Source of the DNA: Actinomyces polynesiensis
GTDB lineage: Bacteria > Actinomycetota > Actinomycetes > Actinomycetales > Actinomycetaceae
Reading direction: 5' to 3'
Length of the DNA stretch: 39,140 nt
Assembly: GCF_000820725.1 (NCBI RefSeq)
Contig: NZ_CCXH01000091.1
Coordinates: 1-39,140 of the forward strand
Shown here piece after piece: positions 1 to 39,140 of the stretch. Within the stretch, counting starts at the first letter, position 1, and each line of letters opens with the position of its first letter. Position numbers and translations under genes: made by a program. Below the pieces are notes generated by a model. That model saw only the letters and a program-made list of their open reading frames with translations, searched no databases and had not been told where the DNA came from.

Positions 1-1
1 C

Positions 2-976
2 CTGGTCCTCACCCTCGTCCTCGCCACCTCGGTCCTGGTCCTCCTCGCCCTGTCGCTGATGGTCGGGCGGACCTTCTACGGTCCCGGCGAGGTCATGCGC
101 GTGGTCCTGGGCCACCAGGTGCCGGGCGCCTCCTTCACCGTCGGCGAGCTGCGCCTGCCGCGCGCGACCATGGGGCTGCTGCCCGGATCGGCCTTCGGCA
201 TGGCCGGGGTGACCTTCCAGACCATGTTGCGCAACCCGCTGGCCTCCCCCGATGTCATCGGCATCAGCGCCGGTGCCAGTGCGGCCGCGGTCTTCGGGAT
301 CGTCATGCTCTCCCTGAGCGGGACGGCCGTCTCCCTGCTGGCACTGGGCGGGGCCCTGGTGACGGCTGCGGCGATCTACCTGCTCTCCAACCGCGGGGGC
401 TTCGCCGGAACCCGGTTGATCCTCATCGGCATCGGGGTCGCGTCCATGCTCAACAGCGTCGTGACCTACGTGCTCTCCCGGGCGGCGGCGTGGGACCTGC
501 AGGCAGCGATGCAGTGGCTCACCGGCAGCCTCAACGGGGCGACCTGGCAGTCCGTCGCCCCGCTCGCGGTGTCCTGGGTGGTGCTCACCCCCCTCATGCT
601 GGGCCAGGGGCGCTCCCTGGAGGCGCTGCGACTGGGCGATGAGTCCGCGACGTCACTGGGGGTGTCGGTGACGCGCTCGCGAGTCGTGCTGATCACCTGC
701 GCGGTGGCTCTGCTGGCCTTCGCCACTGCCGCCAGCGGTCCCATCGCCTTCGTGGCCTTCATGGCCGGACCGATCGCGGCCCGCATCGTCGGACCCGGAA
801 CCTCCCTGCTCGTGCCGGCGGGCCTGGTCGGGGCGCTCCTGGTCCTGGGCTCCGACCTGGTCGGCCAGTTCGCCTTCGACACCCGCTACCCCGTCGGGGT
901 CATCACGGGCGTGCTCGGCGCGCCCTACCTCGTCTACCTGCTCATCAGGACCAACAAGGCCGGAGGCTCACTGTGA
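2..976 (+). CDS. FecCD-type ferric siderophore ABC permease (5' partial)
   Basis: Membrane permease of a type II importer for ferric siderophores or related chelates. The frame is open from the first bases of the window, so the N-terminus is missing and about 324 residues are visible. They contain repeated hydrophobic helices and the FecCD-typical stretch EALRLGDESATSLGV that contacts the ATPase. Motifs such as NPLASPDVIGISAGAS and GPIAFVAFMAGPIAARIVGP are also characteristic of the family. The stop overlaps the GTG start of the next gene by 4 bases (GTGA), which indicates translational coupling. The substrate cannot be read from the sequence, but the downstream siderophore-interacting protein points to iron. 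A second permease and a binding protein would be expected upstream, outside the window. Confidence 0.93.
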   Translation: MVLTLVLATSVLVLLALSLMVGRTFYGPGEVMRVVLGHQVPGASFTVGELRLPRATMGLLPGSAFGMAGVTFQTMLRNPLASPDVIGISAGASAAAVFGIVMLSLSGTAVSLLALGGALVTAAAIYLLSNRGGFAGTRLILIGIGVASMLNSVVTYVLSRAAAWDLQAAMQWLTGSLNGATWQSVAPLAVSWVVLTPLMLGQGRSLEALRLGDESATSLGVSVTRSRVVLITCAVALLAFATAASGPIAFVAFMAGPIAARIVGPGTSLLVPAGLVGALLVLGSDLVGQFAFDTRYPVGVITGVLGAPYLVYLLIRTNKAGGSL

Positions 977-2058
977 CCGGGACACATCCACTGGCACACG
1001 GACTGGCAGGTCCGCAGGTGCACCCGCAGGCGCACACACTGGCCGCGCAGGAACTCACCCTGGGCTACGGGGACCGCACGATCGTCCAGGGCCTGGACCT
1101 GGAGATCCCCGCCGGGCGCGTCACCGCGATCGTGGGCCCCAACGGCTGCGGGAAGTCCACCCTGCTGCGGGGACTCGCCCGTCTGCTGCCCGCCCGTGAG
1201 GGCAGGGTGCTGCTCGACGGCCACGACGTGCGCACCATGCCCTCCAAGCGTGTCGCGCGGGTGCTCGGCCTGCTCCCCCAGCACCCCATCGCACCCGAGG
1301 GGATCGCCGTGGCGGACCTGGTGGGACGCGGACGCCACCCCCACCAGAGGTTGCTGTCCCGCTGGAGCGCGCACGACTACGAGGTCGTCGCACGTGCGTT
1401 GGCCTCGACCGGGACCGCAGACCTGGCCGACCGCTCCGTCGACGAGCTCTCGGGGGGGCAGCGCCAGCGCGTCTGGATCGCCATGGCACTCGCCCAGGAG
1501 ACCGACATCCTGCTGCTGGACGAGCCCACGACCTTCCTGGACGTCACCCACCAGATCGAGATCCTCGACCTGCTCACCGACCTCAACCGCGAGCGCGGGA
1601 CCACCATCGTCATGGTCATGCACGACATGAACCTGGCGGCTCGCTACGCCGACCACATCCTCGCCATGCGCGACGGACGGTTGGTCGCCTCCGGCGCACC
1701 GGGCCCCGTGATGTCCGAGCAGATGGTGCGCGACGTGTTCGCCCTGGACGCCCTGGTGGTGCCCGACCCGGTGTCGGGCACGCCGCTCATGCTGCCCCGG
1801 GGACGCCACCACGTACTGGGTGGGGAGGACGCCGGCCCGCACGCGTCGTCCGGCACACCCGAGCCGTTGCTGCCCGGCCCGCTCGGCGCCGGAACTGACA
1901 GGGACGGGGATCGGGCCGGCCGTGGTGTCGTGGTCTCGCCCTCGTCCACTCCGTCGACACAGGACGCGGAGCCGCCCTCGTACGCCCCGGACTCACCGGC
2001 ACCGGCGGAGGACCCCACACTCGCCCCGATCGGAGCCCACCATGACACCCAGGCCTGA
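973..2058 (+). CDS. FecE/FepC-type siderophore ABC transporter ATP-binding protein
   Basis: ATPase that powers the ferric siderophore permease encoded just upstream. It has Walker A GPNGCGKST (Lys61), signature LSGGQRQR (from Leu159), Walker B ILLLDEP (Asp183, Glu184) and the switch His217 in VMVMHDM. The GTG start overlaps the permease stop. The family is usually about 260-275 residues; this protein has 361 because of a C-terminal tail of about 90 residues rich in Pro, Ser, Gly and Thr after the last folded element. The tail has no recognisable domain and runs 17 bases into the next gene. It may be a disordered extension gained by stop-codon loss. The core assignment is secure; the role of the tail is unknown. 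Confidence 0.93.
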   Translation: MTGTHPLAHGLAGPQVHPQAHTLAAQELTLGYGDRTIVQGLDLEIPAGRVTAIVGPNGCGKSTLLRGLARLLPAREGRVLLDGHDVRTMPSKRVARVLGLLPQHPIAPEGIAVADLVGRGRHPHQRLLSRWSAHDYEVVARALASTGTADLADRSVDELSGGQRQRVWIAMALAQETDILLLDEPTTFLDVTHQIEILDLLTDLNRERGTTIVMVMHDMNLAARYADHILAMRDGRLVASGAPGPVMSEQMVRDVFALDALVVPDPVSGTPLMLPRGRHHVLGGEDAGPHASSGTPEPLLPGPLGAGTDRDGDRAGRGVVVSPSSTPSTQDAEPPSYAPDSPAPAEDPTLAPIGAHHDTQA

Positions 2059-2950
2059 CACCTACCGATTCTTCCGGGCGGCCGTGAGCCGCGTGGAGGA
2101 CGTCACCCCGAGCTTCCGGCGCTTCACGTTCCACTCCCAGGACCTCGCCGGGTACGGGGACCCCGGCTTCGACCAGCGCATCAAGGTCGTCTTCCCCCGG
2201 CCCGGTGCAGGCCTGGACGCCATGCCCACCGGCGAGGAGTGGTACCCGACGTGGCGGGCGATGCCCGAGGACGCCCGTCCCCCCTTCCGCACCTACACGA
2301 CCCGCGCGGTTCGCCACGACGCCTGCGAGGTCGACATCGACATGGTGGTCCACGAGGCCGTCGGCCCCGCGTCGGAGTGGATCCTGGGGGCGGGGGTCGG
2401 CGACGAGGTCCTGATCCTCGGCCCCACCCGCTCCATGACCGGGGTGAACTACGGCATCGACTTCGTCCCGCCCGCGCACACGGAGCGCCTCCTGCTGGCC
2501 GGTGACGAGACCGCGGCGCCCGCCCTGGCCGTCATCCTCGAGCAGCTGCCCCCCGAGGCGCGCGGCACCGTCGTCCTGGAGGTCCCCCACGAGGGCGACA
2601 CCTCCTACCTGCCCGATCACCCGGGCTTCGAGTACAGGGTGGCCTCGCGGGAGGACTCCACGCGTGGGGAGCACCTGGTGGGGGCGGTCCAGGAGACCGC
2701 TGCGCTGCTGGCCCCGGAGGGACGGGGCGCGCAGGTGGAGGAGATCGACGTGGACCGCGACGTGCTGTGGGAGGTGCCCCGCACTGCGCGAGGGGGCGCG
2801 GCACTGAAGCGCGCCCCGTTGTACGCCTGGCTGGCCGGGGAGGCGGGCGCGATCACCCGCCTGCGGCGCCACCTGGTCACCGAGGTCGGCGTCGACCGGC
2901 GGGCCGTGGCGTTCATGGGCTACTGGCGGCTGGGGCGGGCGGAGAACTAG
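2042..2950 (+). CDS. Siderophore-interacting protein (FAD-dependent ferric siderophore reductase)
   Basis: A 302-residue protein of the SIP/ViuB family, which reduces ferric siderophores in the cytoplasm to release iron. The N-terminal flavin-binding barrel carries FRTYTTRAVR, matching the family's FAD-binding R-x-Y-T/S motif. The C-terminal NAD(P)H-binding part has LLLAGDETAAPALAVILEQL, and the protein ends in the family-typical GYWRLGR. The chosen ATG lies inside the end of the ATPase gene (17-base overlap), and the residues from it onward (TYRFFRAAVSRVEDVTPSFRR) already match the family N-terminus. The gene closes the iron-uptake operon. Confidence 0.93.
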   Translation: MTPRPDTYRFFRAAVSRVEDVTPSFRRFTFHSQDLAGYGDPGFDQRIKVVFPRPGAGLDAMPTGEEWYPTWRAMPEDARPPFRTYTTRAVRHDACEVDIDMVVHEAVGPASEWILGAGVGDEVLILGPTRSMTGVNYGIDFVPPAHTERLLLAGDETAAPALAVILEQLPPEARGTVVLEVPHEGDTSYLPDHPGFEYRVASREDSTRGEHLVGAVQETAALLAPEGRGAQVEEIDVDRDVLWEVPRTARGGAALKRAPLYAWLAGEAGAITRLRRHLVTEVGVDRRAVAFMGYWRLGRAEN

Positions 2951-3144
2951 GGCGGGGAACCAGGGCGAGTGCGGCCGTTCGGGGTGGCGCGGACCCGGTC
3001 CGAATGCACGACGGCGAGCGTGGAGCGCGGAGCGAACCCCCGCTGACCCCGACACCCCGACCGACCTCACCTCCCCGCCCGCCGAGACCGCCCGAGGTGC
3101 ACCCGGGGGATGCGACCATGGACGCATCACGAGGAGGAGCAACG

Positions 3145-5193
3145 ATGCTCGGCTACCGCAGTACTTTCGCCATCAACATGGAGGACACCGACACGACTGA
3201 CCGCGATCACGTGGTCGGCAACGTGTTGGGGGAAGGCCTCACCTGGCTGAGGAAGACCAAGGGAGATCGCGACATCGACTCCGTCGAGCCGGGGACACCG
3301 ACGACCCTGGAGTCGGGTCGGGAGGTGGTCTTCCTCCACGAGACCATGGGGTCGGGCAGCGAGTTCGCCCGTCTCGTCGCGATCGACCCACCGGACACGA
3401 GCGGTCAGCGGTGGGTGACCGACCTGCTCGTCGGCATTGACCACAAGAAGGGCAGGCATGGCCGCGACTCCTGGCCACTGGTCGCCATCGAGATCGACGC
3501 TCCGCCGGACCCGACGGTCCCCGCCCGGGCACGGTGGACCAGCCGTCCCCGACTTGTCCAGGGCATCCTCGGGGCCTACTCTTGCGACGACCACGGTTTC
3601 CTCATGGGGGACGGTCCCCGCAGCATCGACGTCGAGCAGGTGGATGACCTCCTGGGCCAGCTGGCCGAGACCGACCACCACGGACTGGTCATACTGTGCG
3701 GCGAGGACGGAACGGTCCCGAGGGACGTCTGGGCGGACCGACTCGCCCGCATCACTCGGGAGACCCTCGGACAGGCCTCGGCGTTCCTCCTCAGCGAGGA
3801 GGCCATGGAGGCCTTCAACGGATCGGTCTCGGCCGCACACGCGCTCTCGCCCTACAGTCCGCGGACGTTCAGACCGGGTGCGGTCCTCGATGATCCCCAT
3901 GACGCCTACCGGCACCGTGCGATCTCGATGAAGACGCTGCTCGGCGAACGCATCGATGACCTCACCCGGAGCTTCGGGCGAGCGAGTCGGGAGCACGCGA
4001 ACCAACGACCGCTCGACCGTTACCTCCGTCGACTGGATGAGATCTCCTCGATCCGTCTGGACGAGGCCGCCCGTACTGCATCACACGGATCTCACGTCAA
4101 CTCCTCCGCCTCAGTGGTCCGGACGGTTGGCCCGATCTCACCGGCCTCCCCCACCCCCTCCCGGGGGCCCGCACAGACCGTGGCCGGAGGGACACACACC
4201 GCAGACCCTCTCCAGTTCGTGGAGCGCGACTCCGCGCGAATGACCGGGATGGACCGGACCCACCTCCTGGAGCCAACCTCCGTGCAGGCCACATCCGTCG
4301 GTGCCGGCGACGCCGGGTCCGACACTGTCGAACAGATCCGGGTCCCCACGGCAGAGCTCGAGGCACAGCTCTCCGCCCTGAAGGCCTCATTGCGGACTCG
4401 CGAGGAGGAACTGGAGGCAGCCACGACGGAGACCGAGCGCATCACTGCCGAGAGTGAGGCCCGCGCGATCCGTTCCCGTGACGAGTTCGAGACCCTGCAG
4501 AGCTCCTTGCGAACCCAACTCGAGGACGAACGCCTGGAACGAGCGATCCTGGCAGATGAGGTACGGGACATCGAGCGTCAATTGCGCACTGCGCGCTACC
4601 AGCTCGATGCTGCACGCGCACTCATGGACAGGACCGGGACACCGGACACGGTCTCGTGGCTCGAGCCGGAGAAGGACCCCTACGACGAACCCGTGGACTC
4701 CTGGGAAGACCTCCAGACCTACGCGGAGATGGACGTCTTCGACCACCTGCGGTTCGTCGGGGACTGGGAGGATGCCCGCGACCTCGCTGATCACGACACC
4801 ACCGGCACGTGGGTGCACTACACGTGGGACGCGCTCGCCATGCTCAATGACTACGCGCGCTGCAGAACGGACCCCACCGCAGCCCTCACGGTCGGTCTCA
4901 GGGAGTTCCTCTCCGGTCATGCTCCTGCTGGTTCCCACCTGATCCCCGGTGGTCGCGTGCGCTTCAATGAATCGGAGACGGTGAGGAACAACCGGGAGTG
5001 GATGCGGGAACGCACCTGCTCGGTCCCCGTGGACATCGATCCGAGCGGGAAGCTTGCCATGGTCTGTCACATCGTCATCCAGACGCGCGGCAGCATCTGC
5101 CCGCGCCTCTACTTCGAGGACCGCACCGCGGATCTCGGGCAGGTCATCGTCGGTCGCATCGGATCACACCCGACGAACACGAAGACCAACTGA
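3145..5193 (+). CDS. Orphan coiled-coil protein of unknown function (682 aa)
   Basis: I do not recognise a named family. The frame stays open well upstream, but GAGGAGG eight bases before this ATG makes it the best start; an in-frame ATG at 3118 lacks such a site. Three parts can be seen. Residues 1 to about 310 look globular and include AFNGSVSAAHALSPYSPRTF near 222, then DAYRHRAIS; I recall similar spacing in long uncharacterised actinobacterial proteins. After a Ser/Pro/Thr-rich linker, residues about 398-497 form a charged heptad-rich coiled coil. The C-terminal part (about 510-682) is aromatic and ends in a beta-rich stretch with PRLYFEDRTADLGQVIVGRIG. There is no signal peptide or membrane segment. 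It stands alone between two operons, and parts look somewhat lower in G+C than the neighbours (one 60-base line counted 60%). A sensor or effector with a C-terminal binding or nuclease-like domain is speculation. Confidence 0.75.
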   Translation: MLGYRSTFAINMEDTDTTDRDHVVGNVLGEGLTWLRKTKGDRDIDSVEPGTPTTLESGREVVFLHETMGSGSEFARLVAIDPPDTSGQRWVTDLLVGIDHKKGRHGRDSWPLVAIEIDAPPDPTVPARARWTSRPRLVQGILGAYSCDDHGFLMGDGPRSIDVEQVDDLLGQLAETDHHGLVILCGEDGTVPRDVWADRLARITRETLGQASAFLLSEEAMEAFNGSVSAAHALSPYSPRTFRPGAVLDDPHDAYRHRAISMKTLLGERIDDLTRSFGRASREHANQRPLDRYLRRLDEISSIRLDEAARTASHGSHVNSSASVVRTVGPISPASPTPSRGPAQTVAGGTHTADPLQFVERDSARMTGMDRTHLLEPTSVQATSVGAGDAGSDTVEQIRVPTAELEAQLSALKASLRTREEELEAATTETERITAESEARAIRSRDEFETLQSSLRTQLEDERLERAILADEVRDIERQLRTARYQLDAARALMDRTGTPDTVSWLEPEKDPYDEPVDSWEDLQTYAEMDVFDHLRFVGDWEDARDLADHDTTGTWVHYTWDALAMLNDYARCRTDPTAALTVGLREFLSGHAPAGSHLIPGGRVRFNESETVRNNREWMRERTCSVPVDIDPSGKLAMVCHIVIQTRGSICPRLYFEDRTADLGQVIVGRIGSHPTNTKTN

Positions 5194-5194
5194 A

Positions 5195-5232
5195 GGGTCC
5201 TCGGGCCGACAGGACCCGGGTCGAGCCCGGGT
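5195..5232 (+). terminator. Two overlapping hairpins after the orphan gene
   Basis: Directly after the stop, GGGTCCT (5195-5201) pairs with AGGACCC (5211-5217), and ACCCGGG (5214-5220) pairs with CCCGGGT (5226-5232). The two stems share bases and exclude each other. There is no U-run. The position between convergent genes suits a terminator. Confidence 0.4.
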
Positions 5233-5380
5233 CGCGAACGGGCGCAGGCGGAGGTCCTCCGAAACGGACGCAGCATCGTGCCCGACGACCGCCCCGGACT
5301 CCACAGGTCTCGAGCAGTCCGGCAGCGGGCCCCGCCCTCGTCGGTCGACGGCCACGCCCTCCTCGATCCGGCGAGGGCGG

Positions 5381-6442
5381 TCAGCCGACGGTGGAACCGC
5401 GTACGACGAGGCGGCAGGCCAGCTTCTCCAGCCCGGGTGAGGGATGTCCTTCGATCGCCTCACGCAGACGGGTGGCACCCAGGCGCCCGAGGTCCTCCAA
5501 GTTCATGTCGATGCTGGTCAGGGGCGGGCGGGATCCGGACACGAGGATCTTCCAGTTGTCGTGCCCGGTGACGGCCACGTCATCGGGGACCGCGCGCCCC
5601 AGGTCGCGCAGGGCATCCAGAACTCCACGGGCGACCTGGTCGCTGCCGCAGATCATGGCATCGGTGTCGGGGTACTGGGAGATGAGGGCATGGCAGCCAC
5701 CCCGCCCCCACTCCTCCGACCAGGAGCCGTACAGGGGTCCCCCACCCACGGGTTCAAGTCCGGCGGCCGCCAGTGCTGCCATGGCACCCTCGGCGCGTTC
5801 CGGGGAAGCGCCGTAGGTCGGGTCGCCACCCAGGATGGCGATGCGCCGCCTCCCGCAGTCGACGAGGTGTTCGGCGGCGAGCCTGCCCGCCCCGACGTTG
5901 TCGGAGATGATCGAGATGTCGGCCGGATCCGCGGAGGCCGCATAGAGGTAGACCACCGGAACGGGCAGGTCACGGCCGATCGAAGGTCGGGCGTTGTCCG
6001 CCCCGACCACGATGATCCCGTCGACGCGTCGTTCGAGCAGCACCTTCACCTGGTGGCGTTCACGGAGGTAGTCCCCCCGGGCATCGCACAGGAGCAACGA
6101 GATGTTGTTGAGCCCGAAGGCGTCCTCGGCGCCCATGAGGATGGGAGTGGAGAAGCGTCCCTCGAGGTCGTGGGTGATGAGCCCGACGGTGAACGAGCGT
6201 CCCGACACCAGGGAACGGGCCAGGGAGTTGGGGGAGAACGCGAGTTCCTCGGCCGCTTGTTGCACCTTCGCGCGCGTGGTCCCCGAGACATCGGGACGAC
6301 CGTTGAGGGCCTTCGAAGCAGTGGAGACCGAGACCCCTGCCGCACGGGCGACATCACTGAGCGTCGCGGTCCGTGCCGGAAGGGAGTCGGCAAGCGTTTT
6401 CGAGCTGCCCTCCCTTGGGCGACGCTGGTCTCGGTCCTCCAT
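5381..6442 (-). CDS. LacI-family transcriptional regulator of the sugar locus
   Basis: A 353-residue repressor with an N-terminal LacI helix-turn-helix at about residues 28-50 (TLSDVARAAGVSVSTASKAL) followed by the hinge and a periplasmic-binding-protein-like effector domain (SFTVGLITHDLEG, VAVTGHDNW, PPLTSIDMN). ATG 6442 is chosen because TATCTT ends exactly six bases before it, a pattern expected for a leaderless transcript. A GTG at 6448 would add two residues but has no ribosome site. The protein has about 27 residues before the helix-turn-helix, longer than usual. It is divergent from the binding protein and permease genes and so probably represses them. An operator-like site lies inside its own early coding region, suggesting autoregulation. 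The effector is inferred to be an arabinose-containing sugar from the downstream GH127. Confidence 0.92.
   Translation of the reverse strand: MEDRDQRRPREGSSKTLADSLPARTATLSDVARAAGVSVSTASKALNGRPDVSGTTRAKVQQAAEELAFSPNSLARSLVSGRSFTVGLITHDLEGRFSTPILMGAEDAFGLNNISLLLCDARGDYLRERHQVKVLLERRVDGIIVVGADNARPSIGRDLPVPVVYLYAASADPADISIISDNVGAGRLAAEHLVDCGRRRIAILGGDPTYGASPERAEGAMAALAAAGLEPVGGGPLYGSWSEEWGRGGCHALISQYPDTDAMICGSDQVARGVLDALRDLGRAVPDDVAVTGHDNWKILVSGSRPPLTSIDMNLEDLGRLGATRLREAIEGHPSPGLEKLACRLVVRGSTVG
6389..6402. promoter_or_regulatory. Candidate LacI-type operator inside lacI-like gene
   Basis: GGCAAGCGTTTTCG fits the LacI/CcpA pattern G-N-AA-N-CG-N-TT-N-C with its central CG. It covers codons 14-18 of the repressor gene, about 40-50 bases after the predicted start. 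A repressor bound here could block elongation of its own gene. The call rests on the pattern and on the related site at 6591. Confidence 0.5.
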
Positions 6443-6448
6443 TCCCAC

Positions 6449-6454
6449 AAGATA
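6449..6454 (-). promoter_or_regulatory. -10 element of LacI-type gene (probable leaderless start)
   Basis: On the minus strand TATCTT is followed by six bases and then ATG 6442, so transcription would start at or near the A of the start codon. No clear -35 is seen. Confidence 0.45.
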
Positions 6455-6590
6455 TCATCCGCTGATCACGGCGGTGGTGCCCGGTGCGCTGCAATCACCG
6501 TCCCCATCGGCAGGTGACAACGTCCACCCGTGATCGAACCGTGACCGCGGCACGCTTGACGGCACGGTCGGAGTGTGGTCGACTCTTCTC

Positions 6591-6609
6591 GCAAGCCTTT
6601 TCGGATACT
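6591..6609 (+). promoter_or_regulatory. Candidate LacI-type operator and -10 of the sugar uptake operon
   Basis: GCAAGCCTTTTCGG matches 12 of 14 bases of the site inside the repressor gene (GCAAGCGTTTTCGA). GATACT at 6604-6609 directly follows and could be a -10, so a bound repressor would cover the promoter. About 100 bases of leader remain before the binding-protein ATG. The central CG is CC here, which is a weakness. Confidence 0.45.
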
Positions 6610-6708
6610 TTCGACCGCGTGCCCCGATGACTGAGCGCACCGGTACCGGAGAGGTTCAACTCAAGGGCGAGGACATCCCCACCAGACGGGGACGGAAGAA
6701 GGGGAGCA

Positions 6709-8025
6709 ATGATGCGAAATCCATGGAGGGCCGCACTGGCCATCACGACCGCCGCCGCACTGGCGACGGGCGCCGCCGCCTGCAGCAGTGGCGGATCGGC
6801 ATCGGGGGACACGCAGAGCGACGCCGGCCAGTCCGGCACCTCCGCAGGAGTGGACGACGGCACGGAGCTGACAATGTGGTCGCGTGCCCCGCTGGAGAAG
6901 CAGGCGAAGGCCGCGGTGGAGGCCTACAACGCCTCCCACCAGAACCAGGTCAAGCTCGAGATCCTCCCCAATGACGACGTCGAGGGCAAGCTCGGCGCCG
7001 CGGTCCAGTCCGACTCCCTGCCGGACATCCTGGCCGGTGACGTCGTGCGCATCCCGTACTGGGCTCAGCAGGGTGTGTTCCAGGACCTCACCGACCGCAT
7101 CAACTCACTTCCCAACAAGGACGATCTCCAACAGGGGCACATCGATGCCGGGACGGTCGACGGCGTGGAGTACACACTCCCCTTCGTCACCGACATCTCC
7201 GTGATGGTGTGGAACAAGGACCTCTACGAGAAGGCCGGCCTCGACCCCGACAAGGGCCCCACCTCCGTCGAGGAGTTCGTCGAGCAGGCGAAGGCCGTGG
7301 CCGCCCTCGACGAGGACGGTGTCTCCGGCACCTACGTGCCCGGCCAGTGCGGCGGGTGTGACGCGTTCATGTACTTCCCGATGATCTGGGCGAGTGGAGG
7401 TGAGGTGATCTCCGCGGACGGCACCTCCGCCGAGCTCGCCTCCGACTCCGCCAAGTCCGTCTTCGACGCCCTCAAGAGTCTGGTCGACACCCCCAACGGG
7501 GTCGGCGCAGGCTCCAAGGACGAGACCGGCGCGACCTGGACCGCTCCCTTCGAGAACGGCAAGGTCGGCGTGATGCCGTACCCCTACACCGCAGTGACGG
7601 GACTCTTCGACACCGCGAGCTTCGACATCGGGGTCAGCGGTATCCCCGGAGTGGGCGGCAACCAGTCCACCTTCCTCGGCGGCGACGCCATCGGGATCTC
7701 CAAGTCGTCGAAGAACGTCGACCAGGCCTGGGACTTCATCTCCTGGCTGATGACCGACGAGGCCCAGCAGGAGGTCTTCGCCGACAACAACGACACGGCC
7801 TCCAACCTGTCGGTGCTCGCCGACGGCTACAAGGACGCCGATCCGCGCACGCTCGCGGCCAACGCGACCATCAAGGACGGGCGCACCCCTGCGGCGATCA
7901 ACTACAACGAGGCCTTCAACGCCTCGGGCAGCCCCTGGCAGGTGCTCTTCCAGAACGCGGTCTTCGGTGACGGCACGTCACTCCAGGCCGACAACGACGC
8001 GATCAGCGCAATCCTGGGCCAGTGA
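6709..8025 (+). CDS. Sugar ABC transporter substrate-binding lipoprotein (SBP_bac_1)
   Basis: A 438-residue extracellular solute-binding protein for carbohydrate import. The N-terminus has a short charged start, a hydrophobic core and a lipobox ending in Cys25 (GAAACSSGG), so the mature protein should be lipid-anchored outside the membrane. The body reads as a family 1 sugar-binding protein: TMWSRAPLEKQAKAAVEAYN, SLPDILAGD, VEYTLPFVTDISVMVWNKDL and a late GGDAIGISKSSKNVDQAWDF. A purine-rich site (GAAGGGGAG) precedes the ATG; a second ATG one codon later is equally possible. It is the first gene of the operon with two permeases and the GH127 enzyme. No ATPase gene lies nearby, so a shared MsmK/MsiK-type ATPase elsewhere is likely. 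The exact sugar is inferred only from context. Confidence 0.93.
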   Translation: MMRNPWRAALAITTAAALATGAAACSSGGSASGDTQSDAGQSGTSAGVDDGTELTMWSRAPLEKQAKAAVEAYNASHQNQVKLEILPNDDVEGKLGAAVQSDSLPDILAGDVVRIPYWAQQGVFQDLTDRINSLPNKDDLQQGHIDAGTVDGVEYTLPFVTDISVMVWNKDLYEKAGLDPDKGPTSVEEFVEQAKAVAALDEDGVSGTYVPGQCGGCDAFMYFPMIWASGGEVISADGTSAELASDSAKSVFDALKSLVDTPNGVGAGSKDETGATWTAPFENGKVGVMPYPYTAVTGLFDTASFDIGVSGIPGVGGNQSTFLGGDAIGISKSSKNVDQAWDFISWLMTDEAQQEVFADNNDTASNLSVLADGYKDADPRTLAANATIKDGRTPAAINYNEAFNASGSPWQVLFQNAVFGDGTSLQADNDAISAILGQ

Positions 8026-8050
8026 GGACCGCCCAAGCGCAATGAGACAC

Positions 8051-8085
8051 GGGATGGGTCGCGGGCAGGCCCCGCGACCCATCCC
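8051..8085 (+). other. Strong intercistronic stem-loop between binding protein and permease
   Basis: A perfect 15-bp stem (8051-8065 with 8071-8085) closes on a 5-base loop. There is no U-run. It lies 25 bases after the binding-protein stop within the operon. In binding-protein operons such hairpins commonly protect the upstream message or end most transcripts, so the binding protein is made in excess. That role is inferred here from position. Confidence 0.7.
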
Positions 8086-8124
8086 AGTGCCCGGGACGAC
8101 GAGGGCAACGAGGAAGGACGGATC

Positions 8125-9057
8125 ATGGCTCTGACGGCAGTCCGGGAGCGACCGGAGGTTGACCGCGAGGTGCGCAGACGGCGCCGGGAGGACGTGCGGG
8201 GGTGGGCGTGGGCCACTCCGGCCACCGTGCTCCTCGTCCTCCTGTACATCGCCCCCATCGTCCTGGTCGTCATCATGTCGGTGTCGAAGTGGTCGCTCCT
8301 CGGCGGGAACCAGGGAGTGAACTTCCCCGGCAACTACTCCAAGGTCCTCACCGATCCCCTGCTGGGGCAGGCGGTGTGGTTCACGCTGAAGTACACGGTG
8401 ATCACGACGCTGATCGTCATGCCCCTCGCCCTGGGACTGGCCCTGCTGGTCCAGGAGTCGCGCAGGTGGAACAACTTCCTGCGCACGGCGATCCTGCTGC
8501 CCTCCGCCATGGGCATCGCCTCCGCGTCCCTGTTGTTCTACGCGCTCTACTCCCCCCAGGTCGGGCCGTTGAACCCCCTGCTGGACAGGCTCGGGATCAT
8601 GGACGCCTCGAACTCGATCCTCGGCACACCCGACGGAGCCCTGTGGGCCACCGTGCTGCTGGTGACCTGGCGCTTCACCGGCTTCTACATGCTGTTGCTG
8701 ATGGTCGGGCTCCAGGCCATCCCCCAGGACGTCTACGAGGCAGCAACCATCGACGGAGCCGGCCGCTGGAGGACCTTCGCCTCCATCACCTTTCCCCTGC
8801 TCAAACCCACTTTCGCCATGAGTCTGATCATGTCGATCACCGGGTCGCTGCTGGCGTTCGACCAGTTCTACATCCTCACCAAGGGCGGCCCCAACAACTC
8901 CACGATGACCGTGGTGCTGCTGATCTACAAGTACGCCTTCGAGACCAAGCGGGACCTCGGGATGGCAGCGGCCCTGTCCGTCCTGGTCCTCATCGCCCTG
9001 GTCGTCATCAATGCCCTGCAGCTGAAGACCATGGGCCTCGCGGACGAGGAGGAGTAG
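8125..9057 (+). CDS. Sugar ABC transporter permease, MalF/UgpA type
   Basis: A 310-residue inner-membrane permease with a charged cytoplasmic N-terminus and about six hydrophobic helices, the first at ATPATVLLVLLYIAPIVLVV. The EAA loop that docks the ATPase is EAATIDGAGRWRTFASITF, followed by PLLKPTF. The start is supported by AGGAAGGA ahead of the ATG. The gene follows the binding protein after 99 bases containing a strong hairpin and is six bases from the second permease. Together the two permeases form the channel. Confidence 0.94.
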   Translation: MALTAVRERPEVDREVRRRRREDVRGWAWATPATVLLVLLYIAPIVLVVIMSVSKWSLLGGNQGVNFPGNYSKVLTDPLLGQAVWFTLKYTVITTLIVMPLALGLALLVQESRRWNNFLRTAILLPSAMGIASASLLFYALYSPQVGPLNPLLDRLGIMDASNSILGTPDGALWATVLLVTWRFTGFYMLLLMVGLQAIPQDVYEAATIDGAGRWRTFASITFPLLKPTFAMSLIMSITGSLLAFDQFYILTKGGPNNSTMTVVLLIYKYAFETKRDLGMAAALSVLVLIALVVINALQLKTMGLADEEE

Positions 9058-9063
9058 TCGTCC

Positions 9064-9885
9064 ATGCACACCAAGACCACAGCCGAGAAGGTCACCTTCC
9101 ACCTCACCACCGGCGTCCTCGCCCTCGGCTTCCTCGCGCCGATCATCTGGACGGTCATCGCCTCCGTACAACCCAGCCCGGGCACGAACCAGACGGACGG
9201 ATTCGGTCTCGGCAACTTCCTGACCCTGGTCCACTACGGCAACGGCCTGGGTTCCTACCTGCGCAACTCGGTGATCGTCACCCTCGTGGCGGTCCTGGCG
9301 ACCCTGGTGGTCTCGGCGACGGGTGGGTACGCCTTCGCCCGTTTCCGCTTCCGTGGGAAGAACCAGCTGTTCGTGCTGGTCCTGTCGGTGATGATGGTCC
9401 CCTACGCCGCCCTGCTGATCCCCCTGATCGTGTGGATGAAGACCCTGCACCTGCAGAACTCCCTGATCGGCGTCGGACTGGTCATCACCCTCTTCCAGCT
9501 GCCCTTCGGCGTGTTCATGATGCGCAACGCCTTCGCGGCGATCCCCCGCGACCTCGAGGAGGCTGCGCTCATCGACGGGTGCGGGGGCATCGGGGCCTTC
9601 TGGCGCATCCTCCTGCCGGCCGTGCGCCCCTCACTGGTGACGGTCGCGCTGATCTCCTTCCTGGCGGCCTGGAACGACTTCATGGTCTCCCTCTACCTGG
9701 TGAGCATGGACAAGGCGCCCCTGCCCCTGGCCATGGTCAACATGCGTCAACAGACCATGGGCGTCATCGACTACGGCCTCACCACGGCAGGGGTCGTGGT
9801 GCTCACCATCCCTGCGGCGATCCTGTTCATCGCCCTCCAGAAGTACTTCGTCAAGGGCTTCACCTCAGGGGCGGTCAAGGGATGA
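9064..9885 (+). CDS. Sugar ABC transporter permease, MalG type
   Basis: A 273-residue permease, partner of the upstream MalF-type protein. It shows the EAA-loop motif EEAALIDGCGGIGAFWRILL and PAVRPSLVTVALI, and ends with the family-typical LQKYFVKGFTSGAVKG. It starts six bases after the previous stop. Its stop overlaps an in-frame ATG of the following GH127 frame (ATGA at 9882), which could allow coupled translation, although a better start for that gene lies further on. Confidence 0.94.
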   Translation: MHTKTTAEKVTFHLTTGVLALGFLAPIIWTVIASVQPSPGTNQTDGFGLGNFLTLVHYGNGLGSYLRNSVIVTLVAVLATLVVSATGGYAFARFRFRGKNQLFVLVLSVMMVPYAALLIPLIVWMKTLHLQNSLIGVGLVITLFQLPFGVFMMRNAFAAIPRDLEEAALIDGCGGIGAFWRILLPAVRPSLVTVALISFLAAWNDFMVSLYLVSMDKAPLPLAMVNMRQQTMGVIDYGLTTAGVVVLTIPAAILFIALQKYFVKGFTSGAVKG

Positions 9886-9995
9886 ACGCCGGTCCGCCCT
9901 CGACCCCGATGCCGTCCCCCACACGACCGTCATCCCCGACGACCGACCACGAGACCCCGGGCACCGACGTGCGCCCGGCACACAGGAGGTGCCAC

Positions 9996-11918
9996 GTGGA
10001 CCACCCACGCACCCGACCCGGCCCCGTCGCCCCAGTGGTGCCCGGTCACTCGACCCTGTCCCCCCTGGGCATCGACGAGGTCACCCTCCGACACGGCTTC
10101 TGGGGGGAGCGCCAGGAGGTCAACGCCTCCGCGACCATCCCCCACTGCGAGCACTGGGAGGAACGGGTCGGCTGGATCGGGAACTTCGCACTGACCGCCC
10201 AGGGGCGCGTCGGTTCCGAGCGCCATGGGCGCGAGTTCGTCGACTCCGACGTCCACAAACTCCTGGAGGCCATGTCCTGGGAGGTCGGGCGCGCCCACGA
10301 CCCGGCGCTGGAGGGCGACCTCGAGGCCCTCGCCGCCACCGTCGCTTCCGCCCAGGACCCGGACGGCTACCTCAACACCCGCTTCGGGCACGAGGGCGAG
10401 GCCCCGCGCTACTCCGACCTCGAATGGGGACACGAGCTCTACTGCTACGGACACCTCATCCAGGCCGGCGTCGCGCGCCTGCGCACCGGGCATGACGACA
10501 CCCTCAGCCGCACCGCCCTGCGGGCGGCGGACCACGTGTGTGACGTCTTCGGCGAGGACGGCATCCGCTCCGTGTGCGGACACCCCGAGATCGAGATGGC
10601 CCTGGTGGAGCTGTACCGGGTCACCGGGGAACGGCGTTACCTCGACCAGGCACGGCTCTTCATCGACCGGCGCGGGCTGGGGACGCTCGGTCCGATCGAG
10701 TTCGGACCGGAGTACTTCCAGGACGACATCCCCTTCAGGCAGGCCCGGGTCCTCCGCGGGCATGCAGTGCGTGCCCTCTACCTGTGCGCGGGTGCGATCG
10801 ACGTGGCGGTGGAGACGGGGGACGCGGAACTCCTGGAGGCAGCGCGACGCCAGTACGACGCAGCACTCGCCCGACGCACCTTCATCACCGGCGGAATGGG
10901 CTCCCACCACCAGGACGAGGCCTTCGGGGAGGACTTCGAGCTGCCGCCGGACCGCTCCTACTGCGAGACCTGCGCCGGGATCGCCTCTGTCATGGTGGCC
11001 TGGCGGCTGCTGCTCGCCACGGGTGATGGGGGTTACGCCGATGTCATCGAGAGGACCCTGTTCAACGTGGTGGCGACCTCGCCCTCGTCGGACGGACGGT
11101 CCTTCTTCTACGCCAACCCGCTGCACAAGCGCGTGCCGGGTGAGGCGGTGGAACCCGACGCGGAGAGCACGCGGGCGAGCACGCAACTGCGGGCGCCCTG
11201 GTTCGAGGTCTCCTGCTGCCCGACCAACATCTCCCGCACACTGGCGTCACTGGGCGCCTACGTCGCAGCACTCGACGCGGACGGGATCCGGATCCTGCAG
11301 TACACACCGGCGGAGATCCGCACGCACCTGGTGGACGGCCGGCCCTTCGGCCTGCGCGTGGAGACCGACTACCCCACCTCGGGAAGGATCAGGATCACCG
11401 TCCTCGAGGCACCCCGGGGGACCTCGACCATCAGCCTGCGCATCCCCGCCTGGTCGACCGGCGCGAGCCTGGACGGCGTGCCCGTCGGCGTCGGGGAGGC
11501 GCGGGTCGAGCGGGAGTTCCACGAGGGCGACACCCTCGACCTCGACCTCGACGTGACGCCGCGGGTGACTCTGCCCGACGACCGCATCGACGCGGTGCGT
11601 GGGTGCGTGGCCGTCGAGCGTGGACCCCTGGTCATGTGCGCGGAGTCCACCGAACTCGGCGGGCGCGATGTCGCAGACATCCTCGTCGACCCCTCCACCC
11701 GCCTGAGGGACGAGGGCGACCGGGTGCTCGTCACCGGGCGGGCCGCGGCCCACCGGGACACCGCCTGGCCCTACGCGGAGGCCGACGCCGCGGGTCGTGG
11801 TGGACGACCGGGAGGGGACCTCGACCTCGCGTTGATCCCCTATCACCGGTGGGGCGAGAAGGGACCGTCAACCATGCGGGTGTGGATCCCGACCACGACC
11901 TCCCTGCCGGGAGCCTGA
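9996..11918 (+). CDS. GH127 beta-L-arabinofuranosidase
   Basis: A 640-residue glycoside hydrolase of family GH127 (formerly DUF1680), which removes beta-L-arabinofuranose from plant glycans and glycoproteins. GTG 9996 is chosen because a perfect AGGAGGT sits five bases before it; the frame is also open back to an ATG at 9882 that overlaps the permease stop. In the characterised enzyme HypBA1 the key residues are Glu322, Glu338, Cys340, Cys417 and Cys418. Here Glu308 (in HHQDEAFGED) and Glu324-Thr-Cys326 keep the same 16-residue spacing, and Cys407-Cys408 (EVSCCPTNI) supply the nucleophile and zinc ligands. There is no signal peptide, so it should act in the cytoplasm on imported oligosaccharides. 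This is the only enzyme of the locus and defines its likely substrate. Confidence 0.93.
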   Translation: MDHPRTRPGPVAPVVPGHSTLSPLGIDEVTLRHGFWGERQEVNASATIPHCEHWEERVGWIGNFALTAQGRVGSERHGREFVDSDVHKLLEAMSWEVGRAHDPALEGDLEALAATVASAQDPDGYLNTRFGHEGEAPRYSDLEWGHELYCYGHLIQAGVARLRTGHDDTLSRTALRAADHVCDVFGEDGIRSVCGHPEIEMALVELYRVTGERRYLDQARLFIDRRGLGTLGPIEFGPEYFQDDIPFRQARVLRGHAVRALYLCAGAIDVAVETGDAELLEAARRQYDAALARRTFITGGMGSHHQDEAFGEDFELPPDRSYCETCAGIASVMVAWRLLLATGDGGYADVIERTLFNVVATSPSSDGRSFFYANPLHKRVPGEAVEPDAESTRASTQLRAPWFEVSCCPTNISRTLASLGAYVAALDADGIRILQYTPAEIRTHLVDGRPFGLRVETDYPTSGRIRITVLEAPRGTSTISLRIPAWSTGASLDGVPVGVGEARVEREFHEGDTLDLDLDVTPRVTLPDDRIDAVRGCVAVERGPLVMCAESTELGGRDVADILVDPSTRLRDEGDRVLVTGRAAAHRDTAWPYAEADAAGRGGRPGGDLDLALIPYHRWGEKGPSTMRVWIPTTTSLPGA

Positions 11919-12000
11919 ACGACGTCCCCCCGGCGCCGGCCGCCTGCCGCGGGGACGGTCCGCGGCCGGGCACGGGTTGCGTCCTGGGAGCAGCAGGGGG

Positions 12001-12115
12001 ACGGACCTCGGAGCGCAGGCCGTGCGGACCTCGGGGTCGGAACAGTGCGGACCTCACGCCGAGAACTGAGCGGACTTCGACCCCGGAACTGAGCGGACTT
12101 CGCCGGGGGGTCAGG
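12001..12115. repeat. Five tandem 23-bp units between convergent genes
   Basis: Units start at 12001, 12024, 12047, 12070 and 12093, each exactly 23 bases apart. The common core is GCGGAC(C/T)TCG, and units 2-4 end in (G)GAAC(A/T)G(T/A). Units 3 and 4 are most alike; the first and last are degenerate. The array occupies the gap between the GH127 stop and the TetR stop and its last unit touches the TetR stop codon. Spacing equals the unit length, so it is a direct tandem array rather than a CRISPR. Confidence 0.8.
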
Positions 12116-12827
12116 GTTCGAGGAGGGCGCCGACCAGCATGTCGACGCTGCGCCGGACACGCTCGGGTAGGTCCTCGGGCGCCGCAGTACCCACCAAGGC
12201 CTTGATGATGTCGAGGAAGAGGGTGGCGTAGATCGTGTGGGCGACGTCCTCAACTGCGATACGCGCATTGCGGGGACGGGAGCCGTGGAGCCGGAGGACC
12301 TCCACGATGGCAGCCTCCACCTGGGAGATGCGCGCCGTGGAGGAGGTTCGTCCCTCCTCCGAGCCGAAGAGCACCTCCTTCTCGTAAGCGACCATGTTGC
12401 CCGGGTGGGCCAAGGACTCCTCAGCCAGGGGCTCCAGGATCGCCAGGATCGATTCCTGAACCGTGCGGCCCTGCCTCGCACGCTCGAGCCCCTCCTCCAT
12501 CCCCTCAGCGATGCGCTGGTTCATGACCTCCACGAGCAGCTCCGCCTTGGTCCCCGTGTGCCTGAAGAGCGTTCCCACCCCCACATCGGCAACTGCTGCG
12601 ATCTCCGAGGTGGTCACGCCCTCGTACCCGCGCTCCGCGAAGAGGCGGGAGGCCGCGGCCAGGACACGTGCCCGCCTCTCCTTCTTCTTGCGCTCACGCA
12701 GGCCCGGGCGGGGCAGGACGCCGTGCCCGGGGTCCTCGGCAGTGTCCACGTGCGACCCAGTACCTGCGCCCATTGCCGCCCCTGCTCCTGTCCCCACCAT
12801 GTGCTCCTCGCCCGCCCCTTCCGCCAT
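12111..12827 (-). CDS. TetR-family repressor, divergent from oleate hydratase
   Basis: A 238-residue regulator with a TetR helix-turn-helix at about residues 51-97 (AASRLFAERGYEGVTTSEIA and VGVGTLFRHTGTK) and a variable helical effector domain. The frame is open to 12926, but that ATG lies inside the divergent operator, so ATG 12827 with GGGAG upstream is preferred; ATG 12800 is a further option. The first 45 or so residues are Gly/Ala-rich and probably disordered. Its divergent position and the double GGAG-N4-CTCC palindrome between the genes indicate that it represses the oleate hydratase and itself, presumably until a fatty acid or acyl-CoA binds. The ligand is inference. Confidence 0.88.
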   Translation of the reverse strand: MAEGAGEEHMVGTGAGAAMGAGTGSHVDTAEDPGHGVLPRPGLRERKKKERRARVLAAASRLFAERGYEGVTTSEIAAVADVGVGTLFRHTGTKAELLVEVMNQRIAEGMEEGLERARQGRTVQESILAILEPLAEESLAHPGNMVAYEKEVLFGSEEGRTSSTARISQVEAAIVEVLRLHGSRPRNARIAVEDVAHTIYATLFLDIIKALVGTAAPEDLPERVRRSVDMLVGALLEP

Positions 12828-12901
12828 TGCCCTCACTCCCTGCCCACTCTGGTCGGACCTGCAGGTGGGTTGGAGGAGGGTGCCCCCATCATCCCACATG
12901 C

Positions 12902-12933
12902 GGAGCGTGCTCCAAATGGAGTACACTCCGTTT
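12902..12933. promoter_or_regulatory. Double TetR-type operator
   Basis: Two palindromes of the form GGAG-N4-CTCC lie side by side: GGAGCGTGCTCC (12902-12913) and GGAGTACACTCC (12918-12929), 16 bases apart. The second extends to the 20-base near-perfect dyad AAATGGAGTACACTCCGTTT (12914-12933), a form typical of TetR sites. TACACT at 12922-12927 inside the second palindrome could be the -10 for the oleate hydratase, so binding would block it directly. Confidence 0.75.
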
Positions 12934-12986
12934 TAAGAGGACGTGCCCGGACCCACCGGGTCGCGCAACCAGGAAGGACGACTGCG

Positions 12987-14657
12987 ATGACACGCAAGGC
13001 CTACATGATCGGTACCGGCATCGGGAACCTCGCCGCCGGTATCTACCTGATCCGGGACGGCAAGTGGGACGGGTCCCAGATCACCATGCTCGGGCTGGAG
13101 ACCCACGGCGCGAACGACGGTGCGGCACTGTCCACCTTCGAGAACGAGTACGGCCACAGCCCGCTGGGCAACTCCCGCGGCTTCCTCAACCGCGGAGGCC
13201 GCATGCTCAACGAGGAGACCTACGAGAACTTCTGGGACGTCATGGGCACCGTCCCCTCCCTCGACCACCCCGGGAAGTCCCTGACCGAGGAGATCCTCGA
13301 CTTCGACCACGCCCACCCCACCCACGACGTGGGCCGACTCATCGACTCCGAGGGCCTGCGCATCAAGGGACCCAACTCCTATCAGCACATGCAGTTCACC
13401 AACCGCGAGCGCTACCTGCTCACCAAGCTGATGATGATGCCGGAGTCGCGGGAGTCCGAACTCGACGACATGTCGATCCAGCAGTGGTTCGCCGAGACCC
13501 CCCACTTCTTCACGACGAACTTCTGGTGGATGTGGAAGACGACCTTCGCCTTCAAGGAGGCCTCCTCCGTGGCGGAGCTGCGCCGCTACATGAACCGCAT
13601 GATCCTGGAGTTCTCCCGCATCAACACCCTGGAGGGCGTCACCCGTACCCCCTACAACCAGTACGAGTCCGTCATCCTCCCGATGCGCTCCTACCTCGAG
13701 GACCACGGGGTCACCTTCGTGACGAACCGCAAGGTCACCGAGTTCGTCTTCGCCGACACCCCCCTGCGTGACGACATCATCGTCACGGGCCTGAAGTACG
13801 AGAAGGTCGACGAGGGCGGCGCCGAGGGTGTCATCGAGGTCGGACCCGAGGACCTGGTCTTCGACACCAACGGCTCGATCACCGACTCCACCTCGATCGG
13901 CGACCTGGACACCGCCATCGTGGAGGACCTGCGCTACGCCCCCAGTGCCCTGCTGTGGAAGCAGGCCACCGACCACTTCTACAACCTGGGCAACCCGGAC
14001 AAGTTCTTCGGGGACCGTTCCCAGTCGGAGTGGACGAGCTTCACGGTGACCACCTCCGACCACGCCTTCATCAACGAGATCTCACGCCTGACCAAGCAGC
14101 TGCCGGGCAATGCGCTCAACACCTTCGTCGACTCCTCGTGCCTGATCTCCCTGGTGGTCCACCACCAGCCGCACTACCACGCGCAGACGCCCGAGCAGGG
14201 CGTGTTCTGGGGGTACGCGCTCAAGCCGCGTGAGGTCGGGGACTTCGTGAAGAAGCCCTTCATCGAGATGACCGGACGCGAGATGCTCGAGGAGACCCTG
14301 GGCCACCTCGGCCGCATCGACCACTCCGCCAACCCGGTCTCGTCGCGCACCGAGGAACTGATGGACACGGTCATCAACTGCGTGCCCGCCCACATGCCCT
14401 ACGCCTCGGCCCTGTTCAACCAGCGCACCACGACCGATCGTCCGCTGGTCGTGCCGAAGGGCTCGAAGAACCTGGCCTTCATCAGCCAGTTCGTCGAGAT
14501 GCCCTTCGACATGGTCTTCACCGAGCAGTACTCGGTGCGCGCGGCCCAGGTGGCGGTGTACACGCTCCTCGGCCTGGACCTGCCGCTCACCCCGCTGCAC
14601 CACTACGAGAAGGACCCGAAGGTGCTCGCCAAGGCGACGGTCACCATGTTCCGCTGA
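12987..14657 (+). CDS. ohyA: Oleate hydratase (MCRA family, FAD-dependent)
   Basis: A 556-residue fatty acid hydratase that adds water to the cis-9 double bond of oleate to give 10-hydroxystearate. The FAD-binding N-terminus reads YMIGTGIGNLAAGIYLIRDG. The RGGR motif at 69-72 is followed by MLNEETYENFWD. In the Elizabethkingia enzyme this motif is RGGRE, with the Glu acting in catalysis; here that position is Met73, as I recall for the actinobacterial HFam3 type such as the Rhodococcus erythropolis enzyme. The conserved TPYNQYES motif is at about 221-228. It is shorter than the roughly 640-residue HFam2 enzymes, again as in HFam3. AGGAAGGA precedes the start. It is probably repressed by the divergent TetR protein and serves to detoxify or modify host or dietary unsaturated fatty acids. 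Confidence 0.93.
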   Translation: MTRKAYMIGTGIGNLAAGIYLIRDGKWDGSQITMLGLETHGANDGAALSTFENEYGHSPLGNSRGFLNRGGRMLNEETYENFWDVMGTVPSLDHPGKSLTEEILDFDHAHPTHDVGRLIDSEGLRIKGPNSYQHMQFTNRERYLLTKLMMMPESRESELDDMSIQQWFAETPHFFTTNFWWMWKTTFAFKEASSVAELRRYMNRMILEFSRINTLEGVTRTPYNQYESVILPMRSYLEDHGVTFVTNRKVTEFVFADTPLRDDIIVTGLKYEKVDEGGAEGVIEVGPEDLVFDTNGSITDSTSIGDLDTAIVEDLRYAPSALLWKQATDHFYNLGNPDKFFGDRSQSEWTSFTVTTSDHAFINEISRLTKQLPGNALNTFVDSSCLISLVVHHQPHYHAQTPEQGVFWGYALKPREVGDFVKKPFIEMTGREMLEETLGHLGRIDHSANPVSSRTEELMDTVINCVPAHMPYASALFNQRTTTDRPLVVPKGSKNLAFISQFVEMPFDMVFTEQYSVRAAQVAVYTLLGLDLPLTPLHHYEKDPKVLAKATVTMFR

Positions 14658-14673
14658 CCGGAGCCAACGTCCC

Positions 14674-14703
14674 GGTGCCCCCCGGCCACTGCCGGGGGGC
14701 ACC
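14674..14703 (+). terminator. Terminator hairpin after oleate hydratase
   Basis: A perfect 12-bp G/C-rich stem (GGTGCCCCCCGG with CCGGGGGGCACC) closes on a 6-base loop, 16 bases after the stop. There is no U-run, as is usual for high-GC actinobacteria. Confidence 0.75.
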
Positions 14704-14851
14704 GCCGTGTCCACGGGACACCGCCGCCCAAGGACGTGAGGGCACAATGGGCCCGTACGGACCACGGGACGACCGACGCGGGTACCCGGAACACTGCGCG
14801 CATGGTGGTCCCGGCGACCGGCACGGTGGGTCGGACGGGAAGGGTGACCAC

Positions 14852-15759
14852 ATGGACAGGGCCGAGGTGCAGCGCCGGGAGTCCCACTCCCTGACGGCAT
14901 CCCTGGTGCTGTCCGTGCTCCTCGGTGTCCTCGGGGTGGTCTGGGGCATCACCACCGGGTCCGGGATCGTCCTCTTCGACGGCGTGTACACGATCTTCGG
15001 CACCACCCTGACGGGGGTCTCCATGCTCGCGGGTCGCGCGGCCGGCGGTGCACCGACCCGCACCTTCCCCTTCGGGTTGGTCACCCTGGTCCCCCTGGCC
15101 GTCATCATCCAGGGTGCGGCCCTCCTGGGCGCCCTCGTCCACGCGGCGACCGATGCCGTGGGTACCATCCGGGCGGGAGGCACGGAGGTCTCCCCGGCCC
15201 GGTGGCGGTCTACGGAGCAGTGACCTTCCTCTGCGCGGCCGTCGTGACGTGATGGTTGCTCCGCCGCCGCGAGGGTTCCGACCTGGTCGCTGCCGAGGCC
15301 GAGCAGTGGCGGGCCTCCTGCGTGCTCAGTGCCGTCATCGTGGTGGGGGCCGGGCTCGCGGCCCTCATGGGCGCCCTCGGGTGGTCCGGGGTCAAGCCCT
15401 ACACCGACCCCGCCCTGGTGCTCGTCGTCGCCGCGATGCTGGTCCCGGTCCCGCTGCGGATGATGCGGGCGGGCCTGCTGGAGGTCCTCGAGGCGGCGCC
15501 ACCGGCACCACTGCAGGCCGGCATCGACGAGGCCGTCGAGGCCGCGCGGACCGAGCTCGGGCTCCCCGAACCCCTGGTACGGGCGACGAAGACCGGGACC
15601 CGCGTCTACCTGGAGGTGGTCTTCCTGGTCCCGGACGCCAGTTGCGGGATCGCCGAGGAGGACCGCGTCCGTCACCTCGTCATCGATGCCCTCGAGCCCC
15701 TGGGGTACGAGGTCTGGGCCAACGTCGAGCTCACGATGGACCCGACGCTCGCGGACTGA
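14852..15759 (+). pseudogene. CDF cation efflux transporter, frameshift plus stop
   Basis: A cation diffusion facilitator of about 300 residues, split by two lesions. The N-terminal half, from ATG 14852, has the typical helices, LFDGVYTIFG and FPFG. After TEVSP the homologous frame moves back one base, as if one C were missing from the C4 run at 15192-15195. In that second frame a TGA at 15250-15252 sits where TGG (Trp) would give TWWLLRRRE. The remainder to 15759 covers the last helices and the cytoplasmic metal-binding domain ending VELTMDPTLAD. Either the gene is dead or two base errors are present. If intact it would export divalent metal ions. A CACAAT sequence about 100 bases upstream could be its -10. 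Confidence 0.8.
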
Positions 15760-15846
15760 TGCCTGCACCGCGCCCCGACGGGTGGCTCCGGCGGCAACAC
15801 CTCCGGCGGTCGCGGACCTGTCCCCGGTCGCCCACGGGGGTCCTCC

Positions 15847-16593
15847 TCAGCCGAGCCGGTCACGGAGCGCGTGGAAGTCCACCACGGGGCCTGCACCCGT
15901 CTCCCCCGGCGCACCCCTCGGGCGTGACCGCTTGGCCGCGGTGGGGCCCATGCCGACGAAGCGACAGCCCGCCGCCCGGGCGGCAGCCAGGTCGGAGAGG
16001 GAGTCCCCGACCATCACGGCGGACGAGGCGTCGACGGGTGCGTCCCGACCGAGGAGGGAGAGCGCCAGGTGGATCCCCCGCGGATCGGGTTTGGCACGCT
16101 CGGGACGTCGCGGGTCGCGCCCGATGACGGGTACCTCGGCCAGCGCGGGCAGGGACCGCCGCGCGAGGCGACCCACGCAGGCGGGGGAGTTGTTGGTGAC
16201 GACCGCGAGGGGCCGGTCGGCGTCGACCCATCCGGTGATGACCTCCTCGGCACCGGCCACCAACGGCGCGGTGTCCGCGGCGCGCAGCTCGACCTCGGTG
16301 AGCAGTGCGTCGATCCCGGACAGGAGGGGGTCGGTCCGCAGGGTGTCGGGCTCGGTCGCGGGCCGTGACCAGCTCCCACGCCGCAGCCTGCTCCCACGCC
16401 GTGCGGCAGCCACGCGTGTCGGTGTGGTGAACACGTCCCCGTCCGCGAGGTGCTCCAGTCCGTGCGCCCGGAGCAGGGTTGCCACCCGTCGGTGCAGGGG
16501 GTCCAGGTCGGTGTGCGCGAAGAGCAGGCAGATCGTCCCGTCCAGGTCCAGCAGGACCGGGACGTGGCCTCCGACCACTCCCCGACCGGTCAT
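15847..16593 (-). CDS. HAD-superfamily hydrolase (phosphoglycolate phosphatase-like)
   Basis: A 248-residue haloacid dehalogenase-type phosphatase. Motif I is LLDLDGT (nucleophile Asp16, Asp18), motif II VVTNNS, motif III Lys in ERAKPDP, and motif IV MVGDSLSDLAAA. There is a helical cap between motifs I and II. ATG 16593 is eight bases after a TACCAT on the minus strand, which suggests a leaderless message. It is convergent with the broken CDF gene and divergent from the DJ-1/PfpI gene. The substrate cannot be predicted; phosphoglycolate or a sugar phosphate is typical of the subclass. Confidence 0.87.
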   Translation of the reverse strand: MTGRGVVGGHVPVLLDLDGTICLLFAHTDLDPLHRRVATLLRAHGLEHLADGDVFTTPTRVAAARRGSRLRRGSWSRPATEPDTLRTDPLLSGIDALLTEVELRAADTAPLVAGAEEVITGWVDADRPLAVVTNNSPACVGRLARRSLPALAEVPVIGRDPRRPERAKPDPRGIHLALSLLGRDAPVDASSAVMVGDSLSDLAAARAAGCRFVGMGPTAAKRSRPRGAPGETGAGPVVDFHALRDRLG

Positions 16594-16601
16594 GGACCGG
16601 A

Positions 16602-16607
16602 ATGGTA
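16602..16607 (-). promoter_or_regulatory. -10 element of HAD gene (probable leaderless start)
   Basis: TACCAT on the minus strand ends eight bases before ATG 16593, the distance expected if transcription starts at the ATG. No ribosome-binding sequence fits between them. Confidence 0.4.
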
Positions 16608-16782
16608 CGCGCGGAGGGAACCCGGGGCGCGCCCCCCACCCCACTCGTCCAGTGTGCGGACGGGAGGGCCACGCCGGCGCTCCGCCCGTCGGCCTGCCTG
16701 CGGGCACCTCTCGACCGGCGGTCGGCACCGTCCCCGCATATCGTGGACGGACGCAGCACCACCACGACGAGGAGGCAGCGAC

Positions 16783-17328
16783 ATGACGAACACGAACGCA
16801 CCCAAGGTGGCATTCCTGCTCAAGCGGGGCGTCGAGCAGCCCGAGCTCACCGAACCCTGGAAGGCGGTCGAGGAGGCCGGCGCCCACCCGGTCCTCGTCT
16901 CCGAGGAGCCGGGCACCATCACCGCGCTCATCCACGACTGGGACCGTGGTGACGACTTCGACGTCGACGTCACCCTGGACGAGGCCGACCCCGGCGACTA
17001 CACCGCCCTCGTCCTGCCGGGCGGCACCCTCAACTCCGACAAGATCCGCACCAACCCGCAGGCCATCGCCTTCGTCAAGGCGTTCTTCGACGCCGACAAG
17101 CCGGTGGCCTCCATCTGCCACGGACCGTGGATCCTCATCGAGGCCGGGGTCGTGCCGGGACGACGGATGACGTCGACCTCCCGCATCGCCACCGACCTGA
17201 GGAACGCCGGAGCGGAGTGGGTCGACGAGGAGGTCGTCGTGGACGGCAACCTCATCACCAGTCGCAGCCCGCGTGACCTGCCGGCCTTCGACGCCGCCCT
17301 CGTGGGGGCACTGCGGGCCGTGGACTGA
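16783..17328 (+). CDS. DJ-1/PfpI-family protein (type 1 glutamine amidotransferase-like)
   Basis: A 181-residue member of the DJ-1/PfpI superfamily, close to the general stress protein 18 (YfkM/PfpI) group. The nucleophile elbow is SICHGPW with Cys112 and His113, and Glu18 near the N-terminus (RGVEQPEL) is the partner acid of this family. VLPGG lies at about 77-81, and TSTSRIATDLRNAGAEW and LITSRSPRDLPAF are typical of the PfpI subgroup. GAGGAGG precedes the ATG. Members have been described as deglycases, peptidases or chaperone-like stress proteins; which applies is unknown. Confidence 0.9.
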   Translation: MTNTNAPKVAFLLKRGVEQPELTEPWKAVEEAGAHPVLVSEEPGTITALIHDWDRGDDFDVDVTLDEADPGDYTALVLPGGTLNSDKIRTNPQAIAFVKAFFDADKPVASICHGPWILIEAGVVPGRRMTSTSRIATDLRNAGAEWVDEEVVVDGNLITSRSPRDLPAFDAALVGALRAVD

Positions 17329-17406
17329 GCGGACCCGTCCGGGGTGGCCGTGCCCTCCGCCCGTCGGGATGCCACCATGGTGGTGCACGACCCCGGAGGA
17401 GGACCC

Positions 17407-18332
17407 ATGGACCCCGCCCTGCTGCACCCCCAGCTGCGCAGACGCCTCACACTCGCGCCCGCGCTGGACGTCACCAATCCCCTGCTCCGGTGGGCCGGGT
17501 ACCACCTGGCCCGCTTCCTTCCCCCCGCGCCGCATGCCGCGCGGCATGCGGCGCGGGCAGATCAGGGTGGGGGAGCACGCCGTCGTGCGGGTGTTCACCC
17601 CTCGCGGGAGGGGGCAACGGGGGCGCCCTGCTGTGGATCCACGGCGGGGGGCTGGTGGTGGGGGCCGCCGTGCAGGACGACGCGCGCTGCATCGCGGTGG
17701 CCGAGGCGCTGGACATCGTCGTGGCCTCCGTGGACTACCGCCTCGACCCGCAGGACCCCTACCCGGCGGCCATCGACGACTGCCACACCGCGTGGGGGTG
17801 GCTCGTGCACCGCGCGGCGCAGCGTGGCATCGACACCGCTCGGCTGGCGATCGGCGGGCAGAGCGCGGGGGGCGGGCTCAGCGCCGCCCTCGTCCAGAGG
17901 GTCCACGACGAGGGCGGACCCCAACCCACCGCCCAGTGGCTCTTCTGCCCGATGCTCGACGACCGCACCGCCGCCGACCACGGGCACGACGCCGTCCACC
18001 ACTTCGTGTGGACCAACGACTCCAACCGGGTGGGGTGGTCGTCCTACCTGGGCCAGCAGCCGGGGGCGGCGACCACACCGCCCTACGCGGTCCCCGCCCG
18101 GCGCACGGACCTGTCCGGTCTGCCCGACGCGTGGATCGGCACGGGGGACATCGAGCTCTTCCGGGACGAGGACCGTGCCTGCGCGGAGGCCCTCACCCGC
18201 GCCGGGGTGGACTGCACCCTCGACGAGGTGGTCGGCGCCCCGCACGCCTTCGAGACCTATGCGCCCCGGGCGCCGGTGACCCGGGGCTACATGCACTGCG
18301 CCACCGAGTGGTTGCGCGCGAGGGTGGGCTGA
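17407..18332 (+). pseudogene. Alpha/beta hydrolase (HSL/Aes type) with two frameshifts
   Basis: A hormone-sensitive-lipase-type esterase in three reading frames. The first part from ATG 17407 (GGAGGAGG upstream) runs MDPALLHPQLRRRLTLAP to ARFLPP. Removing one C from the C6 run at 17521-17526 joins it to RRMPRGMRRGQIRVGEHAVV. Removing one G from the G5 run at 17610-17614 joins that to the main domain. The main domain has oxyanion motif WIHGGG, nucleophile GQSAGGG, the acid in GTGDIELFRDED and the His in GAPHAFE, ending at 18332. The catalytic set is complete, so the lesions are recent or are sequence errors. The first lesion lies at a 34-bp perfect palindrome. Confidence 0.8.
17524..17557. repeat. 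34-bp perfect palindrome in hydrolase gene
   Basis: The sequence is fully self-complementary about the centre 17540/17541, with arms of 17 bases each and no spacer. It consists almost only of G and C around two GCATGC cores. It begins inside the C6 run where the reading frame breaks. Confidence 0.9.
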
Positions 18333-18470
18333 CCCGGGTCCGGGTGGAGGCGGGCCCGGATGGGAGCTGCCTCGGGCGGGGCCGGGCTCGGGCGGGGACG
18401 AACTCGGATGGGGCCGGACCCGGCGGACGCGGTCCGACCGCTCCGGCCCGACCGACGGGGCCGGCCTCCC

Positions 18471-19469
18471 TCAGGACGGGTCGCGCCGCGCGTCCGCCCG
18501 TGACTTGAGGAGTGACGCCACCACGGTCACCACCAGCGATCCGGCGATCACGGCCATGGACAACGGGATCCCGATGTCGGGCACCGCCTCGATCCCCTGC
18601 CCGCCGTTGATGAAGGGCAGCGTGTTCTCGTGCAGGGCGTGGAACACGAGCTTGACGCCGATGAAGCCGAGGATGACGGCGAGGCCGTAGTGGAGGTACA
18701 CGAGCTTCTCCAGCAGGCCGTCGATGAGGAAGTAGAGCTGGCGCAGCCCGAGCAGGGCGAAGGCGTTGCACGCGAAGACCAGGAACGGCTCCCGGGTGAG
18801 ACCGAAGATCGCGGGGATCGAGTCGAAGGCGAACATCAGGTCGGCGGATCCAAGCGCGAAGACGACGAGGACGAGCGGGGTGACCGAGGTCCGCCCCGCG
18901 TGACGCACGAAGAAGCGGTCACCCACGTAGCCGTCCGTCACGGGCAGGATCCGGCGCATGATCCGCACGAAGCGGTTCTCCCGGTACTCAGGCTCCTCCT
19001 CCACCTCCCCCTGGACGCCCTCCCTCGCCTGCGAGAAGGCGGTCCACAGGAGCCACGCGCCGAAGATGAGGAACACCCAGGTGAAGCGCTCGACGAGGGC
19101 GGCGCCGATGAGGATGAAGATGAGGCGCAAGACGAGGGCGATGATGATCCCGGAGGCCAGTGCCTTCTGCTGGAGGAGCGGTGGGACGCGGAACGAACCG
19201 ATGATGATGACGAAGACGAAGAGGTTGTCCAGGGACAGGGACCACTCGGTCATCCAGCCGGCGTAGTACTGGATGGCGTACGTGCCCCCGTAGACCGCCC
19301 AGATGACGAGCCCGAAGAGCAGGGCGAGCACGATGTACCCGAGGGTCCACCACGCCGCCTCCTTCATGGTCGGGACGTGCGCCTTGCGGACGTGCCCGAA
19401 GATGTCGACGGCGATCAGGGCCAGGACGACGACCGCGAGGCCGACCCAGCCCAGTACGTGAACTCCCAT
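18471..19469 (-). CDS. TerC/Alx-family membrane protein (probable metal exporter)
   Basis: A 332-residue TerC-family integral membrane protein. It shows the family motifs SLSLDNLFVFVII, GSADLMFAFDSIPAIFG and FALLGLRQLYFLIDG, with acidic residues inside helices that are thought to bind metal. Alx and related proteins export manganese; others act in tellurite resistance or load exported metalloenzymes. ATG 19469 is chosen because GAGGAG precedes it and the protein then begins at the first helix; the frame is open further upstream with non-family sequence. CACGATAGGT near 19670 on the minus strand could be part of a promoter. No yybP-ykoY riboswitch pattern was found upstream. The convergent gap 18333-18470 holds only G-rich imperfect repeats. 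Confidence 0.9.
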   Translation of the reverse strand: MGVHVLGWVGLAVVVLALIAVDIFGHVRKAHVPTMKEAAWWTLGYIVLALLFGLVIWAVYGGTYAIQYYAGWMTEWSLSLDNLFVFVIIIGSFRVPPLLQQKALASGIIIALVLRLIFILIGAALVERFTWVFLIFGAWLLWTAFSQAREGVQGEVEEEPEYRENRFVRIMRRILPVTDGYVGDRFFVRHAGRTSVTPLVLVVFALGSADLMFAFDSIPAIFGLTREPFLVFACNAFALLGLRQLYFLIDGLLEKLVYLHYGLAVILGFIGVKLVFHALHENTLPFINGGQGIEAVPDIGIPLSMAVIAGSLVVTVVASLLKSRADARRDPS

Positions 19470-19733
19470 TCGGCTCTCCTCAGCCTCGGCACCCGGCATG
19501 CCCTGCGCGTGCGTGGCGATCCTCGACCACCGGGCCACCCCCGGTCCTGCGGGTGCCCGCCGGGGACGCCCCATGGCATGGTTCCACGCGCACCCGCGAT
19601 TCCCGAATCGGTCTCCCGGATCATGGGACCGCACCGGCTTCCCGACGGGCACCCCGTGTGCGACCTATCGTGGAGGCGACGTCCGGGCAAGTCCCGCGCA
19701 GGGCAGCGTGGGCACCGCGTCGAGGAGTGACTG

Positions 19734-20672
19734 ATGGGCATCCGTGAGGTCCCGTTCCCTTCCCACAACGGCCGCGACGAGATCCAGGCGTGGGTCTACG
19801 AGCCGGTGCGCCCTCCCCGGGCGGTCGTCCAGGTCGTCCACGGCCTGGGTGAGCACTCGAGGCGCTACCTCCACATGATCTCGACACTGCTGGACGCCGG
19901 TTTCGTGGTGGCCGCCGACGACCACGCCGGCCACGGCCGGACCGCCATGGTTTCGGGGGAGTGGGGGGACACGGGCGAGGACGGGGCGGTGACGGTCGTC
20001 GAGGACGAGGCCTCGCTCCACGACAGGGTCCGTGAACTCCACCCCGACCTGCCCTACTTCCTCTTCGGGCACTCCTGGGGGTCGATGATCGGGCGGGGAT
20101 ACGCCTCCGACCACGGTGACGACCTGGCAGGGGTGGCACTGTGCGGGGTGGCCGCACAGATCCACGGCATCGACGCAGTGGTGGACCGGGCGGGCCTGGC
20201 CGCGCGCATCGCGGCAGGAGAGGGGACACAACGTGACGACGGCTACGTCGACCAGATGTTCGACGGGTTCGTGTCGCGCTACACCCACGTCAACGGCCCC
20301 ACGGACTGGATCGCGGTGGATCCCGACGTCGTGCGGGACCACGCCAGCGATCCCTTCAACAACTTCACGGCCCCCATGACCCTGCGCTTCGTCCAGGACT
20401 TCATCGACCTCTACGACCGGGTCAACTCCCCGGGGTGGTACCCCCAGGTGCGCCCCGACCTTCCGGTCCTCCTGCTCAGTGGCGACATGGACCCGGTCGC
20501 GAACTACGGCGAGGGCACCTACCACGTCTCCAACCAACTGCAGCTCAGTGGGCACCACGACGTGCGCACCCGGGTGTGGTCGGGCTACCGCCACGAGATC
20601 CACAACGACCCCGCGACCCGCGCCCTCGTGGAGACGGAGATCGTCGAGTTCGTCGAGGAGCACCTGGGCTGA
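19734..20672 (+). CDS. Alpha/beta hydrolase, monoacylglycerol lipase-like
   Basis: A 312-residue serine hydrolase of the Hydrolase_4 / monoacylglycerol lipase group. The N-terminal QVVHGLGEHSRRY is the HG oxyanion motif of that group. The nucleophile is Ser114 in FGHSWGSM, the acid Asp253 in SGDMDPVANYGEG and the base His287 in GYRHEIHND. There is a cap region between about 150 and 240 and no signal peptide, so it is cytoplasmic. GAGGAG lies before the ATG. It is divergent from the TerC gene and followed by a cutC remnant. The likely substrates are monoacylglycerols or lysophospholipids. Confidence 0.9.
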   Translation: MGIREVPFPSHNGRDEIQAWVYEPVRPPRAVVQVVHGLGEHSRRYLHMISTLLDAGFVVAADDHAGHGRTAMVSGEWGDTGEDGAVTVVEDEASLHDRVRELHPDLPYFLFGHSWGSMIGRGYASDHGDDLAGVALCGVAAQIHGIDAVVDRAGLAARIAAGEGTQRDDGYVDQMFDGFVSRYTHVNGPTDWIAVDPDVVRDHASDPFNNFTAPMTLRFVQDFIDLYDRVNSPGWYPQVRPDLPVLLLSGDMDPVANYGEGTYHVSNQLQLSGHHDVRTRVWSGYRHEIHNDPATRALVETEIVEFVEEHLG

Positions 20673-20706
20673 GGATGCGGCGCACCGACCACCCGCGGTG
20701 GGCACC

Positions 20707-20985
20707 ATGACGACGGTGGAGATCTGCGTCGAGGACGCCGCGGGGATGCGGGCCGCGTCCCAGCAGGGCGCTGACAGGATCGAGGTCGGGTTCGTCATCG
20801 GCGCCCTGCGGGAGGACCACCGCGTGGACGAGTCCGCGCTCGCCCGACTGGCGGAGGCAGCGGGGCCTGCCCGTGTGACGTTCCACCGGGCCTTCGACCT
20901 CGTTCCCGACCGGCGCGCGGCACTGGAGATCCTCATCGGCCACGGGGTCGGGCGGGTCCTCACCACGGGCGGTGCCGCCACGAGG
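20707..20985 (+). pseudogene. cutC: cutC remnant (internal deletion, no C-terminus)
   Basis: The frame begins with a good CutC N-terminus (VEICVEDAAGMRAASQQGAD, then RIE) but jumps straight to VGFVIGALREDHRVDESALA, which aligns with the middle of CutC. About 58 residues (the loop with the PVH and RPRGGDF segments) are missing in frame. It continues through VTFHRAFD and RVLTTGG, where homology stops; about 110 residues of the normal C-terminus are absent. The frame stays open into the antiporter gene but the following residues are out-of-frame antiporter sequence. CutC is a TIM-barrel protein once linked to copper homeostasis. With half of the barrel gone this cannot fold normally. Confidence 0.8.
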
Positions 20986-21025
20986 GCGGAGCCCCGCAGC
21001 GCTGCAACGGTGGGACAATCACCGC

Positions 21026-22612
21026 GTGCACACCCTGGTCCTCATCGTCGTCCTCGCCCTCGTCTCCGCCGCCGTCGTGGGCATCGGCGACCGGACCCGC
21101 CTGCCCTGGCCCGCCCTCATGGTCGTCGTCGGCGCACTGGTCGCCCTGGTCCCCGGTCTCTCCGTGGACATCGACCCGGAGCTGATCCTGCCGGTGTTCC
21201 TGCCGCCCCTGCTCTACTCCGCAGCGCAACGCACCTCCTGGCAGGTCATGCGTCGCAGGTGGAAGTCCCTGGTCTGGCTGGCGGTCGGCTTGGTGGTCGT
21301 CACGGTGGCTGCGGCGAGCGCCACGGCACTCGCGATCATCCCCGGCATCACGGTCGCGGCAGCCATCGCCCTGAGGGCCATGGTCGCCCCGCCCGACCCC
21401 GTGGCCGTGGAGTCCGTGGCAGGTTCCGTGCCCATCCCGAGACGGGTGCTCATGACCCTGCAGTCCGAGGGACTGTTCAATGACGCCGCTTCCCTCGTCG
21501 TGTTCCAGCTCGCGCTCTCCGCGGCCCTGGCCGGGGACCGACCGGACCTGGGCGCCATGGCGACCGGCTTCCTGATCGGGGCCGTCATCGCGGTGGCGGT
21601 GGGGTGGGTCTGCGCATGGCTGGTCCGCCGAGGCACCGACCTCATCGACTCCCCGATGGCGCGGTCCTCCGCGATCCTCGCACTGCCCTTCCTGGCCTAC
21701 CTCGTCGCCGAACACCTCGGGGCCTCCGGCGTCATCGCCGTGGTGGTGGCGGGCCTCCAGATGCGCTCCTCGGAGGACCCCGCCCGCTCGGGTGACCGCC
21801 TGACCCAGGACGCCCTGTGGGGAGTGCTGGAGACGTGCATCACCGGTGTCGCCTTCGGTCTCATCGGGCTGGAGATCCGCCAGATCGCCCTCGACGTCGG
21901 TCCGGCCATCGGCCGGCTGTTCCTGGACGGCCTCGTGATCGCCCTCGTCCTCGTGGTGGTGCGGGCGGGGTGGTTCCTGCTCATGTGGGCTGCGGTGCAC
22001 CGCGGCGGGGTGGCGGACGACGCGCCGAGGTCCGGGCGTGACGTCGTGGTGATGACGTGGGGTGGAATGCGGGGTCTGGCCACCCTGGCACTCGCACTGT
22101 CGCTGCCCGCAACGCTCAGCGACGGCACCGCTTTCCCCGCCCGCGACGCGATCCTCGTGGTGGCCATCGCAGTCCTCTTCGTGACGCTGCTGGTCGCCGG
22201 GCTCACGCTGCCCGCCCTCGTGCACGCCCTGCACATCGACTCCGAGGCCGAGTCCGAGGCGGCCGCAGAGCAGGCCCTGCGGACCCGCATGATGACGGCC
22301 GCCACTGCAGCGGTCGTCCAGCGCCGGGACATCCCCCCAGCACTGGTGGAACGCATGACGCAGTGGGCACGCCACGTCGCTGAGTCCACCTTCGATGAGG
22401 CCGAGGGCGGCACCCCGAAGTCCCCGCGCATGCAGAAGTTCATCCAGGGGCGCGAGGCCATGGAATCTGCTCGACGTGCCTCACTGGAGGCCTGCCGCGC
22501 GGAGGTTGTCCAGGCGCGCCGCGAACCGGGCACCGACCCTGAGGTGGCCGACCGGATGCTGCGCAGCCTCGACAGGCGCATGGTCGCCCTCGACGCGGCG
22601 GCGGAGGACTGA
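21026..22612 (+). CDS. Na+/H+ antiporter, CPA1 (NhaP/NHE-like)
   Basis: A 528-residue monovalent cation/proton antiporter. About 12 hydrophobic helices fill the first 400 residues. VFLPPLLYSAA, MVAPPDPVAVESVAG and LQSEGLFNDAASLVVF are hallmarks, the last with the transport Asp in the ND pair. The cytoplasmic tail (about 410-528) is helical and charged. GTG 21026 is chosen since GACAAT ends six bases before it and the protein then starts at the first helix; no ribosome site is seen, so the message may be leaderless. The start lies immediately after the truncated cutC, suggesting that the deletion fused this promoter region to the remnant. An 8+1+8 palindrome (GGAGGACA-C-TGTCCTCC, 22650-22666) lies 37 bases after the stop. 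Confidence 0.92.
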   Translation: MHTLVLIVVLALVSAAVVGIGDRTRLPWPALMVVVGALVALVPGLSVDIDPELILPVFLPPLLYSAAQRTSWQVMRRRWKSLVWLAVGLVVVTVAAASATALAIIPGITVAAAIALRAMVAPPDPVAVESVAGSVPIPRRVLMTLQSEGLFNDAASLVVFQLALSAALAGDRPDLGAMATGFLIGAVIAVAVGWVCAWLVRRGTDLIDSPMARSSAILALPFLAYLVAEHLGASGVIAVVVAGLQMRSSEDPARSGDRLTQDALWGVLETCITGVAFGLIGLEIRQIALDVGPAIGRLFLDGLVIALVLVVVRAGWFLLMWAAVHRGGVADDAPRSGRDVVVMTWGGMRGLATLALALSLPATLSDGTAFPARDAILVVAIAVLFVTLLVAGLTLPALVHALHIDSEAESEAAAEQALRTRMMTAATAAVVQRRDIPPALVERMTQWARHVAESTFDEAEGGTPKSPRMQKFIQGREAMESARRASLEACRAEVVQARREPGTDPEVADRMLRSLDRRMVALDAAAED

Positions 22613-22761
22613 GACCGGCTCTCCCGGGCTCATCCCACCCGGCGGACGAGGAGGACACTGTCCTCCACCACTGCGTCCCGACCCTCCGGTCCCCGCTCCG
22701 TCGGTGCCCGCGCCCCGTGGCGCGGCCCGTGGAGTCGGGTCGGGCCCGCCCTCGTCGTGGT

Positions 22762-22779
22762 CCTCGGGACGTCCCGAGG
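22762..22779 (-). terminator. 18-bp perfect palindrome next to zinc-ribbon stop
   Basis: CCTCGGGACGTCCCGAGG is self-complementary and directly abuts the stop codon of the minus-strand small gene, so it can form a hairpin at the message end. No U-run follows. Confidence 0.5.
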
Positions 22780-22977
22780 TCACTTCCTGAAGAGTCGCGA
22801 GAAGAGGCCGGTGCCCGCGCCGGTGCTGCGTCCGCCGGGGGTCCCGGTCCCGCTGCCCTCCGGATGACCCTGGCAGCGTTGGTTGCGCGGGACATCGGCC
22901 AGGGCCTCCTCGATGTGCTGCCCGCATCCGGCCCAGGTGGGCTTTCCGCACGTCCTGCACGTGACTCGTCGACACAT
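22780..22977 (-). CDS. Small zinc-ribbon-like protein (65 aa)
   Basis: A short protein starting MCRRVTCRTCGKPTWAGCGQ, followed by a helix and a second Cys in QRCQGHP. The Cys-x2-Cys pairs and later Cys/His residues suggest one structural zinc site. I recall many actinobacteria carrying a conserved family of this shape, usually called hypothetical. The ATG has an excellent AAGGAG site seven bases upstream. The C-terminal half is Gly/Ser/Thr-rich and ends in LFSRLFRK. It lies 64 bases after the CsoR-family gene on the same strand and may belong to that transcript or have its own promoter. Confidence 0.8.
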   Translation of the reverse strand: MCRRVTCRTCGKPTWAGCGQHIEEALADVPRNQRCQGHPEGSGTGTPGGRSTGAGTGLFSRLFRK

Positions 22978-23041
22978 GGTGATCTCCTTCTGCGGTGCGG
23001 AACCCGGGTCCCGCGCCCGCCAGTCGTTCTTCCCTCTCCTG

Positions 23042-23323
23042 TCACGCCAGTGACAGGAAGATCTTCTCCAGCTCGGCGGGGGTGAGCCCGTCCCGCTCGC
23101 GTGCACCCTCGGGGTCATTCGCGCAGGCCTGCATGGCCCCGGCGACCACGACGAAGCCAGCGCGGTTGAGGGCATGGGTCACGGCGGCGAGCTGGGTGAT
23201 GACATCCCGGCAACTCCCCCCCTCCTCGACCTCGCGGATGACGGCATCGAGTTGCCCACGGGCCCGGCGCAGTCTGTTGGCGACGCGTCGGCAGGTCTCG
23301 TCCTGCGATTCGGGCTGCGACAT
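23042..23323 (-). CDS. CsoR-family repressor, CstR-like persulfide sensor
   Basis: A 93-residue all-helical DUF156/CsoR-family repressor (RLRRARGQLDAVIREVEEGG, ALNRAGFVVVAGAM). Copper sensors of this family use Cys-x24-His-x3-Cys. Here Cys38 and Cys67 keep the Cys positions (29 apart), but the His position is Ala63. That is the pattern of CstR, which senses per- and polysulfides through its two cysteines. Its start codon overlaps the stop of the CoA-disulfide reductase-rhodanese gene (TGATG on the minus strand), so both are co-translated. A CsoR/CstR-type palindrome lies upstream of that gene. The family is secure; the sensed signal is inferred from residues and neighbours. Confidence 0.9.
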   Translation of the reverse strand: MSQPESQDETCRRVANRLRRARGQLDAVIREVEEGGSCRDVITQLAAVTHALNRAGFVVVAGAMQACANDPEGARERDGLTPAELEKIFLSLA

Positions 23324-25061
23324 CAGGATCGTCCTCCGACCGGTTCCTCGACCACGAGCACCTCATCGGCCCGGGCTCCCACCACCGTGCGCAATGTGAG
23401 CATGCCCCCCGACAGTGACGCGGAGTCGAATCCCTCCTGGACGAGGACCCTGTGCGCGATCGCCGAGCGCACCCCCGACTGGCACAGGACCCGCACCGGG
23501 CGTCCCGCCGCTGCATCCCGTACCTCGTCAAGCCGTCCACGCAGCTCGGTGTGGGGGATGCGCAGGGACCCCGAGAGTGCACCCGTCGCGGTCTCGGCGC
23601 CACTGCGCACGTCGAGTACCAGGGAGGAAGCCATGACCTCTTCCAGGTCCTGGGCCTCCCAGAGCCTGAGGATGCCGTCCAGGACATTGGACCCCACCAT
23701 CCCGACCAGGTTCACCGCGTCCTTGGCCTGTCCGTAGGGAGGGGAGTAGGCGAGGTCGAGGTCGATGAGGTCCCCGACCTCCATCCGGTTGCGGATGGCC
23801 GTGGCGAGGACGTCGATGCGCTTGTCCGCCCCGTCCACGCCCACCACCTGGGCACCGAGCAGCAGCCCGTCGTCCGCACGGATGTGGACGGCCACCTGGA
23901 GGGGCCTGGCCCCGGGGAAGTACCCCGCGTGCTGGTTGGGGTGCAGGTGCAGGGTGAGGTGGTCGATGCCGGCAGCTTCGAGGGCCGCCCGGTTCGCGCC
24001 GGTCATGGCGGCGGTGAGGCGCCCGACCCGGACGATGGCCGTGCCCAGGGGCTGGGGAATGGGACGGGCCGTGTCCGGGCGCACGATGTCGTCGGCGACC
24101 TGGCGGCCGGCCCTGTTGGCAGGTCCTGCCAGTGCCACCGGGCGCCGCAGACCCGTGACCGGGTCCGTGCTCAGGGTCGCATCCCCCACCGCCCAGATGC
24201 CGGGCGCGGAGGTGCGACCGTGCTCGTCCACCACGATCGCACCACGCTCGCAGGAGATCCCGGCGCGCTCGAAGACCTCGGTGGCGGGGCGCACACCCAC
24301 CGACATGACGATGAGGTCGGCTCGAGGTGGGTCCCGTCGGAGAGCACCACGGTGTCGACCGACTCCGCGTGGAGGATCCCGTCCGCGGACACGCCGGTGC
24401 GCACATCGATGCCGAGGTGACGCAGTTCCTGGGCGACGGGCCATGCCTGCTCCTCGTCCAGGGGTGGCAGGATGTGCGGGGCGAGCTCGACGACAGTGGT
24501 ACTGAGGCCCTGGTGTGCCAGTGCCTCAGCGGCCTCGATGCCGATGAATCCGGCTCCCAGGACGACGGCCCTCGTGAGTCCGGAGCCGACCCCTGCCCGC
24601 AGTGCCCGCGCATCACCGACATCGCGCAGGGTGTGCACCCGCGGGGAGTCGACTCCCGGGATCGGTGGGACGAAGGCCCGCGCCCCAGGGGAGAGCACCA
24701 GGGCGTCGTACCCGAGGTGTTCCTCCCCGGAGGGTGTCCGCACCGTCACCTCGCGCGCCTCGATGTCGAGATCGGTGACCTCGTGGCGCGTGCGCACATC
24801 GAGGGCGAGCGCCTGCCGGAGGCGTTCGGGGGTCTGTACGAGGAGACTGCTCTCCTCCGCGATCTCCCCGCCGACGAAGTAGGGCAGGCCACAGTTGGCG
24901 AAGGAGACGTGCTCCCCACGTTCAAGGACGATGATCTCGGCCGACTCGTCCAGGCGTCGCGCACGTGCCGCGCAACTCATGCCCCCCGCAACACCGCCGA
25001 CGAGGACGATGCGCCTGCGTCGGGCCTGTTCTTCCCTGACCGCCCCTGTGCTCGTGTTCAT
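23323..25061 (-). pseudogene. CoA-disulfide reductase/NADH oxidase with C-terminal rhodanese, one frameshift
   Basis: A flavoprotein disulfide reductase fused to a rhodanese domain (CoADR-Rhd), a family that reduces CoA persulfides and polysulfides. The N-terminus has IVLVGGVAGGMSCAARARR for FAD and the redox Cys57 in SFANCGLPY; the second dinucleotide site is VVLGAGFIGIEAAEAL. The frame breaks near 24320: the 5' part reads SDGTHLEPTS, the 3' part ADLIVMSVGVRP, and adding one G (GAGCC to GAGGCC) restores THLEADLIV. The remainder has the C-terminal FAD contact WAVGDA, dimer domain SPPYGQAKDAVNLVG and a rhodanese domain with the active Cys in LCQSGVRS. All catalytic residues are intact, so this may be a sequence error in a live gene. 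ATG 25061 has AGGGGG upstream. Confidence 0.85.
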
Positions 25062-25096
25062 TGCGCCCCCTGAGCTCTGGTCCAGATCCAGGAGTC

Positions 25097-25115
25097 ACCA
25101 TACCCCATGGGGTAT
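25097..25115 (-). promoter_or_regulatory. CsoR/CstR-type operator over the -10 of the CoADR operon
   Basis: ATACCCCATGGGGTAT (25100-25115) is a perfect 16-base palindrome of the TACCCC-N-GGGGTA class used by CsoR and CstR repressors. On the minus strand TATGGT (25102 to 25097) overlaps its end and could be the -10, about 35 bases before the CoADR start. Binding of the CstR-like protein would shut the operon. Confidence 0.75.
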
Positions 25116-25147
25116 TTTTCGCCGCATGTCGAGATGCGTCCCCCACC

Positions 25148-28100
25148 TCACCCGAGCAGGACCTGGAGGTCCTCGGCGCTCAGTGTGGCGCCCCCGGCGG
25201 CACGCGTGCGAGCCACCGGAGCGCTGCGACCACTGTGTCCGTTGCCGACGCCGGGTCCGGCGCCGACCGCCCGACCTGTCTCGGTCACCCCCGCACCCTC
25301 GGTCCCCGTGGGAGCCAGCTCGGCGGAATCCCCGGCCAGCACACCGGCTGCGAGGTCGCGCTTGCGCTGTTGGAGGGCCAGGACCTTCTCCTCGATGGTG
25401 TCGCGTGCGACCAGTCGGTAGACGTGGACGGGTCGGGTCTGGCCGATGCGGTGGGCGCGGTCCACGGCCTGGGCCTCGGCGGCCGGGTTCCACCAGGGGT
25501 CTGCGAGGACGGCGTAGTCCGCCATGGCCAGGTTCAGACCGACCCCTCCGGCCTTGAGACTGATGAGGAAGACCGGGTCCTCACCCTGGGCGAAGCCCTC
25601 GATCACCTGCCTGCGGCGCGGCGTGGTGCCGTCGAGGTAGGAGTAGGTCACACCTGCCTGGTCCAGCCGCTGCGCGATGCGGCGCAGGTAGCGGGTGAAC
25701 TGGCTGAAGACCAGCACCCGGTGCCCCTCCTGGGCAGCCCTCTCCAGCAGGGGCACCAGGACCTCCATCTTGGAGGAGGGTGCGGAGGAGTCCTCCTCGA
25801 CCAGTGCCGGGTCGATGGCCAGCTGGCGCAGACGGGTCAGGGCTGCGAGCACCTCCACCTGGTTGTGCTCCAGGTCCTCGGCGAGCCCGAGGATGCGCTG
25901 GCGCTCGCGCTGGAGGTGCCGGTCGTAGATGTGGCGGTGGGCGGGGGCGAGTTCCACGTCGAGGACCTGCTCCTGCTTGGGGGGCAGGTCCAGGGCCACG
26001 TCCTCCTTGGTGCGACGCAGCAGGAAGGGGGCGATGCGGCGGCGCAGGAGGGCCATGAGCTGCCCGTCCGCGTCATCCCCGTGCTCCACCGGCCTGCGGT
26101 AGGACTGCCCGAACTGGGCCGGTGTGCCCAGCAGCCCCGGAGCGGTGAGTGCGAACATCGACCACAGCTCCCCCAGGTGGTTCTCCATCGGCGTGCCCGT
26201 GATGGCGAAGACCACGGGAGCCTGGACCTTCTTCACGGCGGCGAAGGTGCGCGAGTTGTGGTTCTTGACGTTCTGGGCCTCGTCGAGGACCAGTCCGGCG
26301 ACGCCCAGGTCGGTGTAGTCCTGTTCCTCCAGGCGCAGCAGCGCGTAGGAGGTGACGACCACGTCGGCCCCACGCGTCGCCTCCGCCAGGTCAGTCCCCC
26401 GCCTGGCCCTGGTCGCCTCGATGGCCACGACCCGCAGGTCCGGCGCGAACCGCCCGGCCTCGGACACCCAGTTGGGCACCACGGAGGTCGGGGCGACCAC
26501 CAGCCATGGGCCCCTGTCGCGGGCAGCAGCGGAAGCCCCCTCGGTCCGCTCGGACCCGTCCTCCCCGCCGACGAGGGCGGCGCCGTCCCCGTCCCTCTCG
26601 TCGAGGATCATGGCGAGCACCTGCAGGGTCTTGCCCAGCCCCATGTCGTCGGCGAGCACGCCGCCCAGTCCGGAGCGGCGCAGGCGCGCCAACCACTCGA
26701 AGCCCTCGACCTGGTAGGGGCGCAATGTGGCTCGCAGGCCGACCGGCAGGGGCGCAGGCTCCGGCGGTTGCGCCACCGCATCGCGCACTGCCTGGAACCA
26801 GGCGTGCTCGCTGGTGTCCACGATCCCCAGGGACAGGAGCTCCTCCCACCAGGACAGGCGTACCTGCGGTACGCGCAGGGTGGAGCGTCGCTGGTCGGAC
26901 AGCTCCGCGGCCTCCGCCAGGAGGCGGCGGAGGTGGTCCAGCGCCGGGTCGTCCAGGTGCGCGTAGGTCCCGTCGGGCAGGAAGAGGACGTCCTCGCCCA
27001 GGGTGAGGGCACGCACCAGGGAGGCCATGGGGACCTCGACCCCGCCGACCTCGACGTGGACGTCCAGGTCGAACCAGTCGGGGCCCTCCGACGCGACCTC
27101 GATGCGGACCAGGGGAGCTCCGCCGTCACGCAGCTCCGGCACGTCGTGGTGCAGCACGGTCACACCCAGTGCCTCCAGTCGGGGGACGACCTCCTCCACC
27201 AGGGTCGCGATCGCCAATCCCTCGATCCGGGCGTCCTGGAGTGGGCGGGGGCACGGGAGGGCCGCCGCCTCGACCGTGCCTTCCAGTCCGACCAGCACAT
27301 GGGAGACCTCGGTGAGCAGGGCGACCTGGGCCCCGCCCTCGTCCGTGGAGGAGCGCAGGGGCTGCTCCACACCCAGGGCCGGTCCGCCGGGACGCTGCCA
27401 CGTCCACTGCAGACGCACGACCGGTCGGGAGGATCCGTCGCTACGGGACCCCGGGGTGATGTCGAGGTTGAGCTCGGGTGGCTGCGGCGGGGCCGGGGCG
27501 TAGCTGGAGTCCGGGGAGACCCAGGCGCCCCCGCCGATGCGCGGGAGGATCTCCCGTTCGAAGTCGGGACGGTCCCGGGTCGGTACCACCACCGACTCAC
27601 GCTGGCCCGCGAGGGCCTGCCAGGTGCGCGAGGCCGGGCGTTCCAGGCCTGCCAGGCGCAGTACGCCTTCGGCGTCACGCCACGCCAGGCCGTGTACGGG
27701 CGAACCGCACTGCACCCGCTGCGCGTCGGGCACGAGTCCGGAGTGGCGCAGAGCGGCCTCAAGGTGCAGGTTCCCGCCCTCGTCCGAGACGATGGAGACA
27801 TCGGCACGGGCGGGGGTCGGCTCCAGGACGACAGGCCGGAACGAGTCGGACTCGACCAGCTCGACCCCGGTCCCCACGACCCGCGCCAGGACGCGCCACA
27901 GGTCCGGGGACGTCCCGGCGCAGAGATCGATCCACGGCCGCGAGGAGGAGTAGTAGGGATCCCACTCGGGATCCGTGCGGCGCAGTTCCCGGAGGGCGTC
28001 GAGCTGGTCCGGATCAGCGTCGTCCACGGAGCCCTGGGCGATCTTCGTCCACGTCGCCCCGGTGACGATCCACCGGCCCCGTTTCCCCATGCGCAGGGGC

Positions 28101-28636
28101 CGGGCGTTGAGGATGCCGGGAGAGCCCCGGTCCACGCGCCAGGGCAGGGGGGAACGGCTGTGTCCACGCGCGGCCTGCTCCCCGGGGGCACGCTCGGGGT
28201 GGAACTCCAGGGCGAGGGCGAGGCGGGTGAGCGTGTCGGAAGCGGCGGGGAGCAGGTCCCCCAGCACGGACCGCCACGAGGGCGACGACACCCCGGCAGG
28301 ACCTCTGCCACCCGCCCCGCCAGCGGATGGGGAACCCAGTGCGGTGAGCAGCAGCGCCACCACGTGCTTGCAGTTGTACCCGACCGGGCATGAGCACTCC
28401 CCCTCCACGGCGGTGAGGACGCCGGCAGGTGAGTACTCGTACTCCAGGGTGGTGGCGTAGGTGTGTGTCCCCGAACCCTGGCACAGGCCCATGACCTCGC
28501 CGGTCTCGGGGTCGTGGTGGAGCAGGTGGACACGGCCCTCACGCGCATACGCGCGCCCCCGGGTGAAGGGACCCATCCCCACCAGTGCCGCGAGTTCCAC
28601 GGGCTCCGCCATGTCGACCAGCGTAGGGGATGGCAT
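25148..28636 (-). CDS. SNF2-family DEAD/DEAH-type helicase with SWIM zinc finger
   Basis: A 1162-residue Swi2/Snf2 ATPase. A SWIM zinc finger lies near the N-terminus (Cys81-x-Cys83-x5-Cys89-x-His91, in ECSCPVGYNCKH), followed by a long family-specific region. The helicase core has Walker A DDMGLGKT at about 660-667, motif II LDEAQN at about 784, and motif VI DRAHRIGQTRPVHVYRLV at about 1060. Motif II is DEAQ, as in other bacterial SWIM-SNF2 proteins. ATG 28636 is chosen because AGGTGG lies shortly upstream; a GTG three codons earlier is possible. It starts 33 bases after the stop of the upstream ketopantoate-reductase-like gene on the same strand. Such proteins act in DNA repair, transcription or nucleoprotein remodelling; the precise role is not known. 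Confidence 0.93.
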   Translation of the reverse strand: MPSPTLVDMAEPVELAALVGMGPFTRGRAYAREGRVHLLHHDPETGEVMGLCQGSGTHTYATTLEYEYSPAGVLTAVEGECSCPVGYNCKHVVALLLTALGSPSAGGAGGRGPAGVSSPSWRSVLGDLLPAASDTLTRLALALEFHPERAPGEQAARGHSRSPLPWRVDRGSPGILNARPLRMGKRGRWIVTGATWTKIAQGSVDDADPDQLDALRELRRTDPEWDPYYSSSRPWIDLCAGTSPDLWRVLARVVGTGVELVESDSFRPVVLEPTPARADVSIVSDEGGNLHLEAALRHSGLVPDAQRVQCGSPVHGLAWRDAEGVLRLAGLERPASRTWQALAGQRESVVVPTRDRPDFEREILPRIGGGAWVSPDSSYAPAPPQPPELNLDITPGSRSDGSSRPVVRLQWTWQRPGGPALGVEQPLRSSTDEGGAQVALLTEVSHVLVGLEGTVEAAALPCPRPLQDARIEGLAIATLVEEVVPRLEALGVTVLHHDVPELRDGGAPLVRIEVASEGPDWFDLDVHVEVGGVEVPMASLVRALTLGEDVLFLPDGTYAHLDDPALDHLRRLLAEAAELSDQRRSTLRVPQVRLSWWEELLSLGIVDTSEHAWFQAVRDAVAQPPEPAPLPVGLRATLRPYQVEGFEWLARLRRSGLGGVLADDMGLGKTLQVLAMILDERDGDGAALVGGEDGSERTEGASAAARDRGPWLVVAPTSVVPNWVSEAGRFAPDLRVVAIEATRARRGTDLAEATRGADVVVTSYALLRLEEQDYTDLGVAGLVLDEAQNVKNHNSRTFAAVKKVQAPVVFAITGTPMENHLGELWSMFALTAPGLLGTPAQFGQSYRRPVEHGDDADGQLMALLRRRIAPFLLRRTKEDVALDLPPKQEQVLDVELAPAHRHIYDRHLQRERQRILGLAEDLEHNQVEVLAALTRLRQLAIDPALVEEDSSAPSSKMEVLVPLLERAAQEGHRVLVFSQFTRYLRRIAQRLDQAGVTYSYLDGTTPRRRQVIEGFAQGEDPVFLISLKAGGVGLNLAMADYAVLADPWWNPAAEAQAVDRAHRIGQTRPVHVYRLVARDTIEEKVLALQQRKRDLAAGVLAGDSAELAPTGTEGAGVTETGRAVGAGPGVGNGHSGRSAPVARTRAAGGATLSAEDLQVLLG

Positions 28637-28669
28637 GTGCACCACCTGGAACGGGTCGCGGTGGGCCCC

Positions 28670-29689
28670 TCAGGCGGCGGCCTCCTGCGCGCGCTCCGCA
28701 GCACCCTGCCCGGACTGTCCGGCGGCCTCGGCCTTCGCGGCCTCCAGGTCACGCATGGCCTCGGCGAGGTGCATCTGGTGGGTGACGAACTCGTGCAGGT
28801 GGCAGATGTAGTCGTGGTCGCGCCCCAGGCGGGCGATGTAGCCGTTGATGTAGTCGACCTCGGTGGGACGGTCGTGGGAGAAGTCCTGGTACATCGAGGG
28901 GTGGTGCAGGGGGTTGCCGATCCGGCTGACGAAGTCCACGGAGGCGACGGACTCCTGGCGGGTCTCGATGAGCTGGATCCCGGCGCGCTCGCAGGCGTCG
29001 TAGGCCTCGTCCAGGAGCATCCGCGCCATGTCCTGCTCACCCTCGTAGGTGGCGAACTCGCCCATCGTCATCCCGAACATCGTGCACATCGTGTTGACGA
29101 CGGAGTTGAAGACGACCTTCGCCATGAGCGTCCCCATGAAGTTCTCGGTGAGGACGGGGTTGAGGTTGGCGGCCTCGAAGTCGGCGAACATGGCGCGCGT
29201 GGTGTGGTCCGGCTCCTCGGTGAGGTTGACCATGTGCATCGTGCCCGCACCGGCCTTGCCGATGAAGTCGACGTCACCGGGGCCGTTGAGGACGGTGGCG
29301 ATCATGGCGGTGCCTGCGACGATGCGGTCGTCGGCGAAGTACTGCCGCAGCTTCTCGACGTGCCCCATGCCGTTCATGGCGCTGAAGACGTACTGCTCGG
29401 GGCGGAAGAGGTGGGCGCAGCGCTCCAGCACCCCGGCCAGCTGCATCTGCTTGAGGAAGACGATCCACACGTCGGGGGTGCCCGTGTACTCCTCGGGCGT
29501 GTACAGGTCGATCGGCACCAGGTGGCGACCCTCGTGGTCGCGCGAGACGTACACGCCTCCCTGGCGGCGCACCGCCCGGATGTTCGGTTCCCACGTGTCG
29601 ATGAAGTCGACCGCCACTCCCGCCTGCTCCTGCAGGAGGACACCGTAGCGGTATCCCATGGCCCCGGCACCGATGACTGCGTACTTCAT
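28670..29689 (-). CDS. Ketopantoate reductase-like protein (ApbA/PanE family)
   Basis: A 339-residue NADP-dependent oxidoreductase of the 2-dehydropantoate 2-reductase family. The N-terminus MKYAVIGAGAMGYRYG is a Rossmann fold with GxGxxG at 7-12. The C-terminal helical domain contains Lys191 in MAKVVFNSVVNTMC, the catalytic Lys of PanE. SMYQDFSHDRPTEVDYINGY matches the typical SSMLQDVxxGRxTEIDxINGx motif. The last 25 residues are Ala/Glu/Gln-rich and dispensable-looking. ATG 29689 has AGGAA upstream and begins at the Rossmann strand. No other pantothenate genes are near, so it could act on another 2-keto acid. It may be co-transcribed with the SNF2 gene. Confidence 0.88.
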   Translation of the reverse strand: MKYAVIGAGAMGYRYGVLLQEQAGVAVDFIDTWEPNIRAVRRQGGVYVSRDHEGRHLVPIDLYTPEEYTGTPDVWIVFLKQMQLAGVLERCAHLFRPEQYVFSAMNGMGHVEKLRQYFADDRIVAGTAMIATVLNGPGDVDFIGKAGAGTMHMVNLTEEPDHTTRAMFADFEAANLNPVLTENFMGTLMAKVVFNSVVNTMCTMFGMTMGEFATYEGEQDMARMLLDEAYDACERAGIQLIETRQESVASVDFVSRIGNPLHHPSMYQDFSHDRPTEVDYINGYIARLGRDHDYICHLHEFVTHQMHLAEAMRDLEAAKAEAAGQSGQGAAERAQEAAA

Positions 29690-30004
29690 TTCCTGTGCAT
29701 CCTCACGTCTGGATCTCCGCGGGGTCAGCACCGTGCGACCCCTGCGGTGTGGGAGCGGGGCGGGCACCCGATGCCGGTGCGTCCATGTCCCCGGGCGCGC
29801 GACGCGCCTCTCCCCTGTGTGTCGGGCGCTCGGCAGGTCCTGGTGAGGACCGGGGGCGCGTCCCCGTGGTCGCCTCGTGGGCGTCCCCGACGTTACCCCC
29901 CACGACGAGGGCGCCGCGGTGTGGTCTTCCATGGTGACCCTGGGGTGATGGGGGCGAGAGTCGATGCAACACCGACGATCAGCAGCGATGAGGAGGAGAC
30001 CCCC
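29690..30004. other. Divergent intergenic region, 315 bp
   Basis: The gap between the ketopantoate-reductase-like gene and the YbaK/EbsC gene contains no convincing gene. A weak 6-bp hairpin (GGTCCT-GGTG-AGGACC, 29836-29851) and one copy of the nonamer GACGAGGGC (29904-29912) are present. I could not identify a promoter with confidence in either direction. GAGGAGGAG at the right end is the ribosome site of the next gene. Confidence 0.5.
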
Positions 30005-30502
30005 ATGTCACTCGAGACGGCCCAGCAGTACCTCACTGAACGCGGCCACGGGGACGACGTCATCGTGACTCCGCAGTCCGTGGTCACAGCAACCGTGGAG
30101 GAGGCGGCCGCAGCACTCGGCGTCGAACCGGCACGCATCGCGAAGACGCTGAGCTTCCGGGGGCCGGAGCCCGACACGGCGATCCTGGTCGTCATGGCCG
30201 GGGACGCCCGCGTGCACAACGGCTCCTTCAAGAGGACGTTCGGCGTGAAGGCGCACATGCTCCGCGGGGACGAGGTCGAGCACCTCACCGGCCACCAGCC
30301 GGGGGGTGTCTGCCCCTTCGCCAACCCACCCGCGGCGACGGTGTACCTGGACGCCTCACTGCAGCGCTTCACGACGGTGTACCCGGCGTGCGGAAACGAC
30401 CACTCCGCCATCGAGCTGAGCTGCGCGGAGCTGGAACGGGTCACCGGCGGACCCCAGTGGGTCACCGTCTCCACCGTGGGGACGTCGGCCTCCGCCGCCT
30501 GA
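30005..30502 (+). CDS. YbaK/EbsC-family aminoacyl-tRNA deacylase
   Basis: A 165-residue protein of the YbaK/ProX editing family, which hydrolyses mischarged tRNAs such as Cys-tRNA(Pro). The conserved catalytic Lys is Lys47 in IAKTLSFRG. The GDARVHNGSFKRTFGVK segment and GGVCPFANPP loop are typical of the EbsC subgroup, as is the late PACGNDHSAIELS. GAGGAGGAG lies six bases before the ATG. It stands alone between two long intergenic regions. The exact amino acid edited is not evident. Confidence 0.92.
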   Translation: MSLETAQQYLTERGHGDDVIVTPQSVVTATVEEAAAALGVEPARIAKTLSFRGPEPDTAILVVMAGDARVHNGSFKRTFGVKAHMLRGDEVEHLTGHQPGGVCPFANPPAATVYLDASLQRFTTVYPACGNDHSAIELSCAELERVTGGPQWVTVSTVGTSASAA

Positions 30503-31048
30503 GACGCAACACGACACTTCCGGTCGCGGCACCCCGGCACCCTTGCACCTGACAGGCCGAACCCCCCTTCACCTCATCCCCGAACCCCACCGGAAGCCCT
30601 CCAGAGCCTCCAGAACCCCCAGGACCCCCAAGATTCAGTGACGTGCGCCAATGCGCACGGCACGGGTCACTGAGTCTCGGCATGCGCGTCCTGCCAGCGT
30701 TCAGGCACGGGCTACTGCGTTCAGGCGCTGGCTACTGAGTCCAAGCACGGGTCCTATCCGTGCCCAGAACGCAGCAACCCGTGCCCAATGCCGACAGACC
30801 GTGCCTGAACGCCACGCAGTGCCATCGTCGGGGCACCGGGTCCACGGTCCGTCCCCGCCGGAGACCTGAACCGCCGGGACAGCCCAGCCCCACCGGGGAG
30901 GCCTGGACCCGCCGTCCCCGCCAGTCCCTCCGGCGAGTCCCGACCCTACCGGGTCTCCCCGAGAGATGTGCGAAGCCCGCCGATAGGGTGGGAGCGCGGT
31001 TGTCGCCGGCCCGAGCGCCGGGCTGCGGCGCCCCGGAGGAGTAGGCAC
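30503..31048. other. Repeat-rich intergenic region, 546 bp
   Basis: No gene is supported here. From left to right: CTTCCGGT (30515-30522) and ACCGGAAG (30588-30595) can pair over a long loop; a C-rich tract with CCAGA and ACCCCCA repeats follows at about 30595-30632; then the hairpin and repeat cluster at 30635-30812; then otsA upstream DNA with TAGGGT (30984-30989) as a possible -10. Confidence 0.6.
30635..30812. repeat. Cluster of 20-bp direct and inverted repeats with hairpins
   Basis: TCAGTGAC (30635-30642) pairs with GTCACTGA (30666-30673) around an inner hairpin GTGCGC-CAAT-GCGCAC (30643-30658). Then three adjacent 20-base units start at 30704, 30724 and 30744, the first being GGCACGGGCTACTGCGTTCA. 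Its inverted copy lies at 30766-30785 (17 of 20 bases). GCACGG-N7-CCGTGC (30745-30763) forms the centre. GCGTTCAGGCACGG (30698-30711) is matched by CCGTGCCTGAACGC (30799-30812). The whole block can fold as one large imperfect cruciform. Confidence 0.75.
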
Positions 31049-32734
31049 GTGACTGAATCACACGCACCACGCCAGGACGAGGAGTCCCGCACCCCACCCC
31101 AGACGCGATCGTCGCTGGTCGTCGTCTCCAACCGGCTCCCGGTGGAGGGGAGCCGCGACGAGGCGGGCGAATGGCACTGGGAACGCTCCCCGGGCGGCCT
31201 CGTCACCGCACTGGAACCAGTGGTGGAACGCAGTGGCGGGGTCTGGATCGGCTCACTGGGGATCGCCGACGAGTCGATGGAGCCCTTCGAGACAACCGGC
31301 ACCACTCTGGGCCGTCCGTTCACCGTCGTCCCCATCACGCTCAGCGAGGACGAGACGCAGCGCTACTACGAGGGGTTCTCCAACGCCTCACTGTGGCCGC
31401 TCTACCACGAGGTCATCGCGCCACCCCGGTACCACCGGGACTGGTGGGAGTCCTACCGCACCGTCAACCGACGCTTCGCCCAGGCGGTGGCCGATTCGGC
31501 CGAGCCCGGGGCACGCGTGTGGGTGCAGGACTACCAGCTGCAGCTCGTCCCCCGCATGGTGCGCGAACTGCGCCCGGACGTCTCCATCGGATTCTTCAAC
31601 CACATCCCCTTCCCGCCTCCCGGCATCTACTCCCAGTTGCCGTGGCGCCGCCAGATCCTCGAAGGGCTCCTCGGCGCCGACCTCGTGGGGTTCCAACGCG
31701 CGGAGGACGCCCGCAACTTCGCCCAGACGGTGCGCCGCCTGCTCGGCTACACGGTCCACCACGGCATCATCGAGACACCCGCAGGCGCCGAGTTCGGCGG
31801 TGAGGCCGGCGACTCCGGGTCCCACGACACCTCCGACCGGGGAGCCGAGACCACCCGGCCCGTCAGCTTCGGTGCGTTCCCGATCTCCATCGACGTCGCC
31901 TCCTTCGCCGAACTCGGGCGCGACCCCCGGGTCCGGGCACGCGCCCGGGAGATCCGCCGCGAGCTCGGCAATCCGAAGACCGTCCTGCTCGGGGTCGACC
32001 GCCTGGACTACACGAAGGGCATCCGGCACCGGATCAAGGCCCACGGGGAGCTCCTCGCCGAGCACCGCATCGACGTGGAGGACACCGTCCTGGTGGAGAT
32101 CGCGGTCCCCAGCCGCGAGCGCGTCCAGACCTACCAGGACCTGCGCGATGACATCGAGCTGGCCGTTTCACGTATCAACGGGGACTTCTCCACCGTCGGG
32201 CACACCGCCATCAACTACCTGCACCGCTCGCTGCCGCGCCGAGAGCTCGCCGCCTTCTACCTGGCCTCCGACGTGCTGTTGATCAATGCGCTGCGGGACG
32301 GGATGAACCTCGTGTGCAAGGAGTACGTCGCCACCCGTGTCGACAATGACGGGGTGCTGATCCTCAGTGAGTTCGCAGGTGCCGCCGACGAACTGCGCCA
32401 GGCACTGCTCATCAACCCCCACGACATCGACGGTGTGAAGGCCCAGACCCTGCGTGCCATCCGCATGCCCGAACGCGAGAGGCGCAGCCGCATGCGCTCC
32501 CTGCGGCGCACCGTGGCCCGCAATGACCTGCAACGCTGGACCCGGGACTTCCTCGACCGCCTCGATGAGGCGGCGACCAATGCCCATCTCGCCGCCGGGA
32601 GCGCGAACAGGAGCGGGGCACGTATCGCAGGGGGCGCGCACGAGGGAGGCCCCACTGTCCCGGAGTCGGCGCCTTCGGGAGATGCTCCCGGCGAGGAACA
32701 CTCCACACCGGCCGGGAGCGCCCATGGCGCCTGA
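31049..32734 (+). CDS. otsA: Alpha,alpha-trehalose-phosphate synthase
   Basis: A 561-residue GT20 glycosyltransferase that makes trehalose-6-phosphate from UDP-glucose and glucose-6-phosphate. It has the N-terminal VVVSNRLPVE, RSPGGLVTAL, the HIPFPPPGIY acceptor-site motif, GVDRLDYTKGIRHRIKA and the C-terminal DGMNLVCKEYVA with NDGVLILSEFAGAA. GTG 31049 follows GGAGGAG. There is a Ser/Thr/Gly-rich insertion at about 247-272 and a low-complexity tail after about 517. A possible -10 TAGGGT lies about 60 bases upstream. The gene overlaps otsB by 11 bases, so the two steps of trehalose synthesis are coupled. Confidence 0.95.
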   Translation: MTESHAPRQDEESRTPPQTRSSLVVVSNRLPVEGSRDEAGEWHWERSPGGLVTALEPVVERSGGVWIGSLGIADESMEPFETTGTTLGRPFTVVPITLSEDETQRYYEGFSNASLWPLYHEVIAPPRYHRDWWESYRTVNRRFAQAVADSAEPGARVWVQDYQLQLVPRMVRELRPDVSIGFFNHIPFPPPGIYSQLPWRRQILEGLLGADLVGFQRAEDARNFAQTVRRLLGYTVHHGIIETPAGAEFGGEAGDSGSHDTSDRGAETTRPVSFGAFPISIDVASFAELGRDPRVRARAREIRRELGNPKTVLLGVDRLDYTKGIRHRIKAHGELLAEHRIDVEDTVLVEIAVPSRERVQTYQDLRDDIELAVSRINGDFSTVGHTAINYLHRSLPRRELAAFYLASDVLLINALRDGMNLVCKEYVATRVDNDGVLILSEFAGAADELRQALLINPHDIDGVKAQTLRAIRMPERERRSRMRSLRRTVARNDLQRWTRDFLDRLDEAATNAHLAAGSANRSGARIAGGAHEGGPTVPESAPSGDAPGEEHSTPAGSAHGA

Positions 32735-33737
32735 TCCACGAGACCCTGCGCGGTCGCACATCGGCGCCTCTGCGGGTGGCACCCTCGGGACGGCCGACAC
32801 AGGATCCGACGCGACCGCTGGGACCGGGCACGTCGGCGAGAGCGTCCATGCCGAGAAGAGCGCGCACACCGGCGTGAACCACATCGGTCCAGGCATGCGG
32901 AGTCATGGCTCCGGCACCGACCTGGGCCCGGCACTGGGCCAATCCCTCGACCGCATCGCGCGGGTGCCACACCTGCTCGTTGGACTCGATTTCGACGGAA
33001 CCCTGGCGCCCTTCAGGGTGGACCCCTCGGCCTCACGCGCGACACCGGAGGCCGCGGCTGCGGTCCGCCGGCTCGTGCAGCTCCCCGACACCGTGGTTGC
33101 ACTCGTGTCCGGGCGTGCCCTGGACTCCCTCGCCGAGGTCGCAGAGGCACCCGAGGGAACCGTACTGGTGGGTTCGCACGGACTCGAGACCCGCTTGGGC
33201 GACGGCACGACCGTGCCCATCGAGCTCGACGACACCCAGCGGGCCGCCCTCGTCGAACTGGACCAACGTCTGTCCACCCTGGCGGCAGGTGCGCCGGGGG
33301 CCTGGGTCGAGTGCAAGCCGAGCTCCGTCTCACTGCACACGCGCGCCATGGAGGACGCGGCGCTTGCGGAGTCCTTGGAGAAGCGGGCTCGTGCGGCGGC
33401 GGAGGACCTCTCCATCGTGGGTGACCGCGCCACCGGCGCGCCCCGGGTGGACGTCCTGGGAGGCAAGCGGGTCGTCGAGCTGGCCGTACTGCGCGGTGAC
33501 AAGGGCCGCGCGCTGTCACGTCTGCGCGCGCAGGTGCGTGCAGACGCCGTCTTCTACGCGGGTGACGACACCACTGATGAGCGCGCGTTCCGCTCACTGG
33601 TCCCCGGCGACGTCGGTGTGCACGTGGGTGACGGCCCCACTGCGGCGGCCCACAGCGTCCCGGGGATCGAGGCGGTCCCGACCGTGCTGGAGCGTCTGGC
33701 GGGGGCACGGGAGAGGACCCGCCCGACTTCGCCCTAG
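32724..33737 (+). CDS. otsB: Trehalose-6-phosphate phosphatase
   Basis: A 337-residue HAD phosphatase that converts trehalose-6-phosphate to trehalose. Motif I is GLDFDGTLAPF with Asp89 and Asp91, followed by VALVSGR, VGSHGLE, the Lys motif GDKGRALSRL and the motif IV AGDDTTDERAF. The first 70 or so residues are Gly/Ser/Ala/His-rich and not part of the catalytic fold. ATG 32724 is inside the end of otsA; an internal ATG about 57 codons later would give a protein closer to the usual 250-270 residues. The start is thus uncertain although the overlap favours the first. Confidence 0.93.
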   Translation: MAPDPRDPARSHIGASAGGTLGTADTGSDATAGTGHVGESVHAEKSAHTGVNHIGPGMRSHGSGTDLGPALGQSLDRIARVPHLLVGLDFDGTLAPFRVDPSASRATPEAAAAVRRLVQLPDTVVALVSGRALDSLAEVAEAPEGTVLVGSHGLETRLGDGTTVPIELDDTQRAALVELDQRLSTLAAGAPGAWVECKPSSVSLHTRAMEDAALAESLEKRARAAAEDLSIVGDRATGAPRVDVLGGKRVVELAVLRGDKGRALSRLRAQVRADAVFYAGDDTTDERAFRSLVPGDVGVHVGDGPTAAAHSVPGIEAVPTVLERLAGARERTRPTSP

Positions 33738-33740
33738 AGT
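33735..33740 (+). promoter_or_regulatory. -10 element of DUF1345 gene (probable leaderless start)
   Basis: TAGAGT overlaps the otsB stop codon and ends seven bases before ATG 33748. No ribosome site lies between, so the gene may be read from a leaderless message independent of otsAB. Confidence 0.45.
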
Positions 33741-33747
33741 CGGGACC

Positions 33748-34380
33748 ATGAACCTGTTCAGGGAGTCGATGCGGGCGCGGTTGCTGACGAGCCTGGCCAC
33801 CGGGGTGCTGACCTCCGTCGGGGCGGGCCTGGCCGGTCACCTGGCCCTGGGGCTGATGGCCGGATGGGTGGTGGCCGCGGGTCTGTTCACCTTGTCGACC
33901 TGGTTCCTCGTGTTCCGGCTGGACGCCGCCGGGACCCGCAGGCACGCCACGGACAACGACCCGGGCCGGGGGATCGACGACACGCTCCTGATCCTGTCCT
34001 GCCTGGCGAGCATCGCGGGTCTCATGCTGCTCCTGGTCCTGACGGAACGCGCGGACGTGGTCGCCAGCGCGGAGCTGGGGGTGCTCGGCATCCTCGCGTC
34101 CTGGTCGGCGGTCCACACCCTGTTCTGCCTGCGCTACGCACACGCGTACTACGCCGGCGGCGGTTCCGGGGTGGACTTCAACGGTGACACCTCCCCCGAC
34201 TACCGGGACTTCGCCTACCTGGCCTTCACCCTGGGCATGACCTTCCAGGTCTCCGACACGAACCTGTCCACCAAGGAGTTCCGTCGAATGGCGCTCAACC
34301 AGGGGCTGATCTCCTACCTGCTGGGGACCGTCGTGGTGGCCTCGACGATCAACCTGCTCAGCCAGCTGATCGCGGGGTGA
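33748..34380 (+). CDS. DUF1345 membrane protein
   Basis: A 210-residue integral membrane protein of the DUF1345 family with about five hydrophobic helices. The typical end of the family is seen: AYLAFTLGMTFQVSDTNLST, then KEFRRMALNQGLISYLLGT. DDTLLILSCLASIAG lies in the middle. The function of the family is not known. The ATG is ten bases after the otsB stop, with a TAGAGT -10-like element overlapping that stop. A terminator-like hairpin follows the gene. Confidence 0.9.
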   Translation: MNLFRESMRARLLTSLATGVLTSVGAGLAGHLALGLMAGWVVAAGLFTLSTWFLVFRLDAAGTRRHATDNDPGRGIDDTLLILSCLASIAGLMLLLVLTERADVVASAELGVLGILASWSAVHTLFCLRYAHAYYAGGGSGVDFNGDTSPDYRDFAYLAFTLGMTFQVSDTNLSTKEFRRMALNQGLISYLLGTVVVASTINLLSQLIAG

Positions 34381-34391
34381 GAGTGCCCAAA

Positions 34392-34410
34392 CCGGGGGCC
34401 CGTCCCCCGG
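34392..34410 (+). terminator. Terminator hairpin after DUF1345 gene
   Basis: CCGGGGG (34392-34398) pairs with CCCCCGG (34404-34410) over a 5-base loop, 12 bases after the stop. A second inverted repeat, GACGAGGGC (34424-34432) with GCCCTCGTC (34450-34458), follows. Confidence 0.65.
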
Positions 34411-34626
34411 TGGGAGCCCCGGGGACGAGGGCGCACCCGACACCTGTCCGCCCTCGTCAGAGGTCATTCCGGGCGGACTCCTGAGCGGGCGCGGCGGGCG
34501 GGGAACGCGGGCGGACACACCCTCGTTCACCTGCCCGACACGTGGGCGCCACTGCGGGTCGTGAGAATCCGGACGTCCGACTGCCGCACTCCCAGCGGTG
34601 CGGCACCACGCGACCCGGAAGATCCC

Positions 34627-36603
34627 ATGACATCCTCACCGAGCCACCCGCCCACCGACCACCGCACTCCCCGCTCCCGCCGCTCGCTCATCGCCCTCGC
34701 CGCAACCCTGGGCGTCACGGCCAGCGCGGTCATCCTCCCCGCCGCCGCACAGGCCGAGGAGAACAGCGGCCCGGCCACGCTCCACTACAGCTCCAAGCAG
34801 CCCTACGTGGAGCCCTCGGAATCGGACATCGCCGCCTACTCCCAGGCCCCCGACGGGTACACCGTCGTCCAGACGCAGTCCCTGGGCCGCCACGGGTCCC
34901 GGGGCCTGTCCTCCTACAAGTACGACGCGCTCCTCGTGCAGGTGGCCCGCACGGCGGATGCCGAGGACGCCTTCGTGTCGCCGGAGGTGCGCGACGCCTT
35001 CTTCGCCGACCTCGAGGCGATCATCGCCGCCAATGTCGACAACGGCTACGGGATGCTCACCGGGCAGGGCATCCAGCAGGAACAGGGCATCGGGGCACGC
35101 GCGTTCGAGCGCAACCGGGCACTCTTCACCGCGGCGGACCTGGCCGATGACACCATCACCGTCGAGTCCTCCGGGGAGGCCCGCGCCATCGAATCGGGGA
35201 CGAGCTTCGTCTCCGGCCTGGTGGGAGCCTCCGGCGGCTCGCTCGCCGACAACGTCTCCGCCATGGGGAGCACCCCCGACCTGCTCTACTTCCACAAGCT
35301 GGAGAACCCGGACGGGAGCGAGAAGCAACCGGGGACGACCTCGTACGACCTCGCCTCCGCCTACCAGGACTACATCGCCACCCAGACCGACGACGGTGGG
35401 ACCATCGCCGCCGCCATCGACTTCATCCAGTCCCAGCCCCGCAGCGAGGAGAGCGCCCTGGACCTGCTCTCGGGCATCTTCACGGAGGAGTTCGTCGAGA
35501 GCATCGGAACCGACGGCCACGTCTGGTACAACACCGTCGACGGGTCGAAGAACGGGGCCCTGAACTGCGCACCGAACGCCGACCCCGCACAGGAACCGGA
35601 CGCCTGCGGGGAGACGTCGAAGAAGATCAGGACACCCGTCGATGCCGCGATGGATCTCTACAACCTCCTGATCATCGGCGCCGACATGGAGGCCGAGAAC
35701 ACCGGCGACCACTCCTTCGACTTCACGAAGTACTTCGTCGGTCACGAGGCCGACACCGAGTGGTTCGCCTACGTGCTCGACGCGGAGGACTTCTACGAGA
35801 AGGGCCCGAGCCTGGAGGGCCACGACGAGAGTTACGTCGTCGCCGAGCCGCTGCTGGAGGACTTCTTCTCCGCGATCGACGAGCGCCTGGCGGGCGGGGG
35901 AACGGCGGCCACCTTCCGCTTCGCCCACGCGGAGACGATCATCCCCTTCTCCGCCCTGATCGCCGCGCCCGGGTCGACCCAGTCCGCGCCCGACATCGCG
36001 GACCCGCAGTCCATGGACGACGTCTACAGCCATGACGACAACGAGCGGCGTGGCGAGTCGGTGACCCCGATGGCGGCGAACATCCAGTGGGACACCGCGG
36101 CCCGGGAAGGGGTCGACCCGGCCACCGGTGCGGCCTACACGCCGGTGGTGCGCATGCTGCTCAACGAGGTCGAGGTGCCCTTCAACGCGTCCTGCACCCC
36201 GGTGTCGGAGGGTTCGAACTGGTACAAGGAGACCGAGCTCAAGCGCTGCCTCTCGGGCATCGACACCGATGAGGACCCGCGCATCTCCGCCGACGTACAG
36301 GCCACGCCGACCCCTGACCCCTCCGACGGGGCGTCCGTGGAGCCCGGCACCGAGCCGTCCACCGGGTCCTCGACGGCACCGGTCACGGGAGGCTCCACCA
36401 CGTCCGCCCCGGCGTCCACGGGGTCTACCGGTGAGACCACCGCGGTCTCGGCCCAGGGGCCCGCGGGAGGGAGACCTGCGGGAGAGGGACCGCTGGGCCG
36501 GACCGGGGCCGACGCCCTGGGCATCGGGGTGCTCGCGGCCCTGGCACTGCTGGGCGGCGCCGCCGCCCTGGCCACCCGGAAGGTCCGCCGGTCCCGGTCC
36601 TGA
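34627..36603 (+). CDS. Secreted, probably wall-anchored histidine acid phosphatase (MINPP/phytase-like)
   Basis: A 658-residue exported phosphatase. Residues 1-43 form a long signal peptide (PRSRRSLIALAATLGVTASA, cleavage likely after AQA). The histidine phosphatase motif is SLGRHGSRG with nucleophile His89, and the second catalytic site is FRFAHAETIIPF with His434 and Glu436. HAE in place of the usual HD is typical of multiple inositol polyphosphate phosphatases, so phytate or related inositol phosphates are plausible substrates. A Thr/Ser/Pro-rich spacer (about 557-615) leads to LGRTG (623-627), a hydrophobic helix and a basic tail KVRRSRS, the layout of a sortase substrate with a variant LPxTG. 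The start ATG lacks a strong ribosome site. A strong hairpin follows the stop. Confidence 0.9.
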   Translation: MTSSPSHPPTDHRTPRSRRSLIALAATLGVTASAVILPAAAQAEENSGPATLHYSSKQPYVEPSESDIAAYSQAPDGYTVVQTQSLGRHGSRGLSSYKYDALLVQVARTADAEDAFVSPEVRDAFFADLEAIIAANVDNGYGMLTGQGIQQEQGIGARAFERNRALFTAADLADDTITVESSGEARAIESGTSFVSGLVGASGGSLADNVSAMGSTPDLLYFHKLENPDGSEKQPGTTSYDLASAYQDYIATQTDDGGTIAAAIDFIQSQPRSEESALDLLSGIFTEEFVESIGTDGHVWYNTVDGSKNGALNCAPNADPAQEPDACGETSKKIRTPVDAAMDLYNLLIIGADMEAENTGDHSFDFTKYFVGHEADTEWFAYVLDAEDFYEKGPSLEGHDESYVVAEPLLEDFFSAIDERLAGGGTAATFRFAHAETIIPFSALIAAPGSTQSAPDIADPQSMDDVYSHDDNERRGESVTPMAANIQWDTAAREGVDPATGAAYTPVVRMLLNEVEVPFNASCTPVSEGSNWYKETELKRCLSGIDTDEDPRISADVQATPTPDPSDGASVEPGTEPSTGSSTAPVTGGSTTSAPASTGSTGETTAVSAQGPAGGRPAGEGPLGRTGADALGIGVLAALALLGGAAALATRKVRRSRS

Positions 36604-36622
36604 GCACCGTGCGGCACCTGGG

Positions 36623-36656
36623 CGCAGCCTCCGGAGGGAAGCCTCCGGAGGCTGCG
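36623..36656 (+). terminator. Terminator hairpin after phosphatase gene
   Basis: A perfect 15-bp stem (36623-36637 with 36642-36656) closes on the 4-base loop GAAG, 19 bases after the stop. The facing gene ends at 36842, so it may serve convergent transcription as well. Confidence 0.75.
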
Positions 36657-36841
36657 TCATTGCGACCGGGTGGTGCGGGCCGCGTGGTGGGGGCCGGGTG
36701 CTGGTGCCACGAGCGAGGGCTCACACCATGACCGATTGCCACTGAGTGATCTCCGTGTGGATCGCGAGCCCCTCTGGATGGCTCGACTTCCGATGGGCGC
36801 ATCCCTCATGGGTTGCCCCCCTGCCGACGCCTCCCATGGCC

Positions 36842-37924
36842 TCACGACACGGTGCGCCCCCACGGCTCGACCCGGGTGTGCACGGCGGCTCCGGTCCGGG
36901 CGCTCTCCTCGATCGCCAGGGCCAGGAGCTGGTCCTGCAGTCCCTGCGCCAACGGATAGGGGGCCTCGCCCTCGTCCTGCGCCCACGCGCCCGCGGCGCG
37001 CATCAGGGTGGCGATCGCGATCTCCTCGTCCGCCAGGCGTGCGCCGAGGAACGGGTTGCGGTGGGCCACGGCACCCTCGAAGGTCAGGTGGGAGGTGTCG
37101 TACCCGTCGAGGTCCAGGTCGTGACCCAGCTGGGCGCGGTCGATGGACGAGCGCACGATCGTCTCCGGTTCGGGCAGGTGCAGGACGGAATCGTCCCGGA
37201 TCTCCCCCCGGGTGCCGCGGATGAGGATGCGACGGTGCAGCAGTCGGTTGTGCCACTGGTTGTCGGTGAAGTCGTGGAGGCCCGTCCCCTCCGGCAGGTC
37301 GAGCACCGCCAACGTGGTCGTCGCCTCACGCACCTGCGGGTCCACGTGCCACCCGGTCCGGTCCTCGGGGTCCAGCAGCGGTGCGGTGTGGCGGTGCGCG
37401 GTGACGGTGGCGGGGCCGAAGCCGGCGCCCAGGAAGCTGCGGATCAGCGCGACCGAGTGGTAACCGTGGGTGGAGGAGACCTGCACCTGGGTCACCTCCC
37501 CGATGGTCCCCTGCTCCACGACCCACCGTCTCGCAGCGTGGCCCGGTAGGAGTGGGTACTGTTCCGCGACCTGCACGCGCCCCGTCGCCCCGACGTCGTG
37601 CCACAACCGACGCAGGCCCGCGACATCGGTTGCAGGCGGGGTCTCGGCCAGGACGTGGGCCCCCTCGTCGACCACCTCGCGGACGACGTCCTCATTGGCC
37701 GCGTGGGACACCGCGACGACCACCAGGTCCGGACGGGACTGGGCCACGAGGGCCCCGACGGAGTCGTGGGTCGGACACCCGAACGTCCGCCGCCAGGATT
37801 CCCGCGTCGCGGGGGTGCGCGCGGTCATGCCGACCAACTCGAAGTCCTCGGGCAGGTCACGGGCGAGGCGACCGAAGAACTGCGCCCGCCAGGCGCCACC
37901 GACCACGCCGATGCGCACGCTCAT
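36842..37924 (-). CDS. Gfo/Idh/MocA-family oxidoreductase lacking the EKP lysine
   Basis: A 360-residue protein with an N-terminal Rossmann fold (RIGVVGGAWRAQFFGRLARD) and the C-terminal alpha/beta domain of the glucose-fructose oxidoreductase family. The family normally has EKP, whose Lys is catalytic and binds cofactor; here HVLAETPPATD gives Glu94-Thr95-Pro96. THGYHSVALIRSFLG lies in the second domain. The substrate is unknown; dehydrogenation of a sugar or inositol is usual, but the missing Lys makes a different or lost activity possible. On the minus strand TAGGGT (37951 to 37946) lies 21 bases before the ATG and could be its -10. It lies downstream of the SMC-like ATPase gene with a 98-base gap. 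Confidence 0.85.
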   Translation of the reverse strand: MSVRIGVVGGAWRAQFFGRLARDLPEDFELVGMTARTPATRESWRRTFGCPTHDSVGALVAQSRPDLVVVAVSHAANEDVVREVVDEGAHVLAETPPATDVAGLRRLWHDVGATGRVQVAEQYPLLPGHAARRWVVEQGTIGEVTQVQVSSTHGYHSVALIRSFLGAGFGPATVTAHRHTAPLLDPEDRTGWHVDPQVREATTTLAVLDLPEGTGLHDFTDNQWHNRLLHRRILIRGTRGEIRDDSVLHLPEPETIVRSSIDRAQLGHDLDLDGYDTSHLTFEGAVAHRNPFLGARLADEEIAIATLMRAAGAWAQDEGEAPYPLAQGLQDQLLALAIEESARTGAAVHTRVEPWGRTVS

Positions 37925-38022
37925 CGTCGGGTCCCCATGTCGGGAACCCTATCGGCCGGGAACGGTTCCTGCGGGCCGACGAGCCCGGCGGGGCGCCCGC
38001 GCGGGTCGAGTGACGTCCTGCC

Positions 38023-39140
38023 TCAGTCCTCGTCCACCCGGTCCGGGGCCCGTTCCAGGCGCACGACCCCGGCCCCGCCGATCCCGGCGAAGCGCTCGGG
38101 CTGGCAGGTGAGCACGATGACCTGGGTGGCGGAGCCGACCGCGCCCAGGACGGCTGCGACCGAACGCAGTCGTGCGGGGTCCGAGAAGCCCAGGGTGTCG
38201 TCCAGGATCACGGGGGCGCCCTCGTCGGCGGCCACCAGTTGCGCGCAGGCGAGGCGCCCGATGAGCGCCAACTGCTCACGCGCCCCCGCGGACAGTGAGG
38301 AGAAGGGGACGGTCCGCCCGCCCAGGGTGCGTGACTCGATCGCCAGCTCGGGGGTGATCCCGACGCGGAAGTCACGCCCGAACACGACACGACCGAGCTG
38401 CTCGATGCGCTCGGTGAAGGGGGCGACGTAGCGCTGCTGGGCAAGGTCGCGCTGGCGGACCATCGTCTCGCGCAGGAGACGCGCGGCTGCCGCGTCCCGC
38501 GCCAGTCGTCCACACGTGGCCGTCGCGGCCTCGACGCGGGCCGCCGCCTCCTCGCGCGCACTCCCGATTCCCCGGGACAGCCGGTCGTCGATCAGTGTCT
38601 CCAGGCCGGTGATCTCCTCGCCGGTCGAGCGCAGGTCGGTGTCGGTGGAGTCCACGAGCTTCCGCGCGTTGTCGAGGAGGAGGGCGACGGTGTCGGGGTC
38701 GGTGGCCTCCAGGGCGGCCCGCGCCGCGTCGGCCTCTTCCTGGCGGAGGTCACGCTCCCGGGTCGCCTCCTCGAGTTCACCTCGGAGCGTCGCGTCGTCG
38801 GCGCGGGCCCGCTCCGCCTCCAGGTCCTCCTGGAGCCGCGTGAGTTCGCGTCGGGCCGATTCCACCTCGGTGCTCGCGACCAGGACCTTCCCGGCAACGG
38901 CGTCCCGGGCGTCGCGCGCCCGGTCGAGTGCCCTCCCGGCCGCGGCGAGGGCGGCCGCGGCCTCCTCCTCCGCCGCACGCGCGGACTCGGCACCCGCCTT
39001 CAGCTCCTCCGTCGACGAGGGCGGCTCCGCGGTGGTCGCCGCGGTGTCCCCGCCGGTCCCCTCGGGGTCCCCGAGCCGGGCGGTGAGGTCGGAGAGCCGC
39101 TGTTCCACGGCCTCCAGGTCGTCGTCCCCAGTGCGTTCCG
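38023..39140 (-). CDS. SMC/YhaN-like AAA ATPase, C-terminal part (5' partial)
   Basis: The gene enters from the right edge; 372 residues are visible and the frame stays open to the end of the window. The first part is a long charged coiled coil (AAEEEAAAALAAAGRALDRA and similar). The C-terminal ATPase lobe has signature FSSLSAGAREQLALIGRL, Walker B APVILDDTLGFSD and a final QVIVLTCQPERF. This layout fits YhaN/SbcC-type proteins, which have Walker A at the far N-terminus and work with an SbcD/YhaO-like nuclease on DNA ends. The N-terminal Walker A and any nuclease partner lie outside the window, so SbcC, RecN-like and YhaN cannot be fully separated; the lack of a second coiled coil is not informative. 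Confidence 0.85.
   Translation of the reverse strand, partial: ERTGDDDLEAVEQRLSDLTARLGDPEGTGGDTAATTAEPPSSTEELKAGAESARAAEEEAAAALAAAGRALDRARDARDAVAGKVLVASTEVESARRELTRLQEDLEAERARADDATLRGELEEATRERDLRQEEADAARAALEATDPDTVALLLDNARKLVDSTDTDLRSTGEEITGLETLIDDRLSRGIGSAREEAAARVEAATATCGRLARDAAAARLLRETMVRQRDLAQQRYVAPFTERIEQLGRVVFGRDFRVGITPELAIESRTLGGRTVPFSSLSAGAREQLALIGRLACAQLVAADEGAPVILDDTLGFSDPARLRSVAAVLGAVGSATQVIVLTCQPERFAGIGGAGVVRLERAPDRVDED

Follow-up and report, generated by a model that had tools for sequence, protein, structure and literature searches.

A predicted sulfane-sulfur response operon with a CstR-like repressor in Actinomyces polynesiensis, and the operator spacing of related CsoR-type loci

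The DNA analysed here, referred to as the window, is a stretch of 39,140 nucleotides of contig NZ_CCXH01000091.1 (contig C91) from the draft assembly GCF_000820725.1 of Actinomyces polynesiensis. On the minus strand, a palindrome at 25100-25115 is followed in order by the gene for a CoA-disulfide reductase-rhodanese (CoADR-rhodanese), a gene for a CsoR-family repressor and a gene for a small Cys/His protein. The features are as follows:

22780..22977, minus strand: 65-aa Cys/His mini-protein, with C2, C7, C10, C18, H21 and C35
23042..23323, minus strand: CstR-like CsoR/DUF156 repressor, 93 aa, with Cys38-Ala63-Cys67; the start and the reductase stop overlap in TGATG
23323..24324, minus strand: C-terminal half of the reductase, comprising the NAD part, a dimerisation domain and a C-terminal rhodanese, with matches to PF07992, PF02852 and PF00581 and the rhodanese loop CQSGVRS (TIGR03385 positions 233-439; ORF 23323-24444)
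24321..25061, minus strand: N-terminal (FAD/NAD) half of the reductase, with the active-site Cys in SFANCGLPY (TIGR03385 positions 1-228; ORF 24171-25061)
25097..25102, minus strand: -10-like hexamer TATGGT, overlapping the operator, score 4/6
25100..25115, no strand: perfect 16-bp palindrome ATACCCCATGGGGTAT, predicted sulfur-type operator, TACC-N6-GGTA (equal to TAC-N8-GTA)

The repressor carries the CsoR/DUF156 domain (PF02583, 69.3 bits versus a Pfam cut-off of 22.8). Its only NCBIfam matches are FrmR (38 of 133 bits) and RicR (30.7 of 175), both far under cut-off. Cys38 and Cys67 are 29 residues apart, and the Cys-His-Cys ligand set of copper CsoR proteins is absent, as Ala63 replaces the His. 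The first-pass annotation had read these three residues as the CstR pattern and had reported the TGATG overlap between the repressor and reductase genes; both readings were confirmed in the sequence, and an alignment of 23 chosen sequences agrees at the His position. Immediately upstream lies the split CoADR-rhodanese gene, so that the repressor is linked to a rhodanese-type sulfur gene. A pattern search was extended to 142 loci, comprising 60 from the family, 80 from named genomes (the best 80 of at least 561 relatives), the window and a second copy on contig C194, with a few near-copies among them. In all 142 the ligand position holds a residue other than His (Ala in 118, Gly in 14, Ile in 4, Ser in 4, Thr in 1 and Val in 1).

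For a repressor tree of 88 columns we took 51 of the 143 sulfur-type loci, 16 of the 30 copper-type loci and, as fragments, 5 of the 10 solved sequences, with L061, L247 and L248 excluded because of bad coordinates. The 51 sulfur-type rows stand on one side of a branch with an SH-aLRT value of 91, the value for the 16 copper-type rows being 81. The solved regulators 7mq1 and 7mq3 do not group clearly with the window repressor in this tree, which has few columns (88) and is too short for deciding between a position with firmicute CstR and one apart from it. We take entries 7mq1 to 7mq3, labelled csoR in the database, to be the pneumococcal CstR. As no clear grouping with 7mq1/7mq3 was obtained, the window repressor is here called CstR-like by function, CstR by descent being a separate matter.

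The motifs SFxNCGLPY and CxxGxRS, which we take to mark the active-site Cys of CoADR and the C-terminal rhodanese, respectively, are both present in the window, one in each half of the reductase. The enzyme had been described as one gene. As sequenced it is frameshifted: the two halves use different frames, which adjoin near 24320, and no continuous frame spans them. Neither half contains a stop, and the divergence of the halves from two relatives is 0.41-0.52 at third positions and 0.10-0.21 at first and second positions. As the halves are stop-free and diverge mostly at third positions, the frame break is probably either recent or an assembly error, the latter being conceivable because the draft consists of 309 contigs.

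The palindrome was confirmed as a perfect 16-base sequence, ATACCCCATGGGGTAT, at 25100-25115. It has a single match in the window and none in 100 shuffles, which rules out a chance origin. A looser 17-base pattern (wrong spacing, three mismatches) occurs in the window at chance level (2 matches vs 0.80 expected). The spacer between the TACC and GGTA arms is N6, and the site is not of the copper type TACC-N7-GGTA (TAC-N9-GTA); the earlier name "CsoR/CstR palindrome" thus covers two kinds of site whose spacers are one base apart in length. The palindrome had also been said to cover the probable -10. Indeed TATGGT overlaps it, but a sigma-70 promoter scan of the window found no promoter, and the -35 region matches TTGACA at only 2/6 bases, without a good -35 hexamer; a -10 at this place is plausible as judged from the letters. 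Among relatives, a -10-like hexamer facing the enzyme scores at least 5/6 in 41 of 75 rows; the mirrored reading gives 14 of 75.

The operon had been called self-contained. This needs qualifying, as a second whole unit, with an intact enzyme, is present on another contig of the same draft (C194, locus L098, 4905-7346). It consists of a CoADR-rhodanese in one continuous frame, a repressor 60% identical to that of the window, a mini-protein and a palindrome with an identical 14-bp core. The best solved relative of the C194 enzyme is 8a56, a CoA-persulfide reductase (460 bits, aligned over 2-544). Contig C103 encodes a third CsoR, in which the ligand position is His and next to which lies a CopZ-like gene. 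The pattern TACCCCN{0,3}GGGGTA matches five sites in the draft genome, and its backwards-read control matches none there. Two of the five have a two-base gap and precede the two CoADR units; the other three are TACCCC-N3-GGGGTA sites and lie in front of the CsoR gene of C103 and of two genes for P-type ATPases.

The two copies have different relatives. Over 9.2 kb, the DNA of the C194 unit matches that of the close relative G190 at 93% identity. G190 also keeps the genes on either side of the window operon, an antiporter and an SNF2 helicase gene, at 77-88% identity (locus L389, compared with window 20972-28645). These genes adjoin there without the operon, with 836 bp between them vs 2531 bp in the window, and a search of this interval with the operon proteins gave a best E value of only 0.27. 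In a tree of the enzyme C-terminal half (47 chosen loci), the window copy stands with four g9 rows (97/87), and G190 and G192 go with the C194 copy. As the G190 flanks lack the operon and the window enzyme groups with the g9 rows, these comparisons suggest that the window copy was gained horizontally. Alternatively, the operon may have been lost in G190, or contigs C91 and C194 may come from different cells.

Repressor and enzyme are widespread in the family. The repressor was found in 111 of 200 family genomes (E 1e-10 or better) and the CoADR-rhodanese in 112 (1e-110 or better). With the genome lists combined by hand and shared ancestry ignored, both occur in 98 genomes, the repressor only in 13, the enzyme only in 14 and neither in 75. 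Named genomes, considered for the best 80 of at least 561 relatives, are nearly all Actinomycetota, one being labelled Acidobacteria, and include Nesterenkonia, Microbacterium, Isoptericola, Cellulomonas, Georgenia, Cryobacterium and Corynebacterium. A CoADR-type reductase, with or without rhodanese, lies near the repressor at 100 of the 142 loci (the named ones again being the best 80 of at least 561) and was not seen in the stretch examined at the other 42; some loci duplicate one place (L043 = L217) or are near-copies. The first-pass annotation had suggested that this linkage may be little described. Within the family and elsewhere in the Actinomycetota it is frequent, and an actinobacterial CsoR-type repressor responding to sulfane sulfur is already in print, but in the available part of that report the linked gene is a persulfide dioxygenase and not a CoADR (PMC7533328).

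Several loci in this set bear on the mobility of the genes or on their annotation. Two family genera share near-identical enzymes at L071 and L073 (end branches 0.011 and 0.003), a hint of transfer. L188, L189, L192 and L193, from Microbacterium (plasmid), Thermocrispum, Cellulosimicrobium and Microlunatus, share equal repressor score, neighbour and operator coordinates; this sameness would reflect either recent transfer or assembly cross-contamination. Repressor relatives match 131 plasmid records, none of which covers 80% of the query. On the Microbacterium plasmid pYJNG (L390), a relative annotated as a metal-sensitive regulator comes after trxA, a FAD-dependent oxidoreductase gene and a DUF2892 gene.

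We then compared the sites upstream of sulfur-type and copper-type loci. Within the genus, the 14-bp site TACCCCNNGGGGTA is present in 22 of the 23 genomes that bear the repressor, the exception being G042, and in none of the 12 that lack it. Six of these 12 keep the enzyme, and therefore the site follows the repressor, not the enzyme. By coordinates, 23 of the 27 TACCCCNNGGGGTA sites in the genus lie at the enzyme/repressor locus and 4 elsewhere (in G179 and G186). These four outlying sites (L162, L163, L165 and L166) are beside a gene of the SLAC1 family (PF03595) in two cases and before a gene for a 416-422 aa protein in the other two; one protein of each pair was scanned, and that of the latter pair has no Pfam match. 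The genes at these four sites are possible extra members of the regulon.

TACC/GGTA arms with spacers of 2-11 bases were next counted within 300 bp upstream of the repressor, enzyme or mini-protein. An exact N6 site was found at 101 of 141 sulfur-type loci and an exact N7 site at none. Identical upstream regions had been removed within groups (63 family, 78 named); when they are removed over the whole set instead (143 reduced to 140), the N6 count is 100/140. Every spacer other than N6 occurs at one locus at most, and with shuffled upstream regions chance yields about one site for each spacer across the full set. Among the 40 loci without an exact N6 site in the 300 bp, nine have a one-mismatch N6 site and one has a one-mismatch N7 site. 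The window itself is among these 40 only because the search began at the downstream half of its split enzyme gene. For some protein matches the first stretch was kept and not the best one, so that the start of the search may be shifted and sites may be hidden. At nine sulfur-type loci from a sample of the phylum, for which the whole 3-kb stretch was searched, N6 was found in eight and N7 in none.

Copper-type loci show the other spacing. The 30 family loci, which are the best-scoring relatives of the C103 copper-type CsoR, have N7 in 30/30, N6 in one and His at the ligand position in 30/30, the last partly by choice, as the loci were picked as the best relatives of that protein. At 29 copper-type loci of the class, N7 is found in 21, N6 in none and neither in 8, with His in 29/29. 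When both groups are pooled, His is present in 59/59 and N6 in 1/59. The 15-bp form TACCCCNNNGGGGTA occurs at 48 sites in 31 of 35 genus genomes. Of 29 such sites, one per genome and outside the own genome, 22 are at a copper CsoR, 3 at a P-type ATPase, 1 at a CoADR (in G009) and 3 at none of the queries. The two spacings agree with published geometries, as given in the available parts of the reports: the operator of the Streptomyces lividans copper CsoR is TAC-X9-GTA (PMC3902906) and that of ScCsoR is ATACCn6GGTAT (PMC7533328). In the CsoR/CstR literature searched, available in part and with incomplete coverage, we found no statement of spacing as a discriminator between sulfur and copper sites.

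Among the 14 family genomes with the enzyme only, G081 does carry a relative of the repressor at this locus (tblastn E 8e-14), which fell short of the family threshold. In the remaining 13 the repressor has presumably been lost. Within 400 bp ahead of the enzyme gene, three of these genomes have an N7 site (G009, G155 and G015, from two genera) and none has an exact N6 site; G066 has a one-mismatch N6 site, and nine have no site within one mismatch of the TACCC/GGGTA arms. Exact N7 is thus found at 3 of 13 repressor-less vs 0 of 101 repressor-bearing enzyme loci (Fisher 0.0012, shared ancestry ignored and the 3 of 13 compiled by hand). G009 and G155 belong to one genus and to one clade of the enzyme tree without resolved branching. 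L378, L383 and L384 are enzyme loci at which the repressor was not detected and an N7 site lies upstream. Such sites point to a possible capture of the enzyme gene by the copper CsoR; alternatively, they would be relics of an insertion with a disabling effect. As a broader proposal, to which we give somewhat less than even credence, Actinomycetota might insulate their copper (TACC-N7-GGTA) and sulfane-sulfur (TACC-N6-GGTA) CsoR paralogues by one base, and operons that lost the repressor might have been handed to the copper regulator more than once by a one-base change (G009/G155 in one genus, G015 in another).

Behind the repressor, a zinc-ribbon gene had been noted. A small Cys-rich gene is indeed located there (22780-22977), but the term zinc-ribbon describes it by look only: at a threshold of 0.001 the product matches no Pfam or NCBIfam family, and at loose limits Pfam leaves the window protein unmatched and gives its C194 homologue a match of chance level (E 0.32). 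In 129 unique homologues, 42-75 aa long, C7, C10, G17, C18, G19, H21 and C35 are present in all 129 and M1, C2 and W15 in 128. The AlphaFold model has a mean pLDDT of 73, rising to 86-87 over residues 1-30, and a structural search with it gave no significant match (best E 3.5). The mini-protein occurs at 103 of 143 repressor loci. In the genus, all 30 fetched homologues (of 33 matches) are within 1.5 kb of the enzyme or the repressor. A match is found in 36 of the 296 genomes sampled from the phylum, among them the own genome; of 29 fetched loci, 13 have an enzyme or repressor neighbour and 16 do not. As a guess, the protein may be a metal or persulfide carrier.

We consider it very likely, from the sequence and by analogy, that the unit is a response operon for sulfane sulfur (persulfide/polysulfide) in which a CstR-like repressor controls a CoA-persulfide reductase. 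The reading draws on the gene content, residues, operator and linkage observed at these loci and on the co-occurrence of operator and repressor. Effector, chemistry, enzyme activity and autoregulation would be those of the characterised relatives. In its thiol form, the repressor would bind the TACC-N6-GGTA palindrome, which overlaps the promoter, and would block transcription of the CoADR-rhodanese, of its own gene and of the small Cys/His protein. When persulfides rise, Cys38, together with Cys67, would be persulfidated or cross-linked and the repressor would come off the DNA; by analogy with ScCsoR, it most likely leaves the operator upon reaction of Cys38 with persulfide. The derepressed enzyme would then reduce CoA persulfide or disulfide until the signal drops. 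As the window enzyme gene is frameshifted, be it truly or by assembly error, the intact C194 copy may do the work in this genome.

Other readings have to be weighed against this one. The repressor could be a CsoR for copper or another metal that shares the copper operator, its linkage to the CoADR being incidental; it shares the Pfam family and a palindrome of like general type with the copper regulators, and public plasmid records annotate such proteins as "metal-sensitive transcriptional regulator". This we hold to be most improbable, given the lack of His at the ligand position in 142/142 loci (the named ones being the best 80 of at least 561), the separate His-bearing copper-type CsoR beside a CopZ-like gene in the same draft and an operator spacing of N6 vs N7. 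Residues, spacing and the separate copper-type CsoR together lead us to reject copper sensing by the window repressor. Cys-based regulators of the CsoR fold can respond to other thiol-reactive agents, and the main cue might be formaldehyde, disulfide stress, nitroxyl or hypochlorite. The sole NCBIfam matches, to FrmR and RicR, lie far under cut-off but would fit such a cue, as would the cross-linking of the CstR of Staphylococcus aureus by nitroxyl as well, described in the available part of PMC5480029. However, the partner enzyme belongs to a family that acts on CoA disulfide or persulfide, and the closest described actinobacterial system answers to polysulfide in what is available of PMC7533328; a different main signal is thus improbable.

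A further reading concerns the window copy itself, which might be a decaying, horizontally acquired pseudo-operon while the C194 copy works. The frame break, the operon-free interval between matching flanks in G190 (77-88% identical, 836 vs 2531 bp) and the position of the window enzyme with the four g9 rows (97/87), apart from the C194 copy, all speak for it. Yet both halves are stop-free and diverge by codon position as working genes typically do; the break may have arisen in the assembly of the 309-contig draft, and C91 and C194 may come from different cells. Taking these points together, we regard a pseudo-operon as rather unlikely and retain the sulfane-sulfur response operon as the preferred reading of the unit.

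If so, an operon that is widespread in actinobacteria, and whose regulator plasmid records label as metal-sensitive, would be placed in the defence against reactive sulfur. The spacing would allow CsoR-type sites to be read by one simple rule, from their letters alone. For the questions of how paralogous repressors remain insulated and how a stress operon could switch its signal by a one-base change, the loci offer a natural experiment; they also point to a widespread family of Cys/His mini-proteins of 42-75 aa.

The known systems were compared from the available parts of the respective reports. The first-pass annotation had cited staphylococci as precedent for a CstR with a rhodanese and a CoADR. 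The targets of S. aureus CstR are, however, cstA, cstB and sqr, without a CoADR (PMC5480029), and the pairing belongs to Enterococcus faecalis, where CstR controls a CoADR-rhodanese, CoAPR (PMC9405070; structure 8a56). A staphylococcal-type cst operon is ruled out for the window by gene content. What S. aureus shares with the genome studied here is a CsoR paralogue for reactive sulfur next to a separate copper CsoR (PMC5480029). The E. faecalis system resembles the window in that a dithiol repressor of the CsoR family controls a CoADR-rhodanese; unlike the window operon, it is found in a Firmicute and has two extra sulfurtransferases, RhdA and RhdB, and the available text does not mention the mini-protein (PMC9405070). 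The S. lividans copper CsoR has the fold family and the palindrome type in common with the window repressor but is a copper sensor, and its operator TAC-X9-GTA is one base longer than the TAC-N8-GTA of the window (PMC3902906). ScCsoR of Streptomyces coelicolor (SCO0620) is, like the window repressor, an actinobacterial CsoR-type repressor with two Cys (Cys37/Cys66) 29 apart and a 16-bp operator of the geometry ATACCn6GGTAT; it leaves the DNA on polysulfide via persulfidation of Cys37, and its circuit is autoregulated and includes a rhodanese gene, a further likeness to the window unit (PMC7533328). In contrast to the window, it controls a persulfide dioxygenase, a rhodanese and a sulfite transporter rather than a CoADR-rhodanese, and the available part of that report says nothing of a small Cys/His protein (PMC7533328). 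As a whole, the window system is a variant of CsoR-family sulfur circuits already in print, and what is newer in it is the rule on operator spacing, the mini-protein and what may be a hand-over to copper control.
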